Below, piece by piece: positions 1-64,000 of a DNA stretch of 64,000 bases. How positions within the stretch are numbered: position 1 is the stretch's first letter; every line of letters begins with the position of its first letter. The notes under the pieces are model-generated. The model searched no databases, was not told where the DNA came from, and saw nothing but the letters and a program-made list of their open reading frames with translations. The DNA is from an uncultured Methanomicrobiales archaeon. GTDB lineage: Archaea > Halobacteriota > Methanomicrobia > Methanomicrobiales > Methanospirillaceae. A program made the position numbers and the translations under genes. The DNA is taken from NCBI GenBank assembly GCA_903926075.1, contig CAIYHQ010000070.1, forward strand, positions 1 to 64,000, in the 5' to 3' direction.

Positions 1-1225
1 ACTCTGTAGAGGTTACTTTTTCAGTTTGAGTCGGTTGAACGGATTCAGTTGTTTCGACAGTAGTAACCTTTGTTGTTCCCGTAGTTTTGCCTGACTCCGT
101 AGTAGCGGTTGTTATCGGCAGTGTTGTACTAACTGTTGTAGTCGTAGTTGTAGGAGTAGTAGTTGCCACTGTAGTTGCAGTTCCAGTAGATGTTGCAGTT
201 TTTCCTACAGTTGTAGCAGTTGTTGCAGCTATATTAGCGGTAGTTGGAGTTGAAGTTGGAGTATTTGTAGCAGTATTAATGGTTGTACCAGTAGCAGTAG
301 CGGTTGTTACCGGCAGTGTTGTACTAACTGTTGTAGTCGTAGTTGTAGGAGTAGTAGTTGCCACTGTAGTTGCAGTTTTTCCTACAGTTGTAGCAGTTGT
401 TGCAGCTATATTAGCGGTAGTTGGAGTTGAAGTTGGAGTATTTGTAGCAGTATTAATGGTTGTGCCAGCAGCAGTAGCGGTTGTAACAGGCAACGTTGTG
501 CTGACTGTTGTAGCTGCAACAGTTACATCACATTTTTTTGGGTTGTTACCTGATGCGGTACATCCTGGCAATGGAGTGCTAACCGTAGTTGGTGGTATAG
601 TAGCTACAGTTGTTGCCACTGTTGTCGCTGCAGTAGATGTGACCGAACATTTATTAGGGGTGTTACCCGACGCGGTACATCCAGGCAATGGAGTGCTAAC
701 TGTAGTTGGTGCAGTAGTAGCCACTGTAGTTGCTACGGTTGTAGGAACTGTTGTTGCAACAGTAGAGGCCACAGTTGTTGCAGCTGAAGTTGCCGTTGTC
801 CCTGCTCCTGTCACAGTCGCCTGAACCGTTGGAACCTGTGTCGCAACCTGAGTTGATGTCTGGATTGAGAGGCCTGGTGCATTATTGAAAGGTCCAGGGC
901 CTGGTCCGGCAGCTTGTGTCGGTACTGGTTCTGACGCAAGTACAGAGATATCAGCGGTCGGTAGTGGAGCTGCAGAAATTGATTGCTCTTGCTGCGGAGT
1001 TAAAATTGATTCATGTGAAACGGGTTGTATCTCCTGAGGTGGAGGGGGTACATAAGCTGGAGCATCTGCGGTTTGTACAGGTGCTACCTCTCCGGGAGGA
1101 GAAGACGATTGTTGTTGGTTATCCTGAATCTGTGAAAGATCTGTTGCAGAGGCTGTTGTAAATACGAGAAATATAAAGAAGCATATCAGGCAGAAGAAGG
1201 ATAATCCAAATATCTTTTTTACCAT
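1..1225 (-). CDS. Secreted Thr/Pro-rich repeat protein, 3' end beyond window
   Basis: One reading frame stays open from the ATG at 1225-1223 to the window edge. A GGAGG ribosome site lies at 1233-1238. The protein begins with a basic tip and a hydrophobic signal peptide (MVKKIFGLSFFCLICFF..., ending near TASA, residue 27). A Pro/Gln/Ser-rich stretch follows, then a long Thr-Thr-Val/Ala-Thr-Thr region with few other residues. Two copies of the motif STPLPGCTASGN-x-P-x-KC bring the only regular cysteines after the signal and may form disulfide knots. It begins 14 bases after the stop of the upstream secreted propeller-like gene, so both probably share a transcript. The composition suggests an extended, possibly O-glycosylated surface stalk (inference). 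The Val-rich frame on the opposite strand is only its shadow. Confidence 0.8.
   Translation of the reverse strand, partial: MVKKIFGLSFFCLICFFIFLVFTTASATDLSQIQDNQQQSSSPPGEVAPVQTADAPAYVPPPPQEIQPVSHESILTPQQEQSISAAPLPTADISVLASEPVPTQAAGPGPGPFNNAPGLSIQTSTQVATQVPTVQATVTGAGTTATSAATTVASTVATTVPTTVATTVATTAPTTVSTPLPGCTASGNTPNKCSVTSTAATTVATTVATIPPTTVSTPLPGCTASGNNPKKCDVTVAATTVSTTLPVTTATAAGTTINTATNTPTSTPTTANIAATTATTVGKTATTVATTTPTTTTTTVSTTLPVTTATATGTTINTATNTPTSTPTTANIAATTATTVGKTATSTGTATTVATTTPTTTTTTVSTTLPITTATTESGKTTGTTKVTTVETTESVQPTQTEKVTSTE
101..472. repeat. Tandem repeat inside the Thr-rich gene
   Basis: Two adjacent near-identical units at 101-295 (195 bp) and 296-472 (177 bp). They differ chiefly by an 18-bp (six-codon) segment present only in the first unit. 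A third, more diverged start of the unit follows at 473. Both lengths are multiples of three, so the frame of the secreted protein is kept. This is what one expects of a repeat that changes length by slippage or unequal recombination. Confidence 0.85.
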
Positions 1226-1239
1226 AATTTTTCCCTCCT

Positions 1240-2448
1240 TTATTTAAGCTCCACGACCCATGCATCGAAATCGCCGGCACCATATGAATCAGTATTGCCA
1301 ATCAGTAGGTACTCGCCCTTTCCGTCTTCAATAACAGAATTTGCATTGTCGTCATTTACGCCACCGACAGTTTTGCTCCATTGGGCATTACCCTCAGGAT
1401 CAATTTTTATTAACCATGCATCTGTTTTTCCAGCTCCATATGATGCTGTTGTTGCAGCAATCAAATAACCTCCATCCTGAGTCTGGGTTAACGAGAAACC
1501 TCTGTCATCATTTTTCCCACCATATGTTTTCTGCCAGAGAAGTTTTCCATCAGGATTAATTGAAAAAATCCAGACATCCTTTGAACCTGATCCCTGTGAA
1601 TCTGTTTCACCCACGATAACATATTTTCCTTCTCCGCCAGCAATTATTTTATGTGCAGAATCTGTTTTTCCGCCACCATACGTCTTCTCCCATTGAAGTT
1701 CGCCAACGTTATTTACTTTAGCAACCCATGCATCGATGTTTCCATTTCCGGTTACATCACGGTATCCTGCAAGAATGTATCCACCATCCGGAGTCTCTAC
1801 AATCGACTGCGAATCCGTTGGTTTATCACTCGTTAGTGTTTTTACCCACAGAATCTTCCCATTTTTGTCAATAAGGCCTAATATTGGATTAATTACTGAA
1901 TAATCTGTATTAGTCGTATGCCCTGTAAAAATATACATCCCTTTGGAATTTTCAAATGCAGCGTATGCAACCTCATTCAGGTTTTTCAGTGGTGAGTCAT
2001 TCCAGACAAAGTTCCCTGCTCCGTCCATTTTAATAATCGCTGCATTCTCTGGACCATGTTCTCCAAATGGCTCAGTACACCCCGAAATAATGAAGCCGCC
2101 ATCACTTGTCGGAACTATTGTATGTGCATCATCCAGGATCAAAGGGACCGTATGCTGTGTCCATCGCGTAACCCCATTGTTATCAATTCGCTTCAGCCAT
2201 GAATCATCCAGATGTGTGACCGATGTTTCAGTTCCGCCACCTATGATATAACCATCGTTACCCACGGCAGCAATACTCAAACCTTCATCATCACCCGCTT
2301 GTCCGTACGTTTTTACCCATACGATTGAAGGAATAGTGTTTTCAATATTTTGAGTGCTTGTGGCACCTGAAGCAAGGTTGTTCAGACTTAAAAAGAATAC
2401 AAGAATAATTAAAAGGAGTACAAAGTACCTGGTAATAGATTTCATCAC
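1240..2448 (-). CDS. Secreted beta-propeller-like repeat protein
   Basis: 402 residues starting with a signal peptide (MMKSITRYFVLLLIILVFF..., residues 1-28). The rest is about seven repeats of 45-55 residues with the pattern W-x-K-T-Y/V-G-G-x-x-D-D, then D-G-G-Y-I/L-I-x-G-x-T, then D-x-W-L/V-x-K-x-D-x-x-G-x-x-x-W. Such repeats are common in secreted proteins of methanogens and fit beta-propeller blades. No catalytic residues stand out. It probably heads a two-gene unit with the Thr-rich secreted protein 14 bases downstream. Its function is unknown; a role at the cell surface is inferred from the export signal and the neighbour. Confidence 0.8.
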   Translation of the reverse strand: MMKSITRYFVLLLIILVFFLSLNNLASGATSTQNIENTIPSIVWVKTYGQAGDDEGLSIAAVGNDGYIIGGGTETSVTHLDDSWLKRIDNNGVTRWTQHTVPLILDDAHTIVPTSDGGFIISGCTEPFGEHGPENAAIIKMDGAGNFVWNDSPLKNLNEVAYAAFENSKGMYIFTGHTTNTDYSVINPILGLIDKNGKILWVKTLTSDKPTDSQSIVETPDGGYILAGYRDVTGNGNIDAWVAKVNNVGELQWEKTYGGGKTDSAHKIIAGGEGKYVIVGETDSQGSGSKDVWIFSINPDGKLLWQKTYGGKNDDRGFSLTQTQDGGYLIAATTASYGAGKTDAWLIKIDPEGNAQWSKTVGGVNDDNANSVIEDGKGEYLLIGNTDSYGAGDFDAWVVELK

Positions 2449-2578
2449 TTAAACCAAATGGTATTAAAGCTTATTAACTTGATAATACCTTCGAAATAAG
2501 AAGATTGATACGAACTATTTGGATATACAAAAAGCAAAATATTTTTTACATCTCGGTATTATAAAAAAAAAATCCAGA

Positions 2579-4717
2579 TCAATTGTCTGATGTTCTACCT
2601 GCTTTTATAACAATTACAGTTATATCATCTTCCTGGGGTCTTGTACCTGCATATGCCGCTACAGCAGAGAGTATAGAATCATGAATCTCCTCGGCTGAAA
2701 GATCTTTTGACTCATACATTATCCGGATGAGTCTCTCTTCACCAAACAATTCAAGTTCCTCGTTCACAGCCTCGGTAACTCCGTCTGTATAGAGGACCAG
2801 AAGGTCATTTTCTTCAAGTATGATACTCTGTGAATTATACTCACTGTCATCGATGCAGCCAAGAGGAAGACCAGTACCTATAAGCTGGATTAGTTTGTCG
2901 CCTCTGATAAGGAAAGGTGGATTATGCCCAGCATTAACATATTGAAGTGAGTGTGTTTCATCGTTGTATTCCGAAAAAAAGATTGTTACAAACATTCCTA
3001 AACGAGATTCCGCTGTTATTATCTGATTAGAGTATTTCATAACTTCTGCGGGATTGTTATGCCACACTGCATTTACACGGATAACTATTCGCGATAATGC
3101 CATAAACAGTGCAGCAGAAACACCTTTCCCGGATACATCTGCTATCATAATAAAAAGTCTGTTTTTTTTGGGTCCTGACTGTAGAAAAGGGTAAACGTCA
3201 AAAAAATCTCCTCCCACTTCTCTAGCCATTGTAGAACTTGCTGCTATTTCAAGACCCCTGACTGGTGGGAGATGGTCTGGAAGAAAACTTCTCTGAATCT
3301 CTCTTGCTATCTCGAGTTCGGTTGAATATCGTTCTTTTTCGGCCGTTGTCCTTTTAAGCGAGTCCATAGTCTGCGTAAGGTCTCTACACATTGTATTGAC
3401 AAGGTTGCCTACTTCTTCGAATTCATCCCCTGTCGTTAGAATAACTTTTCTAGTAAGGTCACCATTTCCAATGGCTCTTATTGTTTCCATTAGAAGTTTT
3501 AATGGCCCTGTAAGGTATCTTGCGAAGAATAGGGCAATTATTAGCACTACAAAAAGGATAATCAGTGAACCTGCAGTATATATGTTGATTATCGCAATAC
3601 TGGCTTTCGAAATGGCATCTGCAGTCGTATTTGTTTCATTCCGGATGTGATCCTCGGTCAGGCGAACCGGGCTAATGATATCAGAAACAGGTCTTACAAC
3701 GCCGATACTCCAGCCCGTTGTCCGTACTGGTGCATATGCAATCACTTTTTGTGAGCCTGAAAGCGAAACTATACGTACATCTGAATTTCCCTTTGTCATA
3801 TCAGCGATAACATCCCTAATTCCTTCACCTGGTGATGAGGTGGCGGATTCGTTGTCATATAATTCATTTAACCGGATATTTTGTGCTGAAAGTCCGGGTC
3901 TTGCGATAATATTGCCTTTTCTATCTAAGAGGAAAGAATATCCGCCACCAGCGAGTTCAGTGCCTGTGATAAGGGAATTTATGGTATCAATTGTGATATC
4001 ATTCCCAATGATCCAGAAATACCCGTGTTTTTCAGAATTTACAGGAATTGAACAGGTAATCATTAGTTCCCCGGTAATCGCGTCTACATAGGGATCAGAC
4101 CATGTCAGGTTTCCTGCTTCCAATGTATCTTTGTACCAGGGGCGTTTCCTTGGATCATAATCAGCCGGTATCTGACTATACCAGGGCGATTCCATATACA
4201 TTCCGGTAGAAGTTCCAACATATAATGAATCTATATTGGGATCAACTGACAGCAGGGGAAAGAAAAATGCGGGCATTCCACTTATATATTTTAATTCTCT
4301 TTCAGTCTCTTTTCTGTTTACTCCGGGTGCAAAGTGAATAACAGATGTGTGGTTAAGATCAGTCGGATTCTTATATTCTGTATTGAGGGGCCATCCCAAG
4401 GGGGGTTCGCCGTTTGTAAGGTCATTTGCCGCACTTGCAAGAGATCTTGTCTCACCTTCTGTCTTTGCAAAAAACATATCAGCAATTTCAGCCTTGTCTT
4501 TTGCAACTGAAAGAAGTTCACGTCCTGCACTTTGATATAGGGCTTTTGAACTGTCATTCACAGCAGCTTCACCAAGTGCCTCGCTACTGTTAACTGCAAT
4601 GCTCCCCATTTTATCGATTAAAGGGATACCAATGATAAAAGAGAAAAAAATCGCTATAAGTGATATTACGACAAAGAGACAGAGAACTTTTCCTGTTACA
4701 CCTAGTTTCAGAACCAT
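2579..4717 (-). CDS. dCache-HAMP-SpoIIE (PP2C) serine phosphatase
   Basis: 712 residues. Order: membrane helix near 11-35; extracytoplasmic double-Cache sensor about 80-365, with the typical RPWYKDTLEAG...WSDPYVD segment; second membrane helix about 374-400; HAMP about 400-447; short coiled coil; SpoIIE/RsbU-type PP2C phosphatase about 480-708. The phosphatase keeps its metal-binding acidic residues: GGDFFDV, ADVSGKG, LYTDGVTEA and DDITVIV. In bacteria such proteins dephosphorylate anti-sigma-antagonists. Archaea lack that sigma system, so the target here is unknown. No anti-sigma-like kinase or STAS gene is adjacent. The sensor fold suggests a small extracellular ligand. Confidence 0.9.
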   Translation of the reverse strand: MVLKLGVTGKVLCLFVVISLIAIFFSFIIGIPLIDKMGSIAVNSSEALGEAAVNDSSKALYQSAGRELLSVAKDKAEIADMFFAKTEGETRSLASAANDLTNGEPPLGWPLNTEYKNPTDLNHTSVIHFAPGVNRKETERELKYISGMPAFFFPLLSVDPNIDSLYVGTSTGMYMESPWYSQIPADYDPRKRPWYKDTLEAGNLTWSDPYVDAITGELMITCSIPVNSEKHGYFWIIGNDITIDTINSLITGTELAGGGYSFLLDRKGNIIARPGLSAQNIRLNELYDNESATSSPGEGIRDVIADMTKGNSDVRIVSLSGSQKVIAYAPVRTTGWSIGVVRPVSDIISPVRLTEDHIRNETNTTADAISKASIAIINIYTAGSLIILFVVLIIALFFARYLTGPLKLLMETIRAIGNGDLTRKVILTTGDEFEEVGNLVNTMCRDLTQTMDSLKRTTAEKERYSTELEIAREIQRSFLPDHLPPVRGLEIAASSTMAREVGGDFFDVYPFLQSGPKKNRLFIMIADVSGKGVSAALFMALSRIVIRVNAVWHNNPAEVMKYSNQIITAESRLGMFVTIFFSEYNDETHSLQYVNAGHNPPFLIRGDKLIQLIGTGLPLGCIDDSEYNSQSIILEENDLLVLYTDGVTEAVNEELELFGEERLIRIMYESKDLSAEEIHDSILSAVAAYAGTRPQEDDITVIVIKAGRTSDN

Positions 4718-4844
4718 TTCAACTCGAAAATTTTTAATGACCCGAATATCAATAAATCAAGAAAGAATTTTCCTACCTGATAATATTTCATGAGCCATGG
4801 TAGTTAATTTCACTTTTATGTTATGTTATCTCACCAGTATTTAA

Positions 4845-5003
4845 TACAGAATAGTTCGATTGATTATTAATCTGTTCGACAACTTCATAGGTATAAAATT
4901 TTACCTCGAAGACATTTTTAACCGCAAAGTTGATCTTGTCACGGAATCTGCCCTCAAACCATTAATTCGGGAGCCCATGCTGAAGGAAGTTATTTATGTC
5001 TAG
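4845..5003 (+). pseudogene. Remnant of MNT-type nucleotidyltransferase (HepT partner)
   Basis: An open stretch of 52 codons ending in TAG encodes the C-terminal part of a minimal nucleotidyltransferase: FYLEDIFNRKVDLVTESALK, then a segment ending KEVIYV. This is the characteristic end of MntA-like proteins, which AMPylate the HepT toxin. The N-terminal part with the GSxxxG and DxD catalytic motifs is missing, with a stop just upstream. The next small frame starts inside its last codons, as in intact mntA-hepT pairs. Recognition is from family knowledge; no alignment was run. Confidence 0.72.
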
Positions 5004-5112
5004 GTCGCAATTGCTCTATTTAAACGATATTGCTGAGGCAGCTTTAAACATCCAAACCTATACAGGGGAGATAAACTATGAAGAATTTTTTAAAGACAAA
5101 ATGCAACCTTGA
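4996..5112 (+). pseudogene. Truncated HepT-like (HEPN) toxin remnant
   Basis: ATG at 4996 overlaps the end of the MNT remnant. The 38-codon frame reads MSRSQLLYLNDIAEAALNIQ followed by TYTGEINYEEFFKDKMQP. This matches the first helix of HepT/DUF86 HEPN proteins, which usually run to about 110-140 residues. The RX4-6H RNase motif near the normal C-terminus is lost, so no toxin activity is expected. The overlap with the partner is the normal operon geometry of the pair, supporting decay in place of a once complete toxin-antitoxin module. Confidence 0.72.
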
Positions 5113-5141
5113 ATACGAATAAATATCTCCACCTATGCAAA

Positions 5142-5166
5142 CACTTATATTATGTAATAATAAGTG
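5142..5166. promoter_or_regulatory. Near-perfect palindrome before the PQQ-propeller gene
   Basis: Arms CACTTAT (5142-5148) and ATAAGTG (5160-5166), with ATTA/TAAT extending the pairing and a single unpaired base. The right arm runs into GTGATC (5164-5169), which matches the archaeal anti-SD and sits just before ATG 5173. The site could be an operator, or an RNA hairpin that hides the ribosome site. The function is inference. Confidence 0.45.
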
Positions 5167-5172
5167 ATCAAC

Positions 5173-6768
5173 ATGGAAGTTCCTCAACACTTAGAAAATT
5201 TCTATTTAACTACCCTTCTTATATTCATTGTATTCTTGTTACTGATGGCATCAGGAATCAGCTCCGGTGCATATGTCACAGATTCTTATTCTGGAAACGA
5301 AAATGTAATCAATATTACTCGGATTCCTCCCGAAGTCAAGACATATGAAAAGGACTGGCCTTTACCAAATAAAGATTATAGAAATACACGGTTCACTACA
5401 AATTCTACAATTAATTCAAAAAATATCGGAAAAATTCATCTCATCTGGAACTATACAATCGTTGGAAAAGGCCCGTTTGGAGGGGCGAACAGTAACCCGC
5501 TTATTTTAGGAGATACAATTTACTTCCAGGATGCAGGAGACAATATTTTAGCCCTCGACCGGTCAACCGGAGTTGTAAAATGGATCTACAAAGCGAATAT
5601 AAGTTCTACGGTAGGACCAAACGGACCTGCGGTTGGTTGGGGAAAAGTTTTTGCCGCAAATGACTCTTATTCGATGATTGCACTAGATAGTGTATCCGGA
5701 AAGCCCATATGGTCCAGGAAACTCTCATCTATTTCTTCAACCGGAGTCGATATTCAGCCACTTGTTTATAATAATCTTCTCTTTACGTCGACCGTTCCCG
5801 GAGCGGGTGATCTTTTCTATGCACCGGGTGGAATTGGTGTTATTTACGCCCTTGATGTGGATACAGGTCTGGAAAAATGGTCTTTTTCAACTGTTGATTC
5901 GCCTGATATTTGGGGTAATCCTAAGGTCAATAGTGGAGGGGGCTCATGGTACCCTCCAGCTGTTGATGAAAAGAGTGGATCTATTTTTTGGGGGACTGGA
6001 AACCCGGCTCCTTTTGCAGGAACAAAGGAATATCCTAATGGGGCAAGTCGACCAGGCCCTAATCTTTATTCAAGCAGCATTCTCTCCCTTAATTACAAAG
6101 ACGGAAAGTTAAACTGGTTCAGACAGGTGGTCCCACATGACCTCTTTGATTATGACTTCCAAGTCTCACCAATACTCACGACAGCGATAATATCCGGAAA
6201 ACAACAGGATATCGTAATTGGTGCCGGTAAAATGGGTCGTGTTCTTGCGTTTAACCGTGAAAGAGGAGATGTACTATGGACTACTCTTGTTGGCAGGCAT
6301 GAGAACGATCAACTCGCACTGCTCCCGGAGGGAACAACCAGAGTTTACCCAGGACCACTGGGTGGTGTCGAGACACCAATGGCATATAGTAATGGGACTG
6401 TTTTTGTTCCATATCTTGATCTTTATGCAAACTGGACTCCTTCTACAACAGTCCCCGGAGATCTTGTACTCCAGCCTTTTTCAGATGGAAAGGGTGGGAT
6501 TGCTGCAATTGAGGTTAATACCGGGAAGATCTTATGGGACAATCCGATGTCATCCATCAACGTTGGAGGAGCGACAGTTGTGAATGATCTGGTTTTCACT
6601 GCTTCTTATGATGGAAAAATTTTTGCGTACCGGACTTCAGATGGAAAAGAGATCTGGAGTTACAAAGCATCAGGTGGAATTAATGCATGGCCTGCTGTTG
6701 CGGGTGATATGATAGTCTGGCCGGTGGGTCTTGGTAAACCACCTTCACTCATCGCTCTTGGATTGTAA
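5173..6768 (+). CDS. Secreted PQQ-propeller protein (quinoprotein dehydrogenase-like)
   Basis: 531 residues from ATG 5173. A GTG at 5164 is in frame but is part of the SD-like GTGATC, so ATG is preferred. An N-terminal hydrophobic helix (about 13-30) directs export. The remainder is a PQQ-type propeller with blades such as GDNILALDRSTGVVKW, SMIALDSVSGKPIW and GKIFAYRTSDGKEIW. It also has the quinoprotein alcohol dehydrogenase signature GNPAPF...RPGPNLYSSSILSL...VPHDLFDYD. It has no cysteine at all, so the vicinal disulfide of methanol/ethanol dehydrogenases is absent. The Asp usual in the VALD segment is Asn (SLNY, near residue 303). It may be a non-canonical dehydrogenase, or a propeller without PQQ. 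A cupredoxin follows directly. Confidence 0.8.
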   Translation: MEVPQHLENFYLTTLLIFIVFLLLMASGISSGAYVTDSYSGNENVINITRIPPEVKTYEKDWPLPNKDYRNTRFTTNSTINSKNIGKIHLIWNYTIVGKGPFGGANSNPLILGDTIYFQDAGDNILALDRSTGVVKWIYKANISSTVGPNGPAVGWGKVFAANDSYSMIALDSVSGKPIWSRKLSSISSTGVDIQPLVYNNLLFTSTVPGAGDLFYAPGGIGVIYALDVDTGLEKWSFSTVDSPDIWGNPKVNSGGGSWYPPAVDEKSGSIFWGTGNPAPFAGTKEYPNGASRPGPNLYSSSILSLNYKDGKLNWFRQVVPHDLFDYDFQVSPILTTAIISGKQQDIVIGAGKMGRVLAFNRERGDVLWTTLVGRHENDQLALLPEGTTRVYPGPLGGVETPMAYSNGTVFVPYLDLYANWTPSTTVPGDLVLQPFSDGKGGIAAIEVNTGKILWDNPMSSINVGGATVVNDLVFTASYDGKIFAYRTSDGKEIWSYKASGGINAWPAVAGDMIVWPVGLGKPPSLIALGL

Positions 6769-6838
6769 GACTTTGTCAATTCCCCTCTTTTTTGCAGCTA
6801 CTTGAACCTTTATTATGCCAACTCCCCAAGCGATATTC

Positions 6839-7417
6839 ATGAGAAAACAGAAAATACTTCAGGGATTGGCCTTTTTCATAGTTATTGTACTAATTACTCT
6901 AGCTATATGGACAGGTCCTGCTGCCTCAATTATGATAAATGGAAAAATTAATCTCTATGAACAATGGAAAAAGATCGATTCTGTGAAGAGTTTACCAACC
7001 TCAAAACTCCTGCCTAATATTAACTCTACCCGCAATATTACCCCGACAGCCAGTAAAATATCTACAACCCTGGTTACGAGAACACCCACAAAGAAACCTT
7101 CAATAACCCTGACATCTGCAAAAAAGAGTAACAATATTACAATTACTGCAACCGGTTTTGCTTTTGACCAGAAATCAGTCACAGTACCTGCAGGTTCCCA
7201 GGTATTTATTATGTTTAAAAACCAGGATGTGGGAATACCTCACAATGTTGCTATTTACACCGATTCAACGCTAAAAAATCAAATATTTAAAGGAGAAATA
7301 ATAACCGGTCCTGATCAGATAACATATCCATCGTTTAAGGCACCCGATAAACCGGGAGTATACTTCTTCAGGTGTGACGTGCACCCAATGATGAATGGTC
7401 AGTTCATTGTCAAGTAG
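6839..7417 (+). CDS. Membrane-anchored cupredoxin (blue copper protein)
   Basis: From ATG 6839 the protein has 192 residues; an in-frame ATG at 6815 would add eight. An N-terminal hydrophobic anchor (about 8-28) is followed by a Thr/Ser-rich linker and a plastocyanin-like domain over the last 100 residues. The domain has GFAFDQKSVTVPAGSQVFI, PHNVAIY and FFRCDVHPMMNGQF. The His of PHN and the Cys, His and Met of the C-DVHPMM loop form a type 1 copper site. It lies about 70 bases after the PQQ-propeller gene on the same strand and is probably co-transcribed. The pair suggests electron transfer outside the membrane (inference). Confidence 0.88.
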   Translation: MRKQKILQGLAFFIVIVLITLAIWTGPAASIMINGKINLYEQWKKIDSVKSLPTSKLLPNINSTRNITPTASKISTTLVTRTPTKKPSITLTSAKKSNNITITATGFAFDQKSVTVPAGSQVFIMFKNQDVGIPHNVAIYTDSTLKNQIFKGEIITGPDQITYPSFKAPDKPGVYFFRCDVHPMMNGQFIVK

Positions 7418-7488
7418 TAAGAAAAATAATGTTTGGAAATTGAAATAATCAACTCATTTTTTTTCTGGAAAAGTAGTCCAGAAAAAAT

Positions 7489-8319
7489 TCATTGTTCTCT
7501 ACCTGATAATACCCTGTGGTTGAACATCTCTTTTCCTGCCGTTACTACAAGATAAACGCACACACCAAAGAGGATTATCATGGAACCTGATGGAATATCA
7601 AAGATCCATGATAGGAATATCCCAATTGTTGTAATTATCATACTGATTATGGTGGACTTGATCATAAGACCACTAAGAGTTTTTGAAAAATGCCTTGCTA
7701 TTGCAGCCGGAAGCGTTAACAGGGCTATAACAAGAATTGTCCCAACAACCTGGATAAGAACTACAACAGCTACCGCGATAAGTATGAGGACGAGAAGGTT
7801 GAGTCCCCTTGTCGGGAGACCTGATATTGTTGCGTATTCCTGGTCAAATGCTACTGCCTGGAGAGCAGGATAAAACAAGGTTACAATGATAATAACAAAA
7901 ATGCCTAAAAGAGAGATTAGAATCAGGTGTTCAGGCGGGACGAGCAGGATATCCCCAAACAGGTAACTGAAGAGATCAGATGTATAACCATGAGTGAGTG
8001 AAATGCAGAGGATGCCAAAAGCCATTCCACCTGCCCAGAACGCACCTATAAGTGTATCAATGTGTTCCCGTGCACGTTCCATAAGCCCCCATATGGCAAC
8101 AGAAACCCCCAAAGTAAAGAAAAAAGCTCCTGTAAGCGGGTCTAATCCAAGAAGATATCCAAGACCTATGCCACCAAAAGCAGCATGGGAAACTCCGCCG
8201 GCTACAGAGATCATATGTTTGACAACGATATAACTCCCAATAATCCCACAAACGACTGATGCAAGAAGTCCTGCAAGGAGAGCAGAACGAAAGAATTCAT
8301 ACCCGAATGCCTCGATCAT
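7489..8319 (-). CDS. znuB: Zinc/manganese-type ABC transporter permease
   Basis: 276 residues, nearly all hydrophobic, with seven or eight membrane helices typical of the ABC-3 (ZnuB/MntB) family. Recognisable segments are GIIGSYIVVKHMISVAGGVSHAAFGGIG and VVGTILVIALLTLPAAIA. Its start overlaps the end of the ATPase gene by four bases (ATGA), so translation is coupled. Together with the ATPase and binding protein it forms an importer for a divalent metal. Zn versus Mn cannot be told from sequence alone; the gene symbol is by family. Confidence 0.92.
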   Translation of the reverse strand: MIEAFGYEFFRSALLAGLLASVVCGIIGSYIVVKHMISVAGGVSHAAFGGIGLGYLLGLDPLTGAFFFTLGVSVAIWGLMERAREHIDTLIGAFWAGGMAFGILCISLTHGYTSDLFSYLFGDILLVPPEHLILISLLGIFVIIIVTLFYPALQAVAFDQEYATISGLPTRGLNLLVLILIAVAVVVLIQVVGTILVIALLTLPAAIARHFSKTLSGLMIKSTIISMIITTIGIFLSWIFDIPSGSMIILFGVCVYLVVTAGKEMFNHRVLSGREQ

Positions 8320-9092
8320 GGTTCATTACCATGCCTTGCAAATACCCTGTGAGGTACATCTCCGTGAGTGATCAGGTCAACCGGACACCCATATGCCATC
8401 GAAATCATCTCAGGAGTCAGTTGATCGCTTTCATGCTGGTACAGCTTGCGGTTCAGGCATGCCACGCGGTTAACATGCTTTGAAACCACTCCGATATCAT
8501 GAGTTATCATAAGGATTGTGACTTCCCTCGATAGTGATGAAAGCAGTTCATAAAACTGCTCTTCTGTCGGAGTGTCGACAAACACTGTGGGTTCATCAAG
8601 GATTAGGACTTCAGGTTCTCCAGCAAGAGCTCGTGCAATCAGGGCACGTTGCCGCTCACCACCTGATAGATCAGATATCTGCTTTTTACTGAGGGAAACT
8701 GCTGATATCCTTGAAAGTGCCTTATTTGCAGCCTCGAAATCGTGAAGACCATATCTGCTAAAAGGATGGATCTTCCGGCCGAGTCTGCCAGTCAGGACCA
8801 TCTCATGGACCGTAATCGGAAACTGGAAATCAAAGGCCTGATATTGTGGTACATATCCTATCCTGGCTCGTCCTTTAGGCCCGGCCGGTTCTGAAAAGAG
8901 AAGGATCTCTCCACTGTCAATAGGAACAAGGCCCAGGACTGCCTTGATAAGGGTGGTCTTCCCTGCACCATTTGGCCCTATTATTGCGTAAAAATCCCCT
9001 CTTCGCACTGTAAGGCTGACATCGTCCAGTATAACCTGGCCATGGTAGCGTAGTGTAAGGTTTCTTATCTCTATCAGGGGCTCGTTATCCAT
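8316..9092 (-). CDS. znuC: Zinc/manganese-type ABC transporter ATPase
   Basis: 258 residues with a complete ABC ATPase set: Walker A GPNGAGKTTLI, Q-loop YVPQYQAFDFQFP, signature LSGGERQRALIARAL, Walker B VLILDEPTVFVD and the switch His in MITHD. The PQYQ...FPITVHE segment is typical of metal importers of the ZnuC/MntA group. The start codon shares one base with the stop of the binding protein gene upstream, and its stop overlaps the permease start. Confidence 0.93.
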   Translation of the reverse strand: MDNEPLIEIRNLTLRYHGQVILDDVSLTVRRGDFYAIIGPNGAGKTTLIKAVLGLVPIDSGEILLFSEPAGPKGRARIGYVPQYQAFDFQFPITVHEMVLTGRLGRKIHPFSRYGLHDFEAANKALSRISAVSLSKKQISDLSGGERQRALIARALAGEPEVLILDEPTVFVDTPTEEQFYELLSSLSREVTILMITHDIGVVSKHVNRVACLNRKLYQHESDQLTPEMISMAYGCPVDLITHGDVPHRVFARHGNEP

Positions 9093-10054
9093 TATTGTCC
9101 TGAAATCTTATCAGCAATATGCTGCATGTTCCTGATATAATCACTTGAGAGCGTACTTATGATAACCATTCTTCCATTGATCTCATCAGAGAGTTTTTCT
9201 GCTCCTCTCGTTGATTCCTCAGGTTCAGCAAAGACCATTGTAATATTTTCAGACTTCGCTTCATCGATGAGAGCTGCAAGACTTTTTGCAGCTGGTTCAT
9301 GTCCTTCAACTTCAACAGATATCTGGGTCAGATTATAATCCCGGCTGAAATACCCCAATGATGGATGGTAAACAATAATTTTTCGCAATGAAAGAGTTGA
9401 AAGTTCTTTCTCTATCTCTCTATCCAGTTGTGAAAGATTTGCAAGGTAATTGTCACGGTTCCTATCAAACATTTCTTTTTTTGCAGGCCTGAATCTGGAA
9501 AGTGCTTCATAGGTGGTATTCACAATTGTTGCAGCATTCCTCAATGAGACCCAGACATGCGGGTCTTTTCCATTTCCGGTATTATTCGTATCTCCGGCAG
9601 TTCCATTTTCAGTAAATGTGTGTTCTTCCCCGGTAATGAATACAATGTCTTTTGAGGAGTTAATGATAGGAAGGTTCGGATACATCCCCTGAATCCTAGA
9701 AAGCCATCTGTTTTCGAACTCAAGTCCTGACCCAAGTGAAATATACATATCAGCAGATTCGAGCCCTTTAATCTGGGAAGGAGATGGTTCATAGGTATGC
9801 GGACTTGCGCCCGGAGGGACCATAACAAAAACTGTGACATTATCCCCTCCAATGGCTTTTATAAATTCCTCCTGCGGTGGAATTGTGCATGCAATAACAA
9901 GTGAATCGCCATTCTTTTCTAAATTACCTCGTTGGTCACCTGTACACCCTGAGAGCGTTATAATAACCAAAAGAAATGAAAAAAGGACTATTAAAGGCGG
10001 AGTTCGTTTTATCAAAGAATAAAATCCAGGCCTTTTAATTAGCTTGAAGCTCAT
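9092..10054 (-). CDS. znuA: Metal-binding lipoprotein of ABC importer (cluster A-I)
   Basis: 320 residues. A hydrophobic leader ends in the lipobox LSGC (Cys 37), so the protein is probably lipid-anchored outside the membrane. Family residues are present: PHTYEPSPSQIKGLESADMY, DPHVWVSLRNA, VYHPSLGYF and FAEPEES, giving three metal-binding His and one acidic ligand. The His-rich loop of ZnuA is short here (EEHTFTEN...GK). The gene starts directly after the stop of a split small reading frame (TAA then ATG). Confidence 0.92.
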   Translation of the reverse strand: MSFKLIKRPGFYSLIKRTPPLIVLFSFLLVIITLSGCTGDQRGNLEKNGDSLVIACTIPPQEEFIKAIGGDNVTVFVMVPPGASPHTYEPSPSQIKGLESADMYISLGSGLEFENRWLSRIQGMYPNLPIINSSKDIVFITGEEHTFTENGTAGDTNNTGNGKDPHVWVSLRNAATIVNTTYEALSRFRPAKKEMFDRNRDNYLANLSQLDREIEKELSTLSLRKIIVYHPSLGYFSRDYNLTQISVEVEGHEPAAKSLAALIDEAKSENITMVFAEPEESTRGAEKLSDEINGRMVIISTLSSDYIRNMQHIADKISGQ

Positions 10055-10281
10055 TTATCTCTCACACTCCCCGCAACAGACAGGATCATGGTCAATGACT
10101 CCGCAGGCTGCCCTGCTTGGATGACCAAGTGAGCGACATATCTGGTCAACGTGTTGTCGTACGACAAGGTGTTCTATCATTTCTGCCTGATTGCAATGTC
10201 ACCGGGTTTTATTTCGTTCCCTATTTCAAGGAGATATTTAAGGAAACGTATCTTCTGGGGTGTCTCTACCCGGTTGTTCAT
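10055..10281 (-). pseudogene. Split small Cys/His protein at head of metal-importer operon
   Basis: Two frames join at an ATGA. The first starts at ATG 10281 (MNNRVETPQKIRFLKYLLEI..., 34 codons) and stops at TGA 10179-10177. The second starts at ATG 10180 (MIEHLVVRQHVDQICRSLGH...) and ends in DHDPVCCGECER. Reading across one missing base near 10188 gives a continuous protein of about 75 residues: ...KPGDIA-x-QAEMIEHL.... The first half looks like a small helix-turn-helix; the tail has His and four Cys that could bind metal. Its stop abuts znuA. It could be a frameshifted metal-responsive regulator, or two coupled peptides. I do not recognise the family. Confidence 0.6.
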
Positions 10282-10306
10282 CAGGAAATTTAAGTCTTTA
10301 TGACAT

Positions 10307-10320
10307 TTAAGCTTTAAGCT
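10307..10320. promoter_or_regulatory. Direct repeat between divergent genes
   Basis: Two adjacent TTTAAGC heptamers lie in the 91-base gap between the metal-importer operon (leftward) and the PHP gene (rightward). The position fits a regulator site for the operon. Only the repeat is seen; the binding role is a guess. Confidence 0.25.
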
Positions 10321-10372
10321 AAAATGTTGGACAACCATTTATACTTCAACCTATAATACTAAAAAAACGGAC

Positions 10373-11254
10373 ATGACGAGACCTGACAAATCCTTTTACC
10401 GTGAGATAAATTTTTCAAAACCTGACATAGCGTCAGTTTATCAGGACGGTTTTATCCCGGTGGATATGCACTTTCATACCTCTCACTCTGATGCATTTAC
10501 CTCAGTTCCCCAACTTCTTAGATTCGCGACAAAAAGGAAGACTGGTGTTGCAATTACTGACCATAATGCAGTGAGTGGAGTAACTGAAGCTGGGACTCTT
10601 CCACACAATAATCTACTTATAGTCCCTGGAATTGAGGTAAGTGCTTTTGATGGCCCTCATATTCTCCTCTATTTTTATGATACCGAAGACCTCTCACTAT
10701 TTTTCAGGGAACACGTAAGGGATTCTATCCTCGGAAGTCCATACCTCGCTATTTCACTCACGACAGAGGCTATAATCCGTGCTTCAGAAGATTTTGACTG
10801 TGTCACATCTGCTGCACATCCATATGGTTACTTATTCCTGAATAAGGGTGTGCTCAAATGTTATGCGAAAGGATACCTGGAAGAGTCAATAATTCGTAAA
10901 TTTGATGCTCTTGAAGTTTTATCAGCAGGATTACCGAGAAAAGATAACGTCAAGGCTTATAATGACGCAATAAATTATGACCTTGGAATAACAGGAGGTT
11001 CTGATGGACACACTCCCTATGACCTTGGAAGTGTTGTAACAATCGGGGAGGCAGGGGACCTGGACGATTTTCTAAATTCAATAAAAGGAAAAAAGTCATC
11101 AGTAACCGGAACTGAAAAGAATGTATTTGGAAAGATAATCCTTGCAGGAGCCTCAATGCCAAAACATATGCGGTATTTTTTTCCCTCGATGAGAGTTCAT
11201 TATTATCAGAATAAACCACGTATCCTCAATACTCTGAAGAGATACAGAAGATAA
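10373..11254 (+). CDS. PHP-domain metal-dependent phosphoesterase
   Basis: 293 residues. The N-terminal PHP motifs are clear: DMHFHTSHSDA, ITDHNAVSG, PGIEVSA, a conserved His in SAAHPYGY, and GGSDGHTPYDLG near residue 208. These supply the trinuclear metal site of the TrpH/YciV-like PHP family, which hydrolyses phosphate esters such as 3',5'-nucleoside bisphosphates or short RNA/DNA ends. No polymerase or histidinol phosphatase context is present. It is transcribed away from the metal-importer operon. The substrate is unknown. Confidence 0.88.
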   Translation: MTRPDKSFYREINFSKPDIASVYQDGFIPVDMHFHTSHSDAFTSVPQLLRFATKRKTGVAITDHNAVSGVTEAGTLPHNNLLIVPGIEVSAFDGPHILLYFYDTEDLSLFFREHVRDSILGSPYLAISLTTEAIIRASEDFDCVTSAAHPYGYLFLNKGVLKCYAKGYLEESIIRKFDALEVLSAGLPRKDNVKAYNDAINYDLGITGGSDGHTPYDLGSVVTIGEAGDLDDFLNSIKGKKSSVTGTEKNVFGKIILAGASMPKHMRYFFPSMRVHYYQNKPRILNTLKRYRR

Positions 11255-11325
11255 ATTTTAACCCCCCTTTAACCGGAAATTAGATACATATCAATAATGA
11301 ATAATGCATTACAGGAATTAACCTT

Positions 11326-11661
11326 ATGAAAGCCTGCCAGTTTTGTAGTGAAGCTATCGCGGATAATGCAGATTTCTGTCCTTATTGCAATAAGGAACAA
11401 AGAGATCTTGTCATACTTCACCCTTCAAGGACGATAGACAGTAAAAAGAACATGGCAAGGGAAGCGACAGTTTATGGAGTGGGGTATGCCCTTGGTGCTG
11501 CAGTCATAGTCTTTCTCATAACTTCAAAAGCAGATCTCTCACTTTCCGGCCCTTTTAAATTTGTTCCACTGGGAATTGTTACTGCTATTATTGCAGGAAT
11601 TATCGGTTATATTTTTTCATACGCCTTACTTAGCACTGCTTTTGATATCAGGAAACCATGA
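11326..11661 (+). CDS. Zinc-ribbon membrane protein, 111 aa
   Basis: Starts with a zinc ribbon (ACQFCSEAIADNADFCPYCNKEQ), with CxxC pairs spaced as in the zinc-ribbon families found in many archaeal small proteins. Two hydrophobic helices follow, near 48-65 and 78-104. The most likely topology puts the ribbon in the cytoplasm. No enzymatic motif. It lies between the PHP gene and the broken phosphoribulokinase, on the same strand. Function unknown. Confidence 0.75.
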   Translation: MKACQFCSEAIADNADFCPYCNKEQRDLVILHPSRTIDSKKNMAREATVYGVGYALGAAVIVFLITSKADLSLSGPFKFVPLGIVTAIIAGIIGYIFSYALLSTAFDIRKP

Positions 11662-11677
11662 AACGGGATTATACAAT

Positions 11678-12309
11678 ATGGAAAAAATCAACTTCAAGGA
11701 TGTTATTGCCCGCTCCCCTTTCATCTACATCATAGGAGTTGCGGGAGACAGTGGTTCCGGGAAAACAACATTTACGGAGTCAATACGGCAGGTGTTCGGA
11801 CCTCTCTTTGTAAGTTCGATAACACTTGACGATTATCACCTTTTTGATAGAATTGAACGAAGAGAACGTGGTATTACACCCCTCAACCCCGAAGCTAATA
11901 ACCTTTCAGGACTTGAAGAGGATATAAAACGCCTGAAATCCGGATTAACAATAAATAAGCCGGTCTATGATCACTCTACAGGATCATTCAGGGATGCGAT
12001 CCCTTTCAATCCAACAAAGATAATCATTCTTGAAGGCCTGCATACACTTTTTACTCCTAAACTTCGTTCACAAACAGACAAATGGGTGGTCTCACTCTGG
12101 ATGGCTCACTGCGCCTTGAGGCCGTAATGAAACTTGAACATTATTTGGAAGAACAAACGCGGGTAAGGCCGATAAAACTGTTTAGCGAGAAAAAGGTGCT
12201 CACTGCGACAGATATAATCAAGTTGATCCTGTCATGGAGAATAATTAACAGGAGGATATTCATCGAGTATGGTGATGTCTGTCTCCTTTCGGATACAGTT
12301 CATTCCTGA
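11678..12309 (+). pseudogene. Phosphoribulokinase/uridine kinase family, internally deleted
   Basis: From ATG 11678 the frame encodes an N-terminal kinase part: P-loop VAGDSGSGKTTF, LDDYHLFDR, and EGLHTLFTPKLRSQTD. It then runs into an unrelated tail and stops at 12127. The C-terminal part of the same family resumes in another frame from about 12082: GGLTLDGSLRLEAVMKLEHY, then TATDIIKLILSWRIINRRIFIE. Archaeal phosphoribulokinases are roughly 100 residues longer, and the missing block lies exactly at the frame switch. This indicates an internal deletion rather than a one-base error. Half of the substrate-binding region is gone, so activity is not expected. In Methanospirillum hungatei the intact enzyme serves a RuBisCO-linked pathway. 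Confidence 0.8.
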
Positions 12310-12371
12310 ATTTTACCTGAAACCCTTATCTTTTTATAGCCCAATTAATCTTTTGGCAGGCGAACTCTACT

Positions 12372-12869
12372 ATGCGGGTCTCTATGAAACTTGAGATGAA
12401 CGATTCACCAGGGGAATTAGTCAATGCATTAAAACCGATTTCAGATACGGGCGGAAATATAATAGCGGTTATCCATCAGAGGGACCCCGAAAAAGAGATG
12501 CAGACACTCAGTGTACAGATTGTTATTGAAATCCCGGAAGAGAGGCTTTCAGGTCTAATAGAGCATTTAAAAGAGAGTGGAGTCAGGATTCAGAGGATCG
12601 GTGAAGACAGGTTCCTTTTCTCTGAAACGCTCATTATGATAGGACACCTCATGCATACTGATATTGTGGACACTGTTGACACTATTGACAAAACAGGCTT
12701 TGCAGAAGTTACATCACTTAATGTTATGATGCCTGCAATTAATGACCGTTCGTCGGCAAGAATAGAGATCAGGGCCCTGACACGGGAAAATATTGAACAC
12801 GCGGTATCACTATTGAGAAAAGTTGCATTTGAGAAAGATATCCTGCTCATTGAACCACTTGAGGACTAA
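12372..12869 (+). CDS. ACT-domain protein next to homoserine dehydrogenase
   Basis: 165 residues. An N-terminal ACT domain (MKLEMNDSPGELVNALKPISDTGGNI..., about 4-75) binds small ligands, usually amino acids. The second half (HTDIVDTVDTIDKTGFAEVTSLNVMM) looks like another ACT-like half. The stop is two bases before the ATG of homoserine dehydrogenase, so the two genes are coupled. In many methanogens the regulatory ACT part of homoserine dehydrogenase is a separate gene. Feedback control by threonine is therefore the likely role (inference from family and position). Confidence 0.85.
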   Translation: MRVSMKLEMNDSPGELVNALKPISDTGGNIIAVIHQRDPEKEMQTLSVQIVIEIPEERLSGLIEHLKESGVRIQRIGEDRFLFSETLIMIGHLMHTDIVDTVDTIDKTGFAEVTSLNVMMPAINDRSSARIEIRALTRENIEHAVSLLRKVAFEKDILLIEPLED

Positions 12870-12871
12870 TT

Positions 12872-13849
12872 ATGAAGATTGCTGTTATCGGTCTTGGTAC
12901 TGTTGGAAAGGGGCTTCTTTCAGTCATAGATAGAAAAGGTGAAGGGATACTATTAACAGCCGTTGCAGACTCAAAAAGTGCAATAATCAGTAATCAAGGA
13001 TTAAGCCCTAAGACAGTTCTCGAAAAAAAAGTGAAAACCGGGCTTTGCGGGGAGCCCGGCCTGACCGCCAAATCCGTTATAGATACTGCTGATTATGATA
13101 TTCTTGTAGAACTAAGTCCTACTAACGCAGATACTGCCGAACCTGCAGTGACGTATATCCGTTCAGCTCTTGCAAGGGGAAAACATGTAGTCACCTCAAA
13201 TAAAGGGCCGATTGCACTATATTATCGGGAATTGAAGGAACTTGCTCATAAAAACGAAGTATCACTTAGATATGAAGCCACTGTTGCAGGTGCTATTCCT
13301 ATAATTCATACCCTTTGTCATGGACTTAAAGGAAATACAATTAAATCCCTTTACGGAGTCCTTAACGGAACATGCAATTATATCCTGACAAGGATGGCCT
13401 CAGAAGGTCTTACTTATCTGCAGGCGCTTAATGAAGCACGGGAACTTGGGTATGCTGAGGCAGACCCGGCCTATGATGTAAAAGGAATCGATGCCGCAAT
13501 AAAGCTTGTAATCCTTGCAAATACCATCTGGGATATGGGGATAACACTAAAAGACGCGAAAGTGACCGGAATTGACCTTCTAACAAGCGATGCAGTCCGT
13601 CTTGCAGAGGAGCAGGAGTCAACTATAAGGTTAATCGCCGAAGCCGTCCCTGAAAAGGGAATGATCAGGGTTTCACCAAGAATCATCCCTAAAAGTCACC
13701 CGCTTGTTGTAGATGGAAGTCTCAATGCAATCACGCTCTGCACAGACCTTGCAGGAGAAATTACGATGATAGGGAAAGGAGCGGGTTCAATTGAGACCGC
13801 AAGTGCGGTCCTGGGAGATATATTATTCATCTATGAAAAAAAAGAATAA
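12872..13849 (+). CDS. hom: Homoserine dehydrogenase
   Basis: 325 residues. NAD(P)-binding GLGTVGKG at residues 7-14; catalytic-domain motifs TSNKGPIALYY, GVLNGTCNYILTRM and EADPAYDVKGIDAAIKL, including the catalytic Lys/Asp region. Reduces aspartate semialdehyde to homoserine for threonine and methionine synthesis in the cytoplasm. It lacks the C-terminal ACT domain of longer homologues; an ACT protein is encoded just upstream. Its last codons overlap the start of the DNA-methylase-like gene. Confidence 0.95.
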   Translation: MKIAVIGLGTVGKGLLSVIDRKGEGILLTAVADSKSAIISNQGLSPKTVLEKKVKTGLCGEPGLTAKSVIDTADYDILVELSPTNADTAEPAVTYIRSALARGKHVVTSNKGPIALYYRELKELAHKNEVSLRYEATVAGAIPIIHTLCHGLKGNTIKSLYGVLNGTCNYILTRMASEGLTYLQALNEARELGYAEADPAYDVKGIDAAIKLVILANTIWDMGITLKDAKVTGIDLLTSDAVRLAEEQESTIRLIAEAVPEKGMIRVSPRIIPKSHPLVVDGSLNAITLCTDLAGEITMIGKGAGSIETASAVLGDILFIYEKKE

Positions 13850-15902
13850 ATATTTGAAATATCCCCCTTTAAAAGAGGCAATATCTCCATTTTCAAGGAA
13901 AAATGACCTTCTTTCCTGTGATATTCTTGACAATATCCTATCCTGTCTTCAGAGCCTGAGGTCAGCATTTGGACGTCAGGGGATTCTTGAAAATCCGGGT
14001 GTTTCAGGGCCAGTTCTCGATTTTATGGTTACATGTTCATTGCTTTCTGTTCTAGCAGTTGCTTTTACCAGATCAATCTTTCATATAGAGACCTATTGTG
14101 AAGAATTAGATTATAAACTAATTATTCCACATTTTTCTGGAGCTCCCAAAGTAGTTGAATTAAACTCTCCTGAAGCATTCAAAACTGGGGTAAAACTCCT
14201 GATAGAGTTATTTTCTCAATTAAAAAACGGGCTTTTGCCTTTATCCTCTCTTACAAATATATTTTCGGTTTTGTTTGAAAGTGATTTACTGTTATATGGT
14301 GGCGGATTGGTAAAATTTAGTGAAATATCTGATAGAATTCCGGCTGAAACCGGTCCATTCAATGGAAAGATCTATCATTGCATTTTCTCAAAATCTTCTG
14401 ATGAGGTCAGAGCATTTCCCTCTAAATTTCCAATGAGAATTCTTGATCCTGCCTGTGGAACCGGGATAAATATTCTTTCTCTCGCTGAATGGATACAAGA
14501 TGAGGAAAAACTTTTAATTGATGATAATAATTTTTTATTTTACGCAGTGGACCGTGACTCCAGGAAACTTGTGGTATCTGCATTCATTGTAGCCCTGAAT
14601 TTTGTTATGAATCAGAGTCATGTTGCGAAGAGCGGGTTACAAATATGTCAGGAAATTGAAATTATGCTACAAAAATTTAGTTCACGCTTTATTTGTGGCA
14701 ATATATTATTATGTGATGAAGATTTTTCTGACACTGTACTTTCTTCAACTCTAACAACCGAAACAGAACAACTAAGACCTGTAAAATTTTCAGAATTTGT
14801 CGAAAACTGTGGATTTGACCTTATCATAGGATCAGTCCTCCACCCGTTTTTACCCGAAATCAAAGAGGAAATGGCCATTGAACGTAGATACCAGACATAT
14901 AACCGTAATGAAGGACTATACCCCTGTATCATCGAACGGTGTTTCGGGCTTCTTTGCTCCGAAGGTAAACTGGTCCTCGCCATTCCAGATAGTATCATTC
15001 ATTCTAAAGCCGCTTCCGACATCAGGGCATTTGTTGCAGACAAGAGACTGAAAACGATATTCTGGGCCGAAAAATTTCGCAGAAACCGTGATTCACCAGG
15101 TTCGGTTGTTCTTGTAATCTCTAATGCGCCCTCAAAAGGGGAAATAAGAATTATTGAGGGACCGATATTTTCAAAGAGTGAAAATCATTCTGATTTCGCA
15201 GAATATTACAAACAAAATTTTCCGGTTGACGGGAAAGGCTGGGACCTGAAGGATACGGATTACTACGAACTTATCTCACATTTCTCTAAAAAAGGAACGC
15301 CTTTAAAAAATATTCTTCTTGGGAAAATATTCGAAGAAAAGTTGTATGAAGACAGGGAACTCAAACAGGGTTCAATCCCGCACTTATTCCAAAATCGGAG
15401 GATTCAAGTACAACAGAGTGGGAAAAACCTTTGTTTTGCAATCGCATCAGGTTGTGTTGCAGAAAAGCCAGGAACTGTAAGTATTCCTATAATTGATTAC
15501 TATCTCTTTGGATTTTTTAATTCAACGGTATTTTTAACCCTGTATTTTGATAATAAAAAATCTGGTCTGTATGACAGTCCATTTGAAATTATTAATAATA
15601 TTCCTGCCTATTCGATTGATCCTTACGACCATCACGAGAAGATGAGAGAGAATAGGATTTGTGCTCTGGCGCAGATGATCCTCATCATGTCAGATACCAG
15701 AAGTACGAGATTTAATAGAGACTTTGATTTTCTTTCAAAGAGAATCAGACTGTTTCAGGAATCACTAGACAGGCTCGTTTTAGATCTGTACAAATTGGAT
15801 GACATCCAGAAGGATGTATTCGAAAAAAGAGCCAGTAAAATACCACTGAATATTAATTGTTTATATATAAATGGTACTGATTTACTGGAAAAAATGATAT
15901 AA
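13833..15902 (+). CDS. N6-adenine DNA methylase-like protein with altered motif IV
   Basis: 689 residues from ATG 13833; an ATG at 13791 also lies in frame but is deep inside hom. Motif I is intact (ILDPACGTGINILSLAEWI, near residue 203), followed by a Rossmann region. Where the NPPY/F catalytic motif should come after FDLIIG, the sequence reads SVLHPFLPE (near residue 328). The downstream part resembles type IIG/Eco57I methylases: YPCIIERCFGLLCSEGKLVLAIPDSIIHS, then a TaqI-like target-recognition region with YLFGFFNSTVFLTLYF. No nuclease motif is evident and no restriction gene is adjacent. Probably not an active methylase; it may bind DNA or be decaying. It overlaps hom by 17 bases. Confidence 0.75.
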   Translation: MKKKNKYLKYPPLKEAISPFSRKNDLLSCDILDNILSCLQSLRSAFGRQGILENPGVSGPVLDFMVTCSLLSVLAVAFTRSIFHIETYCEELDYKLIIPHFSGAPKVVELNSPEAFKTGVKLLIELFSQLKNGLLPLSSLTNIFSVLFESDLLLYGGGLVKFSEISDRIPAETGPFNGKIYHCIFSKSSDEVRAFPSKFPMRILDPACGTGINILSLAEWIQDEEKLLIDDNNFLFYAVDRDSRKLVVSAFIVALNFVMNQSHVAKSGLQICQEIEIMLQKFSSRFICGNILLCDEDFSDTVLSSTLTTETEQLRPVKFSEFVENCGFDLIIGSVLHPFLPEIKEEMAIERRYQTYNRNEGLYPCIIERCFGLLCSEGKLVLAIPDSIIHSKAASDIRAFVADKRLKTIFWAEKFRRNRDSPGSVVLVISNAPSKGEIRIIEGPIFSKSENHSDFAEYYKQNFPVDGKGWDLKDTDYYELISHFSKKGTPLKNILLGKIFEEKLYEDRELKQGSIPHLFQNRRIQVQQSGKNLCFAIASGCVAEKPGTVSIPIIDYYLFGFFNSTVFLTLYFDNKKSGLYDSPFEIINNIPAYSIDPYDHHEKMRENRICALAQMILIMSDTRSTRFNRDFDFLSKRIRLFQESLDRLVLDLYKLDDIQKDVFEKRASKIPLNINCLYINGTDLLEKMI

Positions 15903-15951
15903 ATGCAAATTATCTCAATTACTCTTCTATATGCGCGTATTTGTACCACAA

Positions 15952-15961
15952 CTTATAAATA
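15952..15961 (+). promoter_or_regulatory. TATA-like box before secreted 267-aa protein
   Basis: CTTATAAATA at 15952-15961 would place a transcript start near 15985. A strong purine-rich ribosome site (AGGGGGT, 16002-16008) precedes ATG 16013 at normal spacing. Confidence 0.5.
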
Positions 15962-16012
15962 GATAAGAAGTGAAGTAAATATATTTTTAAAGTATTTAGG
16001 TAGGGGGTAAAA

Positions 16013-16816
16013 ATGACTAAAAGAATGGCAAAGATATGGTTTATCCTTGTTATTTTCCTGTTTGCATGTCTATTATTGCCGGCAGGAGCTTTGGGCGCAC
16101 GAACAATGCCGAGCAATGGCGACCCAATCCAGATTAGAACTGATGTACAGGCATATGGCTCAGAAGGATTCCGTCAGTATACAAGTCTTGAGTATACACA
16201 GAGTACAGTCAATGTCTCGGACAGCCCGCCTCTGAATCCCGGCGAACTTATTGGTACAATGGGAATTGAGGAGCAGGGCCTTGCGCAGGGTGGACAGACT
16301 AATTATAACGGAGCTCTCCAGCTTGACACATCAAGTAAGGACCTTGGGAACAATCTGGACGCAACAAGGAGAGTAACTTTCAATGGGACACAGGGTGAAG
16401 CAGGCAGAATGATCTATGCGCAGACTGTAGGCCTTGATGTAATAGGCAACTCTTCGAATCTGCAACAATCAAATCTCTGTCCTCTTGGCTCTACAGAACA
16501 GGCATCACAGGGTGGCTCATATGCTGAGCGTGTATCAGCAGGATCAGACTTTGATGTTTCACAGATGGACCTGACAACTTCAAGCGGAGTAAGGACCATA
16601 TCAGACAATGGAGCACCTGTAAGTCTTACTAACGGTGTTAATGCATATGGATTAAATGGGCCCGATTCCAAGGCAGTTGGATTAGGTGAATCATCAGTAC
16701 ACGTCAATAGTATGCAGGGTAATGGGACAACCCAGACCACTCAACTCAACTATGATGATATCACCGAAGTTGATGGACTGTTTGAACTTGCAAAGAAAGT
16801 ATCTTACAACTCCTAA
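16013..16816 (+). CDS. Secreted protein of unknown function, 267 aa
   Basis: A clear signal peptide (residues 1-29, ...LLPAGALGA) precedes a 240-residue polar domain rich in Gly, Ser, Thr, Asn and Gln. There is only one cysteine in the mature part and no membrane anchor. It looks like a mostly beta secreted protein with loose repeats around 'VNAYG...' and 'VQAYGSEG...'. I do not recognise a family. It has its own TATA-like box and strong ribosome site and converges on the M6 peptidase gene. Confidence 0.75.
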   Translation: MTKRMAKIWFILVIFLFACLLLPAGALGARTMPSNGDPIQIRTDVQAYGSEGFRQYTSLEYTQSTVNVSDSPPLNPGELIGTMGIEEQGLAQGGQTNYNGALQLDTSSKDLGNNLDATRRVTFNGTQGEAGRMIYAQTVGLDVIGNSSNLQQSNLCPLGSTEQASQGGSYAERVSAGSDFDVSQMDLTTSSGVRTISDNGAPVSLTNGVNAYGLNGPDSKAVGLGESSVHVNSMQGNGTTQTTQLNYDDITEVDGLFELAKKVSYNS

Positions 16817-16832
16817 TCTCTTTTCTTTTCAG

Positions 16833-18320
16833 TTAGTGAATTCGGGAATCGATAAATACTTTATAACCACCGTCTTGCGGACCTAGAGGCTTAATAACAA
16901 TCCCTGTCTGCGACCCATGGCTGTTACTGCTGTTGGGCGTAGAAACTGGTGAAAATATCTGCGTGGTGAAAAAATCAGAACTGTCCCAGCTGCCTTTATA
17001 CCTTCCCTTTCCTTCTCCTATCTCGTTTTTTCCATCAGCTTCCACTAGTGAGAGTAATTTTGGTGCAGTACTCATGCTAAACTGGAAGTCTCCACCCTGG
17101 CCGGTTGTTGCGGCATTGATATGAAGGACCATGAGCCCGCTTTTATTAAAAGGACCGTGATTAAAAGGCCAGACCGGGTTTCCATATTCCAAGGGATAAT
17201 TCCCTTGCCCTGGCTTTATATACTGGACAAGGAAGTACTCCTGATACCCCCCGTTACATGCACCAGGCATAACAAGAACGGCATCAGGATAGTTACCGAG
17301 GGGTCTAATGACATATGTACTGCTTCCATTACAAAGAATAGTTGGTTTTATCCAATCAAGAAGGTATTTAGAGAAAGCATTGTGGTCCCCCCAGTTCTGA
17401 TCCATCATATCCCAGCCCCCAAGGCCACCGTATGGATTTTTATCACGAGTTTGATCGTAATAATCGGATAGGCCAAGCAGGTGGCCGGTTTCATGGATAT
17501 CAGTAATAGGCCTGTATATTTCGTCTGTATAATTGCCAGATATTTTATAGACCTCAGTAGTATAAGGAAGCCAGGAGAACGTCCTTACTGACTTTCCGCT
17601 TACTTTTGTAATTTCACCATAATCGAGAAAGGTGGCAGGCCACCAGAATAAGTTGTCAGGGTCCCTTGAACCTGTCCATTTTAGGTAAATGCAGTCTATA
17701 AATCCATCATTGTTATTGTCGTAGGCCGAAAAGTCTTCACCAAGTTTTGCGAAGTGATCAAGCACTTCTTTTACAAGGATTCGCTCACCGGAAGGAATCT
17801 GTTTGTAGTAATCCCGTGTGTGACTTGCGGTATACCATGGATAAACTTTTCCTGATATGTTCAAAGAACCATATGACGACCTATAATAATACCGGTTTAC
17901 ACTTTCATATGGAAACTGTGCAGGATCTCCCGGCCCAAAGAATTTATTATTGACATCGTTCGCGGTCTCGTTATCAGTATGTTTTTCAAGTGGGAAATCC
18001 ACAAGAAAAACCGGGACTTTTACCTCACCCTTTGAGGGGATACCTTTCCGGTACCGAAGAGGTGGCCCAAAATCACGAGGGAAAGTTGTTTCATTATTTA
18101 GAACCGGACCTGAATTTTTTACTCCTGGCGTTTGTGAATACAGCTGCGTTACAAATGTCACGGCTGGAACCGTTTGAAGAGAACCAGAACTGGCAGAATA
18201 ACTTAATGTGGAACCTTCTGCCATGGAAATAATAATGAGGCAAAATAATAGGATACATTGAATATTAACTAATTTATGCATTATCAGCCGGATTGATCTT
18301 AAATGAACTGATGCCTTCAT
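16833..18320 (-). CDS. Secreted M6-family metallopeptidase
   Basis: 495 residues. An internal Met near residue 14 begins a better signal peptide (MHKLVNIQCILLFCLIIIS), so the start may be about 40 bases downstream. The zinc motif is DIHETGHLLGLSDYYD (HExxH plus the downstream Asp typical of M6, the immune inhibitor A family). It follows YDNNNDGFIDCIYLKW, an Asp-rich calcium-like loop. M6 peptidases degrade extracellular proteins. The length is somewhat short for the family; the C-terminal adhesion domains of bacterial members are absent. Confidence 0.88.
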   Translation of the reverse strand: MKASVHLRSIRLIMHKLVNIQCILLFCLIIISMAEGSTLSYSASSGSLQTVPAVTFVTQLYSQTPGVKNSGPVLNNETTFPRDFGPPLRYRKGIPSKGEVKVPVFLVDFPLEKHTDNETANDVNNKFFGPGDPAQFPYESVNRYYYRSSYGSLNISGKVYPWYTASHTRDYYKQIPSGERILVKEVLDHFAKLGEDFSAYDNNNDGFIDCIYLKWTGSRDPDNLFWWPATFLDYGEITKVSGKSVRTFSWLPYTTEVYKISGNYTDEIYRPITDIHETGHLLGLSDYYDQTRDKNPYGGLGGWDMMDQNWGDHNAFSKYLLDWIKPTILCNGSSTYVIRPLGNYPDAVLVMPGACNGGYQEYFLVQYIKPGQGNYPLEYGNPVWPFNHGPFNKSGLMVLHINAATTGQGGDFQFSMSTAPKLLSLVEADGKNEIGEGKGRYKGSWDSSDFFTTQIFSPVSTPNSSNSHGSQTGIVIKPLGPQDGGYKVFIDSRIH

Positions 18321-18430
18321 AAACCGTCAATCATTCCTGCAATTATTATTCTATTGACAGGGTTTTTTTTCTATTAGTAAGTATATACTCTCTTACAAGT
18401 CAATACCGTTTCTTATGGAGTTTCCAAAAA

Positions 18431-19444
18431 ATGACAGATATCACTTCTCTATTAACAATGACTTCACCTGGAATATGTCTATACTCTGATGGGAACGAAA
18501 TATTATTTGCAGATGAAAATTTTCTTCTGATTTTCGGATACATGGACCTCCCTAAAAAACCAGAATTTCTTACTGATATTTTAGATGAGGATGTAGTAAA
18601 ACAGATTCACGACTCTTTTTTTAATTCTACCACCTCTCATAATACTCCTGTTGTTATTCCTGTTAAGCTGGATGAATTACGGTATAGAGATGTATTTCTT
18701 CTCGGAATTAGAGAGAGTTCAGATGATAAAAAAGTTCTTCTGCTCGCGATTTCCGGAAGCGAATTAAAGTTTCGGGATGAAGCAAAGGAAAAAGCACTAT
18801 CCGTTCTTCACACATTTCAGGGTATAGCACGTCACGGAATATTAAACAGCCTTACCGGAGTTTTTCTTATTTTATCTCTTCTTGAAGATGAATCTGAATC
18901 TATATCTGAATCGCATTATATCGATGACTTCCATAAATTACTTGATCAAATTAAAAACATTAGTGAATACTCCAGAATTTATAAAAACCTGGGTCTGGGT
19001 GGGCCTGTCTGGTATAATGTCACCAGGGTCCATAGCGAAATAAGCAGGATGAGCCGGTTGGAATGCACCTACCCTGAAAACTCCTGCGACAGTCTTGAAA
19101 TTCTGGCAGACGCCTGTTTTAAAGAGGCACTTGATGTTGTATTCCAGATATTAAAGGAAACAAGCGATGACGTAGAGAGATCTGTAGTTATCAGGGCGGC
19201 TGAAGTTCATTTAGTTCTTACCATATCATATGAATGTGAAGGGGAGGGTATTTCTGAAAATGATAAAGAAGCTATCTTTACACAGAATTATTATGGGAAA
19301 TCCGACCTCGCGCTCTTTTTTACACGCCAGGTATTCAATATAACCGGTATATCAATAATTGAAAACGGAACAGAGGGGATAGGAACGCGGTTTTTAGTAA
19401 AAGTTCCTGAGAAGTGCTTTAGAAGAAAGATAGCGACTGATTAA
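18431..19444 (+). CDS. Histidine kinase-like sensor with degenerate ATPase region
   Basis: 337 residues. The first 115 form a PAS-like domain. Residues 125-185 carry a dimerisation helix pair with IARHGILNSLTGV, His 135 standing where the methanogen TRHDI-type H-box lies. The ATPase part is eroded: the N-box Asn is not found in the helix FKEALDVVFQILKETSDDV, the D-box reads YECEGEGISE, and only the final G-T-R-F-x-V-K-V-P strand is well kept. It may bind a partner instead of phosphorylating. It converges with a response-regulator gene with a four-base overlap of the ends. Confidence 0.7.
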   Translation: MTDITSLLTMTSPGICLYSDGNEILFADENFLLIFGYMDLPKKPEFLTDILDEDVVKQIHDSFFNSTTSHNTPVVIPVKLDELRYRDVFLLGIRESSDDKKVLLLAISGSELKFRDEAKEKALSVLHTFQGIARHGILNSLTGVFLILSLLEDESESISESHYIDDFHKLLDQIKNISEYSRIYKNLGLGGPVWYNVTRVHSEISRMSRLECTYPENSCDSLEILADACFKEALDVVFQILKETSDDVERSVVIRAAEVHLVLTISYECEGEGISENDKEAIFTQNYYGKSDLALFFTRQVFNITGISIIENGTEGIGTRFLVKVPEKCFRRKIATD

Positions 19445-20241
19445 TAAGATCTTTTTACTTCTCCACGAAACATCTGCCGCAACTGCAAAAAAAAGCATAT
19501 AGTTTCGCCTTTTCGGTTAGAAACCGGGTAAATATGAACTGTTGCCATCCTCTGAGTACCACTTGCGGTTTCAAGGGTCATCAAGCGCTCTTTTTCAAGG
19601 ATTAAAAGCAGGTCATCAAAGGATTCCTTGCTTTCCCAGTCCTTTAACTGTACTACCTGTTTCAAAGGTTTCATAAAAGCTTCTTTTTGGTGTGTATCAA
19701 GCAGATGTTCTGCAAATGGGTTCATAAAAATAATTCTGCCTTTAATGTCTGTTATTAGAAATCCATCCTTTGAAGTGACAAATTGCCTGATGGCTTTTTT
19801 TGTAAGGCCTTTGGAAGAACCGTCCTCATTATATGCATTTGCTTCATAGGAGTTCATTGCTATTTCTATCGTGCTATATAGTTCATTATCTGTGAATGGC
19901 TTGATTAGGTATCCGAAAGGTTCTGCAATTTTTGCCCTTTCAATGACCTCATGATCTTTTTGAGCTGTAACAAACACTACCGGGCGGTTAAAAACATGAA
20001 AAATGTACTTTGCAGCTTCAATCCCGTCTATTACACCCTCAAGACCAATGTCCATGAGTACGATGTCAGGAAGGTTTTCAATGACCTGGGTGAGGGCCGC
20101 TTCTCCATTTGTTGCTGTACCGACAACGCGGTAACCAAGTTGTTTAAGAATTTTGACAAAAAGCATTGAGAGAATTGCATCGTCCTCTACAACGAGGACA
20201 AAGCGTTTCTCACTCTCACGTGTTCTGTCAATCTCAACCAT
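19441..20241 (-). CDS. Response regulator, REC-PAS
   Basis: 266 residues. An N-terminal receiver domain (about 10-130) has the acidic pair EDD, phospho-acceptor Asp in IVLMDIGLEG, the Thr of VFVTAQ and the Lys of YLIKPF. A PAS domain follows (about 145-260: FVTSKDGFLITDIKGRIIFMNPFAEHLL). No DNA-binding or enzymatic output is present, so it probably acts through protein contacts in a phosphorelay. Converges on a kinase-like gene. Typical of methanogen signalling proteins. Confidence 0.88.
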   Translation of the reverse strand: MVEIDRTRESEKRFVLVVEDDAILSMLFVKILKQLGYRVVGTATNGEAALTQVIENLPDIVLMDIGLEGVIDGIEAAKYIFHVFNRPVVFVTAQKDHEVIERAKIAEPFGYLIKPFTDNELYSTIEIAMNSYEANAYNEDGSSKGLTKKAIRQFVTSKDGFLITDIKGRIIFMNPFAEHLLDTHQKEAFMKPLKQVVQLKDWESKESFDDLLLILEKERLMTLETASGTQRMATVHIYPVSNRKGETICFFLQLRQMFRGEVKRSY

Positions 20242-20416
20242 TATTTTCCTTTAATAAATGATCCGTTTGAACTTCCTGTACATGTTTATATATGATCCGC
20301 TACTTTTCTATTTTTTGTAAAGGAAGAGTGGAAATTATAAATTTGTATCGGTTTTATGGTAGTCCTGAAATTAATTAGAATGATTTTTAACATCAGTAAA
20401 GAATATAAAGATTATC

Positions 20417-22066
20417 ATGATGGAAAGCCGGGAGCTCTATTGTTCATATGGTGCTTGGTATCAAAACAGAATTATAAGAGCTTTGATCAGGCTTATTCCC
20501 TCTATTCATGAGGCAAAAGACCCGGAAGGGGTTCATAAGATGCGGGTTGCGACCCGGCGTCTAAGGGCCGCCCTCCCCCTCTTCCGTTCGTGTATGCGAA
20601 AAAAGGATTATAAGAGATGGATCTCCGAGATAAAAAGAGTAACTACTGCACTCGGAAGGGCCAGGGACCTTGATGTCCAGATTGAATTTCTGACAGATTT
20701 TAGGGATTCAATGTTAGAAAATCATGATATACCTGATTTCGGAACAGGAATTAATGCCCTAATCACTTCTCTATCAGAGGAGAGATCAATGATCCAGCCT
20801 ATTCTTGATTCGGCTGTTGAACGTATTGTAAAAAAAGAGGTTATACAGGAGATAAAATCATACTTGCGTCGGTACAGCGGCTTATGGTCGACATGTTCAG
20901 CAAATGACGCAGTGAGGGAAGTTATTGATAAAGGTTCACAATTCATCTTCGAAACAGTTGATATCCTGAAAAAAAAGAGTGATGCAATATATGACCCTCT
21001 TGATATATCAGGACATCACCAGATGAGGATAGCTGCAAAAAAACTTAGATATACGCTTGAAGCGTTCCAGGTAATCCTCCCTCTTCAAGTTAAGGAGATA
21101 GAAAAAGGAGTAAAAAAACTTCAGGATCTCCTTGGAGAAGTCCATGACTGCGATGTATGGATTAATGACCTGCCGGTGTTCATAACAGATCAGGTTGATC
21201 AATACTGGAAAGAGGCAGGAGAGTGGGAAAAAATAAAAAGGGATATTAATTATCTTATTGCAAATCGAAAAGAGAAGCGCCAGGAGCTTTATACTGGAGC
21301 CAGAAATCTCTGGAGTTCTTTTCTCTGTCAGCAGATTGATGAAAGGCTGCCCAACCTGATTGCAGACATGTTCAATGAGACTTCTGATGCGTGTGTGAGG
21401 GATCTTTATCAGGAAAAGAGTACACCTGTTACTGTAGCGCTAATAAGTGACATACATGCAAACCTGAAAGCGTTAAACAGGGTAATGGCTGATATTAAGG
21501 CAAACAGAGCTGATTTTATTCTTAATGCCGGTGATGCCGCGGGTTTTGGTGAAGATCCCGAATCTGTTATTAAGATACTAGAAAAAGGGAATGTAATTGG
21601 TGTCAGAGGTAATTCAGATGACAAAATACTATCAGTTAAGGAACATAGTGATAATCCGGTAGATACACCTGATGCAGATGTGAGGGGCCCTTACTGGACC
21701 TGCAGGGTGTTAAAGAAGCCGCAATTTCAATATTTACAGAGTCTTCCCCAATTACTTATTCTTAATGCAGGGATGTTTACAATACTGCTTACTCATAAAA
21801 TTGATAAAAATAACATGCAGAACTATCTGGCCTCTTTACCCGAAAAGATGGGTCCTGTCTCAAGAGATATTTATAAAGCTCCGGATATTATCGTTTCAGG
21901 ACATACACATATCCAGAAGAAGTTGCAAATAGATTCTCTTACCCTTATTAACCCAGGCAGTGTTGGTAATAGTAAAGACGGTCTCGCATATTATGCACTG
22001 CTTTATCTAACTGATGAAGGGTTTACTGTCGAGATGAAAACAGTGGATTATACAGATTCGGTGTAG
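20417..22066 (+). CDS. CHAD domain fused to calcineurin-like phosphoesterase
   Basis: 549 residues. Residues 1-310 are a CHAD domain: helices with conserved basic residues, EGVHKMRVATRRLRAALPLF and HHQMRIAAKKLRYTLEAFQ, which bind polyphosphate in studied members. Residues 333-545 are a YfcE/MJ0936-type metallophosphoesterase: VALISDIHAN, LNAGDAAGFG, RGNSDDK, LLTHKI, VSGHTHIQKK and INPGSVG, with every metal ligand in place. The two domains usually sit in separate proteins. The natural reading is a phosphodiesterase brought to polyphosphate or a polyphosphate-rich body; the substrate is not known. The gene stands alone between divergent and convergent neighbours. Confidence 0.88.
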   Translation: MMESRELYCSYGAWYQNRIIRALIRLIPSIHEAKDPEGVHKMRVATRRLRAALPLFRSCMRKKDYKRWISEIKRVTTALGRARDLDVQIEFLTDFRDSMLENHDIPDFGTGINALITSLSEERSMIQPILDSAVERIVKKEVIQEIKSYLRRYSGLWSTCSANDAVREVIDKGSQFIFETVDILKKKSDAIYDPLDISGHHQMRIAAKKLRYTLEAFQVILPLQVKEIEKGVKKLQDLLGEVHDCDVWINDLPVFITDQVDQYWKEAGEWEKIKRDINYLIANRKEKRQELYTGARNLWSSFLCQQIDERLPNLIADMFNETSDACVRDLYQEKSTPVTVALISDIHANLKALNRVMADIKANRADFILNAGDAAGFGEDPESVIKILEKGNVIGVRGNSDDKILSVKEHSDNPVDTPDADVRGPYWTCRVLKKPQFQYLQSLPQLLILNAGMFTILLTHKIDKNNMQNYLASLPEKMGPVSRDIYKAPDIIVSGHTHIQKKLQIDSLTLINPGSVGNSKDGLAYYALLYLTDEGFTVEMKTVDYTDSV

Positions 22067-22121
22067 TACTGCTTACAAATACCTATTAAATACATGTTTT
22101 TTTGTAAGTTATCATCACTGT

Positions 22122-22601
22122 CTACTTATGGTATGGGTGATTCGCAATATATGAAAATCCCCTGTAGAGTTGTTCAAGAAGGATAAGCCTTGCAAGGGGA
22201 TGGGGGAATGTCAGGGTTGAGAGCGAGATCCTGCTGTCTGCACCACTAAGAATCCTGCCCGAAAGTCCGAACGGTCCTCCAATAAGGAATACAACTTTGC
22301 TCTCACCTTTCAGGCTTAATCTCGATATCTCATCTGAAAAACCTAAGCTTGAATGAAGTGTTCCGTCTCTGTCAAGAGCTATCGTGTATGAACCTGGCGG
22401 GACCTCTTTACTTAACCTTACACCCTCTTTATCACAAATTCGGGCCAACTCATCAGGAGAAGGCTCTTTTTGCAAGGTTTCTGCCTGGACCTCTATTATG
22501 GCCATATCAGTATATCGTTTCAGCCAGAGCTGGTATTGAGAGATGCCCTGATATATCCAGTCCTCTTTTATCTTTCCGACTGCGATAATAAAAAGTTTCA
22601 T
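22122..22601 (-). CDS. rlmH: 23S rRNA (pseudouridine1915-N3)-methyltransferase RlmH
   Basis: 159 residues, the normal family length. SPOUT-fold features: KLFIIAVGKIKEDW at the start, LIGGPFGLSG for S-adenosylmethionine binding, and the invariant C-terminal end ANHPYHK. Methylates the ribosome at helix 69 after assembly. It follows the DedA gene by 26 bases on the same strand, so the two are likely co-transcribed. Confidence 0.93.
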   Translation of the reverse strand: MKLFIIAVGKIKEDWIYQGISQYQLWLKRYTDMAIIEVQAETLQKEPSPDELARICDKEGVRLSKEVPPGSYTIALDRDGTLHSSLGFSDEISRLSLKGESKVVFLIGGPFGLSGRILSGADSRISLSTLTFPHPLARLILLEQLYRGFSYIANHPYHK

Positions 22602-22627
22602 CTGAAAGGTTCCTGAATCAGAGCCCC

Positions 22628-23290
22628 TTATTCTGCACTCTTATCTCTCTTCTCCAGGAAAAGGATCTGGACTAAACGGTGAATGATCATGGCAACTGCG
22701 AATAGGGAGAGACCTAGTACGAGCCACATGATAATCCCGAAGTTATCTTTGACTACAGGTATTGAGCCGATATAATAACCTCCTAGCACAAAAACGAGAG
22801 ACCACAGGATACCTCCGATTATACTGTACGCAAGGAAAGTCCGGTAACGCATATCTCCAACTCCCGCAAGAAATGGAGCGAATGTCCTTATATAAGGGAT
22901 AAATCTAGCAATAATAATAGTGAGCCAGCCATATTTCTTAAAATATTCTCCAGTATAATTAAGCCATTCACGCTTGATGAAACGCGGATAACGCTCAACT
23001 ACTTTATCGCTGCCGAAAAGAGACCCTATAAAGTAGTTCAGTGTGTCCCCTGCAATTGATGCAACTGAAAAGATTATAACGAGAAGACGTACATCCAGAA
23101 CTCCGCTTGCGGCAAGTGCCCCTGAAACAAATAGAAGAGAGTCACCAGGAAGGAAAGGAGTCACCACAAATCCGGTCTCAATAAAAATTATTGAGAAAAG
23201 AATGAGATAAATAAGGGGCCCGAATTCTAATGTGAATATTGTAAGATTTTGATCTAAATGGAGGAATAGGTTCAGAAAGTTTAAAATCAT
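22628..23290 (-). CDS. DedA-family membrane protein
   Basis: 220 residues with five or six membrane helices. Family signatures: FIETGFVVTPFLPGDSLLF near residue 40, GDTLNYFIGSLFG, and ARFIPYIRTFAPFLAGVGDM with the conserved basic/Pro residues. DedA proteins help move phospholipid head groups or maintain the proton gradient; the archaeal role is undetermined. Upstream of rlmH in a probable two-gene unit. Confidence 0.92.
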   Translation of the reverse strand: MILNFLNLFLHLDQNLTIFTLEFGPLIYLILFSIIFIETGFVVTPFLPGDSLLFVSGALAASGVLDVRLLVIIFSVASIAGDTLNYFIGSLFGSDKVVERYPRFIKREWLNYTGEYFKKYGWLTIIIARFIPYIRTFAPFLAGVGDMRYRTFLAYSIIGGILWSLVFVLGGYYIGSIPVVKDNFGIIMWLVLGLSLFAVAMIIHRLVQILFLEKRDKSAE

Positions 23291-23413
23291 TATAGTAGTT
23301 CTCGTAGAATAGATTTCTATCAGGAAACTATAATGGTTCTTAAAAGTGCCATGGCGGGTGAAGGAAAATTTAAGAGGATAATACTTTTCAGATGAAAAGG
23401 TACTATCTAGTGT

Positions 23414-25519
23414 ATGAGGGACCGTTTCATTACCGAACCTGAAGGTTATAAACTTCTGTTGAAATATGGCATACCACTACCAGAATATCGTTTTGTTTCT
23501 AATGAAGAGATGGCAGTCGAAGCGGGCAGGGAGATAGGCAGGGAACTTGTCCTTAAGATTGTTTCAAAGGATATCATACATAAAAGCGATGCAGGTGGAG
23601 TCCTATTCTCTTCCCATTCTGAACCTGATGTTAGAGCGGCTTACAGGAACCTCATTGAAAAAATACGGATAAATCGTCCTGATGCCGCAATTGAAGGCGT
23701 CCTTGTCGTGGAAAAGGTTAGGTCAGGACTTGAAATTCTCGTTGGGGGAAAGACAGACCCCACTTTCGGGAAAGTCCTTACAATCGGAGCAGGAGGGACA
23801 ATGGTTGAGTTCCTGAATGATATTGAACTCCACACTATCCCGGTAACTGGTGAAGAGATAATCAGGATGATTGAAAACCTGAAGATTAATTCAATTATAA
23901 AAGGTTATCGAGGGAGTGCACCACTGGATGTGAATGCCCTTGTGAGATTTATCGCATCTTCCGCTGATCTTTTTATAAATGAGGTGGAAATTAGTGAGTT
24001 TGATTTTAACCCTGTATTTTTGTATGAAAACGGTGGTGTAGTGGTTGATGTCAGGCTTATTAACGGTGAGAGCCAGGAAAGAAATGTTCATACAGTGAAT
24101 GCACCCCTATCTGCCTCTCTTTTTGCACCCAGAACAATCGCAGTTATCGGGGCATCTTCTGACCCGAGAAAAGTAGGATATGCTGTATTTCGAAATCTTC
24201 TTTCATTTGGAGGGCTGGTTTATCCGATAAACTCAAAGCGGGACGAAGTCCTTGGGAAGAAGGCATGGCACTCGCTCGGAGACATCCCCGGACCTGTCGA
24301 TCTCGCTCTTATTACAACTCCTGCAAACAGTGTCCCCAAGATAATCAGTGAATGCGCAGAGAAGGGAGTCCCCCTGATAGCAGTTATCTCATCAGGTTTC
24401 CGTGAGTCGGGAAAGGATGGGGAAGAGCTTGAAAAAGAGGTAATCAATCTTGTAAAACTGCATAAACTTCACCTTATAGGCCCTAACTGTCTTGGGGTCA
24501 TGGTCCCACCTCTCGGAATCAATGCAACTTTTGACCCCATGAGTCCAAAGCCAGGGAGTATAGCTTTTGTGTCACAGAGTGGCGCAATAATCACGACAAT
24601 GGTTGACCTGAGTGTGGCTGAAGGGATAGGGTTCTCTTCAGTTATTAGTGTGGGAAATCAGGCGGATCTTGGTTTTGAAGATTACCTGGCAATGCTTGAG
24701 TCTGATCCAGCGACAAAGTCAATTGTTCTGTATATCGAAGAGGTCAGAAACGGGCCTGCATTCCTTGAAATAATGCAGAGGGTGACAAAGACAAAACCTG
24801 TAATTGCCATTAAAGCGGGTTCCAGCGAGATGGGCAGGAGTGCTGCCTCATCACATACAGGTTCACTTGCCGGAGATGCAAGAGTCTATGAGGCTGTATT
24901 TCGTCAATGCAACGTCTTTTCAGCGCATTCACTGAGAGACGCATTTCTCATGGCAGACTTACTCGCAGAGGAGGGTTATCCTAAGGGAAACAGGGCGGTC
25001 GTAATCAGCAGTGCAGGTGGATTTACTGTACTTGCTTCAGATTATGCCGAACATTATGGTATCTCACTTATTGAATTCCCAAATCAACTTCTGAAGGAAC
25101 TTGACCTTTTACTTCCAAACCAATGGAGCCATAAAAATCCGATGGATATAATAGGTGACGCGGGACCTGACAGGTTTGCCGTTGTATTTGACCTGATGCT
25201 TGCAAATGAAGACCTTTGGGACATTGCATTCGTTATTGCCGTTCCTTCAGCTGTTTCCGAACCTTCACACCTTGCTCATGAGATTGTCAGGTTCAGGCGT
25301 AACACAAAAAATATTGTAATTGGTTGTATGCTTGGCGGAGACAGCATGAGGGCCGGTCTCAGGGTCCTGCATGAGAAGAATATTCCCAATTTCAGTGAGA
25401 CACAAGACGCATTCCGTACTGTCGGGATGATCCTTGGCATGAGAAAAAAAGAGAAGGTTTTAGACCTCTACAATGTTGTAACGCCAGCAGAAGAAACCTC
25501 CCACAGGTTCACGTATTGA
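23414..25519 (+). CDS. Acyl-CoA synthetase, ADP-forming (beta-alpha fusion)
   Basis: 701 residues. Residues 1-215 are the ATP-grasp (beta) part: GRELVLKIVSKDIIHKSDAGGV, GGKTDPTFGKVLTIGAGG, FDFNPVFLY. From about 228 comes a CoA-binding domain (VIGASSDPRKVGYAVFRNL) and the succinyl-CoA-ligase-like part (GPNCLGVM, VSQSGAIITTM, KAGSSEMGRSAASSHTGSLAGD), in which the SHTG His is the phosphorylated residue. It interconverts acetate (or another acid), CoA and ATP with an acyl-CoA, ADP and phosphate. The order beta then alpha is one of the known arrangements. Its 3' end overlaps the convergent cheW gene by 60 bases. Confidence 0.92.
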   Translation: MRDRFITEPEGYKLLLKYGIPLPEYRFVSNEEMAVEAGREIGRELVLKIVSKDIIHKSDAGGVLFSSHSEPDVRAAYRNLIEKIRINRPDAAIEGVLVVEKVRSGLEILVGGKTDPTFGKVLTIGAGGTMVEFLNDIELHTIPVTGEEIIRMIENLKINSIIKGYRGSAPLDVNALVRFIASSADLFINEVEISEFDFNPVFLYENGGVVVDVRLINGESQERNVHTVNAPLSASLFAPRTIAVIGASSDPRKVGYAVFRNLLSFGGLVYPINSKRDEVLGKKAWHSLGDIPGPVDLALITTPANSVPKIISECAEKGVPLIAVISSGFRESGKDGEELEKEVINLVKLHKLHLIGPNCLGVMVPPLGINATFDPMSPKPGSIAFVSQSGAIITTMVDLSVAEGIGFSSVISVGNQADLGFEDYLAMLESDPATKSIVLYIEEVRNGPAFLEIMQRVTKTKPVIAIKAGSSEMGRSAASSHTGSLAGDARVYEAVFRQCNVFSAHSLRDAFLMADLLAEEGYPKGNRAVVISSAGGFTVLASDYAEHYGISLIEFPNQLLKELDLLLPNQWSHKNPMDIIGDAGPDRFAVVFDLMLANEDLWDIAFVIAVPSAVSEPSHLAHEIVRFRRNTKNIVIGCMLGGDSMRAGLRVLHEKNIPNFSETQDAFRTVGMILGMRKKEKVLDLYNVVTPAEETSHRFTY

Positions 25520-25975
25520 ACCCCGAACAAGGGTAGAGAGAATTTTATCGACATTTAGAAGAATTCTATTATCCTCCTTTTCTTCTTTCTCCTGACTTTT
25601 CCGTTTTATGACCCCCTTCATATAATCTCCAAGGTTTGCTCCGATATTCATTTTTATAGGTTCAATTAGTGACTCTTCTATATTCACAACATCCGATACC
25701 ATATCAGCTGTAAATGCATATCTGGCATTTTTCGAGACATTTTTATCAAGGAGGACTATTCTCCTGTTATCATTATTCTCAATTGAAGAACGGAATTCAA
25801 GGAGGTTATGAAGGTCGATAAGTGTTACAAATTCATCCTTATAACACATATATCCAGGGATGTAAGGGGGTGAGTTGTAGACCGGCTGAACCTGTGTAAT
25901 TCTTAATATCTTCTGCACAATACCAGCTTCAACAAAGAAGTGGTGCTCCCCAAGGAGAATTTCTACAAGGAACAA
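25460..25975 (-). CDS. CheW-type adaptor protein
   Basis: 171 residues. A single CheW fold: FLVEILLGEHHFFVEAGIVQKIL, YNSPPYIPGYMCYKDEFVTLIDLHNLLEF, and the central VLLDKN...YAFTADMVSDVVNIEE. CheW links chemoreceptors to the CheA kinase. It follows a second cheW by 11 bases and a receptor gene further upstream, forming one leftward unit. Its C-terminal 20 codons lie antisense to the end of the acyl-CoA synthetase gene. Confidence 0.85.
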   Translation of the reverse strand: MFLVEILLGEHHFFVEAGIVQKILRITQVQPVYNSPPYIPGYMCYKDEFVTLIDLHNLLEFRSSIENNDNRRIVLLDKNVSKNARYAFTADMVSDVVNIEESLIEPIKMNIGANLGDYMKGVIKRKSQEKEEKEDNRILLNVDKILSTLVRGSIREPVGGFFCWRYNIVEV

Positions 25976-25986
25976 CTGTTATGACC

Positions 25987-26472
25987 TCATTCCTGGACCA
26001 CTCTCTTCATGATCTTCTCAATATCAAGCCATATTATTATTTTGTTCTCATCAATCCCTTCCTTTCGCCGGTCAGCCTTGTCCAGAGATATTTTAATAAA
26101 ACCTTTCACATATTCTGCCATTGATGAATCAGTATTTTCATCAACGTTTTCGATATTCGCTGCATCAACCCGGATAACACTGTGAATTTTATCAACAATC
26201 ATTCCGGCATGGACTCCATTTGTCGCGTCCGGCATGAAGACAATGATTTTCTGACTTTTTATATATTCCCCTCCTTTCAGTGAGAGCATTTCACGGAGGT
26301 CGATAATTTTTGTTATCTCACCTCTCAGGTTAATTATACCTGCAAGGTGGGATTGAGTGTGAGGGACCGGGGTTATCGGCATCATCCGTACTATTTCACG
26401 TGTAAGATGGATATCCACCGCATAGCTTTGGCCGCTTATCTCAAACTCCACAACATCGTAAGTACCTTCCAT
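25987..26472 (-). CDS. cheW: CheW-type adaptor protein
   Basis: 161 residues and the more canonical of the pair: VEFEISGQSYAVDIHLTREIVRMMPITPVPHTQSHLAGIINLRGEITKIIDLREML, then IVFMPDATNGVHAGMIVDKIHSVIRV. These match CheW signal-coupling strands. It lies 63 bases after the receptor gene at 26.5-28.6 kb on the same strand. The CheA, CheY and methylation enzymes are not in the window. Confidence 0.9.
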   Translation of the reverse strand: MEGTYDVVEFEISGQSYAVDIHLTREIVRMMPITPVPHTQSHLAGIINLRGEITKIIDLREMLSLKGGEYIKSQKIIVFMPDATNGVHAGMIVDKIHSVIRVDAANIENVDENTDSSMAEYVKGFIKISLDKADRRKEGIDENKIIIWLDIEKIMKRVVQE

Positions 26473-26535
26473 TTTTTCACCTCAAAATGAGACGGATTTT
26501 TTTTGTTATTTTTATCATTATCCTTCTCTCCAGCT

Positions 26536-28647
26536 TTATATAGTGAATTTATCTATCTCTTTTGTGAGTTTGTTCACGACCTCGTTTACGCTGCCAATAA
26601 CTTTGACTATCTGGTCAATAGCAGCTGAAGCCTCTTCACTTGCCGCTGCAGAGTCCATAGATTCCTTTGCAGTACTTTTCACAAGGCCGCTGACTTCATT
26701 AACACTTGCGGTTATCTCCTCGACTGACGCAGCCTGTTCCTCTGCTGCACTTGCAACTTCACTCACATTAGAGGTAATACTCCCTACTGAACTCACTATC
26801 TCATTGAATATGTGCAGGGTCTCAGAGACTGCTTTCCCGCCTTCTGTCACATCGTTATTTGCGGTAGTCATTGCTTGGGCTGCAAGCTCTGACTTTTTCT
26901 GGAGTTTTCCGATAATGTCTGCAATATTTTCTGCTGATTTTTGTGACTCCTGGGCAAGAGATTTCACTTCGTTCGCAACCACTGCAAAGCCAAGCCCGGC
27001 GTCACCTGCTCTCGCGGCTTCAATTGCTGCGTTAAGGGCAAGCAGGTTTGTCTGGTCTGCAATGTCACCGATAAGGCCGACTATTTTCCCAATTTCCTCC
27101 ATCTGGTCCCTGATGTCATTGATGATAGTGTTTATCTCACCAGTTGACCTTGTAATTCCCATCATCCCGTTTTCAGCGTTTCCGGCAAGTTTTGCGCCTC
27201 GTTTTGAAAGTTCATCCGCCTCAACCGAGAGTTTTGAGACCGACTCTGTCTTTACTGCCACATCATTTACTGTTGAAGAGAGATCTTCCATCGCCTGCAA
27301 AATCTGAATTATTCCCTTGTCACTCATTTCGGCATTGGTACTTACAGCTCCCGCACTCCTTGCTACTTGTGCAGAACCTGCTGCTATCTCTTCTGAACTT
27401 GCATTTGCTTCTTCAGCGCCTGCTGCCAGGTCCTGCACCTGGTTCGTGATAAGTTTTACAACCTGGGCAATCGCATTACCAAGATAGTTTAGTGAATCCC
27501 TGAACTTTGCAAAGTCCCCTGAAACTTTAATATTCTCGTTAAAGCGTACAGAAAAGTCCTGTTTTGAGAACCGCTCTGCAAGTCGCATAGCCTCGTTCAA
27601 TGGAGACTCCACAGCGTCAAGGGTCTGGTTTATACCTTCAATAATAGCCTGATATCCTCCGGCAAACTTCTTTGTGTCACCACGTACGTTAAGTTTTCCC
27701 TGAATTGCAGAGTCTGATAACTTCTGTGACTCTTCGATGAGACCGTTTAATGATGCTACTGTATCCCTTAGAGCTGGAGAGATCTCATCCTCCTTGTCTT
27801 TTGGGGTAATCTGAAGGCTCAGATCTCCTGCAGCAATCTTCTTCATTGTCCCAACAACAATATTCTGGAGGTCATCGGAAAAGATATCCATGGTCCGTGC
27901 CATATCTCCGATCTCATCTTTTCGTTCCAGTTTCAGCCGGTTTCCAAGATGGCCCAGGCCCATTTCTTTGAGCATTGCAACAGTATTCCCTAGTGGAACC
28001 GTTATACTCCGTGAAACTATAAATGCAAGTAAAAGTGCAATAATAATCCCAAGAATCGTAGCAACAGCTATCATTAGTTCAGATGCTGCAAATGTGGCAT
28101 CCCCCTGTGTATTGAGTTTGTCAGCCGAATCGACATTTATCTTGGAAAGCTGCAATTGGGCTTCGTCGGCTGCAATTGCGGCATTATTTAAAGTCCCACC
28201 CGGCGCAATAAGTGCTAAAGCATCCTTATCTTTCCCTTGATCAATAAGTTGGAGATATTTTGCCATTTCGGTCTGATATGTTGCCCACGCAGAATCGAAT
28301 TTCGGTAACCACAGCTTTTCGTTGTCATCGAGATTTGTGGCCCTGTATGCATCTATCTCTTTATTTATTTCTGCGGCATTCGTGTTTATATCTGAAGATG
28401 TGGCCTTTCTTTCATCCGGAACTGACTCATATTTATAGAGATCACCAGTAATCGTGGATAAATCTGAATTAGCCACTCCGAGGTTGTCAATAGGCAGCAG
28501 ACGATCATCATACATGGCAGTCATCCCGTCATTAATTGACTTCATATTGAAGTATCCAATACCTGCAACTATCCCAAGGATAATAATTACAAGGATAAAA
28601 CTTCCAAGAAGTTTTGGTCCCATCCGTATGTTGTCAAGAAAACTCAT
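26536..28647 (-). CDS. Methyl-accepting chemotaxis protein
   Basis: 703 residues. Membrane helix 13-33; a four-helix-bundle (4HB_MCP) ligand domain about 34-185; second membrane helix about 190-212; HAMP about 213-265; a further HAMP-like linker to about 395; long signalling coiled coil 400-690. The hairpin tip for CheA/CheW binding reads [20 protein letters not shown] and continues into [19 protein letters not shown]. Several Glu/Gln pairs give possible methylation sites. The first gene of a unit with two cheW genes. Almost identical in its signalling half to the next receptor upstream. Confidence 0.95.
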
Positions 28648-28844
28648 AGAAATCGCTTCACTTTAATAAGACAATTTATAAAATAACTATAAAAAACGAT
28701 CGGAAAAATATTGCTGAATTTTAGATAAAATAAAAAAAAATTATAAGAATCATATGAATATTCTTACTTGGTCTTAATATTTTTCCTTTTTTCCAAGGAG
28801 AATAATATTGCGCGATAAGGGTAAATTTTTTTCTCTCTCCTGCA

Positions 28845-30956
28845 TTAGATTGTAAATTTATTCGTCTCTTTTGTGAGTTTATTTACAACCTCGTTTACGC
28901 TGCCAATTACTTTGACTATCTGGTCAATAGCTGCTGATGCCTCTTCACTTGCAGCTGCTGAGTCCATAGATTCCTTTGCCGTGTTCTTAACAAGGCTACT
29001 GACTTCATTTACACTTGCGGTTATCTCTTCGACTGACGCAGCCTGTTCCTCTGCCGCACTTGCAACTTCACTTACATTTGACGCAATACTCCCTACTGAA
29101 CTCACTATCTCATTAAATATGTGCAGGGTCTCAGATACTGCTTTCCCGCCTTCTGTCACATCTTTATTTGCTGTAGTCATTGCTTGAGCTGCAAGCTCTG
29201 ACTTTTTCTGGAGTTTTCCGATAATGTCCGCAATATTCTCTGCTGACTTTTGTGACTCCTGGGCAAGAGATTTTACTTCGTTAGCGACAACTGCAAATCC
29301 AAGACCGGCATCACCTGCCCGGGCCGCTTCAATTGCCGCGTTAAGGGCAAGCAGGTTTGTCTGGTCTGCAATGTCACCTATAAGGCCGACTATTTTTCCA
29401 ATTTCCTCCATCTGGTCCCTGATGTCATTGATAATAGTGTTTATCTCACCAGTTGACCTGGTAATACCCATCATCCCGCGTTCAGCGTTTCCGGCTAGTT
29501 TTGCCCCACGTTTTGAAAGTTCATCCGCTTCAACCGAGAGTTTTGAGACGGATTCTGTCTTTACTGCTACATCATTTACTGTTGTAGATAGATCTTCCAT
29601 TGCCCTTAAGATCTGGATTATCCCTTTGTCACTCGTCTCTGCATTGTTACTTACCGCTCCTGCACTCTTTGCTACCTGGGCAGAACCTGCAGCAATCTCT
29701 TCTGCACTTGCATTCGCTTCCTCTGCACCTGCTGCAAGGTCCTGTACCTGGTTCGAGATAAGTTTTACAACCTGGGCAATCGCAGCACCAAGATTGTTAA
29801 GTGAATCCCTGAATTTTGCAAAGTCACCTGAAACCGTAAGGTTCTCGTTAAAACGAACCGAAAAGTCCTCTTTAGAGTAGCGCTCTGCGAGTCGCATCGC
29901 TTCATTCAGTGGGGCTTCAACAGCTTCAAGGGTCTGGTTCATACCCTCGATAATAGCCATGTAACCGCCGGCAAACTTTTTCGTATCCCCCCGAACGTTA
30001 AGTTTTCCCTGAATCGCAGAATCCGAAATTTTTTGCGATTCTTCAATGAGACCGTTTAATGAGGCTATTGTATCCCTGAGAGCTGGAGCAATCTCATCAT
30101 CATTGTCCTTTGGGGTTATTTGAAGGCTAAGATCGCCGGCCGCAATTTTTTTCATTACCCCGACAACAATATTCTGGAGGTCATCAGCAAAGATATCCAT
30201 AGTCCGTGCCATATCCCCAATTTCGTCCTTACGTTCCAGTTTTAACCGGTTTCCAAGGTGACCGAGGGTCATCTCTTTGAGCATTGCTCCTGTTTTTCCA
30301 AGCGGAACAGTTATGCTCCGGGATAATGTAAACCCAAGCACGAGTGCAATAATAATCCCAAAAATTGTCGCAAGAATTATCAGCAATTCTGATGCCGCAA
30401 AAGTGACATCTCCCTGAGTATTGAGTTTTTCTGCTTCATCGACATTTATTTTTTGGAGTTGGGTCAGGGCATCATCTACTGCCACACGTGCATTACTCAG
30501 GGTTCCTCCCTTTGCAAGCAATGCTATCGCATCCTTATCTTTTCCCTGGTCAACTAACTGGAGATATTTTGTTATTTCAGTCTGATATGTTGCCCATGCA
30601 GAATCGAATTTGGGTAACCACTGTTTCTCGTTGTCATTAAGACTAGTGGCCCTGTATGCATCCATCTCTTTACTTATTTCTGCGATATTATTGTTCATTT
30701 CAGTTGTAAGGGCCGTTCTCTCTTCTGGAATTAATTCGTATTTATATAAATCACCACGAATGAAATAAAAGTCTGAATTGGCTGTCCCGAGTTGGTCAAT
30801 AGGCACCAGACGGTCATCATACATAGCAGTCATTCCGTCATTAATTGACTTCATATTGAAGTATCCAATACCTGCAACTATCCCAAGGATAATTATTACC
30901 AGGATAAAACTCCCAAGGAGTTTAGGTCCCATCCGGATATTATCAAGAAAACTCAA
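28845..30956 (-). CDS. Methyl-accepting chemotaxis protein (tandem paralogue)
   Basis: Paralogue of the neighbour at 26.5-28.6 kb, with the same domain order. TTG at 30956 lines up with the Met start of the paralogue ([11 protein letters not shown] follows in both) and has GGAG about eight bases before it. An ATG at 30977 and a longer frame from 31016 are alternatives. Membrane and signalling segments are nearly the same in both. The four-helix ligand region differs more ([20 protein letters not shown] versus [20 protein letters not shown]), suggesting a different or tuned ligand. A tandem duplication is the simple explanation. Confidence 0.93.
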
Positions 30957-31092
30957 AAGAATTCGCTCCGCTTTCATATGCACTTTTGCGAATGAGGTAT
31001 AAATAACAATCGTCAAAAAAGGAAGGGGGAACTCATATGATAATCTAAAAATAATTAGGGGGAGGAAGATTAGATATATTTATTCCCGGTTA

Positions 31093-31635
31093 TTAATTTG
31101 TGGTTCCTGTCGTTGTTTTTTGTTTAAATAATACTCCCGGATGAGCTATATTGAATGTCTCAATCCATGCTTTAATCTTTGTCTTGTCTCCTGCCTGAAT
31201 AAGGGCCGAGAGTTCAGTTGTGTCGTAACCTGCAGTTGAGATTTTACTCACCAGGTTTGAAGTCATGTTTGTGAATGAAAACTTTCCTTTTCCCACGCCG
31301 GAGCTACCATTGCAGGCATGTAATACTCCCGGATGAGCTGTGTTGAAAGCATCAATCCATGCTTTAATCTTTGTCTTGTCTCCAGCTTGAATGAGAGCCG
31401 AGAGTTCAGTCGTGTCGTAACCTGCAGCTGAAAGTTTACTTACAATATTTTCAAAGCCAAATTTTTGCGTTGTATTTTTTGCAATTCCTGATTTTAAATT
31501 GTGGAGATTTTTCATTGTTCCATACTGCTGGCCACTTGCTGTTGTAGTTGCTGCAGTTACTGCACAGGATGCAGTGACCAGAGCAATGATACAGACAATT
31601 GAAATGGCACAGATAGAATTTTTAAGCAATTTCAT
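31093..31635 (-). CDS. Secreted protein with two 40-residue repeats
   Basis: From ATG 31635 the protein has 180 residues and begins with a signal peptide (MKLLKNSICAISIVCIIALVTASCAVTAA). A longer frame from 31731 would hide this leader and is rejected. Two copies of a module follow: GYDTTELSALIQAGDKTKIK, then AWI-x-x-FN-x-AHPGVL, joined by a short linker. Each module is predicted helical. Similar repeat proteins recur in methanogen genomes without known function. No partner gene is obvious; a Fic remnant lies upstream. Confidence 0.78.
   Translation of the reverse strand: MKLLKNSICAISIVCIIALVTASCAVTAATTTASGQQYGTMKNLHNLKSGIAKNTTQKFGFENIVSKLSAAGYDTTELSALIQAGDKTKIKAWIDAFNTAHPGVLHACNGSSGVGKGKFSFTNMTSNLVSKISTAGYDTTELSALIQAGDKTKIKAWIETFNIAHPGVLFKQKTTTGTTN
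31123..31444. repeat. Intragenic duplicated module
   Basis: DNA at about 31123-31250 and 31317-31444 is the same module, with only scattered, mostly third-position changes. The two copies code for the repeated segment of the secreted protein. Their closeness points to a fairly recent internal duplication or gene conversion. Confidence 0.8.
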
Positions 31636-31813
31636 AGTTTTATCACATTCTTCATTCTTCGGAGAGGAATCATTTTCAGACTCCTGTCCTTGTAAATGAT
31701 GTTTGACATTTTGTGATATAAAGGTAACCATTGTTGTAAGACATCTTACTTTTCAATAAAAACAATGAAAAACCTTGTCAGAATGTTCATCATCCGAAAC
31801 ATTTTTTCCCAGG

Positions 31814-31981
31814 TCAGATTTCAAATTGAAGATATGCAAGTGTATACTTTTTTTTCGACCTTAGTATAATCCTTGAGATGTGCATATATAGAAAGAGCCA
31901 ATAGCCTCGTCTGAGAACATACCAATAGAAAATACTTCTTGCAGTACGACCGTTTCCGTCGTTGAACAGGTGTATGATAGA
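31814..31981 (-). pseudogene. Fic-domain protein remnant
   Basis: A 55-codon open stretch on the minus strand, with no start codon and a TAG just upstream. It contains a full Fic active-site motif: HLFNDGNGRTAR, followed by SIFYWYVLRRGYWLF and a helix with HISRIIL. Fic enzymes AMPylate proteins and use exactly HxFx(D/E)GNGRxxR. The rest of the enzyme, about 250-300 residues in relatives with this YWYML-like tail, is missing on both sides. Clearly a relic. Confidence 0.8.
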
Positions 31982-32056
31982 CTATACCTGTTTTGGGACT
32001 GGCAATGACAATATCATTGCTTTTCCGGGAGTTTTTGCATTTAGCTTCTCTATCCC

Positions 32057-32095
32057 AATTACTAATTTAGTATATTTTAGTAGTTATTAGTAATT
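32057..32095. repeat. Inverted repeat in non-coding DNA
   Basis: Arms AATTACTAAT (32057-32066) and ATTAGTAATT (32086-32095) around an AT-rich loop that itself holds ACTAATTTAGT. It lies in the long stretch between the Fic relic and the AAA ATPase gene, in which I see no other gene. It may be a hairpin terminator or a relic of a mobile element end; no evidence decides. Confidence 0.4.
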
Positions 32096-32306
32096 ACAAT
32101 GTACCAAGAATTTTGCGCTCTTTTAAAACCCATTAACATTGAAGTCAATTTTTCTATATTTTCATACCCCATTAGAAATTTTTTTTAACACAATGACACT
32201 TATGATTTTGGCATTTTGACCTTTTTCTCTTGTATATCCAGTTTGATTTCACCGATAGATCACCTTGGCCTTGTAGCGGGAACTTTTTCGAAACCCGGAT
32301 AAAAAA

Positions 32307-32367
32307 AAGTTATGACATCAGGATGTCATAACTTACAAATAATCATGGCATCAAGATGTAACTATGG
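32307..32367. promoter_or_regulatory. Twin palindromic operator-like sites at ATPase gene start
   Basis: Site 1 is perfect: AAGTTATGACATC (32307-32319), two-base centre, GATGTCATAACTT (32322-32334). Site 2 is an imperfect copy: CATGGCATC (32344-32352), AA, GATGTAACTATGG (32355-32367), and covers the start codon. Their centres are 33 bp apart, about three helical turns, so both would face the same side of the DNA. An A-rich TATA-like stretch (GATAAAAAAAA, from 32298) lies just before. Cooperative binding of a repressor, perhaps the gene product itself, is the inference. Confidence 0.65.
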
Positions 32368-33632
32368 TGTCAATCGAAGAGCTGGAGCGGTTCAATCCCT
32401 GGTGGACCAAAGGGGGTGTACCCCTGGAATGGACACAAGAGTACAGAAGAAAACTTTATTTCTCGATTGAACCCTATGTGAAAAGACGCCAGATACTACT
32501 TGTATACGGCCTGAGACGGGTTGGAAAGACCACTCTGATGATGCAGGTTATCCAAAGTCTGCTCAAATCCGTCCATCCCCGGCACATCCTGTATTTTTCA
32601 TTTGATGAAGAAACATTTACCATAAAAGATGTGCTTGAGACCTACCAGAAGGTTATACTGCACAGTAGTTTCGAAGATTCCCCCGAATCTATATACTTAT
32701 TTATTGATGAGATCCAGAAGCAGGATGGCTGGGAAAATACCGTCAAGACATATTATGATCTCTACCCGGGCATCAGGTTTTTCCTATCAGGTTCTGCCTC
32801 GGCAGTTATAAGAAAACGATCAACGGAAAGTCTGGCTGGACGAATCCTTGATTTCACCTTACTACCGCTCTCATTTGAAGAATTTCTTGAACTAAATGGA
32901 AAAAATACCGGGAGGATAAAGGAAGATCCGGACCTCTGGAAGCGGGAGATCATCCCCATTTTTTACCGGTACCTGAAATATGGACAGTTCCCGGAGCTGG
33001 CGAGGGAAACAGATGAGACATTTGCAAAAAAATACCTGTTAAATACCATTATCGAGCGAGTGATCTACCGGGACCTTCCCGAAGAGTTTGGGATTAAAGA
33101 CATTGAACTTCTCAGAAATATTGTTATTCTGGTCGGAAAAAATCCAGGAATGATCGTAAAGTACAGCGAAATTTCAAAAAATTTTGGCCGGGACCAGAGG
33201 ACCGTTGCGAACTATTTTGAATACCTCGAATACGGGCTGCTACTACGGTTTGTCTACAATTACCGTGGAGGCGCCCTTGCAAGCATGAGAAAGATGAAGA
33301 AGGTATATTTTTCAACCCCTAACCTTGTGTTTGCCTTAAACCAGAACCTGGACAGGATTTTGCCCCTTATGTTGGAGAACCTCGTTGCCTGCGAGACCGG
33401 GGCAAAATTCTTTTACCGCAATAGCTTTGAAGTTGATTTTATTACAGAGGCCGAAAACGGGCTCGTTGCCATTGAAGTGAAAAATAAACAAAATGAGGTA
33501 ACTCAGTTACTAAAATTCAGAGAAAAATTCGCCAATAAAATGATAGACGCTTATCTTCTCGATGTTGAGGGTGAAGGTGAAAAGGACGGTGTGCGAATTA
33601 TTCCGGTCTGGAAATTCCTCCTGGGTATCTGA
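32364..33632 (+). CDS. AAA ATPase with C-terminal DUF4143 nuclease-like domain
   Basis: 422 residues. Walker A YGLRRVGKTTLM near residue 47-58; Walker B IYLFIDEIQKQDGW near 110; sensor FLSGSASAV. This is the AAA_14 family. A winged-helix-like segment (ISKNFGRDQRTVANYFEYLE) lies near 270. The C-terminal DUF4143 region has VDFITEAENGLVAIEVKNK, the D...ExK pattern of the PD-(D/E)xK nuclease fold. The family is abundant in archaea, often in variable regions; its biochemical role is not settled. ATG 32364 lies inside a palindrome, so the transcript may be leaderless. No partner gene is adjacent. Confidence 0.9.
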   Translation: MVSIEELERFNPWWTKGGVPLEWTQEYRRKLYFSIEPYVKRRQILLVYGLRRVGKTTLMMQVIQSLLKSVHPRHILYFSFDEETFTIKDVLETYQKVILHSSFEDSPESIYLFIDEIQKQDGWENTVKTYYDLYPGIRFFLSGSASAVIRKRSTESLAGRILDFTLLPLSFEEFLELNGKNTGRIKEDPDLWKREIIPIFYRYLKYGQFPELARETDETFAKKYLLNTIIERVIYRDLPEEFGIKDIELLRNIVILVGKNPGMIVKYSEISKNFGRDQRTVANYFEYLEYGLLLRFVYNYRGGALASMRKMKKVYFSTPNLVFALNQNLDRILPLMLENLVACETGAKFFYRNSFEVDFITEAENGLVAIEVKNKQNEVTQLLKFREKFANKMIDAYLLDVEGEGEKDGVRIIPVWKFLLGI

Positions 33633-33919
33633 CAGGTTACCCCTTACGGAATGACGGAATGAAGGGTAAAATAACTGCTGATAACATTGTGCCCATTTTT
33701 AGGTAGTCAGGAATTTTGATTAAAAGGAGAAGATTAGTTAGATAGATATTTGAATGGCTTCCTGGAGATCTCCCTATTAATTCGTTTCTCGTTTTATCCG
33801 GTTTTTCTATGTTATCTTAACAATATTCTGTCATAAATTTTTTTTGAACTTTGAGATAACCTTGACGGATGGAAAATATAGGTTTGTCAGCAAAAAAAAG
33901 AAAGTTCAATATATTCTGC
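33633..33919. other. Non-coding stretch, no gene seen
   Basis: AT-rich DNA between the convergent ATPase gene and ABC permease gene. It holds T-runs such as the one near 33838-33846 that could end transcripts. I see no coding remnant in any frame. Confidence 0.5.
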
Positions 33920-35122
33920 CTATTCGCTCCGCAATGCATCAATCGGGTCCATGTTTGATGCCTTCCATGCCGGATAAAGGCCAGAAAACAGGCATACAAG
34001 GATACCGATTATCATCCCGTAAGGAACATAAGCGATACTCGCGGGTAAAAAGAAATATTTGGTATTTCCCACGAATACGTTTACAACCGTGTATCCGATA
34101 ATAAGGCTCATAAAACCACCCACCCCGGCTCCAATAATGCCAAGAATAATTGCCTCGTAAACAAACATCCGCCTGATCTCTGCTCTTTCTGTCCCAATAC
34201 TTCGAAGAATGCCGATCTCCTGGATCCTGTCGTTCACAGACATCATCATAACGTTAAATATACTCACTGCTGCAACGACAAGGGAAATCCCTCCAATAGC
34301 AAGGATAAACGTAGTCATTGTATCAAATGTCTGTGATATAGAATTAAGCCTTGAGCGTGAGTCCTCGACTGAAACGGTCTGTGTTTGTCGGTTCATTCTT
34401 TTGTTGATGGCCTCTATTATCGAATCCATTGTGTCGATGTCTTCAACAATGATGTTAACCTGGTTATATTCATTCTCGTTTCCAAAATGGTTTGTAAAGA
34501 AACTGTCAGAAGTAATTATTGCACTATCTGCCATCATGTCAGGAGAAAAGCCCCTTGCAGCAAGAATCCCTGCTACCCGGACTGTTGTGACATCTTTTGC
34601 TCCTGCACTTGTATTTCCAATTTTTATTCTGTTCCCTATACCCAGGTTGAAATTTTGTGCGAGGGTTGCACCTACAAGTGCATCCTCAGTGCCCCTTATA
34701 TTATTGCCCTCGTTAATTGTGAGAAAATATTGTACGTCATCAGGGTTTAATCCGTAAATCGCTGCTCTTCCGTCATCAGCCCCTATCTTAATATTTGTCT
34801 GGGTACGGTGCAATGGTATAACCCGGTTCGTCCCTACAACCTGTTTTATCTGTCTTACCTGGTTATCGGAAACTGTAGCTTTTAAGGTTGCATTTTGACC
34901 TGAACCACTTATTTTTGAAACGTCTGTAGTGACAACGAGGACATTTGCATTTGATGAGAGCTGGTCCTTTACCATGAGCGTTAGATTTGTCCCTAGCATC
35001 CCCATCGCAGATATGGCGACAACGCCTATAATTATCCCAATCGATGCAAGGATGGAACGCAGAAAGTTTATCCTTACACTTCGGAGCGAGAGTTCAAAAA
35101 AGATATCAGGAAACATTTGCAA
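33920..35122 (-). CDS. MacB/FtsX-type ABC transporter permease
   Basis: 400 residues. Four membrane helices: one near 20-45 (LRSILASIGIIIGVVAISAMG) and three in the C-terminal half. A large extracytoplasmic MacB-PCD domain lies between. The FtsX-type pattern RIQEIGILRSIGTERAEIRRMFVYEAIILG is present. It overlaps the ATPase gene upstream by 17 bases. Such transporters export lipoproteins, peptides or macrolides, or transmit mechanical force. A membrane-anchored CARDB-like protein heads the unit. Confidence 0.92.
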   Translation of the reverse strand: MQMFPDIFFELSLRSVRINFLRSILASIGIIIGVVAISAMGMLGTNLTLMVKDQLSSNANVLVVTTDVSKISGSGQNATLKATVSDNQVRQIKQVVGTNRVIPLHRTQTNIKIGADDGRAAIYGLNPDDVQYFLTINEGNNIRGTEDALVGATLAQNFNLGIGNRIKIGNTSAGAKDVTTVRVAGILAARGFSPDMMADSAIITSDSFFTNHFGNENEYNQVNIIVEDIDTMDSIIEAINKRMNRQTQTVSVEDSRSRLNSISQTFDTMTTFILAIGGISLVVAAVSIFNVMMMSVNDRIQEIGILRSIGTERAEIRRMFVYEAIILGIIGAGVGGFMSLIIGYTVVNVFVGNTKYFFLPASIAYVPYGMIIGILVCLFSGLYPAWKASNMDPIDALRSE

Positions 35123-35792
35123 TCCTCCCGTCTTCCAGCGTTATTGTACGGTGGGCATACCGTGTAAGTGAAGGGTCGTGAGTAACCAGTATTACTGTTT
35201 TACCCTTTTTATTCAGTTCCACAAGAAGGTCCATTATCTGAGTCCCAGTTTTCTTATCGAGATTTCCGGTAGGTTCATCGCAAAGAAGAATTTTCGGTTC
35301 ATTAACAAGGGCACGTGCAATCGCTACACGCTGCTGCTGACCCCCGGATAACTGTGAAGGGCGGTGAATAGCCATAGTTTCATCGATTCCGGTTTCATTA
35401 AGGATATGCGAAGCTCTTTTATTTTTGTCCCTTTTTTTATATTTCAGGATAAGCGGATATTCAACATTTTCATAAGCTGTCAACAGTGGGATCAGGTAGA
35501 ATTTCTGGAATACATAACCTATGACATCCCTACGCATATGCGTCCTTTCCAGGTCATTAAGTTTTGCAACATTTTTCCCGTCTATAGAGAGTTCACCAGA
35601 TGTGGGGACATCGAGAATCCCGAGCTGGTTGAGGAGGGTAGACTTTCCTGAACCTGAAGCTCCCATTATCGCTAAAAATTCTCCTTCCCTTACATCAAAA
35701 GATACATTATCCAGAGCAACAACATCTCCGGATTCAAGCTTGTAAACTTTTGTGACATTGATGAGTTGCATTATAGGAGTTTTCTCCATCAC
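35106..35792 (-). CDS. MacB/LolD-type ABC transporter ATPase
   Basis: 228 residues. Walker A GASGSGKSTLLNQLG, Q-loop VFQKFYLIPLLTAYENVEYP, signature LSGGQQQRVAIARAL, Walker B ILLCDEPTGNLD, switch His in VTHDPS. This set is typical of the LolD/MacB group. Located between the CARDB-like gene (eight bases upstream) and the permease (overlapping), it is clearly part of one operon. A decayed copy of its first 25 codons persists at 39.0 kb. Confidence 0.93.
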   Translation of the reverse strand: MMEKTPIMQLINVTKVYKLESGDVVALDNVSFDVREGEFLAIMGASGSGKSTLLNQLGILDVPTSGELSIDGKNVAKLNDLERTHMRRDVIGYVFQKFYLIPLLTAYENVEYPLILKYKKRDKNKRASHILNETGIDETMAIHRPSQLSGGQQQRVAIARALVNEPKILLCDEPTGNLDKKTGTQIMDLLVELNKKGKTVILVTHDPSLTRYAHRTITLEDGRIANVS

Positions 35793-35800
35793 TCATCACC

Positions 35801-37036
35801 CTAGTTCTTCTTTATTTTTGATGAAATCCATCTGCGTTTTTTATAGAGTACGATTGCGACAATAATAACTAATATTCCGGCTATAAGGGGAATAAACCCT
35901 GATATCCCTGTGTTACTCGTCCTGCCTATCCCTCCAAACGGTCCACCTGCTCCTCCCCTGGAACTTGTTCCTGTCGGCTGAACTTTTCCTGAACCTGAAC
36001 CCGCTAATGATCTAAGATTGAGGTCTATCACTTTTGAAAAGGAATTTCCGTCGTTATCCTTCCATTGAACGAGGAGTGGAACGTCCACGAGGTCTGGTGA
36101 AGAGAATGTTATCTCAAAACTTGAAAAGTCACCTGAAGAGAGAGACCCAATTGATTCTTCCCTTGATGGATCTACCGGACTTGCCGGGTTTTTTACTGTG
36201 ACAATAACTCCTTTTGCATCGTTAATTCCAGAATTGCTGATATCTCCGTTCAATTTGTAGTAGTCACCCATAGATGTGAGAGCAAGATTGTTCACAACGG
36301 GTATCACCCCAAGTTTATCTTCTCCGATAGGAAGGTCCAGGGAATAATCCATTGAGTGCTTATTGTCAACACCATTGTTGAATGTTATGTGAAAAGTCAG
36401 GTTGCTGCCAGTATTTGGAGTAACCGAAAAAGGAACATCTACCGATTTCATTGAATCAAGTTTTGACGCAAAAAATTGTTGTGGATTAACATCTATACCT
36501 TCACCTGATGGAATGATAAGGAGATTATCAACCTCGGAGTCTCTTGGGTTGACAACTGACAAACTGAGTGTGTCCTTTTTTGAAACAGCAAAATTATCTG
36601 GTTTTTGGGAAACACCTACCGTAATATCTGATGAATCCACCCGTACATTGAATGGGTAGTTCAGAGTGCCTGAATCCTTAATATCTGTGGAAAATATAGG
36701 GAAATAAACCCCGTTATTTCCCCCGGCTTTTACCTGAAAGACAAAAGACATCTTGCTGCCAGGATTAAGATAGATCATATTCTCATAGGAATTAGTATTG
36801 ATTAAGTGGATATCATTACTGGAAATTGTTGCATGAGACATAGCTACCGACTGGTTTCCGGTATTTTCAACATTCACGGTAACAATTCCGGTTTCATATG
36901 GATATAGTGTTCCAGGGTTTACGTCAACTGAAGTAACGTGAACCTGAGATGCAATGTCCTGGGAACTAATTGCCGCAACTGGTAATACTGTTACAATTGA
37001 CAGGACAATTAATAGGAGAAATAGCGTTGTTTTCAT
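35801..37036 (-). CDS. Membrane-anchored CARDB-like accessory protein of ABC operon
   Basis: 411 residues. Signal peptide 1-22 (MKTTLFLLLIVLSIVTVLPVAA); several Ig-like/CARDB beta domains with patterns such as GIVTVNVENTGNQSVAMS and ISNSGINDAKGVIVTVKNP; a Gly/Ser-rich linker; one membrane helix near 385-402 (FIPLIAGILVIIVAIVLY) with a basic tail. This is the COG1361-like class often placed before MacB-type transporters in methanogens, where it may act as an extracytoplasmic adaptor (inference). It is closely similar to the protein encoded head-to-head at 37.8 kb. Confidence 0.85.
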   Translation of the reverse strand: MKTTLFLLLIVLSIVTVLPVAAISSQDIASQVHVTSVDVNPGTLYPYETGIVTVNVENTGNQSVAMSHATISSNDIHLINTNSYENMIYLNPGSKMSFVFQVKAGGNNGVYFPIFSTDIKDSGTLNYPFNVRVDSSDITVGVSQKPDNFAVSKKDTLSLSVVNPRDSEVDNLLIIPSGEGIDVNPQQFFASKLDSMKSVDVPFSVTPNTGSNLTFHITFNNGVDNKHSMDYSLDLPIGEDKLGVIPVVNNLALTSMGDYYKLNGDISNSGINDAKGVIVTVKNPASPVDPSREESIGSLSSGDFSSFEITFSSPDLVDVPLLVQWKDNDGNSFSKVIDLNLRSLAGSGSGKVQPTGTSSRGGAGGPFGGIGRTSNTGISGFIPLIAGILVIIVAIVLYKKRRWISSKIKKN

Positions 37037-37274
37037 AATTTATCAGTTCTTTTCATCTATTCTGTTATTTCAAGATCAATTTCTACTTTTACTTTGTTAT
37101 AGATGTTGCCATGTAAAGTATATTTTACTTTTTATTGTTGCATCAGGAGAGTCCCCTCAAAGATGAAAATTTATGAATAAAGTTAAGAAAAGGAAGAACA
37201 GATTCATCTGCATATAAATACTAAATTTAAAACTAAGATAGATAAGTACAATTTATGGATAAGATCTAAAAATT

Positions 37275-37490
37275 ATGACAGGTAAACAGAATAACAGGAA
37301 CCGTATAAGCATCCGTCCCGGGCTTATTGTTGACATAGTTCAAAAGCAGGACCAGAGAAGTGGGAAACTTACCAGGGGGACCGTTAAGGATATATTGACA
37401 AATTCAGGTTACCACCCGTATGGGATAAAAGTACGACTTGATGATGGGAAGGTAGGAAGAGTTATCAAAATATCAGCAAATGAGGAGTAA
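37275..37490 (+). CDS. YwbE-family small protein
   Basis: 71 residues, full family length: ISIRPGLIVDIVQKQDQRSG, KLTRGTVKDILTNSGYHPYG, IKVRLDDGKVGRVIKI. This DUF2196/YwbE family has an unknown role; the basic beta-rich sequence could bind nucleic acid. It lies alone between the two inverted copies of the CARDB-ABC operon. Confidence 0.9.
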   Translation: MTGKQNNRNRISIRPGLIVDIVQKQDQRSGKLTRGTVKDILTNSGYHPYGIKVRLDDGKVGRVIKISANEE

Positions 37491-37684
37491 AATTGGGAAA
37501 TGTCCTAAACTAGCATACTTTCTAATCTGAAAAATCATATTATATTTGTGAACTGTGTATGGCTCGGTTAAAAATAATTAAACTGTTAAACCAACAAAAA
37601 TGAGAGTTGTAATATTGAGAAAACTCATTTTCCTGGCGATTGACTGAAGATGATTTGATCTCATATGACTCGCCCACCAGAAAC

Positions 37685-37693
37685 TTTTATAAA
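37685..37693 (+). promoter_or_regulatory. TATA-like box before second CARDB-like gene
   Basis: TTTTATAAA lies about 95 bases before ATG 37781. A further TTTATAAATAATATAAA-like stretch at 37711-37727 could serve instead. The remainder of the 290-base gap shows no coding remnant. Confidence 0.4.
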
Positions 37694-37780
37694 CATTTTT
37701 CATATCAATATTTATAAATAATATAAACCGATAAGGAATTTGAGAATAACCAGAATATTTAAAAAAAGAACTGATAAATC

Positions 37781-38974
37781 ATGCAAAAAATACTATTACT
37801 TCTATTAATTGTCCTATCAATTGTAACTGTATTACCGGTTACTGCATTAAGTTCCCTGGATATTGCATCTCAGGTTCACGTCACTTCAGTTGACGTAAAC
37901 CCTGGAACACTGTATCCATATGAAACCGGGATTGTTACCGTGAATGTTGAAAATACCGGCAAACAGTCTGTAGCTATGTCACATGCAACAATTTCCAGTA
38001 ATGATATCCAGTTAATCAATACTGATTCTTATGATAGCATGATCTATCTCAATCCCGGGAGTAAGATCTCCTTTGTCTTTCAAATAAAAGCCGGAGGAAA
38101 TGATGGCGTTTACTTCCCTATATTTTCCACAGATATTAAGGATTCAGGCACTCTCTACTACCCTTTCAATGTACGGGTGGATTCATCAGATATTAAGGTA
38201 GGTATTTCCCAAAAACCTGATAATTTTGCAGTTTCAAAAAAGGACACACTTAGCCTATCTGTTGTCAACCCAAGAGGCTACCAGGTTGATAATCTCCTTA
38301 TCATTCCATCAGGTGAAGGAATAGATGTGAATCCACAACAATTTTTTGCTTCAAAACTGGACTCAATGGACTCTGTTGATGTCCCTTTTTCGGTCACTCC
38401 AAATAGCGGAAATAACCTGACATTTCATATAACATACAACAATGGAATTGACAACAAACATTCAATAGATTTTCCAGTGAGTCTCTTAATTGGCGCTGAT
38501 AAACTTGGAGTGATACCTGTTGTGAACAATCTTGCTCTCACATCTATGGGTGATTACTACAAATTGAACGGAGATATCAGCAATTCAGGAATTAATGATG
38601 CAAAAGGAGTTATCGTTACAGTTAAGGCCCCGGCTCTTGCAGTTGACCCGTCAAGAGAGGAGTCAATTGGTTCTCTCTCATCAGGTGACTTTTCAAGTTT
38701 TGAAATAACATTCTCGTCGGCGGACCTCTCGGACGTTCCACTTCTCGCTCAATGGAAGGATAACGATGGTAATTCCTTTTCAAAAGTAATAGACCTTAAT
38801 CTTCGATCACTTTTGAGTTCAAGTTCAGGAAAACTTCAGTCAACTGGGACTTCGCGAGGAAATAATGGAATAGCGGGATTTGTTCCAATTATAGCCGGTG
38901 TATTAGTCATTATTATTGTAATTGTACTCTATAAAAAACGCAGATGGATATCATCAAAGATAAAGAAGAATTAG
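37781..38974 (+). CDS. CARDB-like membrane-anchored protein, second copy
   Basis: 397 residues. Paralogue of the protein at 35.8-37.0 kb with long identical runs (IASQVHVTSVDVNPGTLYPY; DNFAVSKKDTLSLSVVNPR; GVIPVVNNLALTSMGDYYKL). Signal peptide 1-22, beta domains, and a C-terminal helix with KKRRWISSKIKKN tail. The linker before the helix is shorter by about 14 residues. The two copies are head-to-head. The ATPase and permease genes that should follow this copy are reduced to fragments, so it may be an orphan or may work with the transporter of the other copy. Confidence 0.87.
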   Translation: MQKILLLLLIVLSIVTVLPVTALSSLDIASQVHVTSVDVNPGTLYPYETGIVTVNVENTGKQSVAMSHATISSNDIQLINTDSYDSMIYLNPGSKISFVFQIKAGGNDGVYFPIFSTDIKDSGTLYYPFNVRVDSSDIKVGISQKPDNFAVSKKDTLSLSVVNPRGYQVDNLLIIPSGEGIDVNPQQFFASKLDSMDSVDVPFSVTPNSGNNLTFHITYNNGIDNKHSIDFPVSLLIGADKLGVIPVVNNLALTSMGDYYKLNGDISNSGINDAKGVIVTVKAPALAVDPSREESIGSLSSGDFSSFEITFSSADLSDVPLLAQWKDNDGNSFSKVIDLNLRSLLSSSSGKLQSTGTSRGNNGIAGFVPIIAGVLVIIIVIVLYKKRRWISSKIKKN

Positions 38975-39002
38975 GTGATGGGTAAGGGAGAAAACTCCTA
39001 TA

Positions 39003-39489
39003 ATGGAGCTCATCAATGTCACAAACGTTTACAAGCTAGAATCCGGAGATGTTGTTGCTATAGGAATGCTTGGAACAAATCTTGCACTAATGGTAAAAGG
39101 CCAGCTCTCATCAAGTGCAAATGTTCTCGTTGTTACAACAGATGTCTCAAAGATAAGTGGAAATGGTAAAAACACTACGTTGAAATCAACGGTTTCAGAG
39201 AATCAGGTCAGGCAGATAATGTAGTTTGTAGGGATCAACCGATTCATCCCATTACACTGGACCCAGACAAATATAAAGATAGGAGCCGATGATGTCCATA
39301 AATGACAGGATTCAGGAGATCGGCATTCTTCGGAGTATTGGGACAGAAAGAGCAGAGATAAGGCGAATGTTCGTCTATGAAGCTATTATCCTTGGCATTA
39401 TTGGAGCCGGGCTGGATGGTTTTATGAGTCTTATTATCGGATACACGGTTTTTTTATTTTTACCAAAGGCTGAGAAATTTTGGAGATGA
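39003..39489 (+). pseudogene. Decayed ATPase-permease fusion, remnant of second ABC operon
   Basis: ATG 39003 opens the N-terminal 20 codons of the LolD-like ATPase (MELINVTNVYKLESGDVVA). The frame then jumps directly into the permease at GMLGTNLALMVKGQLSS. An in-frame TAG at 39222-39224 stands where the intact gene has CAG. Permease sequence continues (INRFIPLHWTQTNIKIGADD) to a second junction near 39290. After that the FtsX-type segment MMSINDRIQEIGILRSIGTE resumes in another frame. A third junction near 39450 ends it at LFLPKAEKFWR. The first joint is at GTTGTTGC, a short sequence shared by both parents. No function is expected. Confidence 0.85.
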
Positions 39490-40161
39490 GAAATCAACAA
39501 GATACACAAAAACAAGGGTTTTCAACTGTAAATGTCCCTAAAATTTTTGCTCTAACTTTGATACCATTATTTCTAGGAACTATTCCTGTTTTCATCGCTA
39601 CAATTGCTCTTAGAGTATATATTAAAAGTGGAACGATTAATCAACTGTTGATAGGTTCAGGTATATTCCTGTTTGGCCTAGGTTCGACAATTTCAGGTTG
39701 GATAAAGCATCTTTCTGGTGGTCCGAACCTGTCGATTACCATCCATAGAACCTGTGCATGTATTAGTTCGATAGTTATTCTCATAGGAGCTGTTTTAAGT
39801 TTTTTTTATCTGGTTCCTGGAAGGGATATAGGCAATATCAGAAAATGAATCTCCATATATGGAGTGATTTGTGGATTTGTGGCTCTCTTTAGTCTGGCTA
39901 CCATTCTCGGACTGGTTCCACCTTTCTTTATTTCATCTTTCGGGCCTACGTTCATAAGACAGATTATAGTAGAAAACGCCTGTATGTTTTTTACAACTTG
40001 CAACATGTAAACATCGTATTCAACCAATTGAAATTATTTGTAAACAAAAAGATGGAACAATATTTTCCGTTGAAGTTTCAGTTTCACGACTTCTACAGGG
40101 AAGAAAATGGATATATGCTGGTATTCTGCGTGATCATATTGATCAACAAACGGCAGAGTGA
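39486..40161 (+). pseudogene. Broken membrane sensor kinase: sensor domain plus PAS fragment
   Basis: From ATG 39486 the frame encodes membrane helices with ISGWIKHLSGGPNLSITIHR and then an in-frame TGA at 39846-39848. The same frame continues as sensible membrane sequence (ISIYGVICGFVALFSLATIL, GLVPPFFISSFGPTFIRQII) to TAA 40008. A different frame then gives the end of a PAS domain: PIEIICKQKDGTIFSVEVSV, then SRLLQGRKWIYAGILRDH, stopping at 40161. This is the usual make-up of a methanogen sensor kinase, with the kinase part gone. Stop codon, frameshift and truncation make it non-functional. Confidence 0.7.
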
Positions 40162-40257
40162 GAACTCAGCCAGGCAATTTTGTAAAATTTATTGTTGTGC
40201 TACCTGTGAGGGTTCGCAAAGTGAGTTCAATGAGTCTCAAGGTAGGTTTTACAATAC

Positions 40258-40670
40258 TCACATTCGCTCAGACAAGGCATAGACTGCATAGTGTGGGCCA
40301 TATTTGCCCTTTACTTCAATTGTTTTCAACTCAAGGATAGTAAAATACCTGGAAAATAATTCCCGAATTCCAGACTCTGATGAAAAGTAGAGAGTAGTCC
40401 CTATCTTAGTTTTACGGTATTATTTCATGAAGGTCTCCGAGTAGATCTGCCACTATAAACCTGCATATGACTCCACGTTCTTTTGCCTTTTCTTCTGCTA
40501 TTTTTATTGCGGTAGGTGAACTGTCAACACCAGTTACGCGAAACCCGAGACCTGCCAGATATATTGCATAGTTACCCGCACCACAACCGAGGTCAATTGT
40601 TCTGCATGGCCTGACTTTGCCTTCCTTTATAAGATCAACAAGAGAGTCAGGAGGTGTGTCAATGTTCCAG
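40258..40670 (-). pseudogene. SAM-dependent methyltransferase, internally deleted
   Basis: Minus strand: PWNIDTPPDSLVDLIKEGK, then motif I TIDLGCGAGNYAIYLAGLG followed by VTGVDSSPTAIKIAEEKAKE and CRFIVADLLGDLHEI, then a stop near 40415. The C-terminal end of the same class resumes in another frame (TTLYFSSESGIRELFSRYFT, ending GPHYAVYALSERM, stop 40258). Some 70 residues between them are missing. The start is also lost: the upstream edge is joined to a HicB fragment. The family is class I methyltransferases of the TehB/UbiE type. Confidence 0.8.
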
Positions 40671-40734
40671 GGACAGAAGCATAGTAGCCATTTTCATCCT
40701 TTTCGATTATTACAGAAAATTTTAAAAAATTCAT
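40667..40734 (-). pseudogene. HicB-type antitoxin N-terminal remnant
   Basis: ATG 40734 begins MNFLKFSVIIEKDENGYYAS followed by VPG, the unmistakable opening of HicB antitoxins, which usually continue to LPGC.... After 22 codons the sequence runs into the methyltransferase relic. Its ATG overlaps the stop of the cheW-like gene (ATGA). No HicA toxin is seen nearby. A deletion fusing two unrelated genes is the simple reading. Confidence 0.7.
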
Positions 40735-41270
40735 TTCACTCTTGGAATATCATAAGGAGAAAATAACCTGATGAACCTGACCTCAGTCTGACCTTCTTCC
40801 CAGTTGATGATATCATTGACCATCCGTGTAACATTCAGATATAGGATATGTGTATCTGTAAACCCCTGAAACTCTTTACGGCTCTCCAGGCGCTCGAGAA
40901 AAATTGTCCCATTAAGATATTCATTTGCAATTAATGCTTCTTTACGCTCCTGTGCCCATTTTATATCACTGTCTGTCACGTCATAAATGCCAATTATCCG
41001 GTCAACAATTATCCCATATGTCTCCCTGTTCGTGAGATTTGGGTCAATGAGAAGTACGCGTACATTCCTTTCATCGGATAAACCCCGGTCTTTAAGAAGG
41101 AAACGTGTATCCACCAATGTTACAGTGAAATCTCGAAGCCGCATAATACCCGTAATAAACCTGGAGGCATTTGGTAATGGCGTCGTATGTGCCTTTCTGA
41201 CTACTTCACGTATCGAATTGACATCTGCTGCATAGATGCCTTTACCCAGCATAAAAAACAGGAGTTTCAT
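40731..41270 (-). CDS. CheW-type adaptor protein (third copy)
   Basis: About 179 residues from ATG 41270 (a TTG at 41282 is also in frame). A CheW fold: LLFFMLGKGIYAADVNSIREVV, PNASRFITGIMRLRDFTVTLVDTRFLL, RVLLIDPNLTNRETYGIIVDRIIGIYDV. It is not beside a receptor. Instead it lies 52 bases downstream of an ABC-2 exporter gene on the same strand. It could serve the receptors at 26-31 kb or another array. Confidence 0.85.
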   Translation of the reverse strand: MKLLFFMLGKGIYAADVNSIREVVRKAHTTPLPNASRFITGIMRLRDFTVTLVDTRFLLKDRGLSDERNVRVLLIDPNLTNRETYGIIVDRIIGIYDVTDSDIKWAQERKEALIANEYLNGTIFLERLESRKEFQGFTDTHILYLNVTRMVNDIINWEEGQTEVRFIRLFSPYDIPRVK

Positions 41271-41321
41271 TATATTTGTCAAAAAGAGACTTGGGGATTA
41301 TACATATTAATAGTGACTGTC

Positions 41322-42104
41322 TCACACAATAAGCCGGCGGTGCATCCGCTTTATTGCATATATTGCAGAGATAGACGAGAAAAAAATAACAAACAGGACT
41401 GAAAATAGAAAAAAACCTCCTGGCGCAATTCCTGATAAAGAACGCATCATTTCGACCGAATGGGTAAGAGGCATGATCATTGCAACACCAAGGGCAACGT
41501 GAGGGAGGACTGAAAGTGGAAAAACGGTCCCTGCAAATAGGAGCATTGGTGTGATAAACAGGAAAGCCGGGTAATTCAGTGTGTCAATCGAAGGTGAAAT
41601 GGCAGTGAAACACATCCCGATTGCGGCAAAAAGAAAACCAGAAATCAATATTGCAGGAATAAGAAGGAAGATAAGATTAACTTCCAATAAACCTGCAATG
41701 ATTAGGACAAGGGAGACAGCACAGCCATAAAGTACTCCTTTTGTTGTTCCCCATAATATTTCACCTAAAATTACCTCATCGATTCCGACCGGGGTTGCAA
41801 TTATAGCATCAAAGACCTTTTGGTAGTACATCCTGACAAAAGAAGCATAAGTGCATTCGAAAAAAGAAGCGTTCATAACTGATATTGCTACTAGACCCGG
41901 AGCAATGAAACGTGCATATGACACACCCTCTATAGCATTGATAAAAGAACCTACCCCAAATCCCAGAGCAAGAAGATAAAGTATCGGTTCAATAAAAGGC
42001 GGGAGAAAGTTGACTTTCCAGGTCTTCATAAAGACGCGAAAATTTCGCTCCCAGACGTCTTTTGTCCTTAATAATGATCCTGATATTTCTGAAAACGTAA
42101 TCAT
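41322..42104 (-). CDS. ABC-2 type transporter permease
   Basis: 260 residues with six membrane helices and the ABC-2 family pattern FIAPGLVAISVMNASFFECTYASFVRM, then ATPVGIDEVILGEILWGTTKG. Similar to NodJ/daunorubicin-type exporters. Shares one base with the stop of the ATPase gene upstream, so translation is coupled. The cargo is not predictable; lipids, polysaccharides or drugs are moved by relatives. Confidence 0.92.
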   Translation of the reverse strand: MITFSEISGSLLRTKDVWERNFRVFMKTWKVNFLPPFIEPILYLLALGFGVGSFINAIEGVSYARFIAPGLVAISVMNASFFECTYASFVRMYYQKVFDAIIATPVGIDEVILGEILWGTTKGVLYGCAVSLVLIIAGLLEVNLIFLLIPAILISGFLFAAIGMCFTAISPSIDTLNYPAFLFITPMLLFAGTVFPLSVLPHVALGVAMIMPLTHSVEMMRSLSGIAPGGFFLFSVLFVIFFSSISAIYAIKRMHRRLIV

Positions 42105-43051
42105 CAGTCGCGAAGGCTCCTTCCAGTTATTACTAAAAATACATCTTCAAGGGTTGCCTTTCTTGATATGATGTCTGTGACTCCTTCGTTCATGAATATT
42201 TTCATGACCGGTTGTGGGTTTCGCGTGAAGTGATATAGTTCACTACCCATCGGTGTAAATGGCAGGGAGTTTGCCTTGAGAATTTCATGCTCTCTCTCAC
42301 TGTTATCAAGTATTACAACATATTCGCCCGCATAATTCTCTATTACATCACGTGGTTTACCTTGTGCAAGAATGTGACCATTATCAATGATTAAAAGCCG
42401 GTCACACAGACGTTCAGCCTCTTCCAGGTAATGTGTCGTAAGAAGGACTGTATTCCCTTCGTCACGGAATTTCCGAACGTGATCCCAGATAAAATGACGT
42501 GCCTGCGGGTCAAGCCCGGTGGTAGGTTCATCAAGTATCAGGAGAGAGGGGTCGTTTACGAGAGCCCTTGCAAGAACAAGCCTCCGTTTCATACCCCCTG
42601 AAATCGCATCTATTGAAGAGTTACGTTTATCCGTAAGTTCTATCATTTTAAGGAGTGATTCAGCTTTCTCTTCAGCTATCCTTCCTTTTATGCCAAAAAA
42701 ACGTGCATACTGGATAAGGTTTTCGTAAACGCTCAGTTCAGGGTCAAGGTTATTTTCCTGCGGGACTATTCCAAGTAAGCGCTTGATAGAAATGTGTGAT
42801 TTATCAGGGTCGAGGCCGAAAACAGTAAGATCTCCGCCAGTCCTTGGAGATATGCACTGTACCATTCTTAGAAAACTAGTCTTTCCAGCACCATTTGGCC
42901 CTAAAAGTCCGAATACCTCTCCTTTGTTGATATCGAAAGTGAGATTGTCTACTGCAGTACAGTCGCCAAATTTTTTTAAAAGGTTATTTACACTGATTAT
43001 AACGTTATTTTCAATGAAATTTTCTTCATTGGGTGTATTATTTTTTTTCAT
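42104..43051 (-). CDS. ABC-2 type transporter ATPase
   Basis: 315 residues. Walker A LLGPNGAGKTSFLRMVQ, Q-loop IVPQENNLDPELSVYENL, signature ISGGMKRRLVLARAL, Walker B LLILDEPTTGLDPQARH, switch His in LTTHYLEEAE. A C-terminal extension of about 80 residues is typical of the DrrA/NodI group. The N-terminus has a short Asn/Glu-rich tail. First gene of the exporter operon. Confidence 0.94.
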   Translation of the reverse strand: MKKNNTPNEENFIENNVIISVNNLLKKFGDCTAVDNLTFDINKGEVFGLLGPNGAGKTSFLRMVQCISPRTGGDLTVFGLDPDKSHISIKRLLGIVPQENNLDPELSVYENLIQYARFFGIKGRIAEEKAESLLKMIELTDKRNSSIDAISGGMKRRLVLARALVNDPSLLILDEPTTGLDPQARHFIWDHVRKFRDEGNTVLLTTHYLEEAERLCDRLLIIDNGHILAQGKPRDVIENYAGEYVVILDNSEREHEILKANSLPFTPMGSELYHFTRNPQPVMKIFMNEGVTDIISRKATLEDVFLVITGRSLRD

Positions 43052-43116
43052 TAATGTTTACACACTCTTCAGCAATTCCTATGTTTTATTGAGAGTGAGT
43101 GAAATAACCTTTGATT

Positions 43117-43362
43117 GTGTTTGTCTGCGAGGACGATGGAGTTGATATACCATTTGAAGAGAAGGAAAATATCCTTTAACGGGAATTTGGGAAAAACAGA
43201 GGTTTTTGACGGGCTCTTGCACGAGAAATCCTCGATATTACAGGTATCACTATAGAAGAGACGGGTGTTCCTGGTATGGGTGCACGGTTTGAAATAGTTG
43301 TACCACAAAGGGACTATCGGATTAATAATGACAAGGAAAAAAAGGTAGGAATCCTTGACTAA
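43117..43362 (+). pseudogene. Histidine kinase C-terminal fragment with two stops
   Basis: A single frame reads VCEDDGVDIPFEEKENIL-stop-REFGKNRGF-stop-RALAREILDITGITIEETGV followed by PGMGARFEIVVPQRDYRINN, ending in TAA at 43360-43362. It is the ATP-binding end of a kinase closely like the next gene (KEILAITGMTIQETGVPGKG). Two in-frame stops (TAA, TGA) and the missing upstream part make it dead. It overlaps the TTG start of that gene by eight bases, suggesting a tandem duplication of which only the tail remains. Confidence 0.85.
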
Positions 43363-44725
43363 ATATTACAAATCACGAATCTGGCATGAGAAATGGTTCC
43401 CTCTTGTTCTAATTATTATTCTTACGATAGCTATTTTTATTATAAGTATCATTTCCCTTATCTCCGGATGGCAGACAATATTCCAGAACCTGTTCTATTT
43501 CCCGATAATTTTGTCATGTGTATATTATTTAAGGAAGGGTTTTTTCTTTTCCGTTCTGCTTGCATTCGGATATTTTATTCTTATGGTTCTCTTCTCAAAA
43601 GACCCTGTAGTACTGGAAGGAGCCTTTATCAGGGTTTTAATTTTTATCCTTGTTGCAGGCGTTATAACCTATCTGTCCATTATCCGGATTCGTGCTGAAG
43701 ATGCTTTGAAGCGAAGTGAAGAGTTCAACAGAGGTCTTGTCGAAAATATGCCAAACCTGGTGATGGTTTTTGACCAGGACCAACAAGTCCAGTATGTAAA
43801 TCCGGCAGCAACGGCTGCCCTGGGATACTCATCTGAAGAGATGGTCGGGACAGATATCATGCGGTACGTAATACCGGATCACGATGTACGGATTGAGGCA
43901 GTAAATAAAGAGTGTTTCCTTTCAGGAAGCGGAGAATCCACGGAAATCATACTTCTGACAAAAAAAATGGAAAATTTGACAGTAATCTTAAAATGTGCTC
44001 TCCTGCAATTTCAAAACCAACAGGCGATTCTCATGCTTCTTGCGGATATTTCTGATCGAAAGCGGGCTGAATTGGCTTTACTTCAGGCAAATAAAAAACT
44101 CAATTTACTCTCAAGCATTACACGGCATGATATAATGAATAAAGTAGTTACTATCCAGGGCTTCATGCGGTTTGCACGAAAAGCGAAAGATATTAAGGAT
44201 ATTGAACCATTTCTCGATAAAATATCTGATTCTGCAAAGGCTATAGAACGCCAGATAGCTTTTTCAAAGGACTATCAGAACCTGGGTTTAACCTCGCCAA
44301 AATGGCTTAACATATCAAATATCGTTATTTTAGCCAGTAACCCTGCTATTCATATTACTGATGAAACCGGAAATCTCCTGATATTTGCAGATCCTCTTTT
44401 TGAAAAGGTTTTATATAACCTTGTTGATAACACAATTCGTCATGGAGTAACTGCTACAGACGTTAATATATCTGTTATCGCTGAACAGGATAACATCCGG
44501 ATTGTCTGGACTGATAATGGAGTAGGTGTCCCAGCTGATACGAAAAAGATGATTTTCGAGAAGGGATTTGGTAAGAATACCGGCCTGGGCCTGTTTCTAA
44601 TTAAGGAAATTCTTGCAATTACAGGCATGACTATACAGGAGACAGGTGTTCCAGGGAAGGGTGCACGGTTCGAAATAACGGTACCAAAGGGGCATTATCG
44701 GATAGTAAATGATAATGGAGAGTAA
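43355..44725 (+). CDS. Membrane PAS histidine kinase
   Basis: 456 residues from TTG 43355 (no suitable ATG before the membrane part). Membrane helices about 14-112; PAS about 125-235 (MVFDQDQQVQYVNPAATAALGY); H-box LSSITRHDIMNKVVTIQGF near 260 with the phospho-His; N-box EKVLYNLVDNTIRHG; D-box WTDNGVGVP; G-box GKNTGLGLFLIKEIL and GKGARFEI. A complete kinase of the methanogen TRHD subgroup. The following receiver-kinase gene starts immediately after its stop (TAA then TTG), so the two are co-translated and likely act together. Confidence 0.9.
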   Translation: MTKYYKSRIWHEKWFPLVLIIILTIAIFIISIISLISGWQTIFQNLFYFPIILSCVYYLRKGFFFSVLLAFGYFILMVLFSKDPVVLEGAFIRVLIFILVAGVITYLSIIRIRAEDALKRSEEFNRGLVENMPNLVMVFDQDQQVQYVNPAATAALGYSSEEMVGTDIMRYVIPDHDVRIEAVNKECFLSGSGESTEIILLTKKMENLTVILKCALLQFQNQQAILMLLADISDRKRAELALLQANKKLNLLSSITRHDIMNKVVTIQGFMRFARKAKDIKDIEPFLDKISDSAKAIERQIAFSKDYQNLGLTSPKWLNISNIVILASNPAIHITDETGNLLIFADPLFEKVLYNLVDNTIRHGVTATDVNISVIAEQDNIRIVWTDNGVGVPADTKKMIFEKGFGKNTGLGLFLIKEILAITGMTIQETGVPGKGARFEITVPKGHYRIVNDNGE

Positions 44726-47700
44726 TTGACAGATACACTCCGGGTTCTTTATGTTGATGATGAAACTGATCTTCTTGAGATAGGAAAGCTCTTCCTTGAG
44801 GAGACCGGTGATTTTTCAGTTGTAACCATTGATTCGGCATCTGCGGCATTAACACTTCTTGCCAGTGAAAAATTCGATGCCATCATCTCTGATTACCAGA
44901 TGCCGGGAATGAACGGTATTCAGTTTTTAATTGAGGTGCGGAAACGATTAGGACAGATTCCATTCATCCTGTTTACAGGCAGGGGCAGGGAAGAGGTAGT
45001 CATCCAGGCAATCAATAGTGGAGTGAATTTTTATCTCCAGAAAGGTGGTGAACAGGACGCACTGTTTGCTGAACTTTCACATAAAATTAAGCAGGCGGCT
45101 TACCGAAAAAAGGCAGAGGATTCCCTGGAGATTGCTAATGAAAATCTTGAATTTCTTGTTACAGAGCGGACTTCAGAACTTTTCTCGGCGAACCTGCAGT
45201 TGCAGAAATCGATTGAACAAGGCAAAACAATAAGAGAATCGTTAAAAGAATATGCAAAGAGAGCTTCTATCCTCAATGAGGTCATTTTCACAGCTAATGA
45301 GGCTGAAACCCTTCCTCAGCTTTTTAAGGACTCGCTTGACAAGGCGCTGGAATTACTTGACTTTGAGAGTGGGGGGATCTACCTCGTTGACATTTTCACA
45401 AAATCAGCAAATGTCATTCACTCCAAGAATCTTCCTCTCGAATTCCTGGCTGAAATCCGGTCTGTACCCATTGACACTCCACCCTTTGATACACTCTTTA
45501 TAAAAAACCAACCGATAATCACCGAACATTATGAAGAATTACAACCTGAAATGGCGCAAAAATTTCATTTCAGATCACTCGCCAGTATACCTCTTGTCTC
45601 AAAAAATAAGGTGATCGGAGCCCTCAATGTAGCAAGTTTAAAGCGTTATACTATATCAGAGGATGAAAAACAGGTACTTGTAATAATCGGCCGCGAGCTG
45701 GGTACGAGTATTATGCGGATGATAGCAGAAGAGGAGGCCATAAACGTTTCTGTAAACCTTCAGACACTCTTTGACTCTATTGACGAGATGGTATTTGTAC
45801 TTGACATGCAGGGGTACGTTCTTGCAGTCAATAAAACTGTAGAGAAACGTCTTTTATATGGAGAAAAGGAACTTATCGGAACGAATGTCCTACTGTTACA
45901 TGTACCGGAAAGGAGGGACGAGGCACTAAAAATTGTTCAGGATATGATAGCCGGGACAATCGATTCCTGTCCGGTGCCAGTACTAACTAAGGAAGGTACA
46001 CGCATCGAGGTCGAAACAAAGGTTACGAGGGGGATGTGGAACAATCAGGAAGTGCTCATGGGTGTGAGCAGGGATGTCACAGATAGGAAAAAGGCAGAAG
46101 AGGCACTGCAGCATAATTTAGTAAATCTCTCAATTCTCAATGAGATCATATCAGCTGGAAACAAGGCAGATGACCTTTCAGAGCTCCTTACGATTATCCT
46201 TGATGAATCACTGCGCCTTTTAGACTTCGATGTAGGGGGGATCTATCTCATTGACATTTCAACGAAAACAGCAAACATCATTCACTCCAAAAATCTTCCC
46301 CTCGAATTCCTGACTGAAATCCGGAGTGTACCCATTGATAGAAAACCCTATGACACGTTGTTTATTCAAAACGAACCACTAATCACAGAAAACTATGCAA
46401 CTGTCTCTCCTGAATACTCTAAGAAGTATGGGTTCCAGTCGATGGTAAGTATTCCCTTACTCTCAAAAGGTGTGGTTATAGGGGCGCTGAATATCGCAAG
46501 TTTGAGACGGTATGTCATATCAGATGAAGAAAAACAGATACTTATCTCCATCAGCAGGGAACTTGGCAGTACAATAGAAAGAATGACTGCCGAAGAGAAA
46601 GTTAAGGAAGCAGCAAAAAATCTTGAGACCCTGTTCAATTCTATAGACGAGATGTTATTTGTACTTGACATGAAGGGACACATCCTTGCAGTAAATGATT
46701 CCGTAGAGAAACGTCTCCTGTATTCACCAGTGGAACTTACGGGTCTGGATGTACTGATGTTGCATGTACCTGAACGGCGGGATGAAGCCCTGCAAAATGT
46801 AGAGGGAATGATAGCCGGAACCATCGATTCCTGTCCGGTGCCATTACTAGCTAAGGACGGTACACGTATCGAGGTTGAGACTAAAGTAACTCGCGGAAAG
46901 TGGAATAACCTGGAAGTAATTATCGGAGTCAGCAGAGATGTTACCGAACGAAAGCAGGCGGAAGAGGCACTGGTCCAACTCTCTGAACGCCTTTCCCTGG
47001 CCACACGGGCAGGCGGTGTAGGGATCTGGGACCTTGATCTCATAAATAACAAATTTACCTGGGACGATCAGATGTTTTCTCTATATGGTATATCGAGGGA
47101 ACAATTCGGTTGTGCATATGATACATGGCAGGCGATGGTCCACCCGGAAGATCGAAAGAAGAGTGATGATGAAGTCATGATGGCGATACGCGGCGAAAAG
47201 GAATTTAATCACGAATTTCGGATTCTCTGGCCGGATAAGAGTATCCACACCATCCGTGCCCTTGCCCTTGTTCAGCGGGATTCACAAGGCCTCCCTTTAC
47301 GTATGATAGGCACTAGCTGGGACATCACCGAGATAAAAAGCCAGTTAGAAAACATCAGGCAGATCAATGATTGTCTGCTTAGTTTCGGCCCTGACACACT
47401 TGAGAATATTACTGCTTTAATTGCCCTCGCAGGAACATTACTGCATGGAGATTGTGCATTGTATACCCGGATTGATAAAGGTGTGCTTTGTACATCCGGA
47501 GCCTGGCAGACCACTCCGGACTCTGACCTGTGTAATCACCCACTTGGCCAAATCTGCTTTGATATCATTACAAATGAAAATAACCTGACTGTGAATATCC
47601 CGGACGTAAATAATTTCCAATCTGCAGAAATTGAAGCAAAACTGGCGCCTTACGGACTTATTTCACTCATTAAAAAAGATATCAGAATAAGAGGCATTTT

Positions 47701-48475
47701 TTATGGATCGCTATGTGTTCTATATAAAACAAAGCATAACCGGACTGAATCTGATAAGAAGCTTCTCAGTGTTATAACTTTAGCTATTGGTATGGAAGAG
47801 GAACGAAAAAAGGCCAGGGAACAACTGAATGATTTCGCGTACATCGTATCACATGATCTCAAAGCGCCACTTCGGGGGATAGCATCTCTCGCTCACTGGT
47901 TGAAGGAAGATTATGCCAGTCAGTTTGATGAAAAAGGGGTCAATAATTTAAATATGATAGTTACGAGAGTGAGTCGGATGCAGAATCTTATTGAAGGCAT
48001 CCTTACATATTCAAAAATTGAGAGGACTCCTGAAGTCCGGGTGCAGTTTCCAGTCAGAATCCTTATTGAAGATGTTATTGATAATCTTACGATCCCTGAT
48101 CAATTTTCAATTAATATCCCTGATAATATGCCTGTTATAATTGGCGATAAAATCCGGGTCACCCAGATATTTGAAAATCTCATTTCAAATGCAATAAAAT
48201 ATACTAACAGGCCTGATGGAGTGATAGATATTCTTCTCGATTCACAAAATGGGTTTTATACATTTGGAGTACGGGATAATGGTCCAGGAATAGATAAAAA
48301 ATATCATGAGCGAGTGTTTCAAATCTTTCAAACCCTGCATAAAAGAGATGACATAGAGAGCACTGGTGTTGGTCTTACCATAGTACGAAAGTTGGTCGAG
48401 CAGATGGGGGGTAGAATATGGATTGAATCAGAGTATGGACACGGAGCAACTTTTTTCTTTACCATTCCTGTTTAA
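44726..48475 (+). CDS. Hybrid sensor kinase REC-GAF-PAS-GAF-PAS-PAS-GAF-HisKA-HATPase
   Basis: 1249 residues. Receiver domain 4-120 with phospho-Asp in AIISDYQMPGMNG and FILFTG. Coiled coil 125-185. GAF about 190-335 and PAS 345-455; a second GAF 470-612 and PAS 620-735 that copy the first pair; PAS_3 738-865 (FTWDDQMFSLYGISREQFG); GAF 870-1015; HisKA about 1022-1090 with FAYIVSHDLKAPLRGIASL; ATPase with FENLISNAIKYTNRPDG, RDNGPGI and STGVGLTIVRKLVEQMGG. Soluble. The N-terminal receiver may take phosphate from the membrane kinase encoded directly upstream. All catalytic residues appear intact. Confidence 0.93.
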   Translation: MTDTLRVLYVDDETDLLEIGKLFLEETGDFSVVTIDSASAALTLLASEKFDAIISDYQMPGMNGIQFLIEVRKRLGQIPFILFTGRGREEVVIQAINSGVNFYLQKGGEQDALFAELSHKIKQAAYRKKAEDSLEIANENLEFLVTERTSELFSANLQLQKSIEQGKTIRESLKEYAKRASILNEVIFTANEAETLPQLFKDSLDKALELLDFESGGIYLVDIFTKSANVIHSKNLPLEFLAEIRSVPIDTPPFDTLFIKNQPIITEHYEELQPEMAQKFHFRSLASIPLVSKNKVIGALNVASLKRYTISEDEKQVLVIIGRELGTSIMRMIAEEEAINVSVNLQTLFDSIDEMVFVLDMQGYVLAVNKTVEKRLLYGEKELIGTNVLLLHVPERRDEALKIVQDMIAGTIDSCPVPVLTKEGTRIEVETKVTRGMWNNQEVLMGVSRDVTDRKKAEEALQHNLVNLSILNEIISAGNKADDLSELLTIILDESLRLLDFDVGGIYLIDISTKTANIIHSKNLPLEFLTEIRSVPIDRKPYDTLFIQNEPLITENYATVSPEYSKKYGFQSMVSIPLLSKGVVIGALNIASLRRYVISDEEKQILISISRELGSTIERMTAEEKVKEAAKNLETLFNSIDEMLFVLDMKGHILAVNDSVEKRLLYSPVELTGLDVLMLHVPERRDEALQNVEGMIAGTIDSCPVPLLAKDGTRIEVETKVTRGKWNNLEVIIGVSRDVTERKQAEEALVQLSERLSLATRAGGVGIWDLDLINNKFTWDDQMFSLYGISREQFGCAYDTWQAMVHPEDRKKSDDEVMMAIRGEKEFNHEFRILWPDKSIHTIRALALVQRDSQGLPLRMIGTSWDITEIKSQLENIRQINDCLLSFGPDTLENITALIALAGTLLHGDCALYTRIDKGVLCTSGAWQTTPDSDLCNHPLGQICFDIITNENNLTVNIPDVNNFQSAEIEAKLAPYGLISLIKKDIRIRGIFYGSLCVLYKTKHNRTESDKKLLSVITLAIGMEEERKKAREQLNDFAYIVSHDLKAPLRGIASLAHWLKEDYASQFDEKGVNNLNMIVTRVSRMQNLIEGILTYSKIERTPEVRVQFPVRILIEDVIDNLTIPDQFSINIPDNMPVIIGDKIRVTQIFENLISNAIKYTNRPDGVIDILLDSQNGFYTFGVRDNGPGIDKKYHERVFQIFQTLHKRDDIESTGVGLTIVRKLVEQMGGRIWIESEYGHGATFFFTIPV
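45269..46966 (+). repeat. In-frame tandem duplication of a GAF-PAS block
   Basis: About 45269-46108 and 46132-46966 encode the same GAF-PAS pair. Shared runs include VIHSKNLPLEFL/IIHSKNLPLEFL, EIRSVPID, VPERRDEAL, MIAGTIDSCPVP and GTRIEVETKVTRG. Each unit is about 285 codons. The copies have diverged more in the ligand-facing GAF parts than in the PAS ends. Confidence 0.85.
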
Positions 48476-48609
48476 AAAAATTTTCAACAACTGGAAAGTC
48501 GTATATACTTTCAGGCTATATTATAATTATCTCTGATATATTATAAAAAAAAAATTATACATTACAAAATATAAAAACAATTATATCAGAAAATGGAGTT
48601 GAAAAAATA

Positions 48610-48807
48610 ATGACTAAAAGTCCAAAAGGAAAAGCAGCCCAAAAAGCGGGTAAAGGCGGAGAAGTTCCTGCAAAGGCCGGATATGTTAATTCAAAGAATG
48701 TCACACCTGACAATCTCAAAGGTGCTGGAGTAAAAACTGAAGGGGTTTCACATACTCCAAAAACAACAGGACATGGGGCCGCCGTACCTAAGTGGAAAAC
48801 AAGGTAA
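48610..48807 (+). CDS. Small basic hydrophilic protein, 65 aa
   Basis: MTKSPKGKAAQKAGKGGEVP and onward, ending AAVPKWKTR: rich in Lys, Gly, Ala and Thr, with no hydrophobic core and no Cys. GGAG at 48595-48598 precedes ATG 48610. The composition suggests a disordered, possibly nucleic-acid-binding or stress-related peptide. Family not recognised. The preceding 130 bases are very AT-rich, with several TATA-like stretches. Confidence 0.6.
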   Translation: MTKSPKGKAAQKAGKGGEVPAKAGYVNSKNVTPDNLKGAGVKTEGVSHTPKTTGHGAAVPKWKTR

Positions 48808-48844
48808 AAAACAAATATGAAAACACAAATAAATTAAGATTTAT

Positions 48845-49123
48845 CTATTTTGTCCCCTTTTTAGTTATCTTCTTTGAAGGCTTGATAGGACTTGGAGGGT
48901 TAGTGTGGGCCGGAAGCTCATCGCCATGGAGATGGGAATGTGCATCATGCCTTGGAGGAAGGACTGGTTTTGCCTGTGGATGATGATCTGGATGCGGATG
49001 CGGGTGATCCATTGGATGATGCTGGTCCTCTTCATCGTGACGCTCTTTGTCCTGGCTAGGTTGTGATCCTAAGTGGGACAGGGGATCACGTGGGTCTGAT
49101 TTGGGTTCGTGTCGCGGTGACAT
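48845..49123 (-). CDS. Small His/Pro/Asp-rich protein
   Basis: 92 residues from ATG 49123 (a TTG at 49129 is also in frame). Highly charged and disordered: a central block of His-Pro-Asp repeats (HHPMDHPHPHPDHHPQ), a second His patch (RHDAHSHLHGDE), and a Lys-rich end (KPSKKITKKGTK). It could bind nickel, zinc or another metal. No signal peptide or known domain. Biased composition makes chance coding possible, but the frame has a plausible start and no competing gene on the other strand. Confidence 0.5.
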   Translation of the reverse strand: MSPRHEPKSDPRDPLSHLGSQPSQDKERHDEEDQHHPMDHPHPHPDHHPQAKPVLPPRHDAHSHLHGDELPAHTNPPSPIKPSKKITKKGTK

Positions 49124-49238
49124 AGACAATACACTATTTGCCAGTTGATAAAACTATTGTTTAATGAAAGATTGGGAAAGATGAAATCTCTCTTCATTCA
49201 TATTTAGGAGGGACTCATCAGTATTGCATATCTAATGT

Positions 49239-50036
49239 TCATAGGACTTCATCCATGCTGCCACTCCTGTAACCGGCAAGGTCGAGCGCAATATAGGAGA
49301 TCCCCATATCTTTAAAATAGTGAATTATATCTCTGCGGATGGACAGGAGCTTTTCAAAGTCTTCAGGAATAGCCTCTATCCTAGCTATACTCCCGTGGAG
49401 CCGGACCCTGGACTGTATGATTCCATTTTCCGAAAGAAAAGCCTCAGCCAATTCAATTATTTTCAGTTTATAAAGGGTAATCTCATCCCAGTAAGGTAAA
49501 CGTGATGCAAGACATGCCGCTGATGGTTTCTGCCATACAATAAGTCCACATTCTTTAGCAATTTCCCGAATCTCTTGCTTGGTAATTCCTGCCATAATAA
49601 AGGGATGAATTATTCCTTCTTCGGTTGCAGCCGCAAGACCTGGCCGGTGTTCACTCATATCCGAAATATTTATTCCGTCGGCAATGCAGTTCAGGCTATA
49701 TTTTAATGCGGTCTGCCTTAGGTAATCTGCTGATATTTTTTTGCAGATATAACAGCGTTCAGGTGGATTTTTCCTGAGGCTTTCATGCTCCATGTGCGAA
49801 ACATTGATAACCTCAAGGTTTATCCCTAGGTCTAGAGCAGTCTTTTTCGCGTCTTTGACTGTAGCCCTTGGAACGAGAGGACTATCAAGAAAGACAGAAT
49901 AACTCTTCTCTCCGAGCACATCATGAGCGATTACTGCAAGAAGAGTGCTATCTACACCGCCCGAATAAGAGACGAGCATAGACCTGCAGTCTCTGATAAT
50001 CTCCTGGAGAACTTCTTTTTTATCAATAATAGACAT
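49239..50036 (-). CDS. larE: ATP-dependent sulfur transferase, LarE family
   Basis: 265 residues. PP-loop LVSYSGGVDSTLLAV at 17-31; ERCYICKK near residue 92, whose Cys matches the sacrificial-sulfur Cys of LarE; ADGINISDMSEHRPG and QKPSAACLASRLPYWDEIT. LarE makes the pincer nickel cofactor of lactate racemase by sulfur transfer to pyridinium biscarboxylate. LarA, LarB and LarC are not in the window; many methanogens carry LarE homologues whose target is uncertain. The gene has its own upstream region with an inverted repeat. Confidence 0.87.
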   Translation of the reverse strand: MSIIDKKEVLQEIIRDCRSMLVSYSGGVDSTLLAVIAHDVLGEKSYSVFLDSPLVPRATVKDAKKTALDLGINLEVINVSHMEHESLRKNPPERCYICKKISADYLRQTALKYSLNCIADGINISDMSEHRPGLAAATEEGIIHPFIMAGITKQEIREIAKECGLIVWQKPSAACLASRLPYWDEITLYKLKIIELAEAFLSENGIIQSRVRLHGSIARIEAIPEDFEKLLSIRRDIIHYFKDMGISYIALDLAGYRSGSMDEVL

Positions 50037-50050
50037 TTTTCACCTAAAAA

Positions 50051-50115
50051 ACCTGACCTGCTTTTCTTTGCAATATTATCTGTCCCTTAATATTTGTCTC
50101 ATAGAAAGGTCAGGT
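50051..50115. promoter_or_regulatory. Inverted repeat upstream of larE
   Basis: Arms ACCTGACCT (50051-50059) and AGGTCAGGT (50107-50115), a perfect nine-base match separated by 47 bases. It lies just before the larE start. It could be a pair of operator half-sites or the base of a long RNA hairpin in the leader. Only the repeat is certain. Confidence 0.4.
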
Positions 50116-50153
50116 GTACATATTTAATTGTTACAATGCATAAAACATCAAAA

Positions 50154-50167
50154 TTCACAATTGTGAA
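50154..50167. promoter_or_regulatory. Perfect 14-bp palindrome in larE/secreted-protein intergenic region
   Basis: TTCACAATTGTGAA, a perfect palindrome of the kind bound by dimeric helix-turn-helix regulators. It lies 118 bases upstream of larE and 356 bases before the secreted protein gene. The rest of the 486-base gap (50037-50522) shows no gene remnant to my reading. Confidence 0.4.
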
Positions 50168-50460
50168 CAGTACTATCAATGTCAGTAAGATTCTATAAAA
50201 AGTTATGTTAATATGCTATTTTGGTCTACGAAGATCATCCCCCTGCTATCTTTAATTTGCTCCCGGCATCTTGGAAGGAGTGCCACACTGTCATTTTTCC
50301 GGAATAGGTGAAGAACATTAAAACATTAGCTGCCATCATCAACTAATTTGAAGAATGGCACATTTCAAAGAATTTAATATATATCAATAGTGCAATCCAT
50401 TGAAGTTATCTATTAACGTAACGCAAATAGTTAAGTAAAAGAGCGTATTTAATTAAATAA

Positions 50461-50470
50461 GTTTTATATA
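50461..50470 (+). promoter_or_regulatory. TATA-like box before SdrD-like secreted protein
   Basis: GTTTTATATA at 50461-50470 would give a start near 50495. GAGG at 50509-50512 precedes ATG 50523. This supports ATG 50523 over the upstream in-frame start at 50478. Confidence 0.5.
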
Positions 50471-50522
50471 CTGACCTTTGCGGTTTGGTTCAATACCATC
50501 GCAGAAACGAGGAAGATATTCT

Positions 50523-51812
50523 ATGAAAACATTATACGCTATTGGAATTCTTGTCATTTTTATTTTTGTATCGCTGCCTGTAACTGCTGATTACCCGGTT
50601 CCTATGCAGGCTACGGCAAATGGAATCATACCCTCTGTTATTAATCAACCAAATAATGAAGCATTTAGCTGTCCGGTAATCCAGATTCCACAAGGCAGCT
50701 ATCCTGTTGGGTTCAGAGTCGATGATTGGATAGATGGATCAGGAAAACAGACAATTGGTCCTGGAATGTCCAAGATTGTGGATAATAATGGAGTTCTGGT
50801 AGGCACTATTACTTATACTGATATGTATTCGTTAGATAATGGTGATAATGGTCCCTGGGCATTTGACTGGGCAACTACTGAAGGAACATATACTGGCAAG
50901 GTTACAGTTAAAGCAGGAAATGTAGACCTACTTATCTACGATTACAGTGGGTCAAATGCAAATAGTGCTGGTGATGCAAAACTCTATGCACCTCAAAACG
51001 GACCCGGAAAATGGGCTAAAATCAGCCACTTTGATTTCTGTGGATACTTCACTCCAAAACCGACATGTTCAACAGCCCATATTTCGATAGTAAAATTTTA
51101 TGATGCCAACGCTAACGGAATCAATGATGATGGGAAGAACATTGATGGCTGGAAGGTTAGCATCAATGGTAACGATGCATTTACTCCAGTAGATAAGGAG
51201 ACAGGATTCGGAAAGTACACTGTTAAGGAATATGATCCAAACCAGACATCTTGGATGAGTACAACCTCAAAAAGTGTTGACGTGAACCTTGCAACATGCG
51301 GTGAACAGAAAAAAGTAGAATTCGGAAACCTTTGTATTGGGCCTGGTGGCGGATTAACCCTTGGATTCTGGTCAAACCCGAACGGAGCAAAACTTGTTGG
51401 CTCTGATGATCTTGCCATGTTAAAGGCATTGAACCTGAAAAATGCCAATGGGAATGATTTTGATCCATCTGACTATACCTCGATGAGAAACTGGATACTA
51501 AAAGCACAGGCATCAAATATGGCATATATGCTCTCTGCTCAGCTCACTACCATGGAGCTGAATGTTTTCAATGGCAAAGTCGATAAAAACGCAATTATCT
51601 ATGCACCAGGAACAAAGAGTGCAAATTCCCTTGGATTCGCGTCTATCACTTCAATTATGGCAGAAGCAGATTCGGCTTTGGCTGTAAACGGATTGACACT
51701 TGCTGGAAGTCCAAACAGAAATATCCAGGAAACTCTGAAAAACGCTTTGGATAATGCTAATAATAATATAAACTTTGTTCAGTCAGTCCCTTGTGCATTC
51801 AGTTTTGCATAA
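50523..51812 (+). CDS. Secreted protein with SdrD-B-like domain
   Basis: 429 residues from ATG 50523. Signal peptide 1-22 (MKTLYAIGILVIFIFVSLPV...). The first 170 residues form a beta-rich domain of unknown type. About 185-260 is a Cna-B/SdrD-like domain with the calcium-type KFYDANANGINDDGKNIDGW motif. A region with GGGLTLGFWSNPNGAKLVGS and a helical C-terminus follows. The LTLGFWSN motif recurs in exported proteins of varied microbes. No membrane anchor. Probably an extracellular or S-layer-associated protein. Confidence 0.8.
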   Translation: MKTLYAIGILVIFIFVSLPVTADYPVPMQATANGIIPSVINQPNNEAFSCPVIQIPQGSYPVGFRVDDWIDGSGKQTIGPGMSKIVDNNGVLVGTITYTDMYSLDNGDNGPWAFDWATTEGTYTGKVTVKAGNVDLLIYDYSGSNANSAGDAKLYAPQNGPGKWAKISHFDFCGYFTPKPTCSTAHISIVKFYDANANGINDDGKNIDGWKVSINGNDAFTPVDKETGFGKYTVKEYDPNQTSWMSTTSKSVDVNLATCGEQKKVEFGNLCIGPGGGLTLGFWSNPNGAKLVGSDDLAMLKALNLKNANGNDFDPSDYTSMRNWILKAQASNMAYMLSAQLTTMELNVFNGKVDKNAIIYAPGTKSANSLGFASITSIMAEADSALAVNGLTLAGSPNRNIQETLKNALDNANNNINFVQSVPCAFSFA

Positions 51813-51910
51813 TTAAAAAAACATTTTTTTATATCACTGACTAAAAATCTTACATTTGAGATGAAATTAAACTTAATTCGACAGTCTCACAATGTACTAT
51901 AATAAGGAAT

Positions 51911-52870
51911 TCAACCCGGATTTCCATTATTGCTATATTTCCAGGCATGTTCCGGTACCTGGATCTCAAACCTTGCTCCGGCCCCGGGCTCACCGTTTTC
52001 AGAAATTGTAATATTGGTTATCCGTAAAATTTCCCTTATTAAAAACAGAACCAGACCTGTATTTCTTCTGTACCCCTTCTGAAAGATCTTATCTTTCTCA
52101 TCCCTGGAAATACCTCTCCCATTGTCGCGATAAATTATAAAAAGTGCCTTACTTCGGACCTCATATGTTATTGAGATGTCAGTTACAGTCTCTCCATGAC
52201 GTTTAGAGTTGTCGATAAGGTTGTAGATGACTTTTTCAAACAATGGGGTCTGCCCTGATAAGGATATTTTCTTTTGAGAGAGAGAGACTTATTCCTGAAA
52301 GGAGATCATCAGTGTTTATTTCTTCAATGATTTCATCGAGTGACAGCCAGACCGGCTGACCGGCACCAAGGTCCTGGTATTCCTTCGTAAATTCAATAAG
52401 ATGTTGTATCTCCTTTCCTGCTTTTAAAATTTTAGCAACCTTGTCGAGAGCTGATGGATCAGTTGTAGTCTTCCTTAGTACTTCCGAATAACCTGATATC
52501 ACCATAACTTTATTTTTAATGTCGTGCCGGGTTATGCTGTTAAGCAGGTTTAACTGTTCGTTCGCTTCTTTAACTGCGTTCTCAGTACGTTTCAGTTCAT
52601 CGATATCATGAATCAGATAAAGAAAAGCAGGAGATCCATGTAACTCTATCTCACTCACTGATATTATTACATAGATGAACGAGTCTTCAGGGGTTTTAAT
52701 GCGTGTTTCAAATCTTGAACCCGGTTAATATCGATAATTGTCCCAGAGGGGTCGGTTATAAGCAGGGGATCAGGGAGTTCCTGAAAAACTGTAAAAAAAA
52801 GTTCTTCATTTTTCTTCAGTTCTTCATTTGCTGCAATAAATTCGTTTTTTCTTTTAATCTGGTAATAGCG
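51911..52870 (-). pseudogene. PAS histidine kinase with several frameshifts
   Basis: Reading leftward: a coiled start (KRKNEFIAANEELKKNEEL) breaks at a run of seven T near 52793. The PAS part FQELPDPLLITDPSGTIIDI then continues in another frame. The middle of the PAS is deleted, and ETRIKTPEDSFIYVIISVSE resumes into LYLIHDIDELKRTENAVKE and the H-box LNSITRHDIKNKVMVISGY. After IRADPIV the frame stops near 52236. A one-base shift restores FEKVIYNLIDNSKRHG, DNGRGIS and GYRRNTGLVLFLIREIL up to 51911. At least two indels and one deletion: a dead kinase of the TRHD subgroup. Confidence 0.85.
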
Positions 52871-52881
52871 AATAAAAAATA

Positions 52882-52972
52882 TGCTGCGAGCGGGATCCGA
52901 ACCCGCGACCTCCAGATATCCCAGAACAATCTCTTATGAGTCTGGCGCCCTAACCAGCTAGGCCACCGCAGC
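52882..52972 (-). tRNA. tRNA-Met (CAT), with a 17-nt intron
   Basis: Minus strand. The acceptor GCTGCGG pairs with TCGCAGC plus discriminator A. D arm GCCT-AGCTGGTTA-GGGC; anticodon stem CCAGA/TCTGG with loop CTCATAA; variable region AGGTC; T arm GCGGG-TTCGGAT-CCCGC. The anticodon CAT is followed by one base and then an insert at 52918-52934 (17 nt) before the 3' half of the stem, the standard archaeal intron site after position 37. Without the intron the tRNA is 74 nt. Elongator Met is most likely; the CAT-type tRNA-Ile is the alternative. No CCA is encoded. Confidence 0.92.
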
Positions 52973-53047
52973 AATATTAAGAGGTTTTAATTTCGGATAA
53001 ATCTTTTTAAAAATTCTTCATGCACCAGTGAAAAAAAAGTGAAAAAA

Positions 53048-54532
53048 TTAATCTTTTCTACTTCCTCTCCCTGCGATATATGTATTAACTGCAGCAGTAA
53101 TTGCGGCTACTTCTTTTCCATGCCTCAATGACAATCCAAGCGTCTGTATTCGGGCTTCTTCCTCTCTCATATATCGCTGCGCCGTCTTTGAGAAATGTTC
53201 TTCCTGCAGGAAATGTGTGTGGGTATCGCCTTCAATAAAGTGCTGATTATGCATTATCGCGGCGTGGAGTGGCAATGTAGTTTTTACGCCAAGTATAACG
53301 TATTCTGATATAGCACGACGCATCCGGTCAATTGCTTCAGGACGGTTGTATCCCCAGGCACAGAGTTTTGCAATCATGGAATCATACACGGCAGGAATCG
53401 TGTAACCCATGTGGATTCCGGAATCAAGACGGATGCCGGGTCCTCCGGGTGAACGGTACTTCAAAATCTTTCCTGGGTCTGCGGAAAAATTGTTTAGCGG
53501 GTCTTCTGCATTAATTCTGCATTCAATTGCATGTCCCCTTATATTGATATCTGACTGAGAGAACTGGAGTGGTTCGCCTGCCGCAATCGCAAGCTGGTTC
53601 TTAACAATATCGATGCCTGTTATAAATTCAGTAATCGTATGCTCAACCTGCAGGCGGGTATTCATCTCCATGAAATAATATTCACCATTATTGTACAGAA
53701 ATTCAACAGTACCTGCATTAGTATAGTCAGCTGCCCTCGCTGCTGCAATTGCTGAACCCGACATCCTCTCCCGAAGTTCATCAGTCATTATCGGACAGGG
53801 GGCCTCTTCGACCAGTTTTTGATGTCTGCGCTGGATTGAACATTCACGGTCATAGAGATGCACCGTAGAACCATGCTCATCAGCAAGGATCTGGAACTCT
53901 ATATGCCTTGGTTTATCAAAGTACTTTTCAACAAAGACAGTAGAGTCTCCAAAAGCAGATTCAGCAATTCGCATTCCTGCATTGATGGCATTAAAAAGTT
54001 CGCTTTTATCTCTTACTATCTGCATTCCTATTCCGCCACCCCCTGCGCTTGCCTTTATAATAACAGGGTAGCCGACGGAATCTGCAACCTTTTCTGCCTC
54101 GTACTCGTTTTGTATTGCCCCCTCAGTGCCAGGCATGACCGGGACGCCTGCCTCCTTCATCATCTTTTTTGAACCGATCTTTGAACCCATGGCTTCAATA
54201 GTTTTCCAGGACGGGCCTACAAAAATTATTCCTTCGTCAGTACAAAGTTTTGCAAACTTGGCGTTTTCAGCGAGAAATCCATACCCTGGGTGAATCGCTT
54301 CGCAGCCACTTTTTTTAGCAATGTCGACAATACGCTCTTTATTCAGATAACTTTTCGAAGGAGGTGCTTCTCCGACATGAAAAGCCTCATCTGCGTACTG
54401 GACATGGAGAGCGTTCTTGTCAAGGGTTGAGTAGATTGCGACAGTCTCAATTCTTAGTTCTCGACATGCACGCATAACGCGAATTGCTATTTCACCACGG
54501 TTTGCAATAAGGAGTTTGTCAAAGTACTTCAT
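53048..54532 (-). CDS. pycA: Pyruvate carboxylase subunit A (biotin carboxylase)
   Basis: 494 residues. Biotin carboxylase features: [20 protein letters not shown] at the start, [17 protein letters not shown]-grasp Gly loop [25 protein letters not shown]-like segment [34 protein letters not shown] with catalytic residues. Carboxylates biotin with bicarbonate and ATP. The gene starts inside the last four bases of pycB (ATGA), so the two subunits are co-translated. The complex makes oxaloacetate from pyruvate for the incomplete reductive TCA branch of methanogens. Confidence 0.95.
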
Positions 54533-56259
54533 AGAACAGCCATGAGTATGTCGCCACTCTGAACGACGTCACCTACATCTACAAATATCTCAACAACCTT
54601 GCCGTCAGCTGGAGCAATAACCGGGTTCTCCATCTTCATTGCTTCAAGGACAAGGAGAAGATCTCCTTTCTTCACATCCATGCCCCGGCTCACTGGGACT
54701 TCGAGGACCATTCCCTGGATACTACTCTTTATAGCTCCTGCAATGTCACCCCTCGGGGCTTTCTGCTCTGAACCATCCCGGCTCGAAACACTGCTTCCTT
54801 CAACAGATATTATCCTGACACTGAAGATCTCTCCATCTACTTCAACTTCCATCATACTCGGGATGTCAGAAATTTTATAGTCAGATGGACTGGTCCTTGA
54901 AGGAATTTCTTCGGGCTTGCGTTCTCCCTTTAAGAATGAAGGGGCAATCGCAGGGTAAAGGATGTAGGTCAGGACGTCTTCCTCTTTTTTTACAAGGCCA
55001 GCAAGCATTGCTTCCTGTTTCATGGTTTCATAAACCGGCTCGAGCTCATCCGCGGGTCTTCCTTCTAATAAAGGTTCACTTCCAATTATCCGGTTAATGA
55101 TTGCCTGGGATATAGGTGCAGGAGATCGTCCATATAGTCCCCTGACATAATCTTTGACTTCTTTAGTTACGTTCTGATATCTTTCTCCACCAAGGAGTAC
55201 ATTGAGTACTGCCTGAGTCCCAACTATCTGCGAACTTGGTGTTACGAGAGGTGGATATCCCAGATCTTCCCTTACATGTGGGATCTCAAGGAAAACATCG
55301 TTCATCCGGTTAAGTGCATCCTGTTCTTTTAGTTGCGAGACCAGGTTTGAGATCATTCCGCCCGGGAGCTGGTAGATCATTACATCACTGTCTACACGCT
55401 CAGAAATCGGATCAATAAGGCCTGCATACTTATTCCTGATATCAAGGGTTGCATTCCTCACTTCCCTCAATTTTGTGAGACTAATTCCTGTATCTCTGGG
55501 TGTCCCTACGAGACTTGCAACAATACTCTCGGTAGGAGGCTGAGATGTACCCATTGAAAAAGGTGACATCGCAGTGTCCAGGATATCCACACCCGCGTCT
55601 ATTGCAGCTTCATAACTCATTGGAGCTATCCCACTAGTACAATGACTGTGAAGGCAGACCTTTACCGGTATCTCCTCCTTTATTCTGCTAATAAGTTCTC
55701 GTGCTGCTGCAGGCATAATGAGTCCTGCCATATCCTTAATGCAGATTGAGTCACAGTCAAACGAGTATAATTCTTTTGCGAACTCAACAAATAGTTCTGT
55801 AGAGTGAACCGGGCTTGTAGTATAAGATATTGCGCCCTGAAGGTGAGAGCCGGTTTTTTTAACCGCTTTCATCGACTCGGTCATATTTCTGATATCATTG
55901 AGTGCATCAAAGACGCGGAAAATTCCGACTCCGTTCACCGCTGCTCTCTCAACAAATTTGTTTACAACGTCATCAGAATAGTGCCTGTAACCGACCAGGT
56001 TCTGACCCCGAAGAAGCATCTGGACCGGTGTTTTTACGAGGACCTCACTAAGACTTTTTAACCTATTCCATGGATCTTCATTCAGGAACCTGATGCAACT
56101 GTCAAATGTAGCACCCCCCCATGCTTCAAGTGAGAAAAATCCAACTGAATCCATCAGTTCTGCAAGCGGAAGCATGTCTGCGGTCTTCAGTCTTGTCGCA
56201 AAGAGTGACTGGTGTGCATCCCGCAGTGTGGTATCTGTAATGCTGACCTTATCTGCCAT
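54529..56259 (-). CDS. pycB: Pyruvate carboxylase subunit B (carboxyltransferase-biotinyl)
   Basis: 576 residues. Residues 1-290 are the DRE-TIM carboxyltransferase: [42 protein letters not shown], and HSHCTSG as metal and substrate sites. A PYC_OADA domain follows to about 465. A Ser-rich linker leads to the biotinyl domain, with biotin-accepting Lys in [10 protein letters not shown] near residue 543. The order B before A and four-base overlap with pycA show one operon. A decarboxylating sodium pump is less likely because no membrane subunit is nearby. Confidence 0.95.
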
Positions 56260-56505
56260 GAAAGGGCCCCTGTTCTCCTTTAAAATTCGTATTATAGTGT
56301 TTTGAAAAAGTTATAATCTATTCTAAACCTTTAAAGGATATATAACTCGCACTTTATTATTTCTCTGACCGTTTTCATAACACCTTTGAAAAATTTAAAG
56401 TATTTTTAGATCATTGAACGCATTGGCAGGAACGCGCCGTCTTTCTCTCTCAAACTGACTGTTGGACATTCTTATTGATTTCTAACTGTTCATCTACAAT
56501 GTAAA
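56260..56505. other. Intergenic stretch upstream of pycB
   Basis: AT-rich sequence that should hold the pycB promoter (for example TTATAATCTATT near 56310 on the plus strand, read in reverse). I find no coding remnant here. Confidence 0.4.
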
Positions 56506-56757
56506 CTGAATAACAAGTTTGCAATGTTATCCAAGTCATCCCCTGGTTTTCAAATCTATCATTATATGATAACATAACCACCCTCACTAACAGTCTTGAA
56601 AACGGTACCATTGATGCATTCATCATCCAGACACCTTCCCAGGAGATCGCTATTGCAGGGAGATCTCTCGTAATAATCGGAGCTGAGCCGTCCGATGAGA
56701 AACTCGCAATAGCAGTACGAAAAAAAATTCAGAATCTCTTTTTTAACTGTCCGGCTA
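56506..56757 (+). pseudogene. Remnant of family 3 solute-binding protein
   Basis: Plus-strand frame without a start: NVIQVIPWFSNLSLYDNITT, then LTNSLENGTIDAFIIQTPSQ, then IIGAEPSDEKLAIAVRKKIQ. The pattern LxNGxIDAxIxxTP ... GxxxxxExxGIAVRK is that of the last lobe of amino-acid-type binding proteins (SBP_bac_3). The ends merge into non-coding DNA upstream and the 3' end of the opposite-strand gene downstream. It is a C-terminal fragment only. Confidence 0.65.
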
Positions 56758-58047
56758 TGATATCTCTTCCCTTCCGTCTGGCCATATATTTACATGTGCT
56801 GTTTTCTTCCAGCTAGAACCGAGAGAACTACCCGTCACTTCCATTAAGTCATATGATGCAAGAGATCGGTCTCCGGCCGAATTCGTTTTAAGAGACCCGC
56901 TTTCGCCATCATACGTGTTAAGGTGATGGACGAGTGCAGTCTCTATTTCGGCTTGATTCACATCAGGAGGGACATCGTTTAAAACATCCATCACTACCCA
57001 GAGAGCGTCATAAAGGGCTATTGGTCCAGAGGCTGGCTCTGATCCAAGTCTTTCTTTTATTCTGGCCTTTGGACCACTCAAGTGATCAATATTTGCAATT
57101 CCCCAGACCGTACCGGTCATGTTTATCTGTGTCGCGAAAAGTGTAGTGGGTGAAGACCCGGTCAGGGATGCGATGCCGGTATTCCCATCACACCCGAACC
57201 AATGGACACGGGAGAGGTTCGTTTTTCCTGATGCTTCACTGAGGATCTCTGTCGATTCATCGAAACCGATAAGATAGACCCCAATCCGTTCAGCACCATA
57301 TTTATTAATTGCGTCACCCGTAAGAACGTCCAGGGAAGCGACAGGTGCTGAAAATTCTTTTGCATTTGGATCAAAACGGACTCCTTTCAGAATTATTCCA
57401 TTCTGCCTTGAGAATGCCGAACTCGTTGAATTAAGCAGGCCATCACCCCATATGTCACCCCGCCATACAGGGACGATGGCACTTATGTTGTTCTTACGAA
57501 GCCAGATCCCCATGACCTGTCCCTGAGCCGAATCATCGGATATAAGCCGGTAAATAGAATCGCCAGTTATTGAAAGGGCAGGTGATGTACTTCCGGCATC
57601 AAGGACGACCATCCCGTTCATATCTGTGTAATTTTTCACAACTGCAATCTCGGCACTGGTCATGTGTCCAAGTATAATCCTTCGGCCGTTTTCATGAACC
57701 TGTTTGACGAGCGTAAGTGCGGTCGCAGGGTTCGACCCGGTGTCATGGATAATAACGTTTACACGACGGGAAGAACCGATAACCTGGTAATATCTGTTTA
57801 TATCATCATTGGCAGTAATTAGTGAAGCCTTTGCCATCTCTCCAAACGACGAATAGGAGCCTGTGAGTGGGAGGAGGGCATCAACTATTATCACCTGCTC
57901 TCCATTCGATGACTGGGAAAAGCCCTGAGCAGGATTTGCTGTCATACAACCTGTAATTAAAATTGTTACAGGGACCAGGATTAGTAGTCCAAGAGCGGTA
58001 TATTTCATGATTAATCTATTTGGCAGGAAGATTTCATTCCTGCCCAT
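56755..58047 (-). CDS. Branched-chain-type periplasmic binding lipoprotein
   Basis: 430 residues. A leader with lipobox (LVPVTILITGCM, Cys near residue 34) precedes a two-lobe Peripla_BP_6 domain: IIVDALLPLTGSYSSFGEMAKASLITANDDIN, ILGHMTSAEIAVVKNYTD and SPALSITGDSIYRLISDDSAQGQVM. Usually the receptor of an amino acid ABC importer, but no permease or ATPase is adjacent. It follows the decarboxylase-antiporter genes on the same strand, nine bases after a small membrane protein. It might sense or capture the amino acid for that system (inference). Confidence 0.87.
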   Translation of the reverse strand: MGRNEIFLPNRLIMKYTALGLLILVPVTILITGCMTANPAQGFSQSSNGEQVIIVDALLPLTGSYSSFGEMAKASLITANDDINRYYQVIGSSRRVNVIIHDTGSNPATALTLVKQVHENGRRIILGHMTSAEIAVVKNYTDMNGMVVLDAGSTSPALSITGDSIYRLISDDSAQGQVMGIWLRKNNISAIVPVWRGDIWGDGLLNSTSSAFSRQNGIILKGVRFDPNAKEFSAPVASLDVLTGDAINKYGAERIGVYLIGFDESTEILSEASGKTNLSRVHWFGCDGNTGIASLTGSSPTTLFATQINMTGTVWGIANIDHLSGPKARIKERLGSEPASGPIALYDALWVVMDVLNDVPPDVNQAEIETALVHHLNTYDGESGSLKTNSAGDRSLASYDLMEVTGSSLGSSWKKTAHVNIWPDGREEIS

Positions 58048-58056
58048 GTATAAAAT

Positions 58057-58548
58057 TCAAATACTCCTATACTTTTTCAGTTCCTGTGAGATCTCTTTTA
58101 TTAACGGATTGTTTGCAGGTGTTATGTAAATCAGGTGCTGGCCGACGATGATAAGGTCCCCGACCGGTTTTCCTTTGCCAATTTTGTTCGAATTATACGT
58201 GTTTATCATGGCATCTCGTGACTCAGCACTGTCGAAAGCCTGCGTTTCTATAGTAACAATGTTCCCCTGGCTGTCAGATAACACAAACCTCTTTCCCCCC
58301 ATTGCTCCTGGCACATTCCACTGCGTATCATTCTCACTATTTATCGTGATTCCTACAGCCTGTGCTGCATTCTTAACCGGGTTACCTGCCACAATATGGT
58401 ATGGTTCAGGTCCTGAAACGGCGATGATCAAGGCAAATGGTATAAGAAATATCACGACAAGGAATACGACAAGACCTATATCAAGCCAGAAATGGCGGTT
58501 TGAAGATCCACCCTTCTCTTGTTTACCGGATTTTACAGATGTCATCAT
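58057..58548 (-). CDS. Single-helix membrane protein of unknown function
   Basis: 163 residues from ATG 58548, two bases after the antiporter stop; a longer in-frame start (58581) overlaps that gene and is less likely. A basic cytoplasmic tip, one membrane helix near 22-45 (IGLVVFLVVIFLIPFALIIA), then an extracytoplasmic domain of about 115 residues (EPYHIVAGNPVKNAAQAVGI, FVLSDSQGNIVTIETQAFDS). No family recognised. It lies between the antiporter and the binding lipoprotein in the same unit. Confidence 0.72.
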   Translation of the reverse strand: MMTSVKSGKQEKGGSSNRHFWLDIGLVVFLVVIFLIPFALIIAVSGPEPYHIVAGNPVKNAAQAVGITINSENDTQWNVPGAMGGKRFVLSDSQGNIVTIETQAFDSAESRDAMINTYNSNKIGKGKPVGDLIIVGQHLIYITPANNPLIKEISQELKKYRSI

Positions 58549-58550
58549 GA

Positions 58551-59987
58551 TCACCCCGTTCTCCCTGCAGTTTTCAGCCATCGCGAATTTTTATATTTCA
58601 GGAATATGAAAGGCGGCACGGCAAGGAGGAACGTGCCGAGTAGGACAGACAAGACGTAGGCCAGCCAGTTTGTGGCAAAGAATGATGGAGGCATAAGCCC
58701 GACAACGAACGCAAGAGCGGTTCCGAAGAGCCCGATGCCACCTACGACCCAAACCCCGGCGATTCCACCCGGAATTTTGAATGGACGTGGTTTGTCCGGC
58801 TGGCTGTAACGCAGTTTGATGAGAGCTGCAAAGACAAGGAGATATACAATGCAGAGTAGTTCAACCGTCATTGCTGATAGAATCCAGTATGCCTGGTTCA
58901 CAGACGGGAGGAAAACATAAAGTAGAGAGATGGCAGAGCCTATCAGTGCCTGGATGACGAGCACTGCAACAGGTGCCCCGTACTTGTTTGTACGGTCAAA
59001 AAGGGGTGGCATGTTCCCTTCTTCAGCCACTATGCCCAATCCTTTTGCTGGTCCGATAAGCCATGAGGCGAGGTTAACCACTCCGCCGAGAGTGATAAGA
59101 AGTGCCATGGGCCCGACAAGCCATGCTATACCCGCCGCATCAAAGAAGTACTGGATTGCCTGCATTACACCGGATGCGAGACTAAGCTGGTTTGAAGGGA
59201 TCACAACGGCGATGGCGAGCGTTGCAAGGACAGTGCAGACAAGGATGATAATTGCTGACAGGGCCATAGCATTGGGAAAGTCCTTCTGAGGGTTACGCGT
59301 TTCAAGTGCATGAAACCCGGCCATCTCCATACCAGCGAATAACAATATAATTGTCGCAAAGAAAGGCAGGGTTGAAAGATCAATAACCGGGACCATCGCC
59401 CCAAGCGAAAATGGTGGAAGAACGAGTGTTTGTCCTGACCCGATCCACCATATCCCGAGAAAAATAATAAGGACTGCTGGTATAATACTGCCTAAAATCA
59501 CGCCTATGTTGCTGAACTTCGATGATGTTTCTTCGCCAAAGTAGGCAATAGCCGTTGTACCCCAGAACGCTACCATCATTACACTTATCATATAGAACGG
59601 GTTACTCGCGAGCGCCGGGGTAAGTGCAAATGCAAGTGTGGAGGCGATAAACGAGAGGACAGTGGGAAACCAGACGAGATTGTTCGACCATTCACAAAAT
59701 AGTGCGACAAATCCACCTTTCTCACCAAATGCCTGCTTTACCCAGGCATAAACACCGCCACCCTCAGGCCACCCGGTAGCGAGCTCTGCCCCGGCAAGGG
59801 AGATTGGGATGAGGAAGAGTATGGCACCGAGTACATACCATCCGATACATGACCACCCGTATATCGCCATGGAGGGAAAATTCCTGATACTCAGTACGGC
59901 TGCCACGTTAATCATCGCGAGTGCAAACAGACCCAGCACTTTACCTGAGCCGGGGGCAGTCTTTGTGCCAGTTCCTTCATTGCTCAT
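58551..59987 (-). CDS. APC-family amino acid antiporter (GadC/AdiC-like)
   Basis: 478 residues from ATG 59987, which has AAGGAG before it and overlaps the decarboxylase stop (ATGA). Twelve membrane helices. The N-terminal region (LGLFALAMINVAAVLSIRNF ... SLAGAELATGWPEGGGVYAW) is characteristic of the glutamate:GABA antiporter branch. The coupling to an amino acid decarboxylase indicates exchange of amino acid for its amine product, which consumes protons in the cell and can raise internal pH or make a proton motive force. Confidence 0.9.
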   Translation of the reverse strand: MSNEGTGTKTAPGSGKVLGLFALAMINVAAVLSIRNFPSMAIYGWSCIGWYVLGAILFLIPISLAGAELATGWPEGGGVYAWVKQAFGEKGGFVALFCEWSNNLVWFPTVLSFIASTLAFALTPALASNPFYMISVMMVAFWGTTAIAYFGEETSSKFSNIGVILGSIIPAVLIIFLGIWWIGSGQTLVLPPFSLGAMVPVIDLSTLPFFATIILLFAGMEMAGFHALETRNPQKDFPNAMALSAIIILVCTVLATLAIAVVIPSNQLSLASGVMQAIQYFFDAAGIAWLVGPMALLITLGGVVNLASWLIGPAKGLGIVAEEGNMPPLFDRTNKYGAPVAVLVIQALIGSAISLLYVFLPSVNQAYWILSAMTVELLCIVYLLVFAALIKLRYSQPDKPRPFKIPGGIAGVWVVGGIGLFGTALAFVVGLMPPSFFATNWLAYVLSVLLGTFLLAVPPFIFLKYKNSRWLKTAGRTG

Positions 59988-62302
59988 TGCTTCTTCTCCT
60001 TTATGCATATAATCCGGTATTCAGAGTTAACATTTTCGATTCCATGGGTGTCATGTTCAAAACCCGGAAACTGCCTGTCGAATTCCTGGAGGGCAAGCAG
60101 GTACTGGAGTACCGGGCCGTTTATATCACCGGTCCGCTCACCTGGCGCAAGCAGGGGGATTCCAGGCGGATAGGGGACAATCCCGGTTGCTACGATTCGG
60201 TTTGCGGCTTTTGATATAGGGATCTGCTCAACCTCGTTACGCACGAGCATCCTGAAGGCCTCAGCATAAGAGAGGGCAGGTTCGGGGAGCAGTGAGTATG
60301 CTTCATGGAGGAGGCTGCAAATAAGTTTCTCTTTCTTTAAAGAATGCATCTGATCCGCAAGATCCTGCAGTTTCATGCCGCGATACCGGTCAGGCCACCG
60401 CTCAAGAAGGTCAGGAAAAATCTCTGCAAGCGGAGCGTTTTCATCATATAACCTCTTGAACTCGAAAAGTTCGGTGACAAGGGTTCCCCACTTTCCCTTG
60501 GTAATGCCCATAGAGAAGAGGAACAGGATGGAATAGTCACCTGACTTTTCGTTGATGATGCCCCTTGTGTCGAGAAACTTAACAACAACTGCGGCCGGGA
60601 TGCCCTTGGGAGATAGCGTACCATCATCGTTCACCCCGGGAGTGAGCACCGTGACCTTAATCGGGTCTAGCATGCAGTAGTTGTCAGGAAGGCCAAGAAA
60701 CCCATGCCAGTCGTCTTCAGGGTGCAGGACCCAGCAGGATGGATTGTCTCTTAAGGTAGAAATTGGTGTATCTGAAAAGGCTATCTTTTCGCTTGTCTTT
60801 GGGTCAACTATTGTTTTCGGCTGCCACATTGGGAACCACCAGTCTGTTTTTGTTTTACCGCTTTTAATCTCACTCCCAATTCTAGCCATGACCTGGCGGA
60901 AGCGAACCGCCTCCTCGATGGACTCATTTGTGAGCATTCGTCCGGATGCCCCGTCCATCATCTTGGAGGAGACATCAAGCGAAGCGATTATAGTATACAG
61001 TGGAGAGGTTGAACTATGCATCATGAACCCCTCGTTGAAACGGGCATGTTCAATAGGGATACGCCCGTTCCTTATATGGATCATGGAGGCCTGCGAGAGG
61101 GCTGCTAGCAGTTTGTGCGTTGACTGGGTGGCAAAAACAGTGGGTTTGTCCTTGTTATCGATATCGTCCCGCATAGCGAAGCGGTCTTTGTAGAGTGGGT
61201 TGAAGCGGGCATAGCCGTACCATGCCTCGTCAAAGTGGATGCTGTCAACGCTTTTACCCAGCAGATCTTCCACCTCGTCTGCATGGTAGCAGAGACCGTC
61301 ATAAGTGGAGTTCGTAATAATTGCGTGAACCGGCTTTTTTTCGTCCAGGCCTTTTGCAATCGGACACGCCTCAATTTTTTCCCTTATTGATTCGGGTGTC
61401 ATTTCAGAGGGTGGTATAGGTCCAATGATTCCGTACCTGTTCCTTGTTGGAACCATATACACAGCAACGGAATGGGTCATGGTAAGGGCGTGCTCGGCAG
61501 ACTTATGGCAGTTTCGGTCCACCATCACCACGTCGTCGCGGGTGACCCTGCCAAAGAAGACGATCTTGTTAGCTGTAGAGGTCCCGTTTGTAACGAAGTA
61601 AGTCATGTCGGCGCCAAATACCTTCGCTGCATAACGTTCGGCTTCGCCTACCGGCCCTGAATGATCAAGGAGAGACCCGAGTTCTCCCACAGATATGGAG
61701 AGGTCGGAACGGAAAAGCTGCTCTCCGAAGAAATTGTGAAACCGCCGCCCTGCCGGCGTCTTGCGAAACGCAGTACCTCCGGCATGGCCTGGTGTATGCC
61801 AAGAGTACTCGAAGTCCTTTGAGAAACGTACCATCTCTCCAAAAAACGGGGGTAGGAGGCGATCCTGGTACCGTTTTGCCGCGGCGGTGATCCGGCCTGC
61901 GATAAACTCGTGCGTATCCTCCATCAAATAGATGTACTCGTTAACCTCCTTGATCATGTCTACAGTGAGCGAAAAAGGAGTATTGTCTGTCGATTCCGCC
62001 ATCAGGAAAATTGGAATATCTTCACTGGAACTCCGGATCTGGTGGATCAATTTCAAGGTATCTTTGTGGCTTGTGGGACTATTTCTGCCGAGATTCCAGT
62101 TAATTAATATACAGCTGACCGAGGGAAGGTTTGAATACGCGGCCCTTGCATCAGACGGCGATGCAACAGTTGCAACACGGATCCCAAACTCCTCAAGGCC
62201 ATGCACCAACCGGTTGATTGCCCGTCCGTGAGGTGTGTCTTTGTGTATAGTGTCATCAATAATTGCAACGATAAGGTGCTCTTCCTCATCCATCAGGTCC
62301 AC
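59984..62302 (-). CDS. Orn/Lys/Arg decarboxylase, inducible (fold I, with wing domain)
   Basis: 772 residues. An N-terminal receiver-like wing domain (8-130, AIIDDTIHKDTPHGRAINRL). PLP domain with SWHTPGHAGGTAFRKTPAGR, YFVTNGTSTANKIVFFG, the DEAWYGYARFNPLYK segment, and PLP-binding Lys in TQSTHKLLAALSQAS near residue 395. A C-terminal domain completes the usual length of the bacterial inducible lysine/arginine/ornithine enzymes (about 715-755). Substrate specificity cannot be read from the sequence by eye. First gene of the unit with the antiporter; the promoter region holds a perfect palindrome. Confidence 0.92.
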   Translation of the reverse strand: MDLMDEEEHLIVAIIDDTIHKDTPHGRAINRLVHGLEEFGIRVATVASPSDARAAYSNLPSVSCILINWNLGRNSPTSHKDTLKLIHQIRSSSEDIPIFLMAESTDNTPFSLTVDMIKEVNEYIYLMEDTHEFIAGRITAAAKRYQDRLLPPFFGEMVRFSKDFEYSWHTPGHAGGTAFRKTPAGRRFHNFFGEQLFRSDLSISVGELGSLLDHSGPVGEAERYAAKVFGADMTYFVTNGTSTANKIVFFGRVTRDDVVMVDRNCHKSAEHALTMTHSVAVYMVPTRNRYGIIGPIPPSEMTPESIREKIEACPIAKGLDEKKPVHAIITNSTYDGLCYHADEVEDLLGKSVDSIHFDEAWYGYARFNPLYKDRFAMRDDIDNKDKPTVFATQSTHKLLAALSQASMIHIRNGRIPIEHARFNEGFMMHSSTSPLYTIIASLDVSSKMMDGASGRMLTNESIEEAVRFRQVMARIGSEIKSGKTKTDWWFPMWQPKTIVDPKTSEKIAFSDTPISTLRDNPSCWVLHPEDDWHGFLGLPDNYCMLDPIKVTVLTPGVNDDGTLSPKGIPAAVVVKFLDTRGIINEKSGDYSILFLFSMGITKGKWGTLVTELFEFKRLYDENAPLAEIFPDLLERWPDRYRGMKLQDLADQMHSLKKEKLICSLLHEAYSLLPEPALSYAEAFRMLVRNEVEQIPISKAANRIVATGIVPYPPGIPLLAPGERTGDINGPVLQYLLALQEFDRQFPGFEHDTHGIENVNSEYRIICIKEKKQ

Positions 62303-62375
62303 TCCTGTAAATGGATTCGGTGCAGAACTTTTTTACCAGGTTGAATCCAGCTCATTAACAGCGCTTAGGATATAC

Positions 62376-62391
62376 ACTTATTTAAATAAGT
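62376..62391. promoter_or_regulatory. 16-bp palindrome covering TATA-like box before decarboxylase
   Basis: ACTTATTTAAATAAGT is a perfect palindrome 74 bases upstream of the decarboxylase start and about 106 bases before the methyltransferase gene on the other strand. The centre TTTAAA can be a TATA-like element in either direction, so one site may serve divergent promoters or bind a dimeric repressor. Inference. Confidence 0.45.
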
Positions 62392-62496
62392 CGAAATGCG
62401 ATTTCTGAAACATTTTTTTTGTAGGTTTTATTTTCAGATAGGTTCTAACCTGTAAAGCAAATCATCATAATGCATTTCCAACCTGCTTTGTTAATC

Positions 62497-63528
62497 ATGA
62501 AATCCTTCACAAACAATAATGGCACTTTCTACAATGGCGATTGTATAAGTGGTGCAGTTACACACATACCGGATAATTCCATTGATCTAATTATCACAGA
62601 TCCACCTTATGGGATAAATGGAGACAAACTTCAAAAGCACTATAACCGAAATGAAGAATTTGTTATTGAGGGGTATGTTGAGATCCCACAAACTGAATAC
62701 GCGGATTTCAGTCTGAAATGGATAACTCAGGCCGAAAGAGTGCTCAAGCCAGGGGGATCTATCTATATTGTTTCAGGTTATACGAATCTTATCGATATAC
62801 TCAATGCCCTACGCCAGACAGACCTTAAGGAGATCAACCATATAATCTGGAAATACAACTTTGGTGTGTTTACCCGCCAGAAATACATTTCATCCCATTA
62901 TCACATCCTCTTCTATGAAAAACCCGGAGGCAGAAGAACATTTAATCTTGAATCACGGTTTGGGCTTGTTGAAAAAACTGAAGAAGGTCGTTCTCATAAT
63001 AATGCTGACAGGGAAGACGTCTGGATAATCAACAGGGAATACAAACCAGGTCAGATTAAAAACAAGAATGAACTCCCTATGAAACTACTCACCAAAATGA
63101 TCCAGTATAGCAGTAATGAAGGAGATTTGGTGGGAGATTTTTTCCTGGGCGGGTTTTCCACTGCCAAAGTTGCGATCGGCCTGAACCGAAGAGTAATCGG
63201 GTTTGAAATTTCTGAAGCGATGTATGATGCAAAAATCATTGAGATGGAAAAGATTATTCCGGGACAACTTATCTCTAACCTTCGATCCCCCTCAATAAAA
63301 GAGATAAAAAATCTTGGCCAATCATGGACAGAAGAAGATTATGTCAAGCTGACTAAACGATTTACCAGCCTTAACGCGAATGGTAAAAATAAAAAGCAAA
63401 TCATTGCAGAGCTGGGAGAGGAATTCGGACGAGGACACTGGGCAATTGAAAAAGCTCTCAAGAAAAGTGATATTAAGTTTGTTAAAAAATCAAAGGCTGG
63501 TAAATTAACTGATTTTCTAGAGAAATAA
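62497..63528 (+). CDS. Beta-class N6/N4 DNA methyltransferase, solitary
   Basis: 343 residues from ATG 62497 (62470 is an alternative nine codons upstream). Motif IV IDLIITDPPYGINGDK comes first, near residue 35; motif I with VGDFFLGGFSTAKVAIGLNR and VIGFEIS comes later, the beta-class order. Between them is the target-recognition region. The last 85 residues (SWTEEDYVKLTKRFTSLNA ... IAELGEEFGRGHWAIEKALK) look like a SANT/Myb-like helix-turn-helix, unusual for this class. No restriction endonuclease gene is adjacent, so it may be an orphan regulator or host-protection enzyme. Confidence 0.87.
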   Translation: MKSFTNNNGTFYNGDCISGAVTHIPDNSIDLIITDPPYGINGDKLQKHYNRNEEFVIEGYVEIPQTEYADFSLKWITQAERVLKPGGSIYIVSGYTNLIDILNALRQTDLKEINHIIWKYNFGVFTRQKYISSHYHILFYEKPGGRRTFNLESRFGLVEKTEEGRSHNNADREDVWIINREYKPGQIKNKNELPMKLLTKMIQYSSNEGDLVGDFFLGGFSTAKVAIGLNRRVIGFEISEAMYDAKIIEMEKIIPGQLISNLRSPSIKEIKNLGQSWTEEDYVKLTKRFTSLNANGKNKKQIIAELGEEFGRGHWAIEKALKKSDIKFVKKSKAGKLTDFLEK

Positions 63529-63659
63529 ATCCCACTAAGTACCATTTGAAGTTGAGACATTATCACTCAAAGGAGCAACTACAAGACATCTATGAGTTGT
63601 GAACCCCACCTGTGAGGATGGCTCTCATTTTGTCTCATATACTACTGGTCTGCAGTTGG

Positions 63660-64000
63660 TCAACTGCCAATTCTGCGCCAAAATCCTGCAGGAACTGTTA
63701 TTTCAAACCGTGCACCCATTCCTTCAGTACCTGTCTCCTTTATTGTCATACTACTTATTGCAAGGATCTCACGCACAAGGAACAGTCCAAGTCCGCTATT
63801 CTTTCCATAGCCCTGATCAAAAATCAGCTCCTTCTCTCCGACTGGAACACCACAGCCGTTATCTTCCCATAGTAGCAGCAGTTTATGAAAATTTTCGTTT
63901 GCAGTCACCCTAATCCAGGTTACATGCTCTCCGTGACGGATTGAGTTATCAAGAAGGTTATACCAGACTTTTAAAACGAGAGGATCTGCAAAAATCTCGA
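63660..64000 (-). CDS. Histidine kinase C-terminal part, 5' end beyond window
   Basis: One frame is open from the window edge to the stop at 63660. It has the N-box VWYNLLDNSIRHGEH, D-box WEDNGCGVPVGEKE and G-box GYGKNSGLGLFLVREIL, ending with GMGARFEITVPAGFWRRIGS. This is the ATPase domain of the same TRHD-type kinase family seen at 43.4 and 52 kb, here without stops or shifts in the visible part. Its sensor part is outside the window. Confidence 0.88.
   Translation of the reverse strand, partial: EIFADPLVLKVWYNLLDNSIRHGEHVTWIRVTANENFHKLLLLWEDNGCGVPVGEKELIFDQGYGKNSGLGLFLVREILAISSMTIKETGTEGMGARFEITVPAGFWRRIGS

Follow-up and report, generated by a model that had tools for sequence, protein, structure and literature searches.

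A CHAD–metallophosphoesterase fusion in a Methanomicrobiales genome: a candidate polyphosphate-turnover enzyme and its relatives beside ppk1

Domains and fold of the fusion protein

The window is the whole stretch of DNA that was analysed, 64 kb from an uncultured Methanomicrobiales archaeon. It carries one uninterrupted ORF in which a CHAD domain is followed by a calcineurin-like metallophosphoesterase (MPE) domain (Table 1), which confirms the fusion described in the initial annotation. Both Pfam cut-offs are far exceeded. CHAD (PF05235) spans residues 21-249 (E 2.3e-42, 145.9 bits against a cut-off of 25.6) and Metallophos_2 (PF12850) spans residues 340-532 (E 3.2e-22, 79.6 bits against 27). 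The same type of search gave no match to a CYTH/TTM domain in the window protein.

Table 1. Parts of the CHAD–MPE gene, in window coordinates.
Feature	Coordinates	Strand	Basis or remark
CHAD–metallophosphoesterase fusion ORF	20417..22066	+	549 aa, ATG to TAG, no internal stop
CHAD half, residues 1–322	20417..21382	+	Pfam, family alignment and paralog comparison
Interdomain joint, residues 323–334	21383..21418	+	pLDDT below 50; CHAD-only paralog ends here
Calcineurin-like metallophosphoesterase (MPE) half, residues 335–549	21419..22063	+	Pfam, alignment, Foldseek, ligands

An AlphaFold2 model of the protein, built from a 30-sequence alignment, has two well-folded domains (mean pLDDT 85.5). Confident helices occupy residues 1–321 and an alpha/beta fold residues 338–544; the joint between them (323–334) is disordered, and the loop at 464-487 is modelled weakly. 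The C-terminal extension typical of most relatives is absent from the MPE half. In Foldseek searches, the CHAD half matched the CtCHAD–polyphosphate complex of Chlorobium (6qva, TMt 0.70). The top matches of the MPE half were SapH 3qfn and 3qfm (E about 1e-8), followed by 3rqz and other MPEs. SapH/Spr1479 (3qfm, 3qfn, 3qfo) and 3rqz are thus the nearest solved structures; unlike the window protein, they stand alone without a CHAD domain, and 3rqz is uncharacterised.

As for the YfcE-like label first given to the MPE half, it is borderline: the cut-off of the NCBIfam YfcE-type model (TIGR00040) is barely exceeded (59.7 against 56.25), and that of the E. coli yfcE equivalog (PRK09453) is clearly missed (52.4 against 117). 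YfcE-type phosphodiesterases (1su1; MJ0936, 1s3l) share the superfamily and the seven-ligand di-metal site with the window MPE, but in the fold search they lie farther from it than SapH.

In terms of functional residues, mutants of CtCHAD and SsCHAD have assigned polyphosphate (polyP) binding to H253, R256, R260, R296 and R418/Y419 (CtCHAD numbering), where mutation reduces binding (PMC6537752). By motif and alignment, all six are kept in the window protein, as H40, R43, R47, R83, R211 and Y212. Across an alignment of 30 CHAD-MPE proteins, H40, R43, R47 and R83 never vary, and R211 and Y212 reach at least 90% conservation. The seven metal ligands of the MPE half are likewise intact (D345, H347, D373, N399, H460, H496 and H498). 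The motifs quoted earlier for this protein are all there (DIHAN 345-349, GD 372-373, GNSDD 398-402 and GHTHI 495-499), together with the ligand His460, which had not been quoted.

Genomic context of the gene and its relatives

The window genome has one PPK1 (contig C15), two PPX (C22 and C111) and PPK2 genes, and a gene for a small HD protein adjoins ppk1 on C15. Matches to one search reference, ppk2_L100, were disregarded, as this sequence is probably no PPK2. No ppk1, ppx or HD gene adjoins the CHAD-MPE gene, and none lies in the 64-kb window. The order on C15 is nth–kinase–rSAM–PPK1–HD–ruvC–ruvA–ruvB, with six bases separating PPK1 and HD (L217:5785-8556), and this PPK1–HD–ruv locus contains no CHAD gene. 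A locus from the same family (L062) has the identical order but with CHAD-MPE inserted, as PPK1-CHAD-MPE-HD-ruvC-ruvA-ruvB, and at eight further loci of the family a CHAD gene lies between PPK1 and ruvC. By synteny, the CHAD(-MPE) slot of the relatives is empty at the genome's own ppk1 locus, so the window gene looks relocated. We infer from these gene orders that it moved out of the ppk1-HD operon and did not take the place of a lost copy. It may be either the original itself in a new position or a second copy that outlived the original.

A CHAD-only paralog of 322 aa is found on C22; it is 76% identical to the window gene in nucleotides, and the match coincides exactly with the CHAD codons. 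The paralog stops at the domain joint, and no MPE remnant was found downstream of it. With dN/dS about 0.09–0.10 for the CHAD copies (dS about 1.5, near saturation), both appear to be under purifying selection. A stop between the domains in related strains had been named beforehand as a result that would speak against the fusion. Such breaks do occur, in this paralog and in the split relatives described below, but together these indicate modular fusion and fission, and the artefact reading is dismissed.

Around the gene, window positions 22122-22601 encode an RlmH-like SPOUT methyltransferase, here in a methanogen, which falls short of the NCBIfam equivalog cut-off (155.9 against 172). A DedA/VTT membrane protein is encoded at 22628-23290, two genes from the CHAD-MPE gene. 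At four loci of relatives (L035, L037, L041 and L044) a DedA-like gene is directly upstream of CHAD-MPE, and the proximity in the window is possibly remnant synteny. Two other window ORFs, at 16013-16816 (267 aa) and 50478-51812 (444 aa), have no Pfam match; the first, whose start resembles that of secreted proteins, has a high content of Ser, Gly, Asn and Gln. A scan for RNA families at 15–30 kb of the window returned nothing.

We swept 199 genomes of the order to which the window genome belongs and found relatives in 101. PPK1 is present in all genomes that match the window protein strongly. PPK1 is missing from 83 of the 199 genomes, and only one of these gave a match, a marginal one. For about 60 of the matches, gene context was inspected in up to 16 kb of surrounding sequence, and the CHAD-MPE fusion was present at 34 other loci in 33 genomes. 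All 34 adjoin ppk1, ppx or the small HD gene, with ppk1 at 26 of them. At most of these loci HD and/or ppx follow immediately downstream, often overlapping. The suggestion that polyP genes should be sought next to this gene therefore came out negative at the window locus and positive at every other fused locus inspected in the order, as well as in further archaeal and bacterial phyla.

The small HD protein matches Ppx/GppA domain III in Pfam. In Methanoregula-type genomes the same slot is taken by CHAD fused to this Ppx-GppA domain III-like HD in place of the MPE, so the CHAD partners there are phosphohydrolase-type domains. The Methanospirillum locus L123 reads CHAD-MPE–HD–ppx. Compared with the window protein, Methanospirillum-type forms have an extra CHAD insertion and a C-terminal extension, with HD and ppx adjacent. 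Some variation in copy number and splitting was also seen. A tandem PPK1 pair lies upstream of CHAD-MPE at L038, L042, L046 and L050 (Methanocalculus and others). In the same phylum (L230 and L231, f10), the gene after ppk1 encodes 525 aa, with CHAD towards the C-terminus and additional sequence in front of it, and MPE-HD is a separate protein, which is another grade of module splitting.

The cassette in other phyla and the kinship of the MPE half

An alignment-based scan of about 85,000 species genomes extended the search beyond the order; the best 80 matches were followed by ORF analysis, with Pfam on chosen cases. Among these 80, a triple fusion CHAD-MPE-HD lies between ppk1 and ppx in Bathyarchaeota, Methanomassiliicoccales, a metagenome-assembled genome labelled Nitrososphaerota, and Synergistales; CHAD–MPE pairs were found in Anaerolineae and Poribacteria. 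Methanolliviera carries ppk1 and the triple fusion on a contig. Less fused orders are ppk1–CHAD–MPE-HD–ppx in Synergistaceae (L158), CHAD–MPE-HD–ppx–ppk1 in Phycisphaerales (L129) and CHAD–MPE–ppx–ppk1 in Pirellulales (L140). In Chloroflexi (L174) and Thermoanaerobaculia (L177), an MPE gene is directly 3' of ppk1, without CHAD.

A ppk1–CHAD–MPE–HD–ppx cassette, with genes separate or variously fused, thus occurs in other archaea and in Synergistota, Chloroflexota, Planctomycetota and Acidobacteriota. The pairing had been put forward as an archaeal one, which does not hold, given the triple fusion in Synergistales and the split forms with the same order in those four bacterial phyla. Most relatives outside the order come from metagenome-assembled genomes, so their taxon labels may err, while gene order stays internal to contigs. 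Neighbouring genes of some lineages that appear as a single fused gene in others are a classical sign that their products work together, and the modules of this cassette are such a case.

Two arrangements among these matches stand somewhat apart. In Bathyarchaeota (L109:2009-10388) two triple-fusion copies lie close together; the second has lost most MPE metal ligands (DNDDDKV), as if one copy had decayed catalytically after a duplication. In Anaerolineae (L181:7971-11378) a ppk1–MPE pair faces an 857-aa CYTH–HTH–HD–CHAD protein, where TTM, HD and CHAD modules share one polypeptide.

As for the kinship of the window MPE, a first quick tree placed it among operon forms, and a constrained tree with the window among unlinked MPEs scored higher. 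In a more careful tree, to which further stand-alone archaeal MPEs were added, the window sequence is back with the Methanomicrobiales fusions (support 82/93), and stand-alone MPEs without polyP neighbours split from the ppk-linked ones (100/99). Grouping the window MPE with unlinked MPEs is not rejected by the AU test (p 0.475), and with about 2 changes per site the window branch is long. The 32 sequences of 94 that resemble the window MPE most are all ppk-linked, and its profile scores are 168.2 bits for the ppk-linked against 145.4 for the unlinked set. Because of the long branch and the AU result, descent from the ppk1–CHAD–MPE–HD–ppx cassette is called favoured only.

The same data bear on a different origin, namely that the window gene is a stray remnant, or arose separately when a duplicated CHAD gene joined an unrelated housekeeping MPE, and that its product has no polyP catalysis. 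The orphan location, the CHAD-only paralog, the long MPE branch with its missing C-terminal extension and the AU result would all suit this account. We nevertheless think it very unlikely, since profile and similarity scores favour ppk-linked MPEs, all metal ligands are intact, the CHAD is under purifying selection, the domain order is that of the operon form and the slot at the ppk1 locus is empty.

Proposed role in polyphosphate turnover

From its relatives' usual seat beside genes that make and break polyP, the window protein is probably a polyP-cutting enzyme. We put even confidence, for and against, in the following fuller reading: a two-module polyP-turnover enzyme in which CHAD grips polyP and the MPE cuts phosphoanhydride bonds, encoded by a cassette member that left the ppk1-HD operon. 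The grip of the CHAD module would follow from its conserved, mutationally validated residues. CHAD would deliver polyP to the di-metal calcineurin-like MPE, or keep the MPE on polyP. The MPE would then hydrolyse phosphoanhydride bonds, whether of polyP or of short polyP ends, leaving products on which HD and PPX could act. The initial annotation had likewise tied the phosphoesterase to polyP. The gene neighbours of relatives speak for this tie and the window locus itself, with no ppk or ppx neighbour, does not, so the polyP reading rests more on the relatives. The nuclease activity offered there as an option lacks specific support and was set aside.

Precedent for substrate recruitment comes from YgiF, where CHAD stimulates the tripolyphosphatase activity of the fused enzyme (PMC6537752). 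E. coli YgiF belongs, with the Ralstonia CHAD proteins, to the CYTH(TTM)–CHAD type (PMC6537752, PMC10892726), which likewise joins CHAD to a metal-dependent phosphohydrolase that CHAD stimulates. In these, the CYTH/TTM domain is N-terminal, whereas in the window protein the hydrolase is a calcineurin-like MPE placed C-terminal to CHAD.

Going one step further, the cassette MPE in general could be a widespread prokaryotic endopolyphosphatase, a proposal we hold only tentatively. CHAD would thread or anchor the chain, the MPE would cut it internally, and HD and PPX would trim the pieces, which would make a modular polyP-degrading assembly shared by archaea and bacteria. PolyP breakdown in prokaryotes is usually ascribed to PPX and to PPK running in reverse, and such an assembly, if real, would go beyond a PPX-only picture. 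The fold is capable of this chemistry, as yeast Ppn1 and Ppn2 are endopolyphosphatases in which a calcineurin-like phosphoesterase cleaves polyP. Unlike the window protein, they are vacuolar and have no CHAD.

The structural neighbours of the MPE half can be read in two ways. The PDB entry calls SapH an asymmetric Ap4A hydrolase and phosphodiesterase, hence an enzyme that acts on phosphoanhydride bonds. The likeness to SapH indicates that this branch of MPEs can attack phosphoanhydrides, but it equally supports an Ap4A-type substrate. The MPE could then be a hydrolase of dinucleoside or nucleoside polyphosphates of the Ap4A type, working at polyP sites and coupling polyP to alarmone turnover, with CHAD giving location or sensing and not substrate supply. 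The structural matches also include a putative diadenosine tetraphosphatase (2qjc), and ppk-linked MPEs score weakly on the symmetrical Ap4A hydrolase model. These scores stay below the cut-off (best 32.4 against the equivalog threshold of 176), AP5A competed inefficiently with polyP for a CHAD domain in a published assay (PMC6537752), and gene order ties the MPE to ppk1 and ppx. We consider this reading unlikely.

In terms of novelty, CHAD–CYTH fusions, the two domains of the window protein in databases and CHAD next to ppk or ppx (PMC6537752, PMC10892726) were already known. CHAD with an MPE has been named in passing: Methanospirillum hungatei Mhun_2988, detected by proteomics, is listed as a metallophosphoesterase with a CHAD domain, its function unassigned there (PMC9275234). 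By that description its architecture is like that of the window protein. The pairing, thought beforehand to be undescribed, is therefore so in function and not in architecture. Our literature search, with subscription papers mostly outside reach, found no function for CHAD–MPE fusions, no activity reported for any member of the family, and no description of an MPE in ppk operons or of the fusion series of MPE with HD. A conserved MPE in archaeal and bacterial ppk operons, repeatedly fused to CHAD and to a Ppx-domain-III-like HD, points to a polyP activity that is still unassigned.

Lastly, the metal ligands vary among relatives. All seven are present in 64 of the 77 MPE sequences compared, the window's included; the remaining ones lack one to seven ligands or have one unreadable position (L120). 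Losses were seen in Methanoculleus L048/L124, L033/L111, L047, L062, L063 and the second Bathyarchaeal copy in L109, and at least eight distinct relatives have ligands partly or fully gone. In the 30-sequence alignment, L033, L047, L048, L062 and L063 combine a ligand-losing MPE with intact invariant CHAD residues. PolyP binding thus appears to be the constant part, and catalysis dispensable in some lineages.

That catalysis is not essential in every lineage counts against our best explanation, and it leaves room for a scaffold role or for a substrate of the Ap4A type. As a scaffold, the MPE fold would be mainly a protein-interaction module, the role it has as Vps29 in retromer. The protein would then organise PPK1, HD and PPX at granules, as a phosin, and catalysis would be of minor importance or gone altogether. 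Foldseek also returned Vps29 structures, fusion to other cassette enzymes suggests a complex, and the relatives that lose ligands while conserving CHAD residues speak for the scaffold too. We judge this role improbable, since seven ligands held in so many sequences, the window's among them, are hard to explain without catalysis. For the polyP-cutting reading, the ligand-less family members are natural controls.
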